NCBI GenBank assembly: GCA_029008005.1
Contig: JAQXIX010000020.1
Coordinates: forward strand, 1 to 56,281
DNA: 56,281 nt
DNA from: Bacillota bacterium
GTDB lineage: Bacteria > Bacillota > Clostridia > Peptostreptococcales > Anaerovoracaceae
Direction of reading: 5' to 3'
In this document: positions 1-56,281 of the stretch, piece by piece
Layout of the letters: the number at the start of each line of letters is the position of its first letter
Position numbering within the stretch: position 1 is the first letter of the stretch
Notes under the pieces: model-generated
Database searches by the model: none
Seen by the model: only the letters and a program-made list of their open reading frames with translations
Told to the model about the DNA's origin: nothing
Made by a program: the position numbers and the translations under genes

Positions 1-127
1 AACAGTAAGAAGCTTCAAGGAGATACTCGAAGGAAAGCACGACGAAATACCGGAGCAGCTGTTCCTGTTTGCGGGAAGCATAGACGAAGTAGTTGAGAAG
101 TACGAACAGAGCAAGAAGGAAGCATAG
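1..127 (+). CDS. atpD: ATP synthase F1 subunit beta, C-terminal end (partial)
   Basis: Only the last 41 codons plus stop are inside the window (reading frame begins at base 2). The end reads [19 protein letters not shown] and then [14 protein letters not shown], the conserved C-terminal helical region of the F1 beta subunit. That subunit carries the catalytic nucleotide site in the cytoplasmic F1 head. The stop at 125-127 lies two bases before the atpC start, the usual ATP operon order (beta then epsilon). Catalytic motifs lie outside the window, so the call rests on this C-terminal signature and on the neighbour. Confidence 0.93.
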
Positions 128-129
128 AT

Positions 130-561
130 ATGGCTAACAGTATTAAGCTTGAAATAATGACCCCTTCGAAGAGATTTTACAGAGGGGATGTGGATCTTGT
201 TATCGTGACCACCCTCGAAGGAGACGAGGGTTTCATGGCAGGGCACATGTGGGCATGCAAGCTTCTGGAGGTTGGAGAACTTTGGATTCAGGAGCATGGC
301 GCCGGTCCGGACGAATGGAGAGTTGCGGCAGTTGCCGGAGGCTTCATTGAAGTCAAGGACAGTATTGTAATATATACCGATGCCGTGGAGTGGTCCGAAG
401 ATATTGATATGGAGCGAGTTCTGAGTGAGAAAGCAAAGGCTGAAGACTGGCTCGTTCACAATGAAGGCACAGCCAGTGAAAAGGATATTAAGCTGGCGAA
501 GATTGCCATTGCCAAAGCCGAAACAAGAAGTAATGTTGCCGAGGGTGGCAAGAGGCATTAA
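130..561 (+). CDS. atpC: ATP synthase F1 subunit epsilon
   Basis: 143 codons, the usual length for the family. The epsilon subunit sits on the rotor stalk and couples F1 to Fo while restraining ATP hydrolysis. The N-terminal beta-sandwich begins with KLEIMTPSKRFYRGDVD, and the AVAGGFIEVKDSIVIYTDAVE stretch is the recognisable family core. A helical C-terminal part (about residues 90-143) rich in Lys, Glu and Ala fits the regulatory helices. The usual G-x-L-P-G-H-A segment is replaced by GFMAGHMWACKLLEV, a mild divergence. It follows atpD by two bases and is the last gene of the ATP operon, since a strong terminator follows. Confidence 0.93.
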   Translation: MANSIKLEIMTPSKRFYRGDVDLVIVTTLEGDEGFMAGHMWACKLLEVGELWIQEHGAGPDEWRVAAVAGGFIEVKDSIVIYTDAVEWSEDIDMERVLSEKAKAEDWLVHNEGTASEKDIKLAKIAIAKAETRSNVAEGGKRH

Positions 562-577
562 TTCTTCGAAAAAAAAC

Positions 578-614
578 AGCTGTTGCATTGATTACTCAGT
601 GCAACAGCTTTTTT
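578..614 (+). terminator. Rho-independent terminator after atpC
   Basis: A perfect 10-bp stem, AGCTGTTGCA (578-587) with TGCAACAGCT (600-609), encloses a 12-base loop and is followed by a T run to 614. It ends the ATP synthase operon. Confidence 0.93.
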
Positions 615-623
615 GTTGATAAC

Positions 624-1556
624 TTAAATATTAATTGTGCCTTTCGCCAGTATTGCCGCGGAGCCTCCGATGCGTATTGAAACTTCATCTCCGTCAAGAG
701 CGGATACAGAAGATATTCTTGAAGGCCTGTTCATGGCTTCGCCCTGAATAAAGGAAGCTTCCCCCGGTTCAATAAGCTTGTTTTTAATAAGATAAAATGT
801 AAGTGCGCCGTTGGCTGTTCCCGTGGCGGCTTCTTCATCAATATCATAAAGAGGTGCGAAGTTTCTGCAGAAAGCAGCAGCCGTGCCGGATCCCATGTTT
901 CCTGTACCGCAGACAGTATCGGATGCGCAGGAGCAGTCTAAAGTCCCGCCCTCCAGAGTGAAGGCGTGAACGCCTGTTACGGAATACTTTTCCGAAAGCC
1001 TGGATAAAGCCGGGAAATCAGGACTGATTGCTTCGAGATCGTCGCGAGTTGCGACAGGCATAATAATATCCGGGAGACCGGTGGATATTATTTGAGGAAG
1101 CATACCGTGAGGTTTCACTCCATCAGCAGATAATCCCATGATAGAGTACAGCTCCTCAAGCTTGTCCGGCTCACTTATTTCCCCGCAATACTCCGGTTTG
1201 GCCATGTCCATAAAAACATTGTCATCTCCGATACTGATATGGAGCTCCCCGGCTGCCGTTATATTAATGCATGTATCTCCGGCAGAAATGTATCCGGCGT
1301 CCTTGAGACAGCAAAAGGCCGCGATAGTCGCGTGACCGCAAAGATCCACTTCCGCAGCAGGAGTGAAATACCTGATGTTGAATGTATCATCGGAAAGGGG
1401 TTTGATAAAAGCCGTTTCCGAATAACGCAGTTCTGCGGCTGTCTGGCGCATGACTTCATCTGCAGGAAAGTCGGAATCCTTATCGAGAATTACAACTCCG
1501 GCGGGATTGCCGCAAAAGAGATCTTTTGCAAAGGCGTCTGCAATATAAAATTTCAT
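624..1556 (-). CDS. PhzF family isomerase-like protein
   Basis: About 310 residues, normal for the PhzF / YddE family of cofactor-free isomerases with a diaminopimelate-epimerase-like two-lobed fold. Visible signatures are an N-terminal FCGNPAGVV, the RYSETAF segment carrying the catalytic-type Glu, FTPAAEVDLCGHATIAA, and a C-terminal EEAATGTANGALTFYL. The frame extends to a GTG at 1565, but the ATG at 1554-1556 is preferred because GAGGTGA on the minus strand lies about five bases before it. The gene is convergent with atpC. The substrate cannot be inferred from the neighbours. Confidence 0.85.
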   Translation of the reverse strand: MKFYIADAFAKDLFCGNPAGVVILDKDSDFPADEVMRQTAAELRYSETAFIKPLSDDTFNIRYFTPAAEVDLCGHATIAAFCCLKDAGYISAGDTCINITAAGELHISIGDDNVFMDMAKPEYCGEISEPDKLEELYSIMGLSADGVKPHGMLPQIISTGLPDIIMPVATRDDLEAISPDFPALSRLSEKYSVTGVHAFTLEGGTLDCSCASDTVCGTGNMGSGTAAAFCRNFAPLYDIDEEAATGTANGALTFYLIKNKLIEPGEASFIQGEAMNRPSRISSVSALDGDEVSIRIGGSAAILAKGTINI

Positions 1557-1666
1557 GATTCTCACCTCGGATCATTAGTATTCTTTGAGTTAAATCATAT
1601 CACAAATAATATAAAAAAGGTATAATTAAGAAAAGTGTATTTAGCAGGAGGTATAGAGGGATTAAA

Positions 1667-3040
1667 ATGAAAAAAATAATAGTGTGTGCAGTAAGTCTGG
1701 CTGTTTTGGCGGGGGTTTACTGGGCGGAAGTAACGGGGATACTTACAGACAGAGCTTTTCACGGGCTGGAGCTTTTGCTTATTCTGCCGGCAGTTCTGGT
1801 TGCCGGGCATCGAGAGGCGGCACCGGATGAACAGCTTGAAACATTTACGGAGAAAAAGGAAAAGAGAACAAAAGACTACGTACATATTGCTGTTGCATCG
1901 GCTGCAATACTCTCGGCGGCCATATGGTGGGGTCTGTTGGGAAACATGTACAATGGTTTTCTGGCGGCAGCATCAATTGCTGTTGCGGTTCCCGGAGATG
2001 CCTTCGCAATTGCAGTTCGAGAACCTCTTGCGGCCGGCACGAAAAATTGCAGAATGCAGGGGATTGTTATCAGGGACAGTCGGATACTGGAAAGCGCATG
2101 GGAAATAGATGAAGTAGTCATGAACAAACTGGGGACAATAACTGCGGGGGAACCGGTGATTACAGATATAGTTCCTGTCAGAGAAGGGTTTGATCTTAGA
2201 CTTGCGGCAGGCATTGAAGCGGGATCCAAACATCCTCTCGGGCAGGCGATTGTCAACGCGGCGCTGGAACAGCCGGGAACACTTGAGGTTTTTGAGAAAT
2301 TCAGAGAGATTCCGGGAAGAGGTATTCATGCAAAAGCAGGAGACACTGTTTATCTGGCAGGCAACCGAATGTTTATGAATGAATGCAGTGTAACGGGAGA
2401 TTTCGGCAGAGGATACGGACTGGCTAAAGAAGGTAAGACGGTCGTATATTTCGCTTGTGCCGGAATCCTTGTTGGGATTATAGCGTTGAGAGACAGCCCG
2501 AGAACATCAAGTCTGCGTGCCGTAAGAATGATGGAAAACATGGGAATAGATGTGACAATGCTTACGGGAGACAGTGCCGGTACTGCAGATGCAGTGAGAC
2601 GCGAAGTGGGAATAGACCGGGTTATTGCCCAGATGCGTCCTGAAGAAAAGGGACAGATAATAGAACGCCTGAGAGAAGGCGGCAGTCGAAAAATCGCAAT
2701 GGTGGGTTATGACGACAGTGATGCCGAGGCTGTACAAAGAGCAGATTTAAGTTTCGTAATGAGTACCGGATGCAGAAAAGTCCTCTCGTCATATGATGTT
2801 TTTCTCGAAAGCGGCGATTTGTGTGATGTTGCGAGAGTAATACAGGCGAGCAGGCGAGTAGTATCGGGAATAAGTCAGAACATTGCACTGACAGTTTGCC
2901 TGACGGTAATAGGAACAGTTTTAGCCTCAGGGGCAGCGTTTCCGGTTCTGGGAATCATGATACACCCTGTATTGTTCGTGATATATGCGAGTACAATGAG
3001 GATTGTTATACAATTAACAAGTCAAAAGTCTCAAAAATGA
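1667..3040 (+). CDS. Degenerate P1B-like P-type ATPase lacking the phosphorylated Asp
   Basis: 457 residues whose order matches the C-terminal two thirds of a heavy-metal P-type ATPase. There are membrane segments near residues 5-20, 35-48, 72-92 and 97-117, a nucleotide-binding region with the conserved H189-P190 (GSKHPLGQAI), a TGDS segment, and two C-terminal membrane segments. The catalytic parts are altered. DKTGT reads MNKLGTITAG, so the phosphorylated Asp is Asn153 (codon aac at 2123-2125). GDGIND reads G347-Y-D-D-S-D352. The CPC transport motif is absent (AVAVPGDAFAIAV). The frame is intact and long, so this is not simple decay. It is probably not a pump. A regulatory, binding or scaffold role is an inference. 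A GAGGG site lies about six bases before the ATG. Confidence 0.8.
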   Translation: MKKIIVCAVSLAVLAGVYWAEVTGILTDRAFHGLELLLILPAVLVAGHREAAPDEQLETFTEKKEKRTKDYVHIAVASAAILSAAIWWGLLGNMYNGFLAAASIAVAVPGDAFAIAVREPLAAGTKNCRMQGIVIRDSRILESAWEIDEVVMNKLGTITAGEPVITDIVPVREGFDLRLAAGIEAGSKHPLGQAIVNAALEQPGTLEVFEKFREIPGRGIHAKAGDTVYLAGNRMFMNECSVTGDFGRGYGLAKEGKTVVYFACAGILVGIIALRDSPRTSSLRAVRMMENMGIDVTMLTGDSAGTADAVRREVGIDRVIAQMRPEEKGQIIERLREGGSRKIAMVGYDDSDAEAVQRADLSFVMSTGCRKVLSSYDVFLESGDLCDVARVIQASRRVVSGISQNIALTVCLTVIGTVLASGAAFPVLGIMIHPVLFVIYASTMRIVIQLTSQKSQK

Positions 3041-3069
3041 TACGATTTTTGAAGGAAATTTCAAATTTA

Positions 3070-3091
3070 AAACGTTGAAATTTCAACGTTT
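3070..3091. repeat. 22-bp perfect palindrome
   Basis: A perfect inverted repeat centred at 3080/3081 with core CGTTGAAATTTCAACG, lying 29 bases after the ATPase gene. The inner 14 bases (GTTGAAATTTCAAC) recur exactly at 25960-25973. It could be an operator or a weak terminator, but no long T run follows. Confidence 0.6.
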
Positions 3092-3171
3092 CTTCGACAT
3101 AGCAGCAAAATCCTATTAAAATATCAGAAAATTACAGCATATTTATCATTCATTAAAATGCAACTGTAGGC

Positions 3172-3177
3172 TATAAT
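3172..3177 (+). promoter_or_regulatory. Possible -10 element before the aminotransferase
   Basis: TATAAT stands 98 bases before the start at 3276, with only a poor -35 match (TTCATT at 3149-3154). The leader after it holds two small inverted repeats, GGCA...TGCC (3182-3202) and GTTGC...GCAAC near 3219-3235. No known riboswitch was recognised. Confidence 0.35.
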
Positions 3178-3275
3178 TGTGGCATAGGCATATGGTGTGC
3201 CGAAAGTTATACCGATGTTGCTGATAGAGCAACGATAATAAGTACATTTTTTCAAACTAAAGGGAGGTCAATAAA

Positions 3276-4664
3276 ATGACTGAAAGAAACATGACAAAGG
3301 CTTTGGAAGAAGCTAAAAGAGTTGTTGGCATGATCGAAGCTGAAACGCTGACAGATGCTGAGAAAAAAGCAATTCATGACGATTCAATCAAAAACTTTAA
3401 TGAAAATGTAAACCCTGGTTGGCTTGAATACAGAAAGTCTGTATCAACTGACGCTGCTTTCGTAGAATGGGAAGATGAAGGCGACGTATTCAGAGATCTG
3501 AACAACACTGAATTCATCGACTGCTTAGGCGGATTCGGAATCTTCGCTTGCGGACACGGAAACCCAGAAATCAGAAAGACTGTACAGGCTCAGCTGAACA
3601 GATATGCACTCCACTCACAGGAACTGGTAGACCCACTCAGAGGATACCTTGCTAACCTGCTCGGAATGATCACTCCTGGAGATCTGCAGTACTGCTTCTT
3701 CTGCAACGGTGGTGCAGAAGCTGTAGAAATGGCTCTGAAGCTGGCTAGACTGGCAACAGGCGGCAGATGGTACATCTCAACAACAGGTGCTTTCCACGGT
3801 AAGTCAATGGGCGCTATCTCAATGGGCGGTAAGGCTGCTTACAGAGAAGACTACATCCCTATGATTCAGCAGGTTCAGCACGTTAAGTATGGTGATGCTG
3901 ATGCAGCTAGAACAGCAGTAGAAAACCTGATCACAGTTGGTGAAAAGGTTGCAGCTATCATCGTAGAACCTATCCAGGGTGAAGCTGGTGTTATCATTCC
4001 ACCGGAAGGATACCTCAAGGCTCTGAGAGAGATCTGTGACGAACACGGCATCTGCCTGATCTTCGACGAAATCCAGACTGGTCTTGGACGTACTGGTACA
4101 ATGTGGAGATGTGACTACGAAGGAGTTACTCCTGATATCATGACTTATGGTAAGGCTTCATCAGGTGGTCTGGTACCTATCACTGGTATCATTGCTAGAC
4201 CTTGGACTTATGAAAAGTCAGGCGTTGGCACAGGCGTAGAAGGAAAGATGTTCGACAATCCATGGATTCTCGGATCACCTACATTCGGCGGAAACCCTCT
4301 CGCTTGCTCAGCATTCATCTCAACTATCAGATACATGCTTGAAAACGATATCCCTGGACAGTCAAAGGCTAAGGGCGACTACTATCTGGAAGGCCTGAAG
4401 AAGCTGCAGGAAAAGTATCCTACAGTTCTTACAGCATTCAGAGGAGCAGGAATGCTCATCTGCATGGAATTCCCAGAAGCAGAAGTTGGCTACAATGTAA
4501 CTAAGGAACTGTTTGCTCAGCACGTAATGACAGCAGGTACTCTGGTTAACGCTAAGACAGTAAGAATCGAGCCACCTATCACTCAGGCTTACGAAACAAT
4601 CGATAAGGTTCTGGCTGCTCTGGACGTAGCACTTGCTAAGACTAAGGAAGCGTTCAACCTGTAA
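3276..4664 (+). CDS. Putrescine-type class III aminotransferase
   Basis: 462 residues with close resemblance to E. coli putrescine aminotransferase (PatA/YgjG) along the whole length. Shared blocks include NPGWLEYRKSV, FIDCLGGFGIF, LHSQELVDPLR, FCNGGAEAVE, TGAFHGKS, VEPIQGEAGVI and KTVRIEPPIT. The PLP lysine is K293 in TYGKASSGG. The expected reaction moves the terminal amino group of putrescine (or a related diamine such as cadaverine) to 2-oxoglutarate in the cytoplasm. The substrate is inferred, because ornithine or other omega-amino substrates occur in the family. The start follows GGGAGG. Codon use is strongly biased like the ribosomal genes, suggesting high expression. The gene is monocistronic, ended by a strong terminator. 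Confidence 0.87.
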   Translation: MTERNMTKALEEAKRVVGMIEAETLTDAEKKAIHDDSIKNFNENVNPGWLEYRKSVSTDAAFVEWEDEGDVFRDLNNTEFIDCLGGFGIFACGHGNPEIRKTVQAQLNRYALHSQELVDPLRGYLANLLGMITPGDLQYCFFCNGGAEAVEMALKLARLATGGRWYISTTGAFHGKSMGAISMGGKAAYREDYIPMIQQVQHVKYGDADAARTAVENLITVGEKVAAIIVEPIQGEAGVIIPPEGYLKALREICDEHGICLIFDEIQTGLGRTGTMWRCDYEGVTPDIMTYGKASSGGLVPITGIIARPWTYEKSGVGTGVEGKMFDNPWILGSPTFGGNPLACSAFISTIRYMLENDIPGQSKAKGDYYLEGLKKLQEKYPTVLTAFRGAGMLICMEFPEAEVGYNVTKELFAQHVMTAGTLVNAKTVRIEPPITQAYETIDKVLAALDVALAKTKEAFNL

Positions 4665-4696
4665 GAAGAATTTAACAGCATTGATTTGCTAAGATT

Positions 4697-4724
4697 AACC
4701 CCCGCTTTTCAAAGCGGGGGTTTT
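4697..4724 (+). terminator. Rho-independent terminator after the aminotransferase
   Basis: A 12-bp stem, AACCCCCGCTTT (4697-4708) with AAAGCGGGGGTT (4711-4722), around a two-base centre and followed by TT. Very GC-rich and strong. Confidence 0.93.
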
Positions 4725-4754
4725 ATATATTTTGAAAAAATAAATGAAATATAC

Positions 4755-4783
4755 TGGACGACATATATCCACTATGATATAAT
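4755..4783 (+). promoter_or_regulatory. Promoter of the rubredoxin gene
   Basis: TGGACG (4755-4760), a 17-base spacer and TATAAT (4778-4783), about 58 bases before the rubredoxin start. A good sigma-A type match. Confidence 0.7.
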
Positions 4784-4840
4784 GTAGTCACGATAAAGTA
4801 ATAAATAAATTCTGATAAAAAAATCTTAGGAGGTAAGATT

Positions 4841-5011
4841 ATGAACGAAAAGAAATACGGTTGCAAAGCTTGTGATTATGTATATGACCCTAAAATCGGA
4901 GATCGTGAAGGTGCAATCGCTCCAGGCGTAGCATTTGAGGATCTGCCGGAAGATTGGATTTGCCCACTTTGCGGAGTAGGTAAGGAATACTTCGAACCGG
5001 TTGAAGAATAA
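4841..5011 (+). CDS. Rubredoxin
   Basis: A 56-residue iron protein beginning [17 protein letters not shown]. The two CxxC knuckles that bind a single iron are C-K-A-C near residues 8-11 and C-P-L-C near 41-44 ([16 protein letters not shown]). The Gly, Pro and Trp positions of the family are present. It is a cytoplasmic one-electron carrier that in anaerobes feeds flavodiiron proteins and peroxide or superoxide reductases. The flavodiiron protein at 7362 is an obvious candidate partner, although it carries its own rubredoxin domain. AGGAGG at 4828-4833 sits seven bases before the ATG. It is a single-gene unit with its own promoter and terminator. Confidence 0.95.
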
Positions 5012-5031
5012 TTATCGAGAAATAATCAGAG

Positions 5032-5061
5032 AAGCGGCTGGATGATACAGCCGCTTTTTTA
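5032..5061 (+). terminator. Rho-independent terminator after rubredoxin
   Basis: A 9-bp stem, AAGCGGCTG (5032-5040) with CAGCCGCTT (5048-5056), followed by a T run. Confidence 0.92.
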
Positions 5062-5062
5062 C

Positions 5063-5091
5063 TTTAAAGCCCGGTAGGTGTATGATATAAT
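5063..5091 (+). promoter_or_regulatory. Probable promoter of the lipoprotein gene
   Basis: TATAAT at 5086-5091 with a weak TTTAAA at 5063-5068 (17-base spacer), 24 bases before the ATG at 5115. The TAGGAGG site falls between. Confidence 0.5.
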
Positions 5092-5114
5092 CAAGCCGTG
5101 TAGGAGGTAACAAG

Positions 5115-5783
5115 ATGAAAAAGAAACTTAAAGCTTTTGCCGCTTTAGCGGCAACATTAGTTATGGTTATATCATTTTCGGGATGTGGAGACTTTGATGC
5201 TGCAACATATGTAGAAGGTACTCTCGATGCATGTAAGACAGGTACTGTAAGTGATGAGCTGGCAGATATTTCCGCGGAGTCAAAGGAAGAAATTCAGGAA
5301 GATATCGATGAAATTTATTCGACAATGGCTGACGAAATGATTGATGTTTTTGGCGATGAATGCGTGACGGACAAGACTGAAAGCCTTTGCGAAGAGTACT
5401 CAAAGGCTTTCATGAACACTATGAAATATGAAGTTTCCGATGATTGTGAAGAGAAAGACGGCACATATCATGTCAAGGTTACGGCATATCCTCTGGATTT
5501 AAGCGAGTTTATGGATCATATGGGTGGCGATTTCCGTAACCAGTGGACTGAAAAAGTAGCGGGATATTCAACTCAGGATGAATTCCTTTCGGCATTTTAT
5601 GAGGCATATATGCAGGAATTTGTAGACTATCTCAAAGATACGGAAAACCTCAAGTACGGAGAATCACAAGAGTATACTGTTAAGGTGTCCGAGGATAAAG
5701 ACGGATATTATGAGATGGACGAAGAAGATCTTACAAATCTGCTCGGTGCATTGTTTGCAGAAGATCAGCTCCCTGAAGAATAG
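5115..5783 (+). CDS. Secreted acidic lipoprotein of unknown function
   Basis: 222 residues. A positively charged start (MKKKLKAF), a hydrophobic stretch and the lipobox SFSGC (Cys24) mark a lipoprotein signal, so the mature protein should be anchored to the outer face of the membrane. The remainder is strongly acidic and probably helical (ESKEEIQEDIDEIYSTMADE), with two further Cys residues near 95-110 and no enzymatic motif I recognise. It resembles small clostridial lipoproteins of unknown role, but I cannot name a family. AGGAGG lies nine bases before the start. The terminator at 5969 is the first one downstream. Confidence 0.75.
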   Translation: MKKKLKAFAALAATLVMVISFSGCGDFDAATYVEGTLDACKTGTVSDELADISAESKEEIQEDIDEIYSTMADEMIDVFGDECVTDKTESLCEEYSKAFMNTMKYEVSDDCEEKDGTYHVKVTAYPLDLSEFMDHMGGDFRNQWTEKVAGYSTQDEFLSAFYEAYMQEFVDYLKDTENLKYGESQEYTVKVSEDKDGYYEMDEEDLTNLLGALFAEDQLPEE

Positions 5784-5847
5784 TATTCAACAATAATAGT
5801 ACTTAAGTGTTAGAAAATTAGGTCTGTATGACGATGTTAAAAGGAGC

Positions 5848-5881
5848 CGGACGGGGGTATTATGTCCGCAAGACAATACTC
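5848..5881 (+). ncRNA. Candidate H-type pseudoknot in the scpA upstream region
   Basis: Between the lipoprotein and scpA, CGGAC (5848-5852) can pair with GTCCG (5864-5868), while GGGTATT (5855-5861) can pair with AATACTC (5875-5881, one G-U). The four strands interleave as stem 1, stem 2, stem 1', stem 2', with joining loops of 2, 2 and 6 bases, the geometry of a compact H-type pseudoknot. A related segment (CCGG followed by CGGGGGTAT) repeats at 5888-5903. A terminator follows at 5969. It could be a small RNA, a 3' tail of the lipoprotein transcript, or a leader controlling scpAB. No known riboswitch class was recognised. Confidence 0.4.
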
Positions 5882-5968
5882 AAAGTACCGGATGCGGGGG
5901 TATAAAGAGGTATGAGATTAAAAGGGGAATATTAAATATAATTATAATCACCGTATCCGTGGATATAG

Positions 5969-5999
5969 ACCCTGTGTTATTGATAACACAGGGTTTTTT
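5969..5999 (+). terminator. Terminator or attenuator before scpA
   Basis: An 11-bp perfect stem, ACCCTGTGTTA (5969-5979) with TAACACAGGGT (5984-5994), a four-base loop and a run of T. It lies 29 bases before the scpA start. A TATAAT sits just upstream at 5943-5948, so it may end the lipoprotein transcript or act as a conditional terminator of scpA. Confidence 0.9.
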
Positions 6000-6027
6000 A
6001 TGTTAGAATGTCCAAGGAGGAAATGCC

Positions 6028-6801
6028 ATGGCATATAGAGTTAAACTTAATGTCTTCGAAGGACCCTTTGACCTGCTCGTGTATCTTATCGAGAAGGCTG
6101 AAATGAGCATCTATGACATTAAGATTGCAGAAATCACAAAACAGTATATGGAGTATGTTGAGGATCTGCGCTCTGAGGATATTGCTGTATCTTCAGAGTT
6201 CATGGTGCTGGCGGCAGAGCTTCTGGAAATTAAATCGAAGATGCTTCTTCCACGGACAAATCCCGAAGAAATTACAGCGGGAGTTTACGAGGATCCGAGA
6301 ACGGAACTTGTGGAAAAACTTCGCGAATACAAGAAATACAAGTCCGTGTCGGAGATGCTCGAAAAGGCAAGAGAAGAAACGGCAAGAAGTATTGAGAAGC
6401 CCCAGGAAGATCTGGCGGAATATACGGGAGAACCTGACGAATATCTGTGTCTGGACATAGAAGACTTCAAGAACGCCTTTGAGGCTTTCCTGCAGAAAAA
6501 AAAGAAACTTGAGGAGATTCGCGCCCATCACATCAGGAGCGAGAAGCAGAGAATCACAACAGAAATACGAATGGGCGATATACGTGATTATTTCAAAGGC
6601 TCTAAAATTCGCGAAACGGATTTCAGAGAGCTCGTTAAAGATGAAAACAACAAGTACGATGTGTCGGTAACATTCTCATCTGTTCTGGAAATGATGAAGT
6701 CTCATGAGCTTGACGCGGAACAGAAGAGAATATTCGGAGATATTACGGTTAAGGCACAGAAAGAATTATATGAAGAAACAGAGAATCAAATCAGCAATTG
6801 A
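6028..6801 (+). CDS. scpA: Segregation and condensation protein A
   Basis: 257 residues, the normal length. It starts VKLNVFEGPFDLLVYLIEKAEMSIYDI, the family N-terminal signature. ScpA is the kleisin of the bacterial SMC condensin: its N-terminal domain contacts the SMC neck and its C-terminal winged helix (about residues 185-250) contacts the other SMC head. The middle is charged and helical and would carry the ScpB-binding region. AAGGAGG lies about seven bases before the ATG. scpB overlaps the end by 32 bases, giving translational coupling and supporting a shared complex. Confidence 0.95.
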   Translation: MAYRVKLNVFEGPFDLLVYLIEKAEMSIYDIKIAEITKQYMEYVEDLRSEDIAVSSEFMVLAAELLEIKSKMLLPRTNPEEITAGVYEDPRTELVEKLREYKKYKSVSEMLEKAREETARSIEKPQEDLAEYTGEPDEYLCLDIEDFKNAFEAFLQKKKKLEEIRAHHIRSEKQRITTEIRMGDIRDYFKGSKIRETDFRELVKDENNKYDVSVTFSSVLEMMKSHELDAEQKRIFGDITVKAQKELYEETENQISN

Positions 6802-7372
6802 ATCAATGATGTTCGTCTGGGGGCAACCTCTTGATGTGAAGGATGTTGCAAACATTTTCAATGAGGATAAAATGGAAATCTACAGCCTTTGCAAAGAGCT
6901 TCAGGAGGAATACGAACAGGAAGGCAGAGGCATCGTTATTCGCGAAGTGAATAAGAGCTTTCAGTTTGTGACGAGAAAAGAAAATATAGACTATATAGAG
7001 AGACTCTGCACACCGGTGAAGAAAAAGAAACTTTCTCAATCGGCGCTGGAGACGCTGGCTATAGTGGCGTACAGGCAGCCGGTTACGAAAGGCGAAATCG
7101 AAAGCATCAGAGGAATCAGATGTGACAGGGTGATTGACGGACTTATGGAAAAAGGTCTTGTAGCCGATGTCGGCAGAGCAGATACGGTAGGGAGGCCTAT
7201 TCTGTACGGAACGACAGATGAATTTCTGAAACAATTTGGTTTTACAAGTTTAAAAGAGTTGCCTGAGATAGGTGATTTTGGATTAATAGAAGCAGAAGAA
7301 AAAGAAAGAGAAGCCTTGGAAGGGCAGATTTCCATGGCAGAAATCAGGAAGGGAGACGTAAATGATAACTAA
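6770..7372 (+). CDS. scpB: Segregation and condensation protein B
   Basis: 200 residues from the ATG at 6770 (KKQRIKSAIESMMFVWGQPL), the usual length. The frame is open further back to 6704, but that would place 22 extra residues deep inside scpA with no family match. ScpB is a dimer of tandem winged-helix domains that binds the ScpA kleisin in the SMC complex. Typical blocks are SALETLAIVAYRQPVTKGEIE, IRGIRCDRVIDGLMEKGLV and GRPILYGTTDEFLKQFGF. No good ribosome binding site precedes it, consistent with coupling to scpA. Its end overlaps fprA by 11 bases. Confidence 0.94.
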   Translation: MKKQRIKSAIESMMFVWGQPLDVKDVANIFNEDKMEIYSLCKELQEEYEQEGRGIVIREVNKSFQFVTRKENIDYIERLCTPVKKKKLSQSALETLAIVAYRQPVTKGEIESIRGIRCDRVIDGLMEKGLVADVGRADTVGRPILYGTTDEFLKQFGFTSLKELPEIGDFGLIEAEEKEREALEGQISMAEIRKGDVNDN

Positions 7373-9161
7373 AGTAACAGACTCAGTAATCTATGTCGGA
7401 GCAAATGACCACGACGTTGATCTTTTCGAGGGACAGTATGTTGTTCCAAATGGAATGGCATATAACTCATATGTGATCAACGACGAAAAGATCGCCGTAA
7501 TGGACACGATTGACAGAAAGAAAACCGACGAATGGCTCGAAAATCTCGAGGGAGCTTTCGAAGGAAGAATGCCGGATTATCTGGTTGTGCAGCACATGGA
7601 GCCTGACCACTCGGCATCAATTGCGGCCTTTGTTGAGAAGTACCCGGAAGCTACAGTTGTAGCAAACAAGAAAACCATTAAGATGATCGGACAGTTCTTC
7701 CCGGGACTTGAAATCAAAAGCGTGCTGGAAGTTGAGAACGGAGACACACTTGAACTGGGAAGCCATACGCTGACATTCGTATTCGCCCCTATGGTGCATT
7801 GGCCGGAAGTTATGATGACATACGAATCATCAGAGAAGATTCTCTTCTCGGCTGACGGATTCGGTAAATTCGGCGCTCTTGACGCTGACGAAGACTGGGC
7901 TTGTGAAGCAAGAAGATATTACATCGGTATCGTAGGTAAATACGGACCTCAGGTACAGACAGTTCTCAAGAAGGCAGCAGGCCTCGATATTGAAAAAATC
8001 TGTCCTCTCCACGGCCCGATTCTTACAGAAGACCTGGGATATTACATCCACCTGTATGATCTCTGGTCAGGATATGTTCCTGAAACCGAAGGCGTTTGCA
8101 TCTGCTACACTTCCGTATACGGAAACACTAAGAAAGCAGTTGAGATTCTTGCCGACAAGCTGGAAGGTGCCGGTGTTCCTAACGTAGTGGTTAACGACCT
8201 GGCAAGAGCCGACATGGCAGAATGCGTTGAAGATGCTTTCAGATACGACACTCTCGTTCTGGCAACTACAACATATAACGGAGAAATGTTCCCGTTCATG
8301 AAGCAGTTTATCGATCACCTGACAGAAAGAAACTTCCAGAAGAGAAGAGTTGCTTTCATCGAAAACGGATCATGGGGTCCTGTTGCCGGCAGAATGATGA
8401 AGAAGTGCTTCGAGAAGTCAAAGGAACTGAGATTCGCAGAAAACGATGTAACAATTCTCTCTGCTCTTAATGACGAGTCAATGGCACAGCTTGATGCACT
8501 GGCTGAAGAACTGGTTGCAGACTATGTTCCTATAGATGTGACTGACGTTAAACTTGATCCGACGGCACTCTACAAAATCGGATACGGACTTTACGTTGTA
8601 ACATGCAATGACGGAAAGAAGAACAACGGACTTATCGTAAATACTGTATCACAGGTAAGCAGCAATCCGAACAGAGTTGCCGTTAACATCAACAAGGCAA
8701 ACTACTCATGCGAAGTAATAAAAAATACGGGCGTTCTCAACGTATCAACGCTTAATGAGACCGCACCGTTCCAGACATTCGAACATTTCGGATTCCAGTC
8801 AGGAAGAAATGTTGATAAATTCGATAAAGATGTGTTCGGACACTGGGAGAAGTCATCAAACGGTCTGCCGTACCTGAACAGATATGCCAATGCATACATT
8901 TCACTTAAGGTATTCGACACAGTTGACCTGGGAAGCCACATCATGTTCCTCTGCGACATTACAGAATCACAGGTTATCAACAATGTGGATACGATGACAT
9001 ACACATATTATCAGAACAACGTTAAGCCGAAGCCGGTTGAAGATGTTAAGGGCTGGGTATGTGACATCTGCGGATACATTCATGCAGACGAAAAGCTGCC
9101 TGAAGATTTCATCTGCCCACTCTGTAAGCACGGTGCTTCAGACTTCACATACATGGAGTAG
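7362..9161 (+). CDS. Flavodiiron protein with flavin reductase-like and rubredoxin domains
   Basis: 599 residues in four parts. About 1-245 is a metallo-beta-lactamase-like diiron domain with H78-x-E80-x-D82-H83 ([12 protein letters not shown]), MVHWPE, FSADGFG and CPLHGP. About 250-395 is an FMN-binding flavodoxin domain ([11 protein letters not shown]). About 400-545 is a flavin-reductase-like domain. About 548-599 is a rubredoxin domain with CDIC and CPLC. Such enzymes reduce O2 to water, or NO to N2O, and protect anaerobes. The fused domains supply electrons internally. It overlaps scpB by 11 bases and uses codons typical of abundant proteins. A separate name such as fprA is a family usage, so the symbol is left empty. 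Confidence 0.93.
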
Positions 9162-9971
9162 CATAGCTATTTCAGATTTATAGCCTTCAAAATCATTAGG
9201 GGTTTCCAGAATACATGGAAGCCCCTTTAATTTCGGGTTGGAAATAAATCTCGCGATTGCATCAAGACCCAGGGAGCCTTCACCTATTTTCTCATGGCGA
9301 TCCTTATGGGAACCGAAAGGGTTCTTGCTGTCGTTAACATGCAAAGCCTTCAGTTTCTCGAGACCAATGATTCTGTCAAACTCATTAAGGACAGCATCGG
9401 GATCCCGGACAATATCATATTCTCCGTCGTATACGTGACAGGTATCCATGCACACACCGATTTTATCTTTAAGTTTAACTCCGTCTATTATTTCCGCAAT
9501 ATCCTCGAATCGTCCGCCGATCTCAGAACCTTTGCCGGCCATTGTTTCGAGGAGAACCGTTGTGGTCTGATCTTGCGTCAGAATATCGTTGAGGAGTTCC
9601 GTAATGAGCTGTATGCCCTTCTCTCTCCCTTGTCCCACGTGGCTGCCCGGATGAAAGTTGTAGTAGTTGCCGGGCAGATATTCCATACGTTCCATGTCTT
9701 CCTCCATGCATATGCGAGCAAAGGCGCGGACATTTTCTTTATCGGAACAGGGGTTAAGGGTGTAAGGTGCGTGGGCAACAAGCTTGCCGAAATTGTTTTC
9801 CTCCATTATTGACAGGAGCGCTGCGGCATCGTCAGGGTCTATAGCCTTTGCTTTACCTCCTCGCGGGTTGCGAGTAAAAAATGCGAAGGTATTGGCGCCG
9901 GCTTTCAGTGCTTCTTTTCCCATGGCCGCAAAGCCTTTAGACGATGAAAGATGATAACCGATGTACAGCAT
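9138..9971 (-). CDS. nfo: Endonuclease IV (AP endonuclease)
   Basis: 277 residues with the TIM-barrel and zinc ligands of endonuclease [64 protein letters not shown] and ILETP. The enzyme cuts DNA 5' of abasic sites in base excision repair. It lies four bases after the TSCPD gene on the minus strand, so the two are probably cotranscribed. It is convergent with the flavodiiron gene, and the last 24 bases of the two coding regions overlap on opposite strands. Confidence 0.95.
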
Positions 9972-9974
9972 ATG

Positions 9975-10232
9975 TTATTTCCTTTCTTTGGCGAGGGCTT
10001 CGTTAAGAGCTATTGTAAGCTGGTCGGCGCAGGATGTTGCTTTAAATCCGCAGGTGTTGCCTGCAAGCTTTTCTGTGATTTCTTCAACGGTCCAGCCGTC
10101 AACGAGTGTTGAAATAGCCTTAAGGTTGCCGTTGCAGCCGCCTGTGAATTTAATGTTTTTCGCAATATTGCCGTCAAGTTCGAAATCAATCATCATAGGG
10201 CAAACGCCGTTTGTATAGTACTGGTGCTTCAT
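9975..10232 (-). CDS. TSCPD domain protein
   Basis: 85 residues, the size of the small TSCPD proteins (TIGR03905-like). It has the sequence Y-x-T-x-G-V-C-P near the start, FTGGCNGNLKAIS in the middle and NTCGFKATSCADQL near the end, giving four conserved Cys. The TSCPD module also occurs at the C-terminus of B12-type ribonucleotide reductases, but the role of the free form is unknown. A minus-strand AAAGGAAGG site precedes the ATG. It is first in a two-gene unit with nfo and is divergent from the DUF3048 lipoprotein gene. Confidence 0.85.
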   Translation of the reverse strand: MKHQYYTNGVCPMMIDFELDGNIAKNIKFTGGCNGNLKAISTLVDGWTVEEITEKLAGNTCGFKATSCADQLTIALNEALAKERK

Positions 10233-10260
10233 ATTGTTTAACCTTCCTTTGAATTTATGT

Positions 10261-10266
10261 TATAAT
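10261..10266 (+). promoter_or_regulatory. Possible -10 of the DUF3048 gene
   Basis: TATAAT, about 41 bases before the coding start, with a partial -35 (TTTAAC at 10237-10242, 18-base spacer) overlapping the leader of the divergent gene. Confidence 0.45.
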
Positions 10267-10306
10267 GCTTGCGAAGAGTATAACACAAAATGTAAAGAAA
10301 GGGAAA

Positions 10307-11311
10307 ATGATTCTTATGAAGAAGAAAACAGCAATACTGGCGTTACTGGTAGCGGTGACAATGGCTGGAACCCTTCTTTTTACAGGCTGCGGCGATTCAC
10401 AGCCCGTAGAGGAAGAAGATCCGATTATTACTTTAAATACAATTACGGGAGAAGAGTTTGAAGAGGGTCTGCCTGCCAGACCGGTGCAGGTGTCCATTGA
10501 CAATGTAGGAGCCGCAGTTCCTCAGTCAAATATTTCTCATGCGGACATCGTATATGAGTTCCCTGTGGAAGGTGAACAGACAAGGCTTCAGGCGATTTTT
10601 TACAGTGATATCCCTGAATTTTTCGGACCGATCAGAAGTGTACGACCTTATTTTGTAGATCTGGCAGATATGTATGACACAGTATTCGTAGCGCACGGAT
10701 GGAGTAATGCAGCTAAGAAAAAGCTTCAGAACGGAGAACGTCCTTACATAAATGCTATGGAGAATGAAGTGGATTTCTATCGCGTATCCGACAAACCGGC
10801 ACCTCATAATTCCTATATCGAGTGGGAAACGGTGAAAGCGACCATCGATGAAAAAGGCTGGTGGGATGAAGACAATAACATCAGAGGATTCAAATTCATG
10901 GAAAAAGGCAAGACAAACGAAACGGCCGAAGAATGTGAAAGCGTTTCATTTGTTTACAAAGGCAATGCATGTGAATTCACTTACGATCCGGAAACAGAAC
11001 TCTATACGAGAACTGTGAAGGGGGCTCCGTATATCGACAAGGAAACGGGAGAAAATATTACAGTAAGCAACGTACTGGTTCAGAAGATAACAAGTGAAGT
11101 TCTGGATGAAAAGGGAAGATTGTCAATCGATATGATGCAGGGCGGAGACGCATACCTCTTTACTAAGGGAACGGTTGTCAAGGGAACCTGGAATCAGAAG
11201 AATCTGCATAATACTACAATCTTTAAGGACAGCAACGACAAACAGTTCCGTCTGTCAAAGGGTAAATCATGGGTTGAGGTAATGGACCAGACCTGTACGA
11301 TGACATATTAA
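10307..11311 (+). CDS. DUF3048 lipoprotein (YerB-like)
   Basis: About 334 residues. The signal region MKKKTAILALL leads to the lipobox LFTGC, so it should be an extracytoplasmic lipoprotein. The body matches the DUF3048 / YerB family: RPVQVSIDNVGAAVPQSNIS, ADIVYEFPVEGEQTRLQAIF, FFGPIRSVRPYFVDLA, and a C-terminal GKSWVEVMD. The biochemical role is not established. Three in-frame starts are possible (10265, 10307, 10316). The AAGGG at 10299-10303 is three bases before 10307 and twelve before 10316, so the exact start is unsure. It has its own promoter and is convergent with the lipoate ligase. Confidence 0.85.
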   Translation: MILMKKKTAILALLVAVTMAGTLLFTGCGDSQPVEEEDPIITLNTITGEEFEEGLPARPVQVSIDNVGAAVPQSNISHADIVYEFPVEGEQTRLQAIFYSDIPEFFGPIRSVRPYFVDLADMYDTVFVAHGWSNAAKKKLQNGERPYINAMENEVDFYRVSDKPAPHNSYIEWETVKATIDEKGWWDEDNNIRGFKFMEKGKTNETAEECESVSFVYKGNACEFTYDPETELYTRTVKGAPYIDKETGENITVSNVLVQKITSEVLDEKGRLSIDMMQGGDAYLFTKGTVVKGTWNQKNLHNTTIFKDSNDKQFRLSKGKSWVEVMDQTCTMTY

Positions 11312-11354
11312 GGTAACTTCGGTACGATTGGTACGAATAGAATATGCAATTTTA

Positions 11355-11390
11355 ATATATGGCAGTTTCGCTTCTGAAACTGCCATATAT
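11355..11390. terminator. Bidirectional hairpin between convergent genes
   Basis: A 15-bp perfect inverted repeat, arms 11355-11369 and 11376-11390 (core TGGCAGTTTC / GAAACTGCCA), with a six-base loop. It sits between the ends of the DUF3048 and lipoate ligase genes. The flanks are AT-rich but lack a long T run. Confidence 0.7.
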
Positions 11391-11417
11391 TTCGGATACC
11401 ACATATTGCGGGTTAAA

Positions 11418-12437
11418 TCAGATGATTACCTCAATAAGTTCCTCGGCTGTAACATCGCCAAGATAGGAAGAGAGGTCGGCTTCCTGCAGCACCTTGAGGA
11501 CTGCATCGTAAGTGAAGTCTACGCCTTCGAACATCGTTTCGAATTCTTCGACAGGGCGACTGCAGAAGAAATCTCCCACGAGCTTAAGCTTTTTAATACG
11601 ATTGGACTTAATGGAAAAGTTGAATTCCACATATCCGCATCTGAAATAGTCGCCTCTGGAAACATCGGCTTTAGGCGATGTTCCGTAATTCCAGGAGTCT
11701 GTTTCGTATTTTGTCTTGCGAAGATCTTCTATTTCGGCGAGCTGAGCTTCCGACAAGGTTATTTCCGTCAGATCGTATTCTTTACTGAACCAGTTAAGAA
11801 GCAGGTCCTTGAATCCCGGAATATCAAGGTTTGAAGCGGCTTCGATGCCCTTTGAAGCGGCCTCGTCAAAATAAGGTTTAAGATTTGTTACGCGGCTGCG
11901 CACTGATTTGGTTGCTTTTGATTTGAATTTTCCTGCTTTGACGTTAAGGGCTTTTTGCACGGCTTCGGTATCCACATCAAACATGATTGTTCCGTGATGC
12001 AGGAGTTTGCCTCCGCTGAACTGCTGAGCGTTGCCGGAGAATTTCCTGCCGTCAACGAGGATATCGTTCCTGCCCGTCTGTTCGACGGGAACGCCGTAAG
12101 AATTCAGAGCTTTTACAACCGGAATTGTGAAAGTTTTGAAGTCGACTTTAGTGTTCACTCCGGGAATAATAAAGGAATAATTCAAGTTGCCGAGATCGTG
12201 GTAGACGGCACCGCCGCCTGTGTTTCTGCGAACTACATTTATGTTGCTTTCCCGTATATAATCGTAGTTGATTTCTTCGATTGTGTTCTGGAATTTGCCG
12301 ATAATAACAGACGGTTCGTTCTGCCACAGCAAAAGTACCGGAACATCATCTGCGACTTTGGTAAATACGTACTCCTCGAAGGCCAGATTGTATTGGGGTT
12401 TATTGTTTTCGTTAGATATGTAAATCATTTTTTCCAT
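11418..12437 (-). CDS. lplA: Lipoate-protein ligase
   Basis: 339 residues from the ATG at 12435-12437, which follows AAGGAGG on the minus strand by about ten bases. The open frame continues 39 codons further without support. The enzyme activates lipoate with ATP and attaches it to a lysine of lipoyl domains or GcvH. Motifs seen are VVRRNTGGGAVYHDLGN for substrate binding, LVDGRKFSGNAQQ with the catalytic-type Lys, and LLHHGTIMFD. The C-terminal accessory domain (about 250-339) is present. No lipoyl-dependent enzyme is in the window. It is divergent from the membrane gene at 12533. Confidence 0.92.
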   Translation of the reverse strand: MEKMIYISNENNKPQYNLAFEEYVFTKVADDVPVLLLWQNEPSVIIGKFQNTIEEINYDYIRESNINVVRRNTGGGAVYHDLGNLNYSFIIPGVNTKVDFKTFTIPVVKALNSYGVPVEQTGRNDILVDGRKFSGNAQQFSGGKLLHHGTIMFDVDTEAVQKALNVKAGKFKSKATKSVRSRVTNLKPYFDEAASKGIEAASNLDIPGFKDLLLNWFSKEYDLTEITLSEAQLAEIEDLRKTKYETDSWNYGTSPKADVSRGDYFRCGYVEFNFSIKSNRIKKLKLVGDFFCSRPVEEFETMFEGVDFTYDAVLKVLQEADLSSYLGDVTAEELIEVII

Positions 12438-12532
12438 ATAGCTGATTCCTCCTTTTACGTTATATGATAACATGAAAGAAGTGCATGTTAGTAAAAACAA
12501 GTTAAATAATGTATACACAAGAGGTTGAATAA

Positions 12533-13204
12533 TTGAGTTATAAAGAACTGGCAATAAGATATATTATAATGATTCCCGGCGTGTTTTTTCTCGCTTTCGG
12601 AATTGCTTTCGTAGCAAAAGCCGGGCTTGGAGCATCGCCTATTTCATCGATTCCGTATACGCTCTCGATGATATTCCCTAGACTGACTATGGGGAATTAC
12701 ACTATTATAGTCAATCTGCTGCTTGTGGCAGCTCAGATAATAATGCTGCGGAATAAAACGGGAGAAGATATGGGCCGAGGTTCGGGCAGAGCGATAACTG
12801 TCGGTGAGGTAGCCGGCCAGTTTGTAATTTCATTTGTCCTGGGATATATGGTCGACTTTTCTCTATGGCTGATTCAGTGGTTTTCGCCGACGAAATATCC
12901 TCTGATGATTTTATCGGGATTTATCGGAAGCGGGATTATGGCTCTGGGAATTACAATTCAGCTTAAGGCAAATGTTGCAATGGCTCCGGGAGATGCTTTT
13001 GCAAGAGCGTTGTCTGTATGTATCAGACGGCAGTTCAGCAGGACGAAGCTTATCTGCGACTGGTCGATGGTACTGATTTCGGCAGTCCTGTGTCTGGTTT
13101 TCATGCATAATCTGGCCGGAGTCAGAGAAGGAACCGTAATATGTGCAATGACTACGGGCAATGTGATAAAATTATTGCGTAAGATTAGATTATTTGCAGT
13201 ATAA
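12533..13204 (+). CDS. YczE/YyaS-like integral membrane protein
   Basis: 223 residues starting at a TTG codon (12533-12535) seven bases after GAGGT. The sequence has about five or six hydrophobic segments and the family features FGIAFVAKAGLGASPISSIP near the start, GYMVDFSLWL, and PGDAFARALS. This YczE/YitT-like group has no firm function, although YczE of Bacillus affects lipopeptide production. The next gene begins seven bases after its stop, suggesting joint translation. Confidence 0.75.
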   Translation: MSYKELAIRYIIMIPGVFFLAFGIAFVAKAGLGASPISSIPYTLSMIFPRLTMGNYTIIVNLLLVAAQIIMLRNKTGEDMGRGSGRAITVGEVAGQFVISFVLGYMVDFSLWLIQWFSPTKYPLMILSGFIGSGIMALGITIQLKANVAMAPGDAFARALSVCIRRQFSRTKLICDWSMVLISAVLCLVFMHNLAGVREGTVICAMTTGNVIKLLRKIRLFAV

Positions 13205-13211
13205 TATACAC

Positions 13212-14156
13212 ATGGCTACTTTAGATATAATCACAGCGTTAACAAAAACATTTATTATCATATTACCGGGATTCATCCTGGCGAAGCTTGGTATAATCAA
13301 ACCTCAGCATACGGAAGGAATGTCATCGCTGATTACGTCGGTGGCATATCCGTGCCTTGTAATAAGTGCTATGCAGTCAGTTGAATTCTCATGGGAAATA
13401 CTGAACAACTGTAAATACGTAGTTCTGATTTTCATGTGCGTAATAGCAGTGTCGATGGTGCTTTCGAAACTTCTGACGAAACTCGTTAAAATGCCTTCGT
13501 CGCAGACAGGAATACTGGCGTTTATGCTGGTTTTCGGAAACACAGGATTCATAGGTCTTCCCGTAATGCAGGGGCTCTTCGGCCCGGAGGCGGTTTTTTA
13601 CGGTGCTCTGTGCGATTCATCCTACGACATATTTATGTTTACCGTGGGAATTACACTGATAAGAAGTGCGGCAGCCGAGGAGAGCCTCGGGTTCAAAGAC
13701 ACAATCAAAGGAATAATAAATCCATGCTTCGCAGGCGTGCTTATAGGCCTGGTGCTTTATGTCAGCGGAATTGCTTTACCTGAAATAATTGGAGGAGCCG
13801 TAAAAAAAATCGGTTCAATAACAAGTCCGCTTGCAATGATAATAGTTGGCTCGCATCTGGCGCGAGTGAATTTCAAAGAGCTTGTAACCAGCAAGTCATC
13901 ATATCTGGTGTGCTTGCTGAAGCTTATAGTATCACCGGCAATAGCGCTCGTCTTTGTCAAGCTTATTATAGGGACAGGCAGCCTTATGGCGTCTGTAGTC
14001 GTAATGCAGGCGGCAATGCCTGTGGCAATGTGCGCAGTTATATTCTCTGAAAGATACAAGGCGGATGTGGATTTCGCCACGAAAGGTGTGCTGCTCACAT
14101 CAATAATGTGCATAGTTACAATACCGCTTTATGCGGTATTGCTTCAGAATATATAA
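13212..14156 (+). CDS. AEC-family (auxin efflux carrier-like) transporter
   Basis: 314 residues with ten predicted membrane segments in two five-helix halves. Typical features are ILPGFILAKLGIIK at the start, FGNTGFIGLPVMQGLFGPEA in the middle and AAMPVAMCAVIFSERYKAD near the end. Members export or import small organic acids (malate, malonate) by secondary transport. The substrate is unknown here. No ribosome binding site precedes the ATG. A TATAAT at 13200-13205 lies so close that a transcript from it would be nearly leaderless, and the alternative is coupling to the upstream gene, whose stop is seven bases away. Confidence 0.82.
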   Translation: MATLDIITALTKTFIIILPGFILAKLGIIKPQHTEGMSSLITSVAYPCLVISAMQSVEFSWEILNNCKYVVLIFMCVIAVSMVLSKLLTKLVKMPSSQTGILAFMLVFGNTGFIGLPVMQGLFGPEAVFYGALCDSSYDIFMFTVGITLIRSAAAEESLGFKDTIKGIINPCFAGVLIGLVLYVSGIALPEIIGGAVKKIGSITSPLAMIIVGSHLARVNFKELVTSKSSYLVCLLKLIVSPAIALVFVKLIIGTGSLMASVVVMQAAMPVAMCAVIFSERYKADVDFATKGVLLTSIMCIVTIPLYAVLLQNI

Positions 14157-14174
14157 ATAAAGGGGATAAGTTAA

Positions 14175-16229
14175 ATGATGGAATACATACAACTGTATTT
14201 TACGACGGGAGTCAGATGGGTCTGCATGGGATTGGCGCTCATCATTCTGCTCCACCAGCTTCTTGCCCTGCTCAGAATGAGAAATCCATCTGAGATATGG
14301 GCATATTTACGTTGTCCGGACGGCAGCAGTGTTCCGCTGACACACTGGGAGAACCTGGTGGGAAGAGCCAGAGGGTGCGATATTATTCTTAATCTCAACG
14401 GAGTATCGAGAAGTCACGGAACATTAATAAGAGATTCAGAAGGAATATGGAAGTATAACGACCTGGAGTCAAAGAACGGATCGCTTATTAACGGTAAACC
14501 TGTTACGGAGCCTACTGTCGTGAAGGGCGGAGATGTTCTCACAATAGGCGGTGCCAATTTCGAACTGTATCCCGTAAGCCTCAAGGAGAGAATGGCTAAC
14601 ATAGCCAGAAGAAAAAGCAAGACCAAAATCACATCACCATGGGTTAGCATGATAGCGATTACGGCATTTCAGTTTCTTGCCGTTGTTCAGCTGAGCATAG
14701 GCCTGGGAGAAGAGTATACGAATCAGATTCCTATGGGATTCGGATTTCTGTGTCTGCTTATGTGGGTATACGTATTCGCAATGAGGGCATTCAGACGCAA
14801 AGCCTTCGAAATTGAGATAATTGCTTTTTTCCTGAGCACAATAAGTCTGGCTCTGACGGCAACAGCTTTCCCGGGATCCGTAATGAAACAGGCGATTTGC
14901 GTATTTCTGGGACTTATTCTGTTTCTGGCTCTTTGCTGGCTGTTGAGAGACCTTAACAGAGCGAAACGCTTAAACTACATACTTATGGGACTCGGAGCAT
15001 TTCTTCTGATTCTTAATCTTGTCTTCGGAGCTACGGTTAACGGTTCTCAGAACTGGATAAATATCGGCGGATTCAGCTTCCAACCTTCAGAAATAGTCAA
15101 GATAATCTTTATTTTCATCGGAGCGGCAACGCTTGATGAACTCCAGAAGAAAAAGAATCTCATGATGTTTATGGGGTTCAGTATTTTCTGTCTTGGATGT
15201 CTGGCCGTAATGGGCGACTTCGGAACAGCGATAATATTTTATGTAATATTCCTTATTATTTCATTCCTCAGGAGCGGCGATTTCACGAAGCTGATACTTG
15301 TAATCGGAGCCACGGTTCTCATGGGACTTCTGGTGCTCAGGTTCAAACCTTATATCGCCAGAAGATTCGAAACCTGGGGACACGTATGGGATGACCCGAC
15401 GGGAGCGGGATTCCAGCAGGTGCAGTCAATGTGCTCAATCGCCAGCGGAGGAATTCCGGGTCTTGGTGCCGGAGAAGGAAATTTCAGCGATGTTGCGGCA
15501 TCAAGCACCGACCTTGTTTTCGGACTGATAAGTGAAGAGTGGGGACTTGTAATCGCTATACTTTGTGTCCTCTGCATTATTACACTGGGAGTTTTCGCAT
15601 ATAGATGTATAATTGCGGGACGATCGACCTATTACAGCATAGCTGCCTGCGCGGCAACATCACTGTTTGTATTCCAGACAGTGCTTAATGTATTCGGCTC
15701 TCTCGATCTCTTCCCATTCACAGGAGTTACCTTCCCGTTCGTTTCCTCCGGAGGAACGAGTATGATTACATCATGGGGACTTATAGCCTTTGTGAAAGCA
15801 GCAGACACGAGACTGAATGCCAGCTTCGCGATCAGACTGGACAGAAAGAGCGATTTCACCAACCGTTTGTCGGAGGGAGACTTCATAAACTCGGCTGACG
15901 CTTACGGTATAGACTATGAGGAGCAAAGGCCGCAGAGGCAGAAGCCGCAGCCGCAGAGACATGTTCCTCAGCCGCAGAAGCCGGCGCCTAAACCGCGCAG
16001 ACAGGAAACGCAGCCTAGAAGACCGGCTGAACCGCAGTCCAAGAGGCCTGCACCGCCGCAGCCCCCTAGAGAGAAAACTCATCCGAAGAAGGTAAGCTAT
16101 AAGGACCTCAGTGATGATGATTTCTTCGGACAGTTCGGTGACGAACCTGTAACTAAAACAAAGGGAGAAGAATCTTTGAGTCTTGAAGACATTTTCGGAG
16201 ATATTGATATAAAAGGGGATAGGAAATGA
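14175..16229 (+). CDS. FHA domain-SEDS peptidoglycan polymerase fusion (FtsW/RodA/SpoVE family)
   Basis: 684 residues. A first membrane segment (about 13-33) is followed by an FHA domain (about 57-130) with VGRARGCDIIL, VSRSHG and SKNGSLING, which binds phosphothreonine. Residues of about 155-545 form a ten-segment SEDS glycosyltransferase with NWINIGGFSFQPSEI, GDFGTA, SGGIPGLGAGEG and FPFVSSGGTS. The tail (about 560-684) is rich in Pro, Gln and Arg and ends in an acidic patch (SDDDFFGQFGDE). The protein should polymerise lipid II with the class B PBP encoded next, which overlaps by four bases. The FHA part suggests control by a Ser/Thr kinase not seen in this window. AAAGGGG precedes the start. 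Confidence 0.92.
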   Translation: MMEYIQLYFTTGVRWVCMGLALIILLHQLLALLRMRNPSEIWAYLRCPDGSSVPLTHWENLVGRARGCDIILNLNGVSRSHGTLIRDSEGIWKYNDLESKNGSLINGKPVTEPTVVKGGDVLTIGGANFELYPVSLKERMANIARRKSKTKITSPWVSMIAITAFQFLAVVQLSIGLGEEYTNQIPMGFGFLCLLMWVYVFAMRAFRRKAFEIEIIAFFLSTISLALTATAFPGSVMKQAICVFLGLILFLALCWLLRDLNRAKRLNYILMGLGAFLLILNLVFGATVNGSQNWINIGGFSFQPSEIVKIIFIFIGAATLDELQKKKNLMMFMGFSIFCLGCLAVMGDFGTAIIFYVIFLIISFLRSGDFTKLILVIGATVLMGLLVLRFKPYIARRFETWGHVWDDPTGAGFQQVQSMCSIASGGIPGLGAGEGNFSDVAASSTDLVFGLISEEWGLVIAILCVLCIITLGVFAYRCIIAGRSTYYSIAACAATSLFVFQTVLNVFGSLDLFPFTGVTFPFVSSGGTSMITSWGLIAFVKAADTRLNASFAIRLDRKSDFTNRLSEGDFINSADAYGIDYEEQRPQRQKPQPQRHVPQPQKPAPKPRRQETQPRRPAEPQSKRPAPPQPPREKTHPKKVSYKDLSDDDFFGQFGDEPVTKTKGEESLSLEDIFGDIDIKGDRK

Positions 16230-17575
16230 AAAAAATAGAAAAAAGAGCAATAATGTGCCTGATGCTGGGGATTGTTCTGCTGGGAGGCATATGCTACTTC
16301 GTATATCAGGATTTTACCGAAGGCGGGGAATGGGCTGTATACGAAGGAAACAGAGATGTTTTCGCTGCGGGAGACCTGGCGAAAGGAGCAGTATATGACA
16401 GAAACGGGCAGCTTCTTATGAGAAACACCGCGGATGGAATGATATTCAATGACAATTCAACGATCAGGAAAGCCCTCATGCATATTACCGGCGACAAGGA
16501 CAATAATATTTCGACAGGGACAAACAGAGTTTTCATGAAGAAACTCATCGGATATGATTTCGTAAACGGAATATATTCACTCAATAATGAAGGAAATGAT
16601 ATTTCTCTGACACTGGATGCCGATATTTGCGCTACGGCCTATGAAGCGATGGCCGGCCGCAAGGGAACGGTAGGAGTGTACAACTACAAAACAGGGGAAA
16701 TAGTCTGTATGGTAAGTACGCCTTCTTACGATCCGGCAAATCCGCCTTCACAGGTTGAAGAGGGATCGTATATCAACAGATTCACGTCAGCTACATTCGT
16801 GCCCGGATCTACATTTAAGCTTGTAACTTCAGCAGCTGCCCTTGAGAATCTGGATGACGCATATACGTATACAGTGACCTGTACAGGGAAGCAGGATTAC
16901 GGTCACGGCGATAAGGTAACGGATTTATCTGCGCACGGAACAGTGGATCTCAAGAAAGCCCTTGAAGTCTCCTGCAACATATATTTCGGAAATCTTTCAG
17001 AGAAGCTGGGTTCCGGCCTCATTTCCAAATACGTAGGCAAGGCAGGTCTTGACAGGAGCTATGATATTGACGGGATTGAAACAAAGGCAGGAACCTTCGA
17101 TTACACAGATAATCCCGTGCAGCTGGCGTGGACAGGTATAGGACAGCATCAGGATATGGTTAATCCTTGTGCAATGATGGTGTACATGGGAGGAATAGCA
17201 GGCGGCGGAACAGCCGTGGTTCCGACTATAATGTACCCCGACAACGTAATGGATGAGCAGATATCCAAGGTTAAAGCTAAGATTAAAACCGAGGACATGC
17301 TTGAGGCGTCTACTGCGCAGGCGCTTAAGTCTATGATGGCAAACAATGTAAGCGAGCATTACGGCGGTGAGAGCAGCTTCCCGGGATTAAAGCTGTGCGC
17401 TAAGACAGGTACGGCAGAGGTCGGCGGAGACAGAAGACCTAACTCCTGGTTTGTGGGATTTCTCGATGATGAGGTACATCCTTATGCTTTTGCAGTTCTC
17501 GTTGAAAACGGAGGATACGGAATTGATGCCGCCGGCTCGGTAGCAAATAAAGTGCTTCAGGATCTTGTTAGATAA
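16226..17575 (+). CDS. Class B penicillin-binding protein
   Basis: 449 residues, short for class B because the N-terminal dimerisation part is small. One membrane anchor (about 8-27) leads to an extracellular transpeptidase with S195-T-F-K198 (VPGSTFKL), S249-C-N251 and K393-T-G-T. It cross-links peptidoglycan. It overlaps the SEDS gene by ATGA, fitting a dedicated polymerase/transpeptidase pair. The block RNGQLLMRNTADGM is the usual anchor-proximal motif. Resemblance is to PbpA-like elongation or division proteins of Clostridia and Actinobacteria. Confidence 0.92.
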   Translation: MKKIEKRAIMCLMLGIVLLGGICYFVYQDFTEGGEWAVYEGNRDVFAAGDLAKGAVYDRNGQLLMRNTADGMIFNDNSTIRKALMHITGDKDNNISTGTNRVFMKKLIGYDFVNGIYSLNNEGNDISLTLDADICATAYEAMAGRKGTVGVYNYKTGEIVCMVSTPSYDPANPPSQVEEGSYINRFTSATFVPGSTFKLVTSAAALENLDDAYTYTVTCTGKQDYGHGDKVTDLSAHGTVDLKKALEVSCNIYFGNLSEKLGSGLISKYVGKAGLDRSYDIDGIETKAGTFDYTDNPVQLAWTGIGQHQDMVNPCAMMVYMGGIAGGGTAVVPTIMYPDNVMDEQISKVKAKIKTEDMLEASTAQALKSMMANNVSEHYGGESSFPGLKLCAKTGTAEVGGDRRPNSWFVGFLDDEVHPYAFAVLVENGGYGIDAAGSVANKVLQDLVR

Positions 17576-17576
17576 A

Positions 17577-19340
17577 ATGGATAAAAGTTTAAGAAAAAAG
17601 GATTTTACAAAACCGATATTAAGTGTTTTTATAAGTTATTTCAAACCGCACCGGGGGCTGTTCGCGCTGGATCTTTCCTGCGCCCTTGTTGCATCTCTCA
17701 TTGATCTGGCATTTCCGCTGGTAGCAAGGAGAGCAATGTATGACATGCTTCCGGGAAAGGAATACCAGCTTTTTTTCAGAGTAATGATTATCGCATGTGT
17801 CGCTTTCGTTTTGAGAGCGGCGCTTAATTATGTGATAACTTACTGGGGGCATATGTTCGGTGTTCGTGTTGAAGCGGATCTGAGGGAAGACCTGTTTACC
17901 CATATGCAGAGTCTCGATTTCAGTTTTTTTGATAAGAACAGAACCGGGCAGCTGATGTCAAGGATGACAGGTGACCTTTTCGAGATTACAGAGATGGCAC
18001 ATCACGGACCGGAGGACCTTTTTATTGCAGCCGTAACAATAATCGGCGCAATTGTTGTGATGTTTACGATACAGTGGAAGTTGGCTCTTGTCATTCTTAT
18101 TATTATTCCGGTGGCGCTGTTCATCGTCATGCTGAACAGAAGAAGAATGATAATAACATCTAAGAGAGTCAAGGGACATCTGGCGGAAATAAACGGAGAG
18201 ATCGAGTCGGGGCTTTCGGGAATCCGTACCAGCAAAGCCTTTGCTAATGAAAGCAGCGATTACAGCAAATTCGCTTCGGCAAACGAAGATTTCAAAACGG
18301 CGAAATGCGATAATTATAAGGCTTTCGGTATGTTTAACTCATCTCTGGAATTCTTTATGTGTATAATGCCTGTGGCGATTATGGCTTTCGGCGGATGGCT
18401 CATAATGAAGGACGATATGAGTTATGTGGATCTGATTACCTTTTATCTGTACATCAGCACATTCATTACTCCTATCAGAAAGCTGGCAAATTTCATGGAA
18501 ACTTTCATGAACGGATGGGCGGGTCTGACAAGATTTAAGGAAATAATGAGTACAGAACCTGAAATCAGAGAAAGCAAAGATGCGGTGCGCCTCGATAATG
18601 TGAAGGGTGATATAGATATAGAAAATCTGTGGTTTGCATATGAAGATGACAGTATTGATGTTATAAGCGGAATCTCCATGAATATACGAGCCGGGGAAAC
18701 CATAGCTATCGTCGGACCGTCGGGCGGAGGCAAAAGCACATTATGTCAGCTGATACCACGCTTTTATGATGCAGACGAGGGAGCGATAAAAATCGACGGA
18801 AGAGATATTCGTGAATACACACTGGAATCTTTGAGGAAGAACATCGGAATCGTCCAGCAGGATGTATTCCTGTTTCCTGACACTTTGAGAGAGAATATCC
18901 GTTACGGTAATCCGGAAGCGAGTGACGAAGAAGTTGCGGAAGCCGCTGTGAAAGCAGAAATATACAACGATATTGCTGCGATGACGGAAGGCTTCGATTC
19001 CTATGCGGGAGAGAGAGGTGTGCTCTTGTCCGGCGGTCAGAAGCAGAGAGTATCAATCGCCAGGATTTTTCTTAAGAACCCGCCGATTCTCATTCTGGAT
19101 GAGGCTACATCAGCTCTTGATACAGTTACGGAATCGAGAATTCAAGGTGCTTTCGATAAGCTTGCGGAGGGAAGAACGACAATAATTATCGCACATCGTT
19201 TATCAACGATAAAAAATGCAGACAGAATTATTCTTATAGATGAAGGGGTTATAAAGGAAATGGGAACGCATGATGAGCTTATGGCAAAAGACGGAATGTA
19301 CGCGCAGCTGTACAAGCCGGGGGAGAGAAAAGGGAGTTAG
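17577..19340 (+). CDS. ABC exporter half-transporter
   Basis: 587 residues from the ATG at 17577, one base after the PBP stop codon. A TTG four codons earlier is possible. Residues 1-320 form a six-helix exporter domain with the coupling segment RTGQLMSRMTGD. The ATPase domain has GPSGGGKST (Walker A, near 380), LSGGQKQR, ILILDEATSALD (Walker B) and AHRLST. It would act as a homodimer exporting lipids, peptides or drugs. It directly follows the wall-synthesis pair, so a role in envelope export is possible but unproven. Confidence 0.88.
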   Translation: MDKSLRKKDFTKPILSVFISYFKPHRGLFALDLSCALVASLIDLAFPLVARRAMYDMLPGKEYQLFFRVMIIACVAFVLRAALNYVITYWGHMFGVRVEADLREDLFTHMQSLDFSFFDKNRTGQLMSRMTGDLFEITEMAHHGPEDLFIAAVTIIGAIVVMFTIQWKLALVILIIIPVALFIVMLNRRRMIITSKRVKGHLAEINGEIESGLSGIRTSKAFANESSDYSKFASANEDFKTAKCDNYKAFGMFNSSLEFFMCIMPVAIMAFGGWLIMKDDMSYVDLITFYLYISTFITPIRKLANFMETFMNGWAGLTRFKEIMSTEPEIRESKDAVRLDNVKGDIDIENLWFAYEDDSIDVISGISMNIRAGETIAIVGPSGGGKSTLCQLIPRFYDADEGAIKIDGRDIREYTLESLRKNIGIVQQDVFLFPDTLRENIRYGNPEASDEEVAEAAVKAEIYNDIAAMTEGFDSYAGERGVLLSGGQKQRVSIARIFLKNPPILILDEATSALDTVTESRIQGAFDKLAEGRTTIIIAHRLSTIKNADRIILIDEGVIKEMGTHDELMAKDGMYAQLYKPGERKGS

Positions 19341-19346
19341 AGAATT

Positions 19347-20129
19347 ATGGATAAAAAGAAGCAGAAAAAGATCTTAATTCTAGCGATTCAAGCCGGGAAA
19401 ATAATGATGAAAAGCGGGGCGGAAATATACCGCGTCGAAGACACGATAACGAGAATCTGCAAAGCCTGCGGCATCGATTACGTTAATGTTTTCGCCACAC
19501 CGACAGGAATATTCGTATCCATCGATAACGAAAACGGAGATGATACGGTAACGTACATAAAGAGAATCAAAAGCTCGGAGACGAATTTAAGCAAAATCTC
19601 CCAGGTCAATGATTTCTCCCGAAAATTCACGACAACAGACTTGTCCGTCGAAGACGGAATGAAAATGCTGGATGAAATAGATGCGGAAAGAAAGTATCCG
19701 CTGACTGTCAGAATAATCGGTGCGGGATTTGTGGCATCATGCTTCAGTACAATGTTCGGCGGAAATGTAATAGACTTCCTTATAGCGTTTATTGCAGGGA
19801 TGATATGCTATGTATGCTCCAGGTTTCTTGAGAAGTTCGAGGTTAATTTTTTCATTCGAGGTCTTTGCTGCTGTGCGCTGGCAGCCTTTCTGGCGCTGGT
19901 TGCTCAGGCATCTGTCGATGGCGCCGGTTACGGAACGATTGTTACAGGATGTCTGATGCTGTTTGTGCCGGGAGTAGCTATAACCAACTCCATAAGAGAT
20001 TTTTTATCCGGGGATATGGTTTCGGGACTCGCCAGAATGGTTGAGGCAATTCTTACGGCAGTAGCCCTGGCGGCCGGATCCGGTATCGTAATTAAGCTGT
20101 GGTATATTGCCGGAGGTTTCGGGTTATGA
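19347..20129 (+). CDS. ThrE-type exporter, larger subunit (YjjP/DUF1212 family)
   Basis: 260 residues. The N-terminal soluble part has AGKIMMKSGAEIYRVEDTI and FATPTGIFVSI, marks of the DUF1212 half of ThrE exporters. About five membrane segments follow (residues 135-260) including FVPGVAITNSIRDFLSGD. The split form pairs with a small DUF3815 protein, here encoded next with a four-base overlap. Characterised relatives export threonine, serine or, for YjjPB, succinate. The substrate here is not determined. Confidence 0.87.
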   Translation: MDKKKQKKILILAIQAGKIMMKSGAEIYRVEDTITRICKACGIDYVNVFATPTGIFVSIDNENGDDTVTYIKRIKSSETNLSKISQVNDFSRKFTTTDLSVEDGMKMLDEIDAERKYPLTVRIIGAGFVASCFSTMFGGNVIDFLIAFIAGMICYVCSRFLEKFEVNFFIRGLCCCALAAFLALVAQASVDGAGYGTIVTGCLMLFVPGVAITNSIRDFLSGDMVSGLARMVEAILTAVALAAGSGIVIKLWYIAGGFGL

Positions 20130-20578
20130 TGGGACTGTTGCTTCAATTTGTACTTGCTGTTTTCGCGACTCTCGGTTTCGCCATAATATTCAGGGTTCCA
20201 GTAAGGCATATGGTACCCTGTGTTGTTGTCGGAGCATTAGGCTGGGTGACATATGAGGTTACCCTTTACTGTATCGATTCGGCATCTGTAGGATGCTTCG
20301 TTGCCGCATGCGCAGTGGGACTGCTCAGTACTGTATGCGCATATGTTTTTAAAGATGCATCAACGATTTTCGTAATACCTGGGATACTTTGCCTGGTGCC
20401 CGGATCGAAAATTTTCCAGACAATGGAGGCACTGCTGCTTCACGAAATGGAAAATGCTGCGGAAATCGGACTTCAGACACTGATGATGGCAGGCTCCATA
20501 GCGATAGGTCTCTTAACTGTCGGAGCGGTTTCCAACATAGCGATAAAAATAGTGAAAAAGCTTAGGACTATAGTTTGA
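20126..20578 (+). CDS. ThrE-type exporter, smaller subunit (YjjB/DUF3815 family)
   Basis: 150 residues with about four or five membrane segments and the family motifs GFAIIFRVPVRHMVPCVVVGALGW and IPGILCLVPGSKIFQTMEALL. The start is the ATG at 20126, which overlaps the stop of the partner as ATGA. The two proteins together make the ten-helix ThrE-type carrier. The -35 element of the aconitase promoter overlaps its stop codon. Confidence 0.86.
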   Translation: MMGLLLQFVLAVFATLGFAIIFRVPVRHMVPCVVVGALGWVTYEVTLYCIDSASVGCFVAACAVGLLSTVCAYVFKDASTIFVIPGILCLVPGSKIFQTMEALLLHEMENAAEIGLQTLMMAGSIAIGLLTVGAVSNIAIKIVKKLRTIV

Positions 20579-20603
20579 CGCAATTGCATTTAGATTGTAT
20601 AAT
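20575..20603 (+). promoter_or_regulatory. Promoter of the acn-icd-gntR operon
   Basis: TTGACG (20575-20580), a 17-base spacer and a perfect TATAAT (20598-20603). The -10 element straddles the inner end of the left arm of the inverted repeat at 20582-20633, so a protein bound there would block transcription. Confidence 0.82.
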
Positions 20604-20633
20604 TGTATACGAAAATACAATCTAAATGCAATT
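20582..20633. promoter_or_regulatory. Inverted repeat, probable operator in the aconitase promoter
   Basis: Perfect 19-bp arms (20582-20600 and 20615-20633) around 14 bases. ATTGTAT, ATTGTATAC and ATACAAT half-sites are stacked at 20594, 20602 and 20615. TTGTATAC-type sites are typical of GntR regulators, and one is encoded at the end of this operon. As RNA it could also form a hairpin followed by TTTTT, serving as a weak terminator for the upstream exporter genes. Confidence 0.65.
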
Positions 20634-20653
20634 TTTAATGAAAGGAAAAAGCA

Positions 20654-22585
20654 ATGGGAAAGACACTTGCGTATAAAATACTTGAAAATCATCTTGTAAG
20701 CGGCGAGATGAAGGCCGGAGAAGAAATCACAATAAAAATAGATCAGACGCTGACACAGGACTCGACAGGAACAATGGTTTATCTTCAGCTGGAAGCCATG
20801 GAGGTTGACTCTATTAAAACTGAGCTGAGTGTGGCATACATTGACCACAACACACTTCAGACCGGCTTCGAGAATGCTGATGACCACGAATTTATCAAGA
20901 GCGTTGCCAGAAGACACGGAGTGCTTTTCAGCAAGCCGGGCAACGGAATCTGCCACCAGCTTCATCTGGAAAACTACGGTAAGCCGGGCAAGACTCTTCT
21001 TGGTTCCGACAGCCATACACCTACAGGCGGCGGGCTGGGAATGATAGCCATCGGAGCAGGCGGACTTGACGTTGCCGTTGCAATGGCAAGAGGAACATAC
21101 AGTCTGGTATGTCCTAAGGTGATCAAGGTAAATCTTACAGGCAAGCTTCGCCCGTGGGTAAGTGCCAAGGATGTAATTCTCTATGTTCTCAAGGAGCTTA
21201 CCGTTAAAGGCGGCGTAGGTAAAATAGTTGAATACACCGGCGAAGGTGTCAAGTCACTCAGCGTAACCGACAGAGCAACAATCACAAACATGGGAGCAGA
21301 GCTGGGAGCAACTACTTCAGTTTTCCCAAGTGATGAAAACACAAGAGAATACCTCAGATCCGAAGGCCGTGAGGAAGACTATGTTCCTATGGCAGCAGAC
21401 GAAGATGCAGTATATGATGAAGAACTGACTGTAGAGCTTGATAAACTGGAACCGCTGGCAGCAATGCCGCACAGCCCGGATAACGTTGATTCCGTAAGCA
21501 ACATCGGACCGATTAAGGTTGACCAGGTTGCTATCGGCAGCTGCACTAACTCATCATACACAGACCTGATGAAGGTTGCTGCCATACTGAAAGGCAAGAA
21601 GGTGCATCCTGATGTAAGTCTCGTAATCTCACCGGGATCAAGCAAAATCATGTCGAAGATGGCTGCCAACGGAGCTCTCGCAGACATAATAGACGCAGGC
21701 GCCAGATTAATCGAGAACGCATGCGGACCATGTATCGGAATGGGCCAGTCACCTAAATCCGGTGCGGTTTCACTCAGAACATTTAACAGAAACTTCAAGG
21801 GTAGAAGCGGAACAAACGATGCGGACATCTACCTTGTAAGCCCGGAAACAGCTGCTGTTTCAGCTATTACAGGGGTACTTACAGACGGAATGAAATCAGG
21901 AGAAGAGCTTCCGGAAATCGAAGGTGCGGATTTCACTCCTAACGACAACTTCGTTGTGTACCCTCAGGGCTGCAGCAAGTGCAATACATGTGTTGAAATG
22001 GGACCGAATATTAAGCCGTTCCCTAGAAACACAGCGCTCGCAGACACAGTGGAAGCCAAAGTGGTTCTCCATCCGGGAAACAACGTCACAACAGATGACA
22101 TTATGCCTTCGGATTCGAGACTTTTGCCGTACAGATCAAACATTCCTCACCTTTCAGAGTACTGCTTCGAGAAGATAGATCCGCAGTTCTCGACAAGATG
22201 CCATGAGGCCGGCAAGTGTGCAATCGTAGGCGGAGAGAATTACGGTCAGGGCTCCAGCAGAGAACATGCCGCACTGGCACCTCTTTATCTTGGTGTGAGA
22301 TTTGTTATTGCCAAGTCATTCGCGAGAATTCACAGATCAAATCTGATCAACAGCGGAATACTGCCGCTTGTATTCGAGAATCCTTCGGATTACGATACTT
22401 TTGAAATCGGCGACGACCTTGTAATCGAAAATGCAGTCGATCAGGTTAAGAACGGCGGTGGCAGAATTGCGGTGAAAAACATTACCAAGGGCCTGGAATA
22501 CAGTACTGTTTCAAACTTCTCGGATTATGAAACTGAAATGATTCTTCACGGCGGTAAAATCAACTTAATCAAAGCGGAGAAATAA
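20654..22585 (+). CDS. acn: Aconitate hydratase (Aquifex-type)
   Basis: 643 residues, the size of the shorter bacterial aconitase class. The 4Fe-4S ligands are C297 (GSCTNSS), C357 and C360 (ACGPCIGMG). Substrate segments include GSDSHTPTGGGLG, DDIMPSDSR, NYGQGSSREHAAL and FARIHRSNLINSG. The enzyme interconverts citrate and isocitrate. An extra Cys cluster, C440-x-x-C443-x-x-C446 (GCSKCNTCVEMGPN), sits in the linker between the main and swivel domains, where relatives I recall lack Cys. AAAGGA precedes the start. The gene is first in an operon with isocitrate dehydrogenase and gntR. Confidence 0.93.
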   Translation: MGKTLAYKILENHLVSGEMKAGEEITIKIDQTLTQDSTGTMVYLQLEAMEVDSIKTELSVAYIDHNTLQTGFENADDHEFIKSVARRHGVLFSKPGNGICHQLHLENYGKPGKTLLGSDSHTPTGGGLGMIAIGAGGLDVAVAMARGTYSLVCPKVIKVNLTGKLRPWVSAKDVILYVLKELTVKGGVGKIVEYTGEGVKSLSVTDRATITNMGAELGATTSVFPSDENTREYLRSEGREEDYVPMAADEDAVYDEELTVELDKLEPLAAMPHSPDNVDSVSNIGPIKVDQVAIGSCTNSSYTDLMKVAAILKGKKVHPDVSLVISPGSSKIMSKMAANGALADIIDAGARLIENACGPCIGMGQSPKSGAVSLRTFNRNFKGRSGTNDADIYLVSPETAAVSAITGVLTDGMKSGEELPEIEGADFTPNDNFVVYPQGCSKCNTCVEMGPNIKPFPRNTALADTVEAKVVLHPGNNVTTDDIMPSDSRLLPYRSNIPHLSEYCFEKIDPQFSTRCHEAGKCAIVGGENYGQGSSREHAALAPLYLGVRFVIAKSFARIHRSNLINSGILPLVFENPSDYDTFEIGDDLVIENAVDQVKNGGGRIAVKNITKGLEYSTVSNFSDYETEMILHGGKINLIKAEK

Positions 22586-22597
22586 AGGCAGGGAAAT

Positions 22598-23725
22598 ATG
22601 AGTTACATAGAACATTTCGAAAAAATAGTAAAAGAGCAGCTGGCTCGTGTTGAAGAATTAAAAAAAACTCAGGAGGCGCCTGATTTCGCCTCAATGGATA
22701 AAATAGTAATAGGTACAATCGACGGTGACGGTATCGGACCGGTAATCATGGATTCATGCCGTGAAATACTGCAAAAGCTTCTGGCGGATGAAATCGCTTC
22801 CGGTAAAATTGAGCTTCGCAGAATCGAAGGGCTTACAATTGAGAACAGAGTGGCTAAGATGGAAACAGTTCCGGCAGATGTGCTGGCTGAGATAAAGAAA
22901 TGCGACCTGCTCCTCAAGGGACCGACGACAACTCCTGGCAAGGGCGACGGAAGACCGAATCTTGAGAGCGCTAACGTTACTCTTAGAAGAGAACTGGATC
23001 TCTTCGCCAATGTCAGACCTGTTGTAATTCCTGAGAAAAATATCGACTGGATATTCTACAGAGAAAACACTGAAGGTGAATATGCCCTCGGAAGCAAAGG
23101 CATCGATATTAATGATGATATCAGTGTTGATTTCAAGGTTACTACAACAATCGGCACGAGAAGACTTGCCAGAGCTGCTTTTGAATACGCACGCAATAAC
23201 GGAAATAAGAACGTTTCCATTATTACCAAAGCGAATATAATGAAAAAGACAGACGGCAAATTCCTGAGCCTTTGCATGGATGTGGCTAAGGATTATCCGG
23301 AAATTAAAGTGGATGACTGGTATGTTGATATTACAGCCGCCAACCTTATTGATGAGAAAATAAACAGCAACTTCAATGTGTTTATTCTGCCGAATCTCTA
23401 CGGAGATATCATCACTGATGAAGCGGCTCAGATGCAGGGCGGTGTCGGAACAGCAGGAAGCGCCAACATAGGCGGCAGATATGCTATGTTCGAAGCGATT
23501 CACGGCTCGGCACCAAGAATGATAGAAGACGGAATCGGCGAGTACGCTAATCCGGCAAGCCTTTGCAGGGCAGCAGTTATGATGCTTCGCCACGCAGGGT
23601 TCGGTGACAGAGCGTCGAAGCTTGAGATTGCTCTTGATAAAGCGGCGGCAGCTCTTAATATGCCGGGAGACGGAACGGGTAATACAGCTGCAGATTTTAC
23701 GGAGTATGTACTGAAGGTGCTGTAA
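22598..23725 (+). CDS. icd: Isocitrate dehydrogenase (IDH/IMDH family, probably NAD-linked)
   Basis: 375 residues. GTIDGDGIGPVIMDS, the NLESANVTLRRELDLFANVRPV substrate segment, YRENTEGEYALG, TKANIMKKTDGKF, PNLYGDIITDEAAQ and IHGSAPRMIEDGIGEYANP are all present. The Ser-x-Asn loop favours isocitrate over isopropylmalate, and a separate leuB exists at 35810. With aconitase next to it, the product is 2-oxoglutarate for glutamate synthesis. NAD preference is inferred from the adenosine-loop region and is not certain. It starts 12 bases after aconitase. Confidence 0.88.
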   Translation: MSYIEHFEKIVKEQLARVEELKKTQEAPDFASMDKIVIGTIDGDGIGPVIMDSCREILQKLLADEIASGKIELRRIEGLTIENRVAKMETVPADVLAEIKKCDLLLKGPTTTPGKGDGRPNLESANVTLRRELDLFANVRPVVIPEKNIDWIFYRENTEGEYALGSKGIDINDDISVDFKVTTTIGTRRLARAAFEYARNNGNKNVSIITKANIMKKTDGKFLSLCMDVAKDYPEIKVDDWYVDITAANLIDEKINSNFNVFILPNLYGDIITDEAAQMQGGVGTAGSANIGGRYAMFEAIHGSAPRMIEDGIGEYANPASLCRAAVMMLRHAGFGDRASKLEIALDKAAAALNMPGDGTGNTAADFTEYVLKVL

Positions 23726-24388
23726 ATGGTTTTATACAAATTTAATGATGACAGGGAATTAAGCAATGCTCCTATGTCAACCAGTCTGCTGGCGAAACTG
23801 GAACGTGATATTCTGACCGGAACCCTTAAACCGGGTCAGAAGCTGACGGAGCAGGAGATATGCAGTCAGTATGAGGTCAGCAGAACTCCTGTCAGAGAAG
23901 CTCTGCGGCAGCTGGAAGCTGACGGTCTTGTTGAGAATATTCTTAACAGGGGGGCTTTCGTCGTAGGTCTTTCCAAACAGGATTTCGAGGATCTCTTCGA
24001 AATGCGCCGCGCCTACGAGATGCAGGCGGTCAAATGGGCCATAGAGAGAATCACCGATGAGGAAATGGACAAGCTTGAAGAAACCTTTGAATTCATGGAG
24101 TTCTATACTATGAGAAAAGATGTGGAGAAAATGCTTGTAATCAATTCCGGATTTCATCAGGTGATTTACGAAGCGTCTCATAACAGGATGCTGCGAAAAC
24201 AGTTGTCGTCATATCAGAATTATCTTAAATACGTTGGCAGAGATGTTGTTTTTGAAGATGACTATCTGCCTACAGTTCTCGAAGAACACCGAATGATATT
24301 CAAGGCTTTCGTTGATAAGGATATCAAGGCCGGTGTTGAGGCCATGGAGCGACATATCAACCGGTCGCGCGAACGCCGGTGTGAATAA
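23726..24388 (+). CDS. GntR-family regulator with FCD domain
   Basis: 220 residues. The winged helix lies at about 18-80 (LLAKLERDILTGTLKPGQKL, SQYEVSRTPVREALRQLEADGLV). A helical FCD ligand domain follows with a metal-binding set of Asp/His residues (INSGFHQVIYEASHN, LEEHRMIFKAF, MERHINRS). It starts directly after the icd stop. Being in the acn-icd operon and having GntR-like half-sites in the promoter suggests autoregulation in response to a carboxylate such as citrate. This is inference. Confidence 0.9.
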   Translation: MVLYKFNDDRELSNAPMSTSLLAKLERDILTGTLKPGQKLTEQEICSQYEVSRTPVREALRQLEADGLVENILNRGAFVVGLSKQDFEDLFEMRRAYEMQAVKWAIERITDEEMDKLEETFEFMEFYTMRKDVEKMLVINSGFHQVIYEASHNRMLRKQLSSYQNYLKYVGRDVVFEDDYLPTVLEEHRMIFKAFVDKDIKAGVEAMERHINRSRERRCE

Positions 24389-24413
24389 CATTGAAACTCG
24401 AAAACAGTAAATA

Positions 24414-24446
24414 AAAATCCGGCGGACGGACAGTCTGCCGGATTTT
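24414..24446. terminator. Bidirectional terminator between gntR and the editing protein gene
   Basis: A 14-bp stem (24414-24427 with 24433-24446, core AAAATCCGGC / GCCGGATTTT) and five-base loop, flanked by A and T runs so that it can act in both directions between the convergent genes. Confidence 0.9.
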
Positions 24447-24463
24447 AGACTTTGCGTGATGTT

Positions 24464-25729
24464 TTATTTCAGATGCTTTGACAGAAGGTCTGCGAAAAGC
24501 ATGGCATCTTCTTCCTTTGAGAAAATGGCTCTGGCACTTGTTTTGTTGCCGCCGCCTTTGCCTTTGTAGAAGGATGCGTATTCCTTGACGAGGCTGCCGC
24601 AGTCAGGGGTTCCGTCTGAAGCCAGAATAAACGAAGTGGATTTCGGAACGTAAATCAGAATCAGCCTACCGCAGCAGACAGGCTTGCCCATGTATTCCTT
24701 AGAAAGTGTGAAGGCATCATCGATTGAAAGGTCATAAAGGGTGAAAAGAACCGGTGAAGCTTCTGATGCAATCAACTGGTCAAGCTTAAGCTGCTCCTTT
24801 GAAAGATATGCTTTCTTGATAGTGAACAGCTGATTCTTGAGTTCGGATATTTTCTGTTCCTGGCTTTTGATTTTCGACGGAAAATCTTCAATAGACGAAG
24901 AGTATCTGTTTGATATCTCCGTAAGCATCCTGTGTTTAGTCATGTAGTCGCGGAATGCTCTCTCGCCGGCTTCGAAGAAAATTCTGAACATACCCTTGTA
25001 GTTCTCTACTTTATAGATTTTAATCAGTCCGACCTGCCCGGCTGTAGAAGGATGAGTTCCGCAGCAGGCAACACAGTCAGAGGCGTTTTCCGGTGAGCCG
25101 ACGCATACTATGGAAATGTCTTCGTCGAATGCCAGTTTTTTTCGCAAAGGCATTTTTTCGGCTTCTTCTCTGTTGTCAAAGCGAAATACGAAGACCGGTT
25201 CATTGGCCCAGATCACTCTGTTGGCCATAAGCTCGCACTCGGCAGCAATAGAATCATCTATTGTTTCCGGTTTCCGGAAAGCGAGGTTGCCGGGGTTTTC
25301 TTCGAGACTGATGTCGATTGTCATATAGTCTTCGCCCATGTGAAAACCGCGGTTGATTCCTCCGCATCTTTCGTGGAATATTCCCGATAGGATGTGTTCT
25401 CCGCAGTGGCGCTGCATGTTATCGAATCTTCGTGCCCAGTCCAGGGAGCAGGAAACCTCCTCGCCCTTTTCGGGAAGAACGTCGCCGGAAACGGTGTGGG
25501 CAACAAGTTCGCCTTCTTCCTGAACATCAATAACATCAACGCAGTGTTCTTTACCTTTGCGAAGAAATGAAATTATGCCTTTGTCACAGCTCTGACCGCC
25601 GCCTTCAGGGAAGAATGCGGTACTGTCAAGATAAAGAACTGTTTTGTTGTCTTCGGTTATTGTTAAATCGGAAACAGAAGTAATCCAGTCTCTGATATAA
25701 ACGTCGTTTTGGTACAATTTTGTGGTCAT
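24464..25729 (-). CDS. Alanyl-tRNA editing protein (AlaX-L type) with DHHA1 domain
   Basis: 421 residues. The N-terminal part matches the AlaRS-like region (YLDSTAFFPEGGGQSCDKG). The editing centre has HCGEHILSG and CVACCGTHPSTAGQVG, giving the zinc ligands H-x3-H and C-x3-H. A coiled coil (about 275-315) leads to a C-terminal DHHA1-like domain with KGGGNKTSARAIF. It lacks the AlaRS aminoacylation core, so it should hydrolyse Ser- or Gly-tRNA(Ala) in trans. AAAGGA precedes the ATG on the minus strand. It is a single-gene unit. Confidence 0.9.
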   Translation of the reverse strand: MTTKLYQNDVYIRDWITSVSDLTITEDNKTVLYLDSTAFFPEGGGQSCDKGIISFLRKGKEHCVDVIDVQEEGELVAHTVSGDVLPEKGEEVSCSLDWARRFDNMQRHCGEHILSGIFHERCGGINRGFHMGEDYMTIDISLEENPGNLAFRKPETIDDSIAAECELMANRVIWANEPVFVFRFDNREEAEKMPLRKKLAFDEDISIVCVGSPENASDCVACCGTHPSTAGQVGLIKIYKVENYKGMFRIFFEAGERAFRDYMTKHRMLTEISNRYSSSIEDFPSKIKSQEQKISELKNQLFTIKKAYLSKEQLKLDQLIASEASPVLFTLYDLSIDDAFTLSKEYMGKPVCCGRLILIYVPKSTSFILASDGTPDCGSLVKEYASFYKGKGGGNKTSARAIFSKEEDAMLFADLLSKHLK

Positions 25730-25805
25730 ATTGAGTTCCTTTCATGTGTATTCATGCAGTATAATGGAATTGTAGATGAAAAAAACAAAAAAGTCAATTT
25801 TGACG

Positions 25806-25834
25806 TTGGTAAAACCAAAAACTTGGGGTATAAT
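25806..25834 (+). promoter_or_regulatory. Promoter in the intergenic region upstream of the AraC gene
   Basis: TTGGTA (25806-25811), 17-base spacer, TATAAT (25829-25834). The transcript would start near 25841 and run about 270 bases before the AraC start. Confidence 0.6.
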
Positions 25835-25959
25835 GTTGTTGTAAGTGCCGGGAACGGCTAAAAATCCCCATTTTCAGAGGTTTTTACCGAGATAGGGAGA
25901 CAAGTGCATCCAGCCTGTGGATAAAATAGTATTTAAAATAAGACTTGACAGGTATAACC

Positions 25960-25973
25960 GTTGAAATTTCAAC
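25960..25973. repeat. 14-bp palindrome shared with 3074-3087
   Basis: GTTGAAATTTCAAC, identical to the centre of the palindrome after the P-type ATPase-like gene. A partial copy (CGTTGAAATTT) stands at 54825-54835 upstream of the S10 promoter. Confidence 0.6.
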
Positions 25974-26014
25974 AAAAGGGAATTTTTGGTTATACACAGG
26001 CAAGGGTGGATAAA

Positions 26015-26026
26015 ATTGTATACAAT
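26015..26026. promoter_or_regulatory. GntR-like operator candidate
   Basis: The perfect 12-bp palindrome ATTGTATACAAT, followed by CT. The same ATTGTATAC and ATACAATCT elements form the inverted repeat in the aconitase promoter. Confidence 0.5.
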
Positions 26027-26112
26027 CTGCAAAAGCTTGTGGATAAATGCTCAAAACCTTAATTTTTAAGGCTTAAACCCTGTTGAACCAAATATTGTAA
26101 AAAGAGGTAAAA

Positions 26113-27648
26113 ATGCTTAAAGAAAAAATAGTGTATAAGGAAGAATTGCCAATAAATGTAATTACGGCGAATATCGATGAGTATCCGATCCACTTTCACG
26201 ATGATATGGAAGTGGTATATGTGCTCGAAGGAAGTATTATATTGCGGAATGGTTATTATACTTATAATCTCAAGCAAGGCGACATTTATATCATAAATGA
26301 CAGGGAAATGCACAGCTTCCAGAGTACGGGCGAGGACAATATGATTATGATGCTTCAGATGGATCTGACGTATTTCTCGAGATATTACGAAAGTCTCAAG
26401 AACAATTTTTTCGTTACCGATATGGAGGACGACAGTGACGAAAGTCTTGAGGTGCTTAAGACGATTATGGCGCGAATAATGATGGAGATTCTTCAGAAGG
26501 GATTCGGATATGAACATAAGGTCATAGAGAGTACTCATAACCTGATAGCCTGTCTTATGTCAGATTTTCAGTATTTCGTAATGGAAGACGGTAAGTTTAA
26601 GAACGAGTCGAAGAACAAAGGCAATAAGATTCTTGCCGGCCGTCTTAACAGAATTACCGATTATATGTACGACAACTATAACAGGAAACTCACTCTTAAT
26701 GAAATTGCCGAGAGAGAGCATCTGAGTATTTACTATCTTTCCCATATAATAAAAGAAGCAACGGGACTGAGCTTCCAGGATTTGCTCAGCTATATAAGAG
26801 TTGAGGAATCTGAGAAGCTTTTGCTGGGAACAAATAAGAAGATAGGCGCAATTGCTGAAGAAACGGGATTCTCGGCGGTCAGATACTATATTAAACATTT
26901 TGAACACTGGTTCGGTGTACATCCTCTGGAATACAGAAAGGAATACATCGGTAAAATAATCAGCAGAGAAATCGAAGCTAAATACACTAAGTGTACGCCG
27001 ACGAAAATAGAAGAGGCAATCAGACGCCAGGTAAAGGGTGTGTACGCTGATTATGTCGATAAGATGAAGATTAAGCCGGTTATTGTGGATGTGGATGTCT
27101 ATGATGATTATGCCGAAATCAAACATGAAACTCCGGAACTGGCGGATATAATGAACAGAGAAGTAAACAGCGTTCTGGCTGAACCGTATAATATATTAAT
27201 GTCTCTGGGTGAAAATCTTATTGCCTGCGGAAGCAATTATATAGTTACGACGAAATGCCAGTATCCCGGTCCGCTGACAAGCCTGAGTATTCTCGTATAT
27301 AATTTTGATGAGAATATCGGTAAAGCTTTGAAGAGAATCGGATCGGCTTCCGATCTGCTCAGAGTTGTAAGAAATTATGACGGCGAATCGGAATTCCTCA
27401 TTCGATGCACCGGATTCTCGGGACAGTTTAGAATTTTAAGGTGTCGCCTTGAGAAAGAGACGATAGTCAGCAGGATAGAAGATGCCGGCAGACTTGCGGG
27501 AGAAGAGAGCGAAAGAAGCAGGTTGATAAGCAAATTTATGACTGAACCTTCGGTGTCGTCAGCGACGAATACCAGCTCCGATGCGATGAGTATCAGAACT
27601 ATCTTCAAAGGGATAGGTGCCGAATTAATACTGATAGACAGCAAATAA
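26113..27648 (+). CDS. AraC-family regulator with N-terminal cupin and long C-terminal domain
   Basis: 511 residues. A cupin-like sensor (about 20-90: YPIHFHDDMEVVYVLEGSI, LKQGDIYIINDREMHSF) is followed by a helical linker and two AraC helix-turn-helix motifs (about 176-277: LTLNEIAEREHLSIYYLSHI, IGAIAEETGFSAVRYYIKHF, GVHPLEYRKEY). The last 234 residues form a separate domain I cannot assign with certainty. It may be a reduced relative of the C-terminal GH39-like domains found on some clostridial AraC proteins. AAAGAGGT precedes the ATG. It lies directly upstream of the saccharopine-dehydrogenase-like gene and may control it. Confidence 0.85.
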   Translation: MLKEKIVYKEELPINVITANIDEYPIHFHDDMEVVYVLEGSIILRNGYYTYNLKQGDIYIINDREMHSFQSTGEDNMIMMLQMDLTYFSRYYESLKNNFFVTDMEDDSDESLEVLKTIMARIMMEILQKGFGYEHKVIESTHNLIACLMSDFQYFVMEDGKFKNESKNKGNKILAGRLNRITDYMYDNYNRKLTLNEIAEREHLSIYYLSHIIKEATGLSFQDLLSYIRVEESEKLLLGTNKKIGAIAEETGFSAVRYYIKHFEHWFGVHPLEYRKEYIGKIISREIEAKYTKCTPTKIEEAIRRQVKGVYADYVDKMKIKPVIVDVDVYDDYAEIKHETPELADIMNREVNSVLAEPYNILMSLGENLIACGSNYIVTTKCQYPGPLTSLSILVYNFDENIGKALKRIGSASDLLRVVRNYDGESEFLIRCTGFSGQFRILRCRLEKETIVSRIEDAGRLAGEESERSRLISKFMTEPSVSSATNTSSDAMSIRTIFKGIGAELILIDSK

Positions 27649-27673
27649 GTACAGTTATAAGACAATTAAATCG

Positions 27674-27702
27674 TTGAAAGTGTCTGAAAAAAGGACTAAC
27701 AT
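27674..27702 (+). promoter_or_regulatory. Promoter of the saccharopine-dehydrogenase-like gene
   Basis: TTGAAA (27674-27679), 17-base spacer, TAACAT (27697-27702), about 58 bases before the start codon. Confidence 0.6.
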
Positions 27703-27759
27703 TTTTACAGAAAGAAAAATAAAACATTCTTATTTTGATTGAATCAATGGAGGTCAAAC

Positions 27760-29046
27760 ATGAAATTACTTATTATCGGAGCAGGTGGAGTAGGTACTTC
27801 AGCAGCTAAGATTATCGAAAGAGCCGGCAAGGAAGGCGATTGGGCAGAAAAAGTTGTAGTAGCTGACTATGACGCTGAGAGAGCTAAGGTTGTAGCTAAC
27901 GAAATCTGCGGCGGCGGCAAGTTCGTTCCTGCACAGATTAACGCTATGGATCCTGCAAGCATCAAGGCAGTTGTTGAAGAACACGGATGTGACTTCGCAA
28001 TGAACGCTTGTGACCCTAGAATGAACGAAACTATTTTCGATACTTGTCTTGAACTGAAGATCGGTTACCTTGACTGCGCTATGACACTGGGTACCGAGCA
28101 CCCTGAAAAGCCTTATGAACTGGCACACATTAAGCTTGGTGACTATCAGTTTGCTAAGCAGAAGGAATGGGAAGCATCAGGCAAGATCGCTGTATGCGGA
28201 TCAGGTGTTGAACCTGGTATGGCAGACGTATTCGCTAAGTTCGCAGCAGTACATCTCTTTGACAAGATTGACAGAGTTGACGTTCGTGACGGTGACAACT
28301 ACGGAAATACTGATTCAGACTTCGGTTTCTCAGTATGGACAACAATCGAAGAATGTCTGCAGCCGCCTGTAATCTGGGAAAAGAACGAAGAGCATCCTGA
28401 AGGACACTGGTTCTGTACTGAACCGTTCTCAGAACCTGAAGTATTCAACTTCCCTGACGGAATCGGCGATGTAGAAGTAGTTAACGTAGAACACGAAGAA
28501 GTACTCCTCGTTCCAAGAGAAATCGATTGTAACAGAGTAACATTCAAGTATGGTGTTCCTAGAGAATTCAGAGCTAAGCTGCTGACTCTCCACGGATGGG
28601 GTCTTGATAACAAGAGAGATAAGATTAAGGTTGGCGACAGCGAAATCACTCCAAGAGACTTCGTATGTAAGGTTATCCCTTCACCTGTAGGATCAACTGA
28701 TGAAATGACAGGTAAAGGCTGCGCAGGTACTTGGGTAACAGGTTGGAAAGACGGCAAGTACAGATCAGTATATCTGTATCAGGTTGCTGACAACCAGGAA
28801 TGCATCAAGAAGTACACTACTAACTCAGTAGTAGCTCAGACTGCAGTAGGTCCTGTAATCATGATGGAACTTATCGCTAAGGGCATCTGGAATGAAGCCG
28901 GCGCATGGGGTCCTGAACACTTCGATCCGGATCCGTTTGTAGAAAGACTTGCTAAGTACGAATTCCCTGCAGGAATCAGAGAAATGGATTCAGAATATGC
29001 AGACGAACTGAACAAGAAGGCTTTCGAAGACGCAGTTGCTAAATAA
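27760..29046 (+). CDS. Saccharopine dehydrogenase / carboxynorspermidine synthase-like oxidoreductase
   Basis: 428 residues from the ATG at 27760, six bases after GGAGG. An upstream in-frame start at 27739 is less likely. The N-terminal Rossmann domain has LLIIGAGGVGTSAAKII and VVADYDAERA. The rest matches the saccharopine dehydrogenase fold (NACDPRMNETIFDTCLE, YLDCAMTLG, VCGSGVEPGMADVFAKFA). Known members reduce the Schiff base between an amino-acid semialdehyde and an amine, giving carboxynorspermidine or saccharopine. Codon use is like that of abundant proteins. Together with the putrescine-type aminotransferase it hints at diamine or lysine metabolism, but the exact substrate is unknown. 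Confidence 0.8.
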   Translation: MKLLIIGAGGVGTSAAKIIERAGKEGDWAEKVVVADYDAERAKVVANEICGGGKFVPAQINAMDPASIKAVVEEHGCDFAMNACDPRMNETIFDTCLELKIGYLDCAMTLGTEHPEKPYELAHIKLGDYQFAKQKEWEASGKIAVCGSGVEPGMADVFAKFAAVHLFDKIDRVDVRDGDNYGNTDSDFGFSVWTTIEECLQPPVIWEKNEEHPEGHWFCTEPFSEPEVFNFPDGIGDVEVVNVEHEEVLLVPREIDCNRVTFKYGVPREFRAKLLTLHGWGLDNKRDKIKVGDSEITPRDFVCKVIPSPVGSTDEMTGKGCAGTWVTGWKDGKYRSVYLYQVADNQECIKKYTTNSVVAQTAVGPVIMMELIAKGIWNEAGAWGPEHFDPDPFVERLAKYEFPAGIREMDSEYADELNKKAFEDAVAK

Positions 29047-29068
29047 GCTTACTTGAGATTTTAATAAG

Positions 29069-29104
29069 GGAGTTGTTGCACAATAGTGCAGCAGCTCCTT
29101 TTTT
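29069..29104 (+). terminator. Rho-independent terminator after the oxidoreductase gene
   Basis: A 12-bp stem with G-U pairs (GGAGTTGTTGCA 29069-29080 with TGCAGCAGCTCC 29087-29098) followed by six T. Confidence 0.9.
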
Positions 29105-29114
29105 CTTTTGGCAT

Positions 29115-29307
29115 GGGGTGGGGATGCTGCCTTGGCGTCGTCCTCGTCACCGGCAATGAATTGCGCTCATTCGCTGCTTGCGGAACGCCAGCAGAACTCG
29201 CGCCCCGGGCGCTCGGACATTGCTGACGTTTAGCCGCGCGCATTGCTCATTTCGCTTGTCATTGCTCACGGCTCCTGCGGAAATCGCCAAGGCAGCATCC
29301 CCACCCC
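29115..29307. mobile_element. GC-rich miniature inverted-repeat element
   Basis: A 193-base block much richer in GC than its surroundings, bounded by perfect 23-bp terminal inverted repeats (29115-29137 and 29285-29307, beginning GGGGTGGGGATGC). It has no transposase and no convincing reading frame. Internally it contains ATTGC-TCA type short repeats and a 24-base sequence (29150-29173) found again at 29512-29535. No clear target duplication is seen. It may be a MITE-like or REP-like element, or a long structured RNA. Confidence 0.65.
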
Positions 29308-29355
29308 TTGCTCTTGTAAAAAGTCTGCTGTATATAAGAGGAGCTTTATAGAAGG

Positions 29356-29400
29356 AACTGTTGCACTAGTATTGAAATAATGCTGGTGCAACAGTTTTTT
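29356..29400 (+). terminator. Second terminator, related in sequence to those at 578 and 29069
   Basis: AACTGTTGCAC (29356-29366) pairs with GTGCAACAGTT (29386-29396), extended inward by several further pairs and followed by a T run. No gene ends just before it, so it looks like a duplicated terminator on the far side of the miniature element. Confidence 0.8.
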
Positions 29401-29511
29401 CTGTTTAGGCTTAGTGTCAAGGGATTAGAAGCTGTGAGGCATGTTGCATAAAGAACAGCATAGGTTGATGGTGAGGTAGCTGATGTACTGTGAGCAATTT
29501 CCGCCGGAGCT

Positions 29512-29535
29512 CCGGCAATGAATTGCGCTCATTCG
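29512..29535. repeat. Second copy of a 24-base repeat
   Basis: Identical to 29150-29173 inside the miniature element (both begin CCGGCAATGAATTGC). It is joined on its left to a 14-bp palindrome (GCCGGAGCTCCGGC, 29503-29516) and on its right directly to the broken 5' end of the aminotransferase remnant. Confidence 0.8.
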
Positions 29536-30224
29536 TAAATATGCAATGGCATATCAATTGCAAAACGCAATACATCTTGCAAAAAATTAGGCAGGTGTAA
29601 CAGGCAAGAACGTTATTATCCGTTTCGAAAATCACTATTCGAGATGGCATGACAATGTTCTTGGTGGAACATGTCAGAAGGATCCTGATGCAAGACCTAC
29701 AACAGTATTCCATTCAGATGATCAGGTTATCGATTTCGATACGCTTGGAAGATCAAAGTATGCCGGCGAAGAAGTTTTCATGCTTCCTTGGAATGATTTC
29801 GAGGCTCTCGAAAGAACCTTCGAGAAGTATCATGATGAAATAGCGGGCGTACACTTCGAAGCAGTCGTAGCAAACAATGAAATGCTTTATCCGCTTCCTG
29901 GATTCCTTGAAAAGATTAGAGAACTGTGTGATAAGTACAATGCTATTATGTCAATTGACGAAGTTATCACAGGCTTCCGTGTAGGCATCGGCGGAGCTCA
30001 GGAGATGTTCGGGGTTACACCTGATATCTGTACAATGGGTAAGGCTATTTCAAACGGATTTCCTGTTGCCTGCATTGCAGGAAAGAGGAATCTTCATCAT
30101 GTTTGGCGGTAAATGGTACATTTCAATGTCTCATACTTTGGAAGACGCTGAAAAGACAATTGCTGCAGTAGATGAAGCAATGGCTAAAATGGTTGAGAAC
30201 GACTTCAAGTACGTAGCTGAATAG
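29536..30224 (+). pseudogene. Remnant of a HemL-like class III aminotransferase / aminomutase
   Basis: Recognisable glutamate-1-semialdehyde aminomutase-like sequence with no N-terminus. The remnant frame starts at the repeat boundary (AMAYQLQNAIHLAKN), meets an in-frame TAG at 29588-29590, then continues through VIIRFENHYSRWHDN, MLPWNDFEALERTFEKYHDE, SIDEVITGFRVGIGGAQEMF and the PLP-lysine segment TMGKAISNGFPVACIAGK. At about 30090 the frame shifts to FGGKWYISMSHTLEDAEK, the family C-terminus, so roughly 130 residues have been lost. It has at least three lesions. Codon use still resembles highly expressed genes, suggesting recent decay. Confidence 0.85.
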
Positions 30225-30315
30225 TATTTTGGAAAAGCAGAACTATAATTGCGAGTTAAATAGATATTGACTGGTTACTAAACTACATATTGCTGAACAA
30301 ATTAGAGTTCAGAAG

Positions 30316-30354
30316 CAACAGAACATTACATTGAGTAATGTTCTGTTGGCTTTT
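30316..30354 (+). terminator. Terminator after the aminotransferase remnant
   Basis: A 14-bp stem (30316-30329 with 30335-30348, core AACAGAACATTAC / GTAATGTTCTGTT) followed by GCTTTT. Confidence 0.85.
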
Positions 30355-30373
30355 GGGTATAAATTTCAAAATT

Positions 30374-31231
30374 CTATTTCTTCTTCACAGGAATCCAGAT
30401 CTCACAATAGTAATTCTCGTCCTGAGTGCCTTTTGCATACTTTGTCGGATCGTCATAATATTCCACGCAGTATCCGGCGGCGAATTCGTACTCCTTAAGG
30501 GCCGGCAGCCATTCCGTATAAATCTTCGTGTTGACGTCCTGAAGTGCGTTCGGCATAGGTCCTCTGCAAGGGAATACTGCCCAGTCAAATGCAGGTATAG
30601 TTCTTGTAACCAGACCTTCCGGAACGTCTTTTTGAGGATTATATGGGTCTGCAATCAGATACTCGAAATTTTCACGGCTCATTTCCAAATCAATATTTAT
30701 TCCGTATTCACCGCATATATAACGGTTCATACCTGTCTGAAAATGTTCCTGCCAGAACTGAGGCACAATTTCCTTGGCGCCTTCATAAGGAAAAGTCTTC
30801 GCATTTGCAATAACGGTAAAAGCATCTTTTTTAACAATCTTATAATCCATGAGATAGCCTCCTTCTAATGATAATTTCAGTTTCAGCGGAGCAAAGGTTT
30901 TCAGAAGCACCTCATCCCTGCGCACGGATGAAGGCGATACACCATGGAATCTGGTAAATGCTTTGGTAAAACTATCCGGAGAGTCATACCCATACTTCAT
31001 AGCAATATCAATAATCTTGTCATCAGTAATCAACAGATCGTTGCCGGCAAGGGCAAGTCTTCTGTTTCGAATATATTCAGCAACACTGAAACCGCAAAGC
31101 ATCGCAAATCCCTTCTGAAAATAGAAAGGTGAAACGTCGACTGCCTTTGCAATTTTATGGGCTGAAATATCCTCCGTTATATGATCTTCGATGTACTGAA
31201 CCGAATCACCGATAACTGCCATCCATTCCAT
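30374..31231 (-). CDS. AraC-family regulator with GyrI-like effector domain
   Basis: 285 residues. Two helix-turn-helix motifs occupy about 8-105 (ISAHKIAKAVDVSPFYFQKGF, DKIIDIAMKYGYDSPDSFTKAF, FHGVSPSSVRR). A GyrI/SOUL-like domain follows (about 125-285, DYKIVKKDAFTVIANAK, RTIPAFDWAVFPCRGPMP, EIWIPVKKK). Relatives such as Rob, BmrR-like and SbmC-type proteins bind hydrophobic small molecules. GAAGGGAG precedes the ATG on the minus strand. The GNAT gene on the same strand lies upstream of it, separated by 73 bases. Confidence 0.92.
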   Translation of the reverse strand: MEWMAVIGDSVQYIEDHITEDISAHKIAKAVDVSPFYFQKGFAMLCGFSVAEYIRNRRLALAGNDLLITDDKIIDIAMKYGYDSPDSFTKAFTRFHGVSPSSVRRDEVLLKTFAPLKLKLSLEGGYLMDYKIVKKDAFTVIANAKTFPYEGAKEIVPQFWQEHFQTGMNRYICGEYGINIDLEMSRENFEYLIADPYNPQKDVPEGLVTRTIPAFDWAVFPCRGPMPNALQDVNTKIYTEWLPALKEYEFAAGYCVEYYDDPTKYAKGTQDENYYCEIWIPVKKK

Positions 31232-31304
31232 AAATTTTCTCCCTTCGCTTGCTCTGAAGCTATCTTACCTCCAGGGCGTTTTGTCTTCCCGACATTTTGT
31301 GGCT

Positions 31305-31850
31305 TTATTTGTCCGATTTCATCCATTGCTCTTTTGAAAGAAAAGTGAAATGCTCTGTTCTTACATCACCCATAAGTTCACACGATTTATTTTCTTCCGT
31401 GTGATGATACACAAAGCCGCACTTCTCCTGGCATCGTTTCGACTTTTCGTTTCCGTCATAATACCCGCACCACATAGCGCTGCATCCTAAATCCGTAAAG
31501 GCATGTTTCTGTAATGCTTTTACTGCCTCGGGGATCAGCCCTTGTCCCCAGAAGGGGACTCCGATCCAATATCCCACTTCGATCTCATCATCTGCGGCAG
31601 CGGTATGGGACTGAGCGGGAGGAATCAGGCCTATACTGCCGATTGCAACATTGTCGCTCTTTAGACATACGGCATATGTTTCATCTGCCGACAAAACGCT
31701 TCTTATGATTTCGCGACTGTCCTCCACGCTTGTGTGAACAGGCCATCCTGCAATCGGACCAACCGCAGGATCTTTGGCATATTTATATAAGCTCTCTGCA
31801 TCGTCCTCTTCCCAAGGACGAAGAATCAGTCTTTCTGTTTCCAATACCAT
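31305..31850 (-). CDS. GNAT-family N-acetyltransferase (RimJ/RimL-like)
   Basis: 181 residues with LETERLILRPWEEDDAESLY at the start, IGSIGLIPPAQ, the acetyl-CoA segment WIGVPFWGQGLIPEAVKAL and CGYYDGNEKSKRCQEKCGF. It would transfer an acetyl group to an amine, such as a ribosomal protein N-terminus or a small molecule. The target is unknown. AAGGGAG lies about ten bases before the ATG on the minus strand. It is probably cotranscribed with the AraC/GyrI gene downstream. Confidence 0.88.
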   Translation of the reverse strand: MVLETERLILRPWEEDDAESLYKYAKDPAVGPIAGWPVHTSVEDSREIIRSVLSADETYAVCLKSDNVAIGSIGLIPPAQSHTAAADDEIEVGYWIGVPFWGQGLIPEAVKALQKHAFTDLGCSAMWCGYYDGNEKSKRCQEKCGFVYHHTEENKSCELMGDVRTEHFTFLSKEQWMKSDK

Positions 31851-32028
31851 AGCTTACAACTCCCTTATTAATCGATTTTAATATAATAATATACTTGGAA
31901 TACGCTGCCTTCAACTGCAAAGAGCATGAAGACGGTGACGGATTGACATAACGGGTGCTATTGCATTTGCATATGGCAATTTCGCCGGGAATCGGCAAGA
32001 ATGTTTTGTAAAAAGTACACAAAAAATC
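31851..32028. other. Intergenic region between the GNAT gene and the leu promoter
   Basis: AT-rich near 31870-31900 (probable minus-strand promoter of the GNAT gene, unresolved). A TTGACA at 31943-31948 has no fitting -10. I see no gene here. Confidence 0.5.
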
Positions 32029-32057
32029 TTGACATCATTTGTTACATTGTCTAAAAT
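32029..32057 (+). promoter_or_regulatory. Promoter of the leuACDB operon
   Basis: TTGACA (32029-32034), 17-base spacer, TAAAAT (32052-32057), just upstream of the T-box leader. Confidence 0.88.
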
Positions 32058-32063
32058 AACTAT

Positions 32064-32320
32064 ACGGAAATAATACAAAATAATATTGGTGCGATGAACG
32101 GAATAAATTCAGCGTTTGCATTACAGAGAGCAGCCGGGTGGTGTGAGGTTGTATGCGGTGCGGAATGTCTCACCCGGGAGCATGGAACTTAAAGAGGGCA
32201 TGTAGTCCTGCCGTATTTGATTAAGGCAGCGGGGAAACCGAAATAGCATGTCAATAAGAGTGGTACCGCGGAAGCAGATTAAGCCTTCGTCTCTTATTTG
32301 AGATGAAGGCATATTTTTTA
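32064..32320 (+). promoter_or_regulatory. T-box leader, probably leucine-specific
   Basis: The T-box sequence AAGAGTGGTACCGCGG is at 32256-32271. Stem I begins near 32085 with AGAGAGCAGCCGGG and GGTGTGAGG. The region GAATGTCTCACCCGGGAGC places a CUC codon (32169-32171) at the expected specifier position, decoding Leu. The terminator stem is 32283-32293 with 32300-32310 (GCCTTCGTCTC / GAGATGAAGGC) and a T run to 32319. Uncharged tRNA(Leu) should stabilise the antiterminator and allow leuACDB transcription. The specifier assignment is by position and fits the genes. Confidence 0.93.
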
Positions 32321-32329
32321 GGAGGAAAC

Positions 32330-34030
32330 ATGAAAAACTACACAAAATACAGCACGGGATATTTTCCGGTTGGACCGGAATACAATGACTGGGTAAATAA
32401 GGACCATATCGAGAAAGCGCCGCAGTGGTGCAGCGTAGACCTGAGAGACGGCAACCAGGCACTTATAGTGCCAATGAGTCTGGAAGAAAAAGTGGAGTTT
32501 TTTGAATTTCTCGTGAGCCTGGGATTCAAGGAGATAGAAGTTGGATTCCCGGCAGCATCGAAGACGGAATATCATTTCCTCAGGAAGCTTATTGAAGACA
32601 ATCTCATACCTGATGACGTAACGGTTCAGGTTCTGACTCAATCGAGAGAGCATATAATAAGGAGAACTTTCGAAGCGCTGAAAGGCGTTAAAAACGCAGT
32701 AGTTCATCTTTACAACTCAACGTCTGTGGCACAGCGCCAGCAGGTGTTCAGAAAAGAAAAAAGCGAAATCGTTAAAATTGCCGTGGACGGAGCCAAGCTT
32801 ATTAAAGAATATGCGGCGAAGTACCCTGAAACGAACTTTTCCTTTGAATATTCACCGGAAAGTTTCACAGGAACCGAAATGGATTTTGCGGCAGAAATAT
32901 GTAACGCAGTAATAGACGTGTGGGAGCCGACACCTGAGAACAAAGTGATAATCAACCTGCCGGCAACGGTGGCAATGTCAATGCCTCACGTATATGCGTC
33001 ACAGATTGAATACATGTGCAAAAACATGAAAAACAGAGAAAATCTCATAGTCTCACTGCATCCTCACAATGACAGAGGCACAGCTGTTGCAGATGCGGAG
33101 CTGGGAATACTGGCAGGAGGCGATAGAATAGAGGGAACACTCTTCGGCAATGGGGAGAGAACCGGTAATGTGGATATTGTAACACTCGCTATGAATCTGT
33201 TCTCTCACGGCGTAGATCCGCAGCTGGATTTTTCCTCCATGCCGGAGATTGTTGAAAAATATGAGAAATTCACGGACATTAAGGTTCATCCGAGACAGCC
33301 GTACGGCGGTCAGCTTGTGTTCGCAGCATTCTCGGGATCACATCAGGATGCAATCGCGAAGGGCATGAAATGGCGCAGAGAAATGGATCCGAGCAAGTGG
33401 AGCGTGCCGTATCTGCCGATAGACCCGAAAGACGTGGGCAGAGAATATGAAGCGGATGTAATAAGAATCAACAGCCAGTCAGGCAAGGGCGGCGTTGCAT
33501 ATATTATGGAACACAATTTCGGATTCACGATTCCGATGCAGATGCGCGAAGAGCTGGGATATATGGTTAAGGATATTTCCGACAGAAGACACAAAGAACT
33601 GGCGCCTGAAGAAATATACAATGCCTTCAGCAAGGAATACATCAATGACTTTGATGACATAGACGTAACGGAAGCTTCTTTCGAGAGATCGTCGGATTCT
33701 AAATCGACACAGGGCGTAACAGCTGAAATCAAAGTCAGAATCGCTGATAATTTCTACACCATCAAGGCACCAGGCAACGGACATCTCGATGCTGTCAGCA
33801 ACTGCCTTAAGAAGACATCTTATGACTTCAACTACAACTTTATTACATATTCAGAGCATGCGCTTTCATCGGATTCTCATTCAAAGGCAGCAGCCTATGT
33901 ATGTATTGAAGGCAAAGACAATAAACAGTACTGGGGAGTGGGAACTCACGAAGATATCATTCTGGCATCGGTAAATGCCCTTGTGAGCGCACTTAACAGA
34001 CAGAATAAACAGGAACACTTCGTTAAATAA
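32330..34030 (+). CDS. leuA: 2-isopropylmalate synthase (LeuA type 2)
   Basis: 566 residues from the ATG at 32330, which has GGAGG eight bases upstream. An ATG nine codons earlier lies inside the T-box terminator and is rejected. The catalytic TIM barrel has [40 protein letters not shown] and [10 protein letters not shown]. The C-terminal regulatory domain (about 430-566) would bind leucine. It condenses 2-oxoisovalerate with acetyl-CoA, the first committed step of leucine synthesis. The form is the long one typical of Actinobacteria and some Clostridia. Confidence 0.96.
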
Positions 34031-34047
34031 AAGAGAGGAGCGAAATT

Positions 34048-35307
34048 ATGGGAATGACAATGACGCAGAAGATACTGGCAGCTCATGCCGGACTCGACAG
34101 CGTTACTGCAGGACAGCTTATCAGAGCAAACCTTGATATGGTTCTCGGCAATGATATCACGACACCGGTTGCCGTAAACGAATTCGAGAAAGCGGGATTC
34201 GACGGTATATTTGATAAAGGCAAAATATCACTTGTAATGGACCACTTCACACCTAACAAGGACATTAAGGCTGCGGAGCAGTGCATGCAGTGCAGGGCTT
34301 TTGCGAGAAGATTCGAAGTTGAGAACTTCTTTGATGTAGGCAGAATGGGTATAGAACATGCGCTTCTGCCGGAGCAGGGCATCGTTAAGGCCGGAGACTG
34401 TATTATCGGTGCAGACTCACACACTTGCACATACGGAGCACTCGGTGCGTTTTCCACAGGTGTCGGAAGCACAGACATGGCAGCCGGAATGGCTACGGGA
34501 CAGGCCTGGTTCAAGGTTCCCGAGGCAATAAAGATTAATCTTACCGGCGAACTCAGAGAGAATGTTACAGGCAAAGACCTGATTCTTCATATTATCGGAC
34601 TCATCGGCGTTGACGGAGCTTTGTACAAATCAATGGAATTCGCAGGAGAAGGCGTTAAGTCTCTGTCAATGGATGACAGACTTTGCGTTGCGAATATGGC
34701 AATTGAAGCCGGTGCGAAGAACGGAATATTCCCGGTTGACAGCGTAACCGAAGAGTATATGACAGGAAGAGCCAGAGGCGAATGGACAGTATATGAGGCG
34801 GACGAAGACGCAGAATATGCAAAGGTTATAGACATTGATCTTTCTCTGCTGAAGCCGACAGTATCATTCCCGCATCTGCCTGAAAACACTAAGACAATTG
34901 ATGAAGTCGGAGATGTTCCGATTGACCAGGTTGTTATCGGATCATGCACCAACGGCAGACTTGAGGATATGGAATACGCAGCTAAAATCCTCGAAGGAAG
35001 AAAGATACATGATAATGTCAGAGCGATTGTGATTCCTGCAACACAGGAAATCTACAAGGAATGTATCGCGAAGGGATATCTGGACATATTTGTCGATTCG
35101 GGATGTGTTGTTTCAACACCTACATGCGGACCATGTCTCGGAGGGCATATGGGAATCCTGGCAGCAGGAGAAAGATGCGTTGCAACGACAAACAGAAATT
35201 TTGTCGGCAGAATGGGACACGTTAAATCTGAAGTATATCTGGCAAGCCCTGTAATTGCTGCAGCATCGGCAGTAGCAGGCAAAATCGCCGGACCTGATGA
35301 AATATAG
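34048..35307 (+). CDS. leuC: 3-isopropylmalate dehydratase large subunit
   Basis: 419 residues, the short LeuC form found in archaea and many anaerobes. Iron-sulfur ligands are in [11 protein letters not shown] and [13 protein letters not shown], and [20 protein letters not shown] is the substrate segment. With LeuD it isomerises 2- to 3-isopropylmalate. It follows leuA by 17 bases and precedes leuD by nine. GAGAGGAG provides the ribosome binding site. Homology with the aconitase at 20654 is visible, but the swivel domain is encoded separately. Confidence 0.95.
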
Positions 35308-35316
35308 GAGGCGGAA

Positions 35317-35799
35317 ATGAAAGCACACGGAAAAGTTCACAAATACGGTGACAATATAGATACAGACGTAATAATTCCCGCAAGATACCTGAACACAGCA
35401 GACCATAAGGAACTGGCAAGCCACTGTATGGTGGATATCGACGAAGATTTCGTAAACAAAGTTCAGCAGGGGGATATTATGGTCGGCGGCGAGAATTTCG
35501 GATGCGGATCATCCAGAGAACATGCGCCGATAGCAATTAAAACAAGCGGAATAGACTGTGTAATAGCTAAGACCTTCGCACGTATATTCTACAGAAATTC
35601 AATCAATATCGGATTGCCGATTCTGGAATGTCCTGAAGCAAGCGAGAGAATAGAAGCCGGCGATGAAGTGTCTATCGATTTCGATGAGGGTATTATTGTT
35701 AACGAAACAAAGGGAGAGACTTACAAAGCTCAGCCGTTCCCTGAATTTATCAAGGAGATAATGGCCAAGGGCGGGCTTATGAAGAGCCTCACAGAGTAA
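35317..35799 (+). CDS. leuD: 3-isopropylmalate dehydratase small subunit
   Basis: 160 residues. The swivel domain motifs [31 protein letters not shown] and [20 protein letters not shown] are present. It pairs with LeuC to form the active isomerase. AGGAGG lies before the ATG, and leuB begins ten bases after its stop. Confidence 0.95.
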
Positions 35800-35809
35800 A
35801 GGAGATACA

Positions 35810-36880
35810 ATGAATTATAAAATAGCAGTTATACCGGGTGACGGAATAGGCCCGGAAGTAATAGGAGAAGCACTCAAGGTTCTCGACGCTGTCGGTGAAA
35901 AATACGGGCATACTTTTGAATACACTAAGGTTCTCGCAGGAGGCTGTGCAATCGATGAGAAAGGTGAGTGCCTTCCTCAGGAAACAGTTGATGTGTGCCG
36001 CAGCTCCGACGCAGTCTTACTTGGCGCAGTAGGCGGATGGAAATGGGACACACTGCCCGGTGACAAGAGACCTGAGAGAGCTTTGCTGGGACTGAGAAAG
36101 GAACTGGGACTGTTTGCCAATTTAAGACCGGCGCTGCTTTTCGAGGAGCTGGCCGAAGCATGTCCGCTGAAACCCGAAATAGTTGAAGGCGGGCTGGATA
36201 TTGTCGTAGTAAGAGAGCTTACGGGCGGAATATATTTCGGAGAAAAGGGCACTGTCGATACAGATCTGGGACCTGCCGCATACGATGTGGAGCAGTATGC
36301 TGAAGAAGAAGTCAGACGAATTGCCAAGGTGGCTTTCGATATGGCAATGAAGAGAAACAAGAAGCTGACAAGCGTGGACAAGGCAAATGTTCTTGAAAGC
36401 TCCCGTCTCTGGAGAAGAATTGTAGCGGAAGTTGCCGAAGATTATCCTGAAGTGGAAGTTAACAACTTCTACGTTGACAATGCTGCAATGCAGCTTGTGA
36501 GAAATCCGAAACAGTTTGATGTAATCGTTACAAGCAATATTTTCGGTGATATTCTTTCTGATGAAGCAAGTATGATAACCGGGTCAATCGGAATGCTTCC
36601 GTCGGCAAGCCTTGCTAACGGTAATTTCGGTATGTACGAGCCGGTTCACGGTTCCGCACCTGATATTGCAGGGCAGGATATTGCCAATCCGATGGCAACA
36701 ATTCTGTCGGCAGCAATGATGCTCAGATACACCTTCGGACTCGGTGATGAGGCTGACTGTATTGAGAATGCAGTGAAGAAAGTCCTTGCGGACGGTTACA
36801 GAACAGCAGATATTGCCAAGGACGGAGAAGCTGTTACCGGAACTGCGGAAATCGGCAGACTTATCAAAGAAGCAATTTAA
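35810..36880 (+). CDS. leuB: 3-isopropylmalate dehydrogenase
   Basis: 356 residues. [83 protein letters not shown] and [18 protein letters not shown] identify a standard NAD-dependent LeuB. It oxidises and decarboxylates 3-isopropylmalate to 2-oxoisocaproate. It closes the leuACDB operon. No strong terminator is seen before the subtilase gene 55 bases later. Confidence 0.96.
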
Positions 36881-36935
36881 TGAAAATAAATTAAGAATCG
36901 TTTTCGAGGCGTTGGCGATGTGGTAAAATGAAACC

Positions 36936-39470
36936 ATGAAAAAGACAAAACGCTTAACGGTAATATTAGGATTTGCAGTATGTGTATTGGCGGTTGTTCT
37001 TGTAATGACCGCCAATATTAATGTGCCCGAAAAAAACGGAGATACAGCCGGCGAAGCAGAGCAGGCTTCAGATTCACCGGGCAAGCCGGTATCAGAACTC
37101 GAGGAGTTCGTTACAGTACGGAACGGGGACGGAAACAATGTGGGCTTAGAGGCTCTGGATGATGAAGACTATGATGGATTCATGTTCACCTTGAAGGACT
37201 CGGCGCCGGAGAATGTTACAGACAATCTGAAGAACAGTAGGGGTATCGAATATTCGAAGGAATCGAACCTGTACACCGCCGAAACTCTTGATGACATAGA
37301 AAACTCAGTGGAACGAGAATACCTTGAGATGGTAGAACCTGATTATGTTGTGGAGCTTATGGAGAATTCTCCGGAACCTAACGATCCCGCATACAATATA
37401 AACAGCCAGAGCTATCAGTGGTATATCAGAGAAATCAAGGCCGATAAAGCTTGGGAGAAAAAACTTTACGGGCAGTATACGGATAAAAGCAGAACCGGGA
37501 ATGTAACGGTGGCAATCGTTGACAGCGGTCTCGTGGGAACGGGAAACGGCCAGGCTCTTCATGAAGACATAAATTACTATAATGTGCTGGAGGGTAAGAA
37601 TTTCGCCGATTCCCAGGAAGGGACGGCTGACAGCTTCGGTCACGGAACGATGTCGGCGGGTATAATCGCTGCGAAGCAGAATAACGGCAAAGGTGTAGCG
37701 GGTATTGCTCCTGAGGTCGACATTCTGCCTGTTAAAATTTTCGGAGAAAGCAAGACAGCTAAAATGTCAGAAGTGCTGGAAGGTGTTCACGAAGCTGTCA
37801 GAAGAGATGCAGATGTAATTAACATGAGCTTCGGGACAGAGGGGGCATCCGTTTATATGGAGAGTCTCTGCAATGAAGCTGTAAACAAGGGAATAATACT
37901 CGTTGCATCAGCAGGAAACGGAGGAACTTCCGTAAACAATTATCCGGCCGCCTACAGTACTGTTGTAGGTGTGGGCGCTATTGACAAGAACAGAAACAGA
38001 GCCTCTTTTTCCCAGACGGGGACAGGGGTGTATGTCACGGCTCCCGGTACAGAAATTGTAAGTGTCGGATACAAAGATTCAACAGCATACAGCAAGGGTG
38101 GCGGAACATCTTATTCATGCCCTCAGGTTTCGGCTCTTGCGGCACTTTGCAAGTCGATTTCGCCTGATATAAACGCTGAAGAATTCATGAAGCTGCTCAG
38201 GGAAACATCGACTGACCTTGGTTCGCCGGGGAAAGATAATGTTTTCGGTTACGGACTCGTGAATTTCGAAGGGGCAACCGGCAGACTTCTGGATGAGAAT
38301 ATCGGAGATGTTTCAGGCACTCAAGAATCTCTGCCTGTTGCACAGGCACCGGAAAACATATCTGCCGTATTCGAAGAGGACGGCCGGGATTTAGATAAAA
38401 GCGAAATCTGCATTGTCAAGGGAGATGAATCTGAGAATTTGAAACTTAAGGCCAATGCCGAATCAAAGGATGGAGGGGAAATTTCGTATCAGTGGTGGAT
38501 GAGCAGAAATTCATACACGAAAGGTTCACCGATTGAAGGCGCTTCCGGTGCGGAATGCGAGATAAACAAGGAGATGGCGGGAACGTATTACTATTACGTT
38601 CAGGTTAAAAACACAGTTGTGGACGAAAAGGGCAACTCCGACGAGGCGACGGCCGTATCGGGAAGGCTGCTGGTCACAATAGTGAAAGATGCCGTCGAAA
38701 GTGCAGAAGATATAGATGCTCTGATAAGCGGAATCGGGGCGGTTTCACTGGAGAAGGAAGAGATGATTGTACAGGTGAGAGCCTTGTACGATATGCAGCC
38801 TGACAGCGTCAAAAAGCTTGTTACAAAGTTGTCTGTCCTTCAGGCGGCAGAGAAAAAACTCGATGAGCTTCGAACAGCGGCGGCAAGGCCCGGTACAACA
38901 ACTAATGTGAAGGCAGTCTCAAACTCATATAATTCCATGAAAATCACGTGGAAAGCTGACAGTAAGGCCGTGGGATATCAGCTGTACAGAGCCACATCAA
39001 AGTATGGCAGATACGTATATATCGGAACCGTAACAGGAGGAAACAAAGTATCGTCAATAGACAGTAACTTGGTTTTCGGATGTAAATACTACTATAAAGT
39101 GAGAGCTTTCGGGATGGCGTTTTTGAAGAACGGACCGGAGGATATTTACGGCAATCTGTCTGAAACGGCCTGTGGTCAGACTAAACTCTCTGCTCCGACC
39201 CTATCGGTTACTGCAGGTAAGAAAAAAGCGACCATTCGCTGGAACCGCATTGCCGGAGCGAAGGGATACGTAATTTACCGCTCGAAAAAAGCCGGCAAAG
39301 GCTTCAAGGCAGTTAAGACCGTTAAAAGCGGAAGCACGGTAAAATACACAAACAAGAAACTCGGAAGCAAAAAAACATATTATTACAAAGTCAGAGCTTA
39401 CAGGTATAAATCCGGGACAAAGAAAGCCTACAGCAGCTATTCGCCTGTTCGCAAAGTAATAACCAGATAG
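36936..39470 (+). CDS. Membrane-anchored or secreted subtilase (S8) with C-terminal Fn3-like repeats
   Basis: 844 residues. An N-terminal hydrophobic segment (about 8-27) is followed by a propeptide-like region (about 75-145), then the S8 catalytic domain with D196 (VAIVDSGL), H236 (SFGHGTMSAG) and S392 (GGGTSYSCPQVSALAAL). About 470-590 looks Ig-like, 595-660 is helical, and two Fn3-like repeats (about 660-750 and 755-844) have VGYQLYRATSKYGRY and KGYVIYRSKKAGKGF. The tail is strongly basic, suggesting contact with the wall. No clear ribosome binding site precedes the ATG, so translation may be weak. The role is probably extracellular proteolysis. Confidence 0.9.
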   Translation: MKKTKRLTVILGFAVCVLAVVLVMTANINVPEKNGDTAGEAEQASDSPGKPVSELEEFVTVRNGDGNNVGLEALDDEDYDGFMFTLKDSAPENVTDNLKNSRGIEYSKESNLYTAETLDDIENSVEREYLEMVEPDYVVELMENSPEPNDPAYNINSQSYQWYIREIKADKAWEKKLYGQYTDKSRTGNVTVAIVDSGLVGTGNGQALHEDINYYNVLEGKNFADSQEGTADSFGHGTMSAGIIAAKQNNGKGVAGIAPEVDILPVKIFGESKTAKMSEVLEGVHEAVRRDADVINMSFGTEGASVYMESLCNEAVNKGIILVASAGNGGTSVNNYPAAYSTVVGVGAIDKNRNRASFSQTGTGVYVTAPGTEIVSVGYKDSTAYSKGGGTSYSCPQVSALAALCKSISPDINAEEFMKLLRETSTDLGSPGKDNVFGYGLVNFEGATGRLLDENIGDVSGTQESLPVAQAPENISAVFEEDGRDLDKSEICIVKGDESENLKLKANAESKDGGEISYQWWMSRNSYTKGSPIEGASGAECEINKEMAGTYYYYVQVKNTVVDEKGNSDEATAVSGRLLVTIVKDAVESAEDIDALISGIGAVSLEKEEMIVQVRALYDMQPDSVKKLVTKLSVLQAAEKKLDELRTAAARPGTTTNVKAVSNSYNSMKITWKADSKAVGYQLYRATSKYGRYVYIGTVTGGNKVSSIDSNLVFGCKYYYKVRAFGMAFLKNGPEDIYGNLSETACGQTKLSAPTLSVTAGKKKATIRWNRIAGAKGYVIYRSKKAGKGFKAVKTVKSGSTVKYTNKKLGSKKTYYYKVRAYRYKSGTKKAYSSYSPVRKVITR

Positions 39471-39483
39471 ATGCTATTATGCC

Positions 39484-40422
39484 ATGAAAAAAATTGATTT
39501 GATAATACCCTGCCACAATGAAGAAGATAACATAGAAAGATTCTTCGCGGCAGCGTCAGAAACAGAAAACTCAATAGAAGACTGCTGCTTCAGATATATA
39601 TTTGTCGATGACGGCAGTACTGACGGAACTCTGGATAAAATAAAGGCTCTGGAAGGTGCCGGGTACATTTCATTCAGCAGAAATTTCGGCAAGGAAGCAG
39701 CTATGTATGCAGGGTTGAAAGCATCGGCTAAAGGCGATGCCGACTACGCTGTTGTAATAGATGCAGATCTGCAGCACCCGCCGGAGCTGATAAAGGAAAT
39801 GCTGAAAAAACTTGAAGAAACAGGTTGTGACAGTGTAGCGGCCCGCAGAGTTTCACGAAAAGGGGAACCGGTAATCAGAAGTATTTTCGCCAGATTGTTT
39901 TACAAAATAATGAACAGATTCAGTGAAATTCATCTGGCAGACGGTGTCGTTGACTTCAGAATAATGAGTCACAGGATGGTGAAAACAATTGCAGACATGC
40001 CGGAACGATGCCGGTTCTCGAAAGGTCTTTTTCAGTGGGTAGGCTTCGATACTCAGTGGATAGAATTCGAAAATGTCAAGCGTGTGTCAGGCGAAAGCAG
40101 ATGGACAGTCTGGGGATTGACGAAATATGCAATTGACGGGTTTGTGGATTTTGCTGATTCACCCCTTAAGGCGGCAGGAGTTGCAGGCTCGGTTATTGCT
40201 GTCGGATCCCTGCTTTACCTGATTGCAGAGATTATCAAGACTATTCTGATGGGTAAAGACACCCCCGGATATGCGTCAACCATATGCCTGATACTGTTTT
40301 TCGGAGGGGTAATAATAGCCATGCTCGGAATTATCGGAGAGTATATAGGCAGAATGTATATAGAGACAAAGGCGAGACCTGTTTATGTGGAAAAAGAGAG
40401 CAATATTGAAAATCACAAATAG
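39484..40422 (+). CDS. GT2 glycosyltransferase with two C-terminal membrane segments (GtrB/DPM-like)
   Basis: 312 residues. The GT-A core has LIIPCHNEEDNIERFF, FVDDGSTDGTLDKI, FSRNFGKEAAMYAGL and DADLQHPPELI. Two membrane segments lie at about 235-255 and 270-295. Relatives load glucose or another sugar onto undecaprenyl phosphate for later transfer outside the cell. The next gene, a YfhO-like GT-C protein, overlaps it by 38 bases and is a plausible acceptor enzyme for wall or lipoteichoic acid glycosylation. Confidence 0.88.
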   Translation: MKKIDLIIPCHNEEDNIERFFAAASETENSIEDCCFRYIFVDDGSTDGTLDKIKALEGAGYISFSRNFGKEAAMYAGLKASAKGDADYAVVIDADLQHPPELIKEMLKKLEETGCDSVAARRVSRKGEPVIRSIFARLFYKIMNRFSEIHLADGVVDFRIMSHRMVKTIADMPERCRFSKGLFQWVGFDTQWIEFENVKRVSGESRWTVWGLTKYAIDGFVDFADSPLKAAGVAGSVIAVGSLLYLIAEIIKTILMGKDTPGYASTICLILFFGGVIIAMLGIIGEYIGRMYIETKARPVYVEKESNIENHK

Positions 40423-42886
40423 GCGATATGAGTTCGCATCGTTTATTTTGCCGGTACTGATTATGGTACTGGCTTTTGCCTTTGCGGGAATATTCCCCTT
40501 CGGTGAAAATCAGATTGCCGTAATCGACATGTATCACCAGTATGTGCCTTTTCTCAGTGAGCTTCAAAGCAAACTGCAGTCCGGAGAAAGTCTGCTGTTT
40601 TCCTGGAATATAGGCTGCGGAATTAATTTCTGGTGCCTGATTTCTTATTATTGCGCCAGTCCTCTGAATTTTATTCTTTTCCTGTTTCCGAAAGACTATC
40701 TGATGGAAGGTATCACTGTAGTGCTTCTGATTAAAATCGGTCTTTCAGGTTCTTTTATGTACATGTACCTTAAAGAGACACAAAGACTGAAACCCCTGGT
40801 TTCCTTCGACAGAAAGGATTTAGGCGGTGCATTCTCCAGTGAAGCGCACGTAGACGATTATCCGACGAAGGCGGGAGGACTGAAAGGACTGGCTTTTTCC
40901 TGCATGTATGCACTGTGTTCCTTCGTGCTGGGGTATTACTGGTGCATTATGTGGATGGATGCCGTAATGCTGCTGCCTCTTTGTATTCTCGGTCTGAACA
41001 GAATAATTGAAGGGAGAAGCCCGGTGCTCTATACAGTGAGCATCGCTTTGACTGTCTTCAGCAATTACTACATGGCAATAATGGTCTGTATCTTCATTAT
41101 GTGCTATTATCCCGTTCTTTACTTTATCAAGGACAGGAGCGGTGTGAAGGAATGTGCGGTGACTACGGCTAAAGCCGTGGGATTTTCCTTTATGGGAATC
41201 GCCATGGCGGCAGTGATGCTTTTGCCTACATATCTCAGCATGGGGAAGACCTATTACTTCAAGTCGCAAATGCAGGAGGAATGGTCCTTTTATAACAGCT
41301 TCATTGATATATTGCGGCAGTTTCTGCCGGGATATGAGCTGACCTTCAGAGAGGGACTTCCTAATTTATATTGCGGCGCTGCAGCTGTTGTGATGGTTGT
41401 TTTTTATTACATTTCAAGAAGGATATCTCTGAGGGAAAAATTTCTAAATTCTCTTATGCTGGTTTTTCTGCTGTTCAGCCTGAACGTCAATAAACTGGAC
41501 TTTATATGGCATGGCATGCATTTCCCGAACCAGCTGCCTTACAGATACTCTTTTGTTGTGAGCTTCCTGATACTGGGAATGGCGTACAAAGGCTTTTCAT
41601 CCATAGAAAGGGGCAAAGGCATCAAGAGCAGCAATATTATAATTGCACTTCTCATGGCGATTACCATTGCCGACTGCGGATTCGGTGCATGCAGAGCCGT
41701 GGAGACAGTGGGAACGACCACAAGAACAGATTATTTCAGGGAGCACAGAGAAATATCGCTTCTGGAAAATGAGAGAGAGGAAGCTTTCGTCAGAACGGAG
41801 ATTTACGGCAGAAACACGTTGAACAATCCGGCGCTTTTCGGGTACAAAGGCATTTCGCAGTTTTCTTCATCAGCCGATGCGGATGCATCAGACCTTTTGG
41901 AAGCAATAGGGCTGGAGGCGGCAGGATATAAGAACAGGCACAACTATGTTCTGACTGATCCTGTGACAAATGCTCTTTTGAATGTTGGATATCTCATAAG
42001 CTGTGACAGCGAGATAAATGATGATTATTTCGAAAGCATGTACAGAAGAGGAGACTGCTTCCTGTACAAAAGCAGATACCCGCTTTCGGTAGGGTACATG
42101 ACCGATGAGAGAATAACCGGATGGAAGCTTGATCCGACAGATCCTTACGAAGGGCTTAATGACTTCCTGAGACGGGCGACCGGTGACAGTAATCTGGAAG
42201 TTTTCTCGGAGGCAAAAAATGTAACGGTTAAAGAAAGAAAGAAGTCTACAGAGATCAAGGCCGTATCTGACAGGCTTAAACAGTACTATATTTTCGTTGA
42301 GCCTAGCGGTGCGAAATCGGCGGAAATCCTTATTAACGGAGAGTACAGCAGAAGTATAAGGGAAGATTGCGGTGCAATAGTTTACGGAGGACGCATTGAC
42401 AAAGGCGACAGTATTTCCGTTAGGGTCAATTACGAGGACGGAACGAACAGAATCTCCGAACCTCTCTGGAAAATATGCACAGTAAATGACGAACAGTGGG
42501 ATAGAGCATATGCGAAACTTAGTGATGAGCTGATGGAAGTTGATAAATGCACAGATAGAGGCCTTAGCGGAAGCATTAAGGTTAAAAAAGACGGCCGTCT
42601 GGTGATATCGGTTCCTTACGAGGATGGTTGGACAGTCAAGGTTGACGGCAGAAAATTCGAAATTAAAGAGACTGTAGGCGATTGCTGGATTTCGATTCCT
42701 CTGAAGAAAGGGGAGCATTATATCGAGATGAGTTTCATTCCTGCCGGACTTGCAGCCGGAGTTATTATATCGGCTGCAGCCGTCATTATGCTTATTGCTG
42801 TGTGTCGTTTCTCCAGAGGTCGGTTAAGGAGGAAATCAGCGGGTCAATGTCTTCCAGAGGAATCTGATTGTAATAAAAAATCATAG
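40385..42886 (+). CDS. YfhO-family membrane protein (GT-C-like glycosyltransferase)
   Basis: 833 residues with about a dozen membrane segments. The first begins ASFILPVLIMVLAFAFAGIF and is followed by the family motif IAVIDMYHQYVPFLSEL. The C-terminal outside domain (about 440-770) ends in a last membrane segment (about 785-805) and a basic tail. Bacillus YfhO adds sugars to lipoteichoic acid using lipid-linked donors, and the preceding gene could make that donor. The start at 40385 overlaps the GT2 gene by 38 bases and has only a weak ribosome binding site. Its last 95 bases overlap the MocR gene on the opposite strand. Confidence 0.85.
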   Translation: MWKKRAILKITNRRYEFASFILPVLIMVLAFAFAGIFPFGENQIAVIDMYHQYVPFLSELQSKLQSGESLLFSWNIGCGINFWCLISYYCASPLNFILFLFPKDYLMEGITVVLLIKIGLSGSFMYMYLKETQRLKPLVSFDRKDLGGAFSSEAHVDDYPTKAGGLKGLAFSCMYALCSFVLGYYWCIMWMDAVMLLPLCILGLNRIIEGRSPVLYTVSIALTVFSNYYMAIMVCIFIMCYYPVLYFIKDRSGVKECAVTTAKAVGFSFMGIAMAAVMLLPTYLSMGKTYYFKSQMQEEWSFYNSFIDILRQFLPGYELTFREGLPNLYCGAAAVVMVVFYYISRRISLREKFLNSLMLVFLLFSLNVNKLDFIWHGMHFPNQLPYRYSFVVSFLILGMAYKGFSSIERGKGIKSSNIIIALLMAITIADCGFGACRAVETVGTTTRTDYFREHREISLLENEREEAFVRTEIYGRNTLNNPALFGYKGISQFSSSADADASDLLEAIGLEAAGYKNRHNYVLTDPVTNALLNVGYLISCDSEINDDYFESMYRRGDCFLYKSRYPLSVGYMTDERITGWKLDPTDPYEGLNDFLRRATGDSNLEVFSEAKNVTVKERKKSTEIKAVSDRLKQYYIFVEPSGAKSAEILINGEYSRSIREDCGAIVYGGRIDKGDSISVRVNYEDGTNRISEPLWKICTVNDEQWDRAYAKLSDELMEVDKCTDRGLSGSIKVKKDGRLVISVPYEDGWTVKVDGRKFEIKETVGDCWISIPLKKGEHYIEMSFIPAGLAAGVIISAAAVIMLIAVCRFSRGRLRRKSAGQCLPEESDCNKKS

Positions 42887-44204
42887 ATGTCTTTCCCGTT
42901 GAGGACTCTGACAGTATAACAGAAGGAATGCCGAGACTTTCGGCTTCCTTTTTTAGTGCCGCCGGTTCCTTGGCGGAACTGATTGTCAGAATAACATTAA
43001 TTCCGGAGGATGTGTTCTTAAGGGACACGAAGTCTCCCGCATAACGAGCAAAGGCATCACAAATTGCAGTAAGCTTTTCGGAATAAAGTTTCCTGAGTTT
43101 TTTAATATGGGTCTGGTAGTTTCCTGTTTCCATAAACATAGCCAGTGTCAGCTGTTCCAGCTTAGAGCATGTCTGAGAGTAATCTCCCGCCATCGATGAA
43201 AACATTTCGGCCATTTCGGGAGGAAGAACCATGTAGCTGATTTTCATAGCGGCGAAAAGTGTGCTGGAGAATGAGCTCAGATATATTACACGATTTCCGT
43301 TCTGCTCGAGACTTCTCAGTGCAGGAATAGGGCGACCGAAATATCTCAGCTCACTGTCATAGTCATCTTCTATTATGTAGCTGTCGTTGTTTTCGGCCCA
43401 GGATAACAGTTCGTACCGACGGCCGACAGGCATGACAGAACCGGTAAAAATATGATTTGAGGGACTCACATAGGCGGCGGTTCTGATATTTGCCGGAAGC
43501 TTTTCGATTATCAGACCGTTATCGGCAACGTTTACAGATGTGAGGGCCAGCCCCTTATCTCTGAAAGCGCTGCGTACAGGAGTGTACACAGGGTTTTCCA
43601 GTGCGATGTTTTCGATTCCCTTTTTTCTCAGGACAGTCGCCAGTTGGCTTGTAATCTGCTGTGTTCCGGCGCCGATTATAATCTGATCGGGAGTGCAAGA
43701 AACGCCTCGGCTCATATACAGGTATCTCGATATTTCGGTGCGAAGTCCCGGTTCTCCCTGAGGGTCGCCTTCGAAGAACAGGGAAGGTGAATAATCTGTA
43801 ATGATTTTATTCATGCACTTTTTCCATTTATTGAAGTCAAAACAGTCAGGATCGTACTGCATTGACGGGAGTGCTTTGGTTACAACATCCTCAAAGTCGG
43901 GAAGCTGTGTGTTAAAGCGTGTTCTGCTGATTGGAAGAGGCAGTCCCGGATCCGAAAGCACCCGCCCTACATAGTATCCCGACTGGGCTTTGCTGTAGAT
44001 ATATCCTTCCACAAGGAGCTGATTGTAGCACTGTTCAATAGTTGTAATGCTCAGTTTTGTGGATTTTGCCAGATTTCTAAGGGATGGAAGCTTTTCGCCT
44101 TCGTGAATTTCGCCGGCGAGAATCGACTCTTTAATGTAGTCGTAAAGCTGGAGGTAGTAGGGTCTCTTAACTTTTTCGTCGAAAACGGGAAGGATCGCCT
44201 TCAT
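42792..44204 (-). CDS. MocR-type (GntR/aminotransferase-like) regulator lacking the PLP lysine
   Basis: 470 residues from the ATG at 44202-44204 with TAGGAG seven bases upstream on the minus strand. A GntR winged helix (about 12-75: LQLYDYIKESILAGEIHEGE) is joined to an aminotransferase-fold domain with IIGAGTQQITSQLATVL, SPSNHIFTGSVMPVGRR and YIIEDDYDSELRYFGRP. The Schiff-base lysine expected in FSKTL is Ser314 (SSFSSTLFAAMKISYMVLP, codon AGC at 43263-43265). Other PLP-contact segments are kept, so ligand binding may be noncovalent or changed. It is convergent with YfhO, overlapping it by 95 bases, and divergent from aroD. Confidence 0.88.
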   Translation of the reverse strand: MKAILPVFDEKVKRPYYLQLYDYIKESILAGEIHEGEKLPSLRNLAKSTKLSITTIEQCYNQLLVEGYIYSKAQSGYYVGRVLSDPGLPLPISRTRFNTQLPDFEDVVTKALPSMQYDPDCFDFNKWKKCMNKIITDYSPSLFFEGDPQGEPGLRTEISRYLYMSRGVSCTPDQIIIGAGTQQITSQLATVLRKKGIENIALENPVYTPVRSAFRDKGLALTSVNVADNGLIIEKLPANIRTAAYVSPSNHIFTGSVMPVGRRYELLSWAENNDSYIIEDDYDSELRYFGRPIPALRSLEQNGNRVIYLSSFSSTLFAAMKISYMVLPPEMAEMFSSMAGDYSQTCSKLEQLTLAMFMETGNYQTHIKKLRKLYSEKLTAICDAFARYAGDFVSLKNTSSGINVILTISSAKEPAALKKEAESLGIPSVILSESSTGKTSMIFYYNQIPLEDIDPLISSLTDLWRNDTQQ

Positions 44205-44387
44205 TTGCAAACTCCTATCTGTTGACATAAAATTTTTTAATATTGTATATTTCATTAAGTACACTTTTCTTTTATTATAGTATAAAGGAAATAATATCGT
44301 CTATCTACAAAAAAATATCACAATGATGTTTTATAATGGTCAAAAATTTGTTAGACTAAATGATATTGATTAAATAGGAGATAACGA
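44205..44387. promoter_or_regulatory. Divergent promoter region between the MocR gene and aroD
   Basis: Very AT-rich. It has TATAAT at 44332-44337 on the plus strand without a fitting -35, and TTGTTA (44348-44353) with TAAATA (44371-44376) as a weak alternative. A TAGGAG ribosome binding site at 44375-44380 serves aroD. MocR regulators often bind direct repeats here, but none was resolved. Confidence 0.45.
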
Positions 44388-45203
44388 ATGAAACCCCTTA
44401 AGATTAAAGATATAGTCCTTGAACCGGGCAGACCGAAAATAGCGATTCCCATTTCCGGGAGAAATTTTGATGAAATTGCAGAGCAGTGTGAAGAGGCCGT
44501 CAATGGTCCCTGCGATATAATAGAGTGGAGAGCGGATTATTTTCTGAACACAATCGAATCACTTGACGAGAGTGTCGAGAAGATGAAGGTACATCCGGAG
44601 ATTATCAGAATTCTGGACGAAATCGATTACATCGCAGAAGGAAGGCCGGTGATTTTCACAGTAAGAGGCGGCACACAGGGCGGTGAGAAGCCAATAAGTA
44701 GGAAGAGCGCCTACGACCTTGCCAGAATAGCGGCTCAGTCAAAGCTGGTTACTATTGTGGACATGGACTTTTTCGAAGAAAACGGTACGTTTAACCTGCA
44801 GGAAATGCTGGAACAGATTGAAGCGATTCACGAATACGGCGTGAAGGTAATCCTGTCATATCACAATTTCAGGAAGACAGTTTCGAGAGAAGCTATTGTA
44901 TCCATGGTCAAGCAGATGAGAAACATGGGCGCTGACATATGCAAGATAGCAGTAACAACCGAAACGAAGGAAGAAGGAGTCGATCTCGTTAAGACGACAG
45001 CTGCTGTTACAGAGGGAGATCAGGGTCCCGTAATTATACTTGCTATGGGAGAAGAAGGTAAAATCACCCGTGTTGCCGGAGGTGAATACGGCTCCTGCAT
45101 CACCTATGCATCAGGAACCAAGGCTACAGCGCCGGGACAGATGTCTGCAGAACATCTGAGTGAACTGCTTGACAAATTTTACAACAAAGACGGAAATAAT
45201 TAA
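44388..45203 (+). CDS. aroD: 3-dehydroquinate dehydratase, type I
   Basis: 271 residues. Type I features are IAIPISGRNFDEI, IIEWRADYF, FTVRGGTQGG, the catalytic H159 (LSYHNFRKT), the Schiff-base K186 (ADICKIAVTTETKEE) and the C-terminal GTKATAPGQMS. The enzyme dehydrates 3-dehydroquinate in the shikimate pathway. No other shikimate gene is nearby. Instead its stop overlaps the start of an ECF ATPase gene by one base, an unusual but clear coupling. Confidence 0.95.
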   Translation: MKPLKIKDIVLEPGRPKIAIPISGRNFDEIAEQCEEAVNGPCDIIEWRADYFLNTIESLDESVEKMKVHPEIIRILDEIDYIAEGRPVIFTVRGGTQGGEKPISRKSAYDLARIAAQSKLVTIVDMDFFEENGTFNLQEMLEQIEAIHEYGVKVILSYHNFRKTVSREAIVSMVKQMRNMGADICKIAVTTETKEEGVDLVKTTAAVTEGDQGPVIILAMGEEGKITRVAGGEYGSCITYASGTKATAPGQMSAEHLSELLDKFYNKDGNN

Positions 45204-46057
45204 TGGAGTTTATTAAAGCCGATAACCTTACATTTGAATACAGCAAAGAGACAGAAAACGGCCTTTCTAAGACAGTTGCCCTGAAGAATATCAGCTTCAC
45301 TGTACAGAAGGGCAGTTTTACTGCGGTAATAGGACAGAACGGATCGGGTAAATCAACACTTGCCAAGAATATTAACGGTCTGCTGCTTCCGACGGAGGGT
45401 AAAATATACGTTGACGGAATGGACGCCTCTGTGCCGGAGAATATATGGGAAATCAGAAAACGCGTAGCTATGGTTTTTCAGAACCCGGATAACCAGATTG
45501 TATCATCCATTGTGGAAGATGATGTAGCCTTCGGTCCGGAGAATCTCGGTATTGAACCTGAGGAAATCAGACGCCGCGTGGACTCCGCTCTTAAAGGAGT
45601 GGAAATGTATGAACACAGGAAGAAGGGACCGCACAGACTTTCGGGAGGACAGAAGCAGAGAGTGGCAATTGCAGGAGCGATAGCTATGGAACCTGAATGC
45701 ATTGTCTTCGATGAACCGACAGCGATGCTCGACCCGAAGGGACGAGAGTACGTTATGAGTGCCATAAAGACACTGAATGAGCGTGGGATAACAGTTCTGC
45801 TGATAACTCATTTTATGGATGAGGCACTTTGCGCAGATCAGATAATCGTTATGGATAAAGGCGTTATCGCCATGGACGGAACACCGGCAGAGGTGTTCAA
45901 ACGAGTTGATGAACTCAAGGCATTGAGCCTCGGTGTTCCCGCAGCAGTTGAGCTGGGGCTGCAGCTGAGAAAGAGAGGCATTGATGTGCCTGAAGAAATA
46001 ATGACTACAGAGGAAATAGTCGAATACATTTCCTGTCTGAGAAAGGAAGGCAGGTAG
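45203..46057 (+). CDS. ecfA1: ECF transporter ATPase A1
   Basis: 284 residues. VIGQNGSGKSTLAKN (Walker A), VFQNPDNQIVSSIVEDDVAFGPENL, RLSGGQKQRVAIAGAIAM (signature) and IVFDEPTAMLDPKG (Walker B) mark the EcfA family. The C-terminal helical region follows. It forms the A-A'-T energising module for vitamin uptake together with the next two genes. No substrate-binding S protein is adjacent, so this is a shared (group II) module. Confidence 0.93.
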   Translation: MEFIKADNLTFEYSKETENGLSKTVALKNISFTVQKGSFTAVIGQNGSGKSTLAKNINGLLLPTEGKIYVDGMDASVPENIWEIRKRVAMVFQNPDNQIVSSIVEDDVAFGPENLGIEPEEIRRRVDSALKGVEMYEHRKKGPHRLSGGQKQRVAIAGAIAMEPECIVFDEPTAMLDPKGREYVMSAIKTLNERGITVLLITHFMDEALCADQIIVMDKGVIAMDGTPAEVFKRVDELKALSLGVPAAVELGLQLRKRGIDVPEEIMTTEEIVEYISCLRKEGR

Positions 46058-46062
46058 AAAGT

Positions 46063-46911
46063 ATGTCGATAGAAATAAAGAAACTTACACACATATACAG
46101 CGAAGGACTCCCTTTTGAGTCTGTGGCACTGGATGAGGTTTCCTTCAGTGTTAAGGACGGAGATTTCTTCGGAATTATCGGTCATACAGGATCGGGGAAA
46201 TCGACGCTTCTGCAGCATCTTAACGGACTGCTGAAGCCAAAGAGCGGAACAATTGTAATAAGCGGAACAGATATTACAGCCGACGGCGCAGTAATGAGAG
46301 ATGTACGCAGGAAGGTGGGACTGGTATTCCAGTATCCTGAGTATCAGCTGTTTGAAGAAACTGTCGCCGCAGATGTAGCCTTTGGTCCTAAAAACCTGGG
46401 GCTCGCCGAAGAAGAGGTGGATGAGAGAGTTCGAGAGGCACTTGAACTTGTGGGGCTTGACTATGAAGAGTTAAAGGATGTTTCACCCTTTGACCTTTCC
46501 GGAGGTCAGAAAAGGCGAGTGGCAATTGCCGGGGTAATTGCCATGAAACCGGAGGTGCTGATTCTCGATGAACCGACAGCGGGACTCAATCCCAAGGCGC
46601 ACAGAGATGTGCTGGAAATGGTGACGGAAATACACAGGCATGAGAATAATATTATCGTGCTTGTTTCCCATAATATGAATGATATAGCGGCTCTCTGCGA
46701 CAGAGTTGCCGTAATGGATCACGGACAGCTTCTGATGGAAGGTACTCCCGAAGAAGTTTTTTCGCGGGAAGAAGAGCTTAAAAGCGTTGGGCTGGCAATC
46801 CCCGACAGCATGGAAATAGTGTCGCAGCTCAGGAAACGGGGAATGGAAATCAATCATCCGTGTCTTACAATTGAAGACGCAGCGGAGGCAATAGCAGAAA
46901 TTCTGAAATGA
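46063..46911 (+). CDS. ecfA2: ECF transporter ATPase A2
   Basis: 282 residues, paralogous to the preceding gene. It has GHTGSGKSTLLQHLNGLL, VFQYPEYQLFEETVAADVAFGPKNL, LSGGQKRRVAIAGVIAM and LILDEPTAGLNPKAH. The FQYPEYQLFEETV segment is typical of EcfA2. It starts six bases after ecfA1 and overlaps ecfT by four bases. Confidence 0.93.
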   Translation: MSIEIKKLTHIYSEGLPFESVALDEVSFSVKDGDFFGIIGHTGSGKSTLLQHLNGLLKPKSGTIVISGTDITADGAVMRDVRRKVGLVFQYPEYQLFEETVAADVAFGPKNLGLAEEEVDERVREALELVGLDYEELKDVSPFDLSGGQKRRVAIAGVIAMKPEVLILDEPTAGLNPKAHRDVLEMVTEIHRHENNIIVLVSHNMNDIAALCDRVAVMDHGQLLMEGTPEEVFSREEELKSVGLAIPDSMEIVSQLRKRGMEINHPCLTIEDAAEAIAEILK

Positions 46912-47708
46912 TACGAGATATAACATTAGGACAATATTATCAGGGAAATTCTCCTGTTCACAGACTGGATCCGAGAATCAAGATTCTGGCTACGATATTT
47001 TATATTGCGGCTCTGTTTGTCGTGCGGGATTTTATCGGTTTCCTCGTGGCTTTCTGCTTCCTTGAAGCAGTGATAATGCTGTCAAAAGTACCCAGAAGAT
47101 TTATATGGAAAGGGTTGAAACCCGTAATATTTATTCTGGCGTTTACGCTTATAATCAATATGTTTATGATTGATGGCGAGATTCTCGTCAGATTCTGGGT
47201 TTTTCATATTACGAAGGAAGGCGTCAGAACGGCGCTGTTTATGGGCACAAGGCTTGTGCTGCTCATAATCGGCTCGTCCCTGCTGACCCTTACGACGAAG
47301 CCTATCGGCCTGACAGACGGAATTGAAGCACTACTGTCGCCTTTTAAGAAAATCGGCGTGCCTGCTCACGAACTGGCTATGATGATGACAATAGCTTTAA
47401 GGTTTATTCCGACGCTTCTGGAAGAGACAGATAAGATAATGAAAGCACAGCAGGCAAGAGGTGCGGACTTCGAAAGCGGGAATATAATAAGAAGGGCAAA
47501 GGCTCTTGTTCCTATTCTGATTCCTTTGTTTATCAGTGCATTCAGAATTGCTCAGGAACTGGCGCTGGCAATGGAAGCGAGATGTTACGGCTGCGGAATC
47601 GAAAGAACCCGAATGAATGCCATGAAGCTGAAAAAAATCGATGTGGCGGGGAGCCTGATATTTATCTGTTTCCTGGCAGCTGTAGTACTTGAAAGGATAC
47701 TTCTTTAA
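46908..47708 (+). CDS. ecfT: ECF transporter transmembrane protein T
   Basis: 266 residues with about five membrane segments. The start DITLGQYYQGNSPVHRLDPRIKI, the first Ala-Arg-Gly type coupling motif (AQQARGADFESG) and the second (AMEARCYGCGIERTRMN) match EcfT. These motifs transmit ATPase movements to the S component. It overlaps ecfA2 by ATGA and trmB by one base (TAATG). Confidence 0.93.
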   Translation: MIRDITLGQYYQGNSPVHRLDPRIKILATIFYIAALFVVRDFIGFLVAFCFLEAVIMLSKVPRRFIWKGLKPVIFILAFTLIINMFMIDGEILVRFWVFHITKEGVRTALFMGTRLVLLIIGSSLLTLTTKPIGLTDGIEALLSPFKKIGVPAHELAMMMTIALRFIPTLLEETDKIMKAQQARGADFESGNIIRRAKALVPILIPLFISAFRIAQELALAMEARCYGCGIERTRMNAMKLKKIDVAGSLIFICFLAAVVLERILL

Positions 47709-48376
47709 TGAGACAGAGGAAAGCTAAGGATCTGGAGAATAAACTTGACGCATATGGCGAAATTCTCGTAAGAGAACCGTCACCGAAGGCGTGGGCCGAT
47801 GCCTTTGCACCCGGTGTAGAAGGAGATTTATATGTTGAGATAGGCTGCGGTAAAGGGAAATTCGCAGTTAAAAAGGCTGCAGACAATCCCGAAGACAGAT
47901 TCGTGGCGATAGAAGGTCAGGGTACTGTAATGCTTAGAGCTTTGGCAAAAGCCGAAGAAGCAGGTCTGCCGGGGAATCTTCGCTTCACGCTTGCCTTTGT
48001 CAACGGGATGGAGGCTTTGTTTGAAGAGAGCAGTCTCGCGGGAGTTTATCTGAATTTCAGCGACCCGTGGCCGAAGGCGAGACACGAGAAGAGAAGACTC
48101 ACATACTGGGAAAGACTTCTCGATTATGCATGGGCCGTAAGAAACGGCGGTTTTATTGAAATAAAAACAGACAATGATTCGCTGTTTGAATTCACCATTG
48201 AGCAGATAGAGGAAAAGTGTCGCGAAACGCTGGAAATTATAGAACTCACAAGAGATCTTCACGGCAGCGAATATGAGTCGAGATTCACTATGACAGAATA
48301 CGAAGAAAAATTCAGCGGCAAGGGCAAGAATATTAATTACGTAAAGGTAACTGTTAATAAAAACAAAGGAGAGTAG
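47708..48376 (+). CDS. trmB: tRNA (guanine-N7-)-methyltransferase
   Basis: 222 residues. EIGCGKGKFAVKKAADNP is the S-adenosylmethionine site, followed by FVAIEGQGTVMLRAL and the family signature YLNFSDPWPKARHEKRRLTY. It methylates G46 in the tRNA variable loop. The start ATG shares a base with the ecfT stop. Confidence 0.95.
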   Translation: MRQRKAKDLENKLDAYGEILVREPSPKAWADAFAPGVEGDLYVEIGCGKGKFAVKKAADNPEDRFVAIEGQGTVMLRALAKAEEAGLPGNLRFTLAFVNGMEALFEESSLAGVYLNFSDPWPKARHEKRRLTYWERLLDYAWAVRNGGFIEIKTDNDSLFEFTIEQIEEKCRETLEIIELTRDLHGSEYESRFTMTEYEEKFSGKGKNINYVKVTVNKNKGE

Positions 48377-48378
48377 AC

Positions 48379-49611
48379 GTGGCGGAGTATATACTTGCGA
48401 GAGGAAACGGAAGACACATACCACAGGAGGACAAGATTTTTGGCATCAGCAACAGGGCCAAGGCTGCAATAGCGAAATACGGCAAAGATGCAGTAGTAAA
48501 CGGAACTATAGGATCACTTCTGGATGATGACGGAGAACTGGTGGTTCTGAAGTCTGTCGATGAAGTGTTCAAACACTTAAGTCCTAAGGATTATGCCGAA
48601 TATGCACCGATAGGCGGAATTAAACCTTTCAGAGATTCTGTCAAGAAGGCAGCTTTCGGAAATCATGTTCCTGATGGATATATTGAAGCGGTTGCGACAC
48701 CGGGAGGAACAGGGTCGCTGAGAAACGTAATTTCCAACTACTCCGATGGGGGAGACAAGGTTCTTACATCAGACTGGCACTGGGCTCCGTACAATACAAT
48801 TGCGGCAGAGATAGGAAGAAGCATTGACACCTTCTGCTTTTTCACTGAGGAAGGTAAGTTTAACGTTGAATCCTTCAGAGAGAAGACACTGGAGCTTATT
48901 GCCGCACAGGAGAGTCTCGTAATAATACTTAACACACCTGCTCACAATCCGACAGGGTATTCATTATCCCTTGAAGACTGGGACGATGTAATCGAAGTTC
49001 TCGGCGAAGCAGCAAAGGCCGGCAAAGCAATTGCGCTTGTTGTTGATGTGGCGTATATAGATTTTGCAGGCGATGAAGACGAGTACAGATGCTTCATGCC
49101 TAAACTGGCGTCCCTTCCGGAAAATGTGATTTCAATAGTGGCGTACAGCCTTTCGAAGACATTCACTCTGTACGGAACGAGATGCGGTGCAATGATATGC
49201 GTTGCCAAAACTCAGGAAATTGCAGATGAATTTAAGAGAGTGTGCGAATTCTCATCGAGAGGATCATGGTCAAACAGTGCGAAGGTTGCTCAGGTAATTC
49301 TCTCGAGAATTTACGGAGACCCGCATCTTCTTGACGAAATAAACAAGGAGAGAGCAGTGTTCAGGGAAATGCTCCTTAAGAGAGGCAAGGCCTTCGAAGA
49401 AGAAGCGGCTCGCGTTGGGCTGGAGATTCTGCCTTTTGATGCAGGATTCTTCGTAAGTATTCCGTGTGACAATCCGGACGAAGTAAGCAAAAAGCTTGAA
49501 GCCGAAAACGTATTCCTCGTACCGCTTGTTAAGGGCGTTCGTGTATCGGTGGCATCGCTTCCGGAAAGTGTATGTAGGAAGCTGCCGGCTATGATAAAGA
49601 AATACATTTAA
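48379..49611 (+). CDS. Class I/II aminotransferase (aspartate/aromatic type)
   Basis: 410 residues starting at GTG (48379), with AAGGAGAG just upstream. The PLP lysine is K260 in YSLSKTFTLYGTRCGAM. NTPAHNPTGYSLSLEDW is the carboxylate and PLP contact, and VDVAYIDFAG holds the phenolic-oxygen contact Tyr. It moves an amino group between an aspartate-like or aromatic amino acid and 2-oxoglutarate. Its place after aroD, ecf and trmB gives no clear substrate. Aromatic amino acid synthesis is possible given aroD in the same unit. Confidence 0.87.
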   Translation: MAEYILARGNGRHIPQEDKIFGISNRAKAAIAKYGKDAVVNGTIGSLLDDDGELVVLKSVDEVFKHLSPKDYAEYAPIGGIKPFRDSVKKAAFGNHVPDGYIEAVATPGGTGSLRNVISNYSDGGDKVLTSDWHWAPYNTIAAEIGRSIDTFCFFTEEGKFNVESFREKTLELIAAQESLVIILNTPAHNPTGYSLSLEDWDDVIEVLGEAAKAGKAIALVVDVAYIDFAGDEDEYRCFMPKLASLPENVISIVAYSLSKTFTLYGTRCGAMICVAKTQEIADEFKRVCEFSSRGSWSNSAKVAQVILSRIYGDPHLLDEINKERAVFREMLLKRGKAFEEEAARVGLEILPFDAGFFVSIPCDNPDEVSKKLEAENVFLVPLVKGVRVSVASLPESVCRKLPAMIKKYI

Positions 49612-49615
49612 TTAA

Positions 49616-49644
49616 TTGACAATATATGGTAATTATGGTATTAT
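49616..49644 (+). promoter_or_regulatory. Promoter of the YdbC-like gene
   Basis: TTGACA (49616-49621), 17-base spacer, TATTAT (49639-49644), about 43 bases before the ATG. Confidence 0.82.
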
Positions 49645-49686
49645 TTCCTTCGAAAAGGGAGTCATGAAAGGAAAGGAGATAATATC

Positions 49687-50019
49687 ATGATGAAAAATGA
49701 AGGAAGCGTCAGATTCGAAATTATCGAAGAAATCGGCGTTATTACCACGCATCCTACGGGATGGGCCAAGGAATTGAACCTTGTAAGCTGGAACGGGAGT
49801 ACGCCTAAGTATGACATAAGGGACTGGAGTCCGGACAGAGGAAGAATGTCAAGAGGACTTACATTTCAGGAAGAAGAAATGAGACGTGTTCTCGAGCTCT
49901 TCAGGAAACGTCGCAGCGACAGGAGAGTTATGGCGAGAGAGGCGGTTCAGGTTGAAGAACCTGTCAAGTCGGAAGAGGTCGATTTCGAAGAAGAACCGGT
50001 TACAGACGCCGAATTTTAA
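49687..50019 (+). CDS. PC4/YdbC-like single-stranded nucleic acid binding protein
   Basis: 110 residues. The core (FEIIEEIGVITTHPTGWAKELNLVSWNG, YDIRDWSPDRGRMSRGLTF, MRRVLELF) matches the YdbC family, which has the PC4 transcription cofactor fold and binds single-stranded DNA. An acidic C-terminal tail (about 85-110) is added. The start ATGATG follows AAAGGAGAT. The gene is flanked by its own promoter and terminator. Confidence 0.88.
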   Translation: MMKNEGSVRFEIIEEIGVITTHPTGWAKELNLVSWNGSTPKYDIRDWSPDRGRMSRGLTFQEEEMRRVLELFRKRRSDRRVMAREAVQVEEPVKSEEVDFEEEPVTDAEF

Positions 50020-50035
50020 GAACTTGCAGTTTGCG

Positions 50036-50076
50036 AGGCGGTAGAAACATCTACCGCCTTGTTGTGTTTTTGTGTT
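50036..50076 (+). terminator. Terminator after the YdbC-like gene
   Basis: A 10-bp stem, AGGCGGTAGA (50036-50045) with TCTACCGCCT (50050-50059), a four-base loop and a T/G-rich tail. Confidence 0.85.
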
Positions 50077-50116
50077 ACAATTTAATAACGACCGAAAATC
50101 CATGGGAGGTATGGAG

Positions 50117-51688
50117 ATGAATATAAAAATAAAAACTGAGCGTGAAGGACAGTGGACAGAGATAAGTGTTGCTGAGGGAACAACGCTTAAGGCACTGGCG
50201 GACATATATCAGAAAGAACTGCCATACAGAATAATTCTGGCAAGAGTAAACGGGTTCGTGACGGAGCTGACTGAACAGGTAACCGAAGGAACAGATGTTG
50301 AATTGATTGACAGAAGAGATCACTCGGCTGATCTGGCGTACCAGAGAGGACTTTCGATGGTATACGTTCATGCAGTTCGCAGAGTTATGAATAAAGATGT
50401 TCTTATTGACTATTCAATAAACAAAGGATTTTTCACCAGAATACTGCAGGATGAAGAAGTGACGGGGGAACAGGTTGAACTGATTGAGAAGGAAATGAGA
50501 AATATAGTTGACCGTGACGCCGCCTTTGAAAGAGACGGCAGGGAATATGTTCTCGAAGGCTATCACGACTGTTATTTCGGAATTATGCCGCCGTCAACCG
50601 GATATATCAGGGAATTTGCTCTGATGAAGTACAGAGACGGAGTGCTTTTAAGATATCCGGACTGCAGCAAGCCTGATGAAATGACACCTTATGACGATCA
50701 GTACAAGCTTCAGGCGGCTTTTGATGAAGCTCATGAATGGGGGCGCCTGATGAAGGCGGAGTTCCTTGATGATGTGAATGAAACTGTGAGAAAAGGCGAG
50801 GCCGGAATATTGATTCTAATGGCTGAGGCTTTTCACGAGAAAAAGCTTGCAGAGACAGCAGAAAAAATTGCTGCCGGCGGGAAGAGAATAATCCTCGTGG
50901 CCGGACCGTCATCTTCAGGCAAGACGACTTTTTCGAGAAGACTGTCAGTGCAGCTGAGAGTACATGGTCTCAGACCGATTTATATGGGGACGGACGATTA
51001 TTTCCTGGACAGAGAAAATGCACCGAGAGATGAAAAGGGTGAGTACAGATTCGAAGACCTGGATGCACTGGATCTTGATTTGTTCAACAGAGATATAAAT
51101 AATCTCCTGGCAGGGGAGATGGTGGATATGCCTGTATTTGACTTCATAGAAGGAAAAAAGAAGTTTGGAACGAGGCTCACTAAAATCGAAAAGGATCAGC
51201 CGATTATCATAGAAGGAATTCATGCGTTAAACGAGAAGCTGACAGAACATATTTCGCCCGATGAACTGTTCAGGATATACATATGTCCGCTGATTCATCT
51301 GAATATGAACGGGCACGTGAGAATACCGACGGCAGATGCACGTCTTATAAGAAGAATGGTCAGGGATTACAAATATCGCGCCCATTCACCTTCAAAGACT
51401 ATCAAAGGCTGGTCAAAGGTAAGAGAAGGCGAAAGCAGAAACATATTTCCGTACAGCAACAGTGCAGATGTGATTTTTAACTCGGCGCTGGTTTACGAGC
51501 AGTGTCTTCTTAAGAAATATGCCGTGCCGCTTCTGGAATCCGTTGACAAGGATGACGAAATGCGCGGGCGCGCAGAGGAGCTTTTGCAGTTTCTGGAGAA
51601 TTTTGAAACCATTGAGGAAGACAATTGCGTACTTAACAATTCAATAATGCGAGAGTTTATCGGAGGGTCGGTATTCGGAGATCTGTAG
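50117..51688 (+). CDS. Uridine kinase-like protein with N-terminal TGS and ThrRS-like domains
   Basis: 523 residues from the ATG at 50117, eight bases after GGGAGG. Two earlier in-frame starts are less well placed. The N-terminus is TGS-like (about 1-65), followed by a ThrRS second-domain-like region (HSADLAYQRGLSMVYVHAVRR, DYSINKGFFTRIL). The C-terminal P-loop kinase starts at about 270 with LVAGPSSSGKTTFSRRL and continues with YMGTDDYFLDRE and IIEGIHALNEKL. Such fused proteins are annotated as uridine kinases, but the substrate is not firmly known. It heads a tight four-gene unit. Confidence 0.85.
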   Translation: MNIKIKTEREGQWTEISVAEGTTLKALADIYQKELPYRIILARVNGFVTELTEQVTEGTDVELIDRRDHSADLAYQRGLSMVYVHAVRRVMNKDVLIDYSINKGFFTRILQDEEVTGEQVELIEKEMRNIVDRDAAFERDGREYVLEGYHDCYFGIMPPSTGYIREFALMKYRDGVLLRYPDCSKPDEMTPYDDQYKLQAAFDEAHEWGRLMKAEFLDDVNETVRKGEAGILILMAEAFHEKKLAETAEKIAAGGKRIILVAGPSSSGKTTFSRRLSVQLRVHGLRPIYMGTDDYFLDRENAPRDEKGEYRFEDLDALDLDLFNRDINNLLAGEMVDMPVFDFIEGKKKFGTRLTKIEKDQPIIIEGIHALNEKLTEHISPDELFRIYICPLIHLNMNGHVRIPTADARLIRRMVRDYKYRAHSPSKTIKGWSKVREGESRNIFPYSNSADVIFNSALVYEQCLLKKYAVPLLESVDKDDEMRGRAEELLQFLENFETIEEDNCVLNNSIMREFIGGSVFGDL

Positions 51689-51705
51689 AAAAGGAAGGAA
51701 ATAAT

Positions 51706-52746
51706 ATGATTGCAGTAATAGGAATTGCAAAGGCTAAAATCAAGGTTAAGCTGGGAATACCGGGAAAAGAAGAGACTTATCAGGACGAAGCGGTTATGAA
51801 CAACATGCCTCCTGAAATGGAGGCGGCATACGGCGAGGCAATGCGTGCCAGAGATCAGCTGTGGGAAGGCGTAGGCAGAGAACATGGTGTGTTCGGCGGG
51901 TACGATTCGGTATCAAGTAAAGATACTGATGAAATTACAACGGAATTCAGAGGAACAGCATACAAGGCAGCGTGTCATCTGTCGGATAAGGAATGCCTTG
52001 CCGGTACAGATGAGGAAGTGGTATTTATTTCGGCGGCGGGCAGAGACCTGACGGGGGATGCGCTGATAAGCGACCTTCAGAGAAGGGGTGTTAATACATC
52101 GTGCATTGCCAGAAGCGACGGCAAGACGCCTATTGAGGTGGAAGTTGTAAACTTTATTAATGATTTGCAGTTTGCCAGAAGCAACAGAGGACTGGCGGGG
52201 AAATTGACTCCGGAGTTTGTGGACAGATACAGTGATGTTATTTCACAGGCCTCTGTGATTGTCGTTGACGGGACGCTGCCTGAAGAAACAATCTCACATA
52301 TTTCCGGCACCTATGGCGACAAGACAAAGATTGTATTCGATCCCGGCTCCATTGATGGTGCGGAACGTGTTAAGCTGAGAAAATCCCAGGCTCTTTCGGG
52401 AGTGTACTGTGTCGTGCCGGGAAGAATGGAAGCGGAAGAAATATGCGGAAGAAGTATTCTCGGCAGAGATAAGCTGGCTGAAGCAGCATCCTTGTTCAGC
52501 GATAAGGGCGTAGATGTAACGGTTATTACAATGAAAGGCGGCGGTCTCTACTACAGCGCAGGTGATGAGGAAGATATCCTTCGACCTGAAAGAGTGCTTA
52601 ATTTCGCTGAGCCGGAAGGTGCGGGAGATGTTGTTACAGCAGCAATTGCATGTGGTATTTCGAAAGGTCTTTCTGCGGGGGAAGCATGTCGACTGGCGAT
52701 GGATGCAGCTGCGGAATATCTTAAGGACATAGAAGATGTATTCTAG
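51706..52746 (+). CDS. PfkB-family carbohydrate kinase-like protein
   Basis: 346 residues. The catalytic PfkB end is clear: EPEGAGDVVTAAIACGISKG with D308 as base. VITMKGGGLYYS, VVPGRMEAEEICG and VVFISAAGRDLTGDALISDL also fit ribokinase-type folds, with pseudouridine or sugar kinases closest. The N-terminus carries an unusual insertion (about 18-85, including PPEMEAAYGEAMRARDQLWEG) not seen in ordinary PfkB proteins. It starts 17 bases after the uridine-kinase-like gene. Confidence 0.75.
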   Translation: MIAVIGIAKAKIKVKLGIPGKEETYQDEAVMNNMPPEMEAAYGEAMRARDQLWEGVGREHGVFGGYDSVSSKDTDEITTEFRGTAYKAACHLSDKECLAGTDEEVVFISAAGRDLTGDALISDLQRRGVNTSCIARSDGKTPIEVEVVNFINDLQFARSNRGLAGKLTPEFVDRYSDVISQASVIVVDGTLPEETISHISGTYGDKTKIVFDPGSIDGAERVKLRKSQALSGVYCVVPGRMEAEEICGRSILGRDKLAEAASLFSDKGVDVTVITMKGGGLYYSAGDEEDILRPERVLNFAEPEGAGDVVTAAIACGISKGLSAGEACRLAMDAAAEYLKDIEDVF

Positions 52747-52757
52747 GAGGTAGTGTT

Positions 52758-53408
52758 ATGGCAATAAAAGTAGATAATTTAAAAAAGGGCGGAAAAGTAA
52801 AGATCGAGACGATAATAAAAAATCTCGAAAAAAGAAACATGAAGGGATACTATGCGGAAAACCGTGAAGAAGCCCTTAAGATGCTTCTTGAAATGATCCC
52901 GGAAGGTTCATCGGTAGGAAAGGGAGGTTCCGCAACCCTTGATGAAGTTGGAATCACGAAGGTGCTGGCAGAAGGTAATTACGAATATCTTGATGCCTTC
53001 GCGACCTCAGATCCGGAAGCTGCCAATGCAGTAAGACGCAGAATCTTCAGCGCAGATTATTTCATAACGAGCACTAATGCCGTAACGCTGGACGGCAAAC
53101 TTATGAACATTGACGGAACAGGAAACAGAATGGCAGCGTTTATTTGGGGTCCTGATAAGGTGATCGTAGTTGCCGGATTAAATAAAATTGTCGGAAGTGA
53201 AGAGGATGCGCTGGGAAGAATAAAGTGCGACGCATGTCCTCCTAACGGAATCAGACTCGGCAAGAAAACACCTTGCAGCATTACAGGCAAATGCGGAGAA
53301 TGCCTCTCGCCGGGAAACACTATGTGCAGCCATATTGTAACAACGAGATTTTCATCGATAAATGACAGAATTCATGTGATACTTGTTAACGAATCACTGG
53401 GATTCTAA
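52758..53408 (+). CDS. LUD-domain protein (LutC/YkgG-like)
   Basis: 216 residues. The LUD core SSVGKGGSATLDEVG, STNAVTLDGKLMNIDGTGNR and VIVVAGLNKIVGSEEDAL is present. A C-terminal Cys set, C-D-A-C and C-x4-K-C-x2-C (PCSITGKCGECLSPGN), may bind metal. Relatives take part in lactate oxidation or are stand-alone. No lutA or lutB is adjacent, but a LarA-like gene follows 15 bases later, suggesting hydroxyacid metabolism. GGAGG precedes the ATG. Confidence 0.88.
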   Translation: MAIKVDNLKKGGKVKIETIIKNLEKRNMKGYYAENREEALKMLLEMIPEGSSVGKGGSATLDEVGITKVLAEGNYEYLDAFATSDPEAANAVRRRIFSADYFITSTNAVTLDGKLMNIDGTGNRMAAFIWGPDKVIVVAGLNKIVGSEEDALGRIKCDACPPNGIRLGKKTPCSITGKCGECLSPGNTMCSHIVTTRFSSINDRIHVILVNESLGF

Positions 53409-53423
53409 ACAAACGGCAGTGAA

Positions 53424-54686
53424 ATGAGAGTAGAAGTAGGATACGGAACTGGAAGTCAGACTGTAGATATCTCCGGAAAGAGTACAGTTGAAATTCTGAG
53501 AGCCAATGAAGTGAATATTGAACGCAGGGGAGCAGAGGCTGTAGATTTTGCTCTTCGAAACCCTGTCGGACTGCCTGAGATCGGTAAGGTGATAAGACCG
53601 GGCGAAAAAATCGCTGTAGTCACAAGCGACATTTCGCGACCGATGCCGACCTGGGTGGTTATGCCGTGTCTGCTTGATGCATTGTATGAAGCGGGAGCGG
53701 CGAAAGAAGACATTACCCTGGTATTTGCTTTGGGAAGCCACAGAAACCATACAGAAGAAGAGATGCGCCGTCTGGCGGGAGAAAGAGCGTACAGTGAAAT
53801 TAAATGCGTGGATTCGGACCCGACGGACTGTGTGCGCCTTGGCGTAACCGAAAGAGGAACTCCTGTTGATATCACTCGGGTTGTGGCGGAAGCCGACAGG
53901 AGAATATGCCTGGGAAATATAGAATATCATTATTTCGCGGGATATTCCGGAGGAGCAAAGGCTATTATGCCGGGGGTATCGACGCCTGCGGCAATACAGG
54001 CGAATCATTCGATGATGGTTAATGATAAAGCTTGTGCAGGTAATCTGGAAGATAATCCTATAAGGCAGGATATCGAGGAAGCCGCAGCGCTGTGCGGAAT
54101 CGACTACATTGTGAATGTTGTTCTTGATGAGCATAAAGAAATAGTTTTCGCAGTTGCCGGAGACGTTACGGAAGCTCACAGAGAGGGATGCAGATTCCTG
54201 GATGGTATGTATGAAGTAAGCGTTGAGGAAAAGGCGGATATTGTAATCGTTTCTCAGGGAGGCGCGCCGAAGGATGCCAACATGTATCAGACTCAGAAGG
54301 CTCTTGACAATGCCGGACATGCCGTCAGACCGGGAGGGACGATTATCCTGGTCGGAGCGTGTAATGAAGGAATGGGGTCTGCCCTGTTTGAAGAGTGGAT
54401 GACGGAGGCGAAAAATCCTGAAGATATTGTTGAGCGCATTGAGAGGGAATTCCGTCTTGGCGGCCATAAAGCTGCGGCCATAGCGAAGATACTTGAGTAT
54501 GCCGATATTAAACTTGTTTCCATGATGGATGAGGATTTTGTAAGAAATATTTTCATGGAGCCCTATGATAACCTTGATGACGCATACAGAGACGCTGCGC
54601 TTAAGTACGGAGACGATGCGAGAATAATCGTAATGCCTTACGGGGGAGCCACGCTTCCGCGAATAAGGGCAGCCGGAGACAAATAA
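53424..54686 (+). CDS. Nickel-dependent lactate racemase-like protein (LarA family)
   Basis: 420 residues with the active-site set of LarA: SDISRPMP (Arg contact), H106 (ALGSHRNHT), H169 (EYHYFAGYSGG), K179 (GGAKAIMPGV, attachment of the nickel-pincer nucleotide), H195 (QANHSMM, nickel ligand), and the YQTQKAL pair. It should interconvert stereoisomers of lactate or another 2-hydroxyacid by hydride transfer. The cofactor genes larB, larC and larE are not in the window. It ends the unit that starts with the uridine-kinase-like gene and is followed by a strong terminator. Confidence 0.9.
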   Translation: MRVEVGYGTGSQTVDISGKSTVEILRANEVNIERRGAEAVDFALRNPVGLPEIGKVIRPGEKIAVVTSDISRPMPTWVVMPCLLDALYEAGAAKEDITLVFALGSHRNHTEEEMRRLAGERAYSEIKCVDSDPTDCVRLGVTERGTPVDITRVVAEADRRICLGNIEYHYFAGYSGGAKAIMPGVSTPAAIQANHSMMVNDKACAGNLEDNPIRQDIEEAAALCGIDYIVNVVLDEHKEIVFAVAGDVTEAHREGCRFLDGMYEVSVEEKADIVIVSQGGAPKDANMYQTQKALDNAGHAVRPGGTIILVGACNEGMGSALFEEWMTEAKNPEDIVERIEREFRLGGHKAAAIAKILEYADIKLVSMMDEDFVRNIFMEPYDNLDDAYRDAALKYGDDARIIVMPYGGATLPRIRAAGDK

Positions 54687-54700
54687 TTGCAGACGAATTA

Positions 54701-54740
54701 AGCGAGAATCCCGTGAGAACGGGGTTCTCGCTCTTTTTTT
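54701..54740 (+). terminator. Rho-independent terminator after the LarA-like gene
   Basis: A 13-bp stem (54701-54713 with 54720-54732, core GCGAGAA / TTCTCGC), a six-base loop, and a seven-base T run. Confidence 0.94.
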
Positions 54741-54849
54741 GACATTATATAGATACACACTACGAGGTGTGTATAGAATAGCGTCTGTAACCATTGAAAA
54801 CTGTGGATTTTGCATATTAAAATTCGTTGAAATTTATTTAAAAAAGTAC

Positions 54850-54878
54850 TTGAAATTAACAGGGGACTTTGATAAAAT
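54850..54878 (+). promoter_or_regulatory. Promoter of the S10 ribosomal protein operon
   Basis: TTGAAA (54850-54855), 17-base spacer, TAAAAT (54873-54878). The upstream 60 bases are AT-rich, as expected of an UP element. Confidence 0.75.
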
Positions 54879-54884
54879 GTTAGA

Positions 54885-55124
54885 GCTTGTGTAAGGCGAT
54901 GAAATGGGAAGTTACCGTGCTATCGGAGAATTTCCATGGAGAAAGTCCCCACATAAGATCGGGGGCGAAGGGATTCGCTGAGTTTTCAGTGTGCCCCGCA
55001 AACAGGAAACACACAAAGGCGTGTACAAAGCAAGCGAAACCACCGTACACGTTGAAAATTCAAGCCTGAACCCCTTGTACAAGCATAGCGAAAACTGTAC
55101 AAAAGCAAGTTATAGGAGGAAAAA
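54885..55124 (+). promoter_or_regulatory. Long structured leader of the S10 operon
   Basis: About 240 bases with possible hairpins: GGGGGC (54961-54966) with GCCCC, GCGAA with TTCGC near 54966-54980, and CGTGTAC with GTACACG near 55020-55052. Three GTACAA-A-GCA elements recur near 55023, 55078 and 55098. It is probably an autoregulatory r-protein leader, but I did not recognise a named class. Confidence 0.5.
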
Positions 55125-55436
55125 ATGAGCGAATTACAGAAAATCAGAATTAAGCTTAAGGCTTATGACCACGCACTTCTGGATGCATCAGCTGCTAAGA
55201 TAGTTGAAACAGCACAGAAGACAGGTGCCGAAGTATCAGGCCCTATTCCGCTTCCTACAGAGAAGGAAGTAGTAACAATTTTGAGAGCTGTTCACAAGTA
55301 TAAGGATTCAAGAGAACAGTTCGAACAGAGAACTCACAAGAGACTCATCGACATCACAAGTGCGACAGCTAAGACTACAGACGCACTGACTAAGCTTGAC
55401 CTGCCTGCAGGAGTTGATATCGAAATCAAGCTTTAA
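55125..55436 (+). CDS. rpsJ: 30S ribosomal protein S10
   Basis: 103 residues, normal length. [48 protein letters not shown] and [11 protein letters not shown] are conserved. It is the first gene of the S10 operon, with AGGAGG seven bases before the ATG. S10 also serves as the antitermination factor NusE. Confidence 0.98.
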
Positions 55437-55591
55437 GTTCTAAACATGAAGGGAATACTCCCTGATTAGTATGGACGGTGCATAGCATGATCCGCCGCCG
55501 GCCGGCAGTAAGGTTAGCCGGTGAGTTGCATAAGCGGAGGGGATTGATGGTGTGCCGGCCCGCTGTTAAGAAAGAGAGGAATTAATAAACT
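55437..55591 (+). promoter_or_regulatory. Structured GC-rich spacer between rpsJ and rplC
   Basis: 155 bases, far longer than typical S10-operon spacers. It contains GGGAATACTCCC (55450-55461), a GCCGGCCGGCA block (55497-55507) that can pair with TGCCGGC (55554-55560), and inner TTAGCCGGT. GC content is well above its surroundings. A regulatory RNA or processing site is inferred. Confidence 0.5.
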
Positions 55592-56227
55592 ATGAAAACA
55601 ATCTTAGGAAAGAAAATGGGCATGACTCAGATCTTTACCGAAGCAGGAGCAGTAGTTCCTGTAACAGTAGTGGAAGCAGGCCCTGTAACAGTTACTCAGG
55701 TTAAGACAGTTGAAACAGACGGTTACGACGGAGTACAGGTTGGATTCATCGAGGCTAAGCCTCAGAGAGTCAACAAGCCTATGACAGGTCATTTCGCAAA
55801 GAATGATCTCAAGCCGATGAAATATCTGGCAGAGTTCAGACCTGAAGAAGGTGAAGCTTACGAAGTAGGACAGCAGATTACAGTTGCTGATTTCGAAGTA
55901 GGCAGCAAGCTTGATGTAACAGGAACATCAAAGGGTAAAGGAACTCAGGGTAACATCAAGAGACACGGACACCACAGAGGCCCTATGAGCCACGGTTCAA
56001 AGCATAAGAGACTGGCCGGAGCACTGGCTGCAGGTACATACCCGTCAAGAGTATTCAAGGGTAATGCAGGTCCGGGAAGAATGGGACGTGAAACAGTAAC
56101 AGTTCAGAACGTTGAGCTGGTAAAAGTTATTGAAGATAGAAACCTTATGCTGATCAAGGGTGCAGTACCTGGAAACAAAGGTGGAATCGTTCGCATCCAG
56201 TACGCAGTAAAAGGTCAGGACAAATAA
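55592..56227 (+). CDS. rplC: 50S ribosomal protein L3
   Basis: 211 residues. KKMGMTQIFTEAGAVVPVTV at the start, the GTSKGKGTQGNIKRHGHHRG loop, and GNAGPGRMGRETVTVQNVEL are diagnostic. It binds 23S rRNA early in assembly. It follows rpsJ after a structured spacer and precedes rplD. AGAGAGGA provides the ribosome binding site. Confidence 0.98.
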   Translation: MKTILGKKMGMTQIFTEAGAVVPVTVVEAGPVTVTQVKTVETDGYDGVQVGFIEAKPQRVNKPMTGHFAKNDLKPMKYLAEFRPEEGEAYEVGQQITVADFEVGSKLDVTGTSKGKGTQGNIKRHGHHRGPMSHGSKHKRLAGALAAGTYPSRVFKGNAGPGRMGRETVTVQNVELVKVIEDRNLMLIKGAVPGNKGGIVRIQYAVKGQDK

Positions 56228-56254
56228 GGATGACTTCAGGAAGGAGGAAGTAAA

Positions 56255-56281
56255 ATGTCAAAAGTGACAATGCTGAATATG
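56255..56281 (+). CDS. rplD: 50S ribosomal protein L4, N-terminal end (partial)
   Basis: Only nine codons, MSKVTMLNM, are inside the window. AAGGAGG lies before the ATG, 27 bases after rplC. The sequence and the S10-operon order (rpsJ-rplC-rplD) support L4. Confidence 0.85.

Follow-up and report, generated by a model that had tools for sequence, protein, structure and literature searches.

An intact P-type ATPase-like gene of a Bacillota bacterium (family Anaerovoracaceae; assembly GCA_029008005.1) encodes a protein that has lost the phosphorylatable aspartate, the dephosphorylation domain and the copper site of the pump from which it descends, and comparison with its relatives leads us to favour, with moderate confidence, the reading that this gut bacterium keeps it as a membrane-anchored, nucleotide-binding pseudo-pump, a regulator that would act via a partner. 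The gene lies at 1667..3040 on the forward strand of the window, by which we mean the whole 56,281-nucleotide stretch analysed (contig JAQXIX010000020.1), in a genome of 1.63 Mb that is 86% complete. Its 457-amino acid product is supported as coding by reading frame, codon usage and fold. Ribosome-binding-site-like AGGAGG and GAGG, read directly in the sequence, stand 5' of the ATG (1646..1659, +), preceded by a candidate sigma-70 promoter, ATCACA-16-TATAAT (1599..1626, +), that was found by consensus scan only, with 10 of 12 matches, in a region (1500–3350) where seven such sites were seen and 2.9 expected. Upstream are atpC, for the epsilon subunit of the F1 ATP synthase (130..561, +; TIGR01216 68.5 bits, cut-off 67.25, with eight other epsilon models below their own cut-offs), and a PhzF-family gene (624..1565, -; TIGR00654 165 bits, cut-off 76.2), and downstream is a class III aminotransferase of the putrescine type (3276..4664, +; PF00202; NF008570 627 bits, cut-off 612; TIGR03372 477.8 bits, under its cut-off of 658.65). 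An Rfam scan of the window gave no match.

Judged by its sequence, the protein is derived from a P1B-1 copper ATPase of the CopA type. It passes the profile for HAD-IC P-type ATPases (TIGR01494; 126.7 bits, cut-off 62.3) and scores under the cut-offs of the CopA-family profiles (TIGR01511, 163 of 397 bits; TIGR01525, 230.9 of 346.25 bits). The phosphorylation motif DKTGT reads NKLGT (residues 153–157; 2123..2137) and GDGIND reads GYDDSD (residues 347–352; 2705..2722), with T155, D348 and G349 altered, and motif test and alignment place PGD (residues 109–111; 1991..1999) where M4 should carry CPC. Helices M3–M4 are present by model and alignment (1844..2056), and the actuator (A) domain that belongs ahead of them is missing, with no PF00122 match, a gap in the alignment and no TGE; the HMA domain is absent as well. 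The M5 motif NX6YNX4P and the M6 motif MX2SSX5[NS] are the copper motifs of P1B-1 Cu+ ATPases, and both, present in all eight active rows, are gone from the M5–M6 helices of the window protein (2822..3034) by regular-expression tests and identity to active pumps. Since Asp, CPC, the C-terminal copper motifs, HMA and A domain are all lacking, the protein cannot go through the known pump cycle.

The fold of the P and N domains is present in the same protein (residues 129–397; 2051..2857), with the N domain apparently constrained and the P domain partly relaxed. Seven nucleotide-binding residues are kept at 2216..2365: the P1B-type set E184, H189, G217, G219, G232 and N233, whose roles toward the nucleotide we take to be those of the E, H, G, G and GN residues of ATP7B, and P190. 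The structure model places helices at residues 60–130 and retains the membrane helices, and residues 1–58 are poorly modelled. By its conserved N domain the protein is likely to bind nucleotide. An intact coding gene of this type with NKLGT, GYDDSD, no CPC and a kept HP motif had been described in an earlier note on this DNA, and each of these points was seen again here, including the open frame over 457 amino acids and the presence of H189 and P190. The loss of the actuator domain was overlooked in that note.

The closest known family, the P1B-1 copper-exporting ATPase CopA (TIGR01511; solved structures 3a1c–3a1e, 7r0g and 3rfu), differs from the window protein in having the phosphorylatable Asp, CPC, the M5 and M6 copper motifs, the A domain and HMA. 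The substitution itself has laboratory counterparts in SERCA D351N and Na,K-ATPase D369N, and Asp-to-Asn mutants of P-type ATPases form no phosphoenzyme and are trapped in an E1-like state, according to PMC13322241. Those are single changes in whole pumps, whereas the window gene is a natural, retained gene with further losses.

The place between the F1 ATP-synthase genes and the aminotransferase holds a P-ATPase in related genomes; of 71 named loci anchored on the aminotransferase, 17 showed a P-ATPase-like frame within the sequence available, sometimes not adjacent, and many contigs were too short for a verdict. At locus L034 the F1 alpha, beta, gamma and delta subunits were recognised over a cut-off and epsilon matched below it. 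Among species of the genus the locus holds a canonical pump, a long form with NK(T/R)GT, a short form without the A domain, or no P-ATPase. Canonical pumps with HMA, CPC and DKTGT (716–731 amino acids) are at the locus in L034, L035 and L043, two more (L039, L037) lie near the aminotransferase with intervening genes, and L041 is a fragment. The seven long forms (L012, L040, L042, L044, L046, L047 and L048; 625–736 amino acids) carry NPY or SPY in place of CPC, and six of them were seen at the locus, the contig of L042 ending before it becomes visible; genome G006 has a C-terminal fragment of such a gene that does not show the DKTGT region. By alignment, TGE is kept in four of six NKTGT rows (L048 not included) and reads TGV or TGA in the other two; the alignment was used because a regular expression for TGE is not a clean test of the A domain, its matches in L038, L042 and L047 falling outside the A-domain motif. 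The four short forms, read at the CPC and DKTGT positions, have SPC and DKTGT (L036), CPG and DKTGT (L038), FPE and DKRGT (L033) and PGD and NKLGT (the window). In L051 there is no P-ATPase between PhzF and an aminotransferase 99% identical to that of the window.

The window protein resembles the NK(T/R)GT forms in its Asp-to-Asn change, the loss of CPC and the copper motifs, the kept N-domain residues and, for six of the seven, the locus; it differs from them in that theirs is a clade of separate origin, with the A domain kept, a length of 625–736 amino acids and a membrane part conserved within the clade. With L033 (genome G029, isolate SUG847, also recorded as L111) it shares the lack of the A domain and CPC and a contrast between N domain and membrane part described below, but L033 keeps Asp in DKRGT and reads GDQVRD. 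Because seven other genomes also have NK(T/R)GT, with similar co-occurring losses, a sequencing or assembly error behind the Asn was rejected, and the gene is not a single degraded copy among DKTGT homologues.

A strict search for NKTGT, whose pattern misses NKLGT and NKRGT, matched in 10 of 296 family genomes, one match being a P-ATPase (G003), in a sample that covered 23 of the 49 genomes of the genus and two of the eight NKTGT-group genomes, namely G003 and G006, the latter fragmentary. The same search of 398 genomes of the phylum matched in 12, two of the matches being in P-ATPases (L214, L215); both were discarded as further cases since their NKTGT sits in the A domain. These searches suggest that NKTGT P-ATPases are rare outside the genus.

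Several observations at these loci stand apart. L036 (7401–8939, +) and L038 (7324–9021, +) have lost HMA and most of the A domain and kept DKTGT, so that they might still be phosphorylated but have no TGE loop to release the phosphate. At L048 a 787-amino acid open frame (3224–5587, -) lies antisense to the NKTGT gene of genome G001, probably a by-product of codon bias. One assembly, G044, carries the same NKTGT gene twice with equal scores (L044 on contig C23, L045 on C34), perhaps as an assembly duplicate.

The gene tree, the AU test and the RpoB grouping together indicate that Asp has been lost at least twice. The seven long forms make one clade (100/99) in the gene tree, where the window protein pairs with L033 (100/99), a pairing flagged for long-branch attraction, for which RpoB gives separate support by grouping the window genome with G029 (99/100) apart from the N-form species. 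RpoB also groups the N-form species (99/99) in seven rows, six of the seven long-form species and the fragmentary G006; the G001 fragment, covering 30% of columns, falls outside on a long branch, RpoB was not found in three of the 29 genomes searched (G018, G028, G050), and G037 and G026, with fragments only, were left out. We rely on RpoB because the aminotransferase tree is weakly supported and does not recover the NKTGT clade. In an AU test set up after the gene tree was seen, forcing the window protein into the N clade cost 25.6 log units (p-AU 0.0013) and forcing the four short forms together cost 7.9 (p-AU 0.028). Gene tree and AU test reject a shared origin of Asn153 and the Asn of the NKTGT clade, and Tyr348 is private to the window protein, so that conservation of these two residues within a clade, as contemplated in the earlier note, did not hold. 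As its sister L033 keeps DKRGT, the window lineage most likely lost Asp after the two lineages split. Between the window and L033 the aminotransferases (3276–4664 and 6081–7469) are 98% identical with dS 0.32, and the neighbouring PhzF, ScpA and FprA are 72%, 77% and 86% identical, dS being saturated for PhzF and ScpA; the near-identity of the aminotransferases points to a very strong constraint on codons or to a recent transfer.

Eleven non-canonical proteins were compared: the window protein, the three other short forms (L033, L036 and L038) and the seven long forms. E184, H189, P190, G217, G219 and G232 are kept in all 11 and N233 in 10, the exception being Ser in L044, a residue also found in the active L049. 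The nucleophile Asp is absent from eight, being kept in L033, L036 and L038; CPC and the M5 motif are absent from all 11, and the M6 motif and the Asn of GDGxND from 10 each. No HMA CxxC was seen in any of the 11, L012 being cut at its 5' end.

Identities were also taken domain by domain. Any two of the five canonical pumps share 42–69% in the N domain (42–55% in the eight more distant of the 10 pairs), 64–91% in the second half of the P domain and 73–95% in M4 plus M5–M6, the N domain being less conserved than the membrane part in all 10 pairs (odds ratio 0.11–0.41). Against the same five, the window protein reverses this order, with 45–54% in the N domain, 44–51% in the second half of P and 23–27% in the membrane part, N above membrane in five of five comparisons (odds ratio 2.5–3.4). 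L033 has the same contrast with the active pumps (N 42–51%, membrane 21–25%), and window and L033 compared with each other are 54% identical in N, 63% in P and 19% in the membrane part (odds ratio 5.0); L036 and L038 are intermediate. The long forms have N at 38–44% and membrane at 32–43% to L034, to which the N domains of active pumps are 47–69% identical, and the pair L040–L044 follows the active-pair pattern (N 64%, P 83%, membrane 93%). On these alignments selection thus still keeps the N domain of the window protein as conserved as in active pumps, and the P domain less so, an argument strongest for the window and L033 because the N domain of the NKTGT clade falls below that level.

In pairwise codon models omega is 0.044 for the NKTGT pair L040–L044 (dS 2.5) and 0.042 for the active pair L034–L035 (dS 2.9), dS being saturated for most other P-ATPase pairs. 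For window and L033 the value of 0.024 is unreliable because dS is saturated; omega = 1 is rejected (2dlnL 111), a result that reflects their whole history. Between the two, dN is 0.62 in the P-ATPase, 0.14 in ScpA and 0.21 in PhzF. That a pseudo-P-ATPase is kept as a coding gene, as proposed before, is borne out by the seven further NK(T/R)GT proteins of the genus, the window N domain at active-pump identity and the low omega of the close NKTGT pair. A role in sensing, binding or partnering another ATPase, as offered with that proposal, may apply, binding of nucleotide being likely.

The most probable rival explanation, though we think it rather unlikely, is late decay, in which a pump redundant with a CopA elsewhere in the genome is being dismantled in the genus and the window gene is a recently freed remnant caught before any stop codon. 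It would be served by the graded series from full pump through L036 and L038, without A domain but with Asp, to DKRGT in L033, NKLGT in the window and absence in L051, by an intact CopA-like pump with CPC and DKTGT (L049) that the same genome carries on contig C25, and by the fast evolution and relaxed P domain of the window protein. Decay would be expected in all domains, however, and the window N domain, unlike the membrane part, stays at active-pump identity, which makes free decay unlikely; sister L033 has the same domain contrast. In a simulation of neutral drift by substitutions only, which favours decay by ignoring indels, 12% of runs kept an open frame at 0.05 substitutions per site and 2.2% did so at 0.1, capping any neutral period at roughly less than 0.1, and by a simple formula the chance that seven given residues had all changed is 1.4e-7 and 1.2e-5 at these distances. 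The residues that have gone therefore probably changed at a time when the frame was still protected.

Under the pseudo-pump reading that we prefer, the descendant of a CopA-type Cu+ ATPase has stopped pumping, having no phosphorylatable Asp, dephosphorylation domain or copper site, and the intact CopA-like L049 in the same genome would free it from copper export. Its N domain would bind ATP or another nucleotide against the P domain without hydrolysis, the protein would rest E1-like at the membrane, and a partner there, perhaps L049 itself or a component of the ATP synthase encoded next door, would read the nucleotide-occupied state; in the sister species group with the long NKTGT form a similar switch would have occurred as a separate event. 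Against this reading count the absence of any P-ATPase from L051, which indicates that the gene can be lost, as well as the fast evolution, the relaxed P domain and the NKTGT-clade N domain below active level. Tentatively, the copper pump of the atp locus may already have had a second, nucleotide-dependent non-pumping job, such as informing a partner of the ATP level, which was kept when pumping was dropped in at least two lineages, yielding convergent pseudo-P-type ATPases: one lineage would have changed Asp to Asn with the A domain kept, and the other would have lost the A domain and then Asp.

It is less probable still that the soluble part works without nucleotides, as a scaffold or metal buffer, and keeps the nucleotide-binding residues for the fold; three of them are glycines and one a proline, which could be structural, but E184 and H189 are kept in 19 of 19 rows, CPC is gone and no HMA CxxC is seen. 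Transport by a new route, with another substrate and phosphate acceptor, is very improbable despite the membrane helices retained in the model, as the motif has no phosphorylatable Asp, there is no A domain with TGE, and M4 and M5–M6 are unconstrained relative to active pumps.

P1B ATPases in four genomes of the genus have HMA, TGES, CPC, DKTGT and GDGIND intact and the nucleotide-binding N domain missing in frame: L059 (313–2223, +; genome G026, also recorded as L152), L151 (1449–3284, -), L155 (1606–3741, +) and L153 (1785–4019, -). Two resemble the atp-locus pump, L059 being at that locus, and two are of CopA type with a C-terminal HMA. The P-domain elements are preserved in the L151 model, in blocks mostly at 78–89 pLDDT with one at 62 and the whole model at 72. 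Such pumps, if real, could receive their phosphate from a source other than bound ATP, our guess being acetyl phosphate; a literature search found no paper on P-type ATPases that lack the N domain, nor on P-type ATPases and acetyl phosphate, and the four pumps may prove more surprising than the window pseudo-pump.

Dead enzymes retained for other work are familiar as pseudokinases and pseudophosphatases. The DKTGT motif is termed a signature or invariant in a review of 2023 (PMC10654040) and a study of 2024 (PMC10973460), and our literature search, whose coverage mostly excludes subscription journals, found no paper on natural P-type ATPase pseudoenzymes or NKTGT forms. If our reading is true, the gene would be a naturally retained dead pump of a kind that evolved repeatedly with its nucleotide domain still constrained, and would show that the half of a P-type pump that binds ATP can serve anew as a regulatory module, for which a single locus in a single genus, with intact, intermediate, dead and absent states, offers a ready test set.
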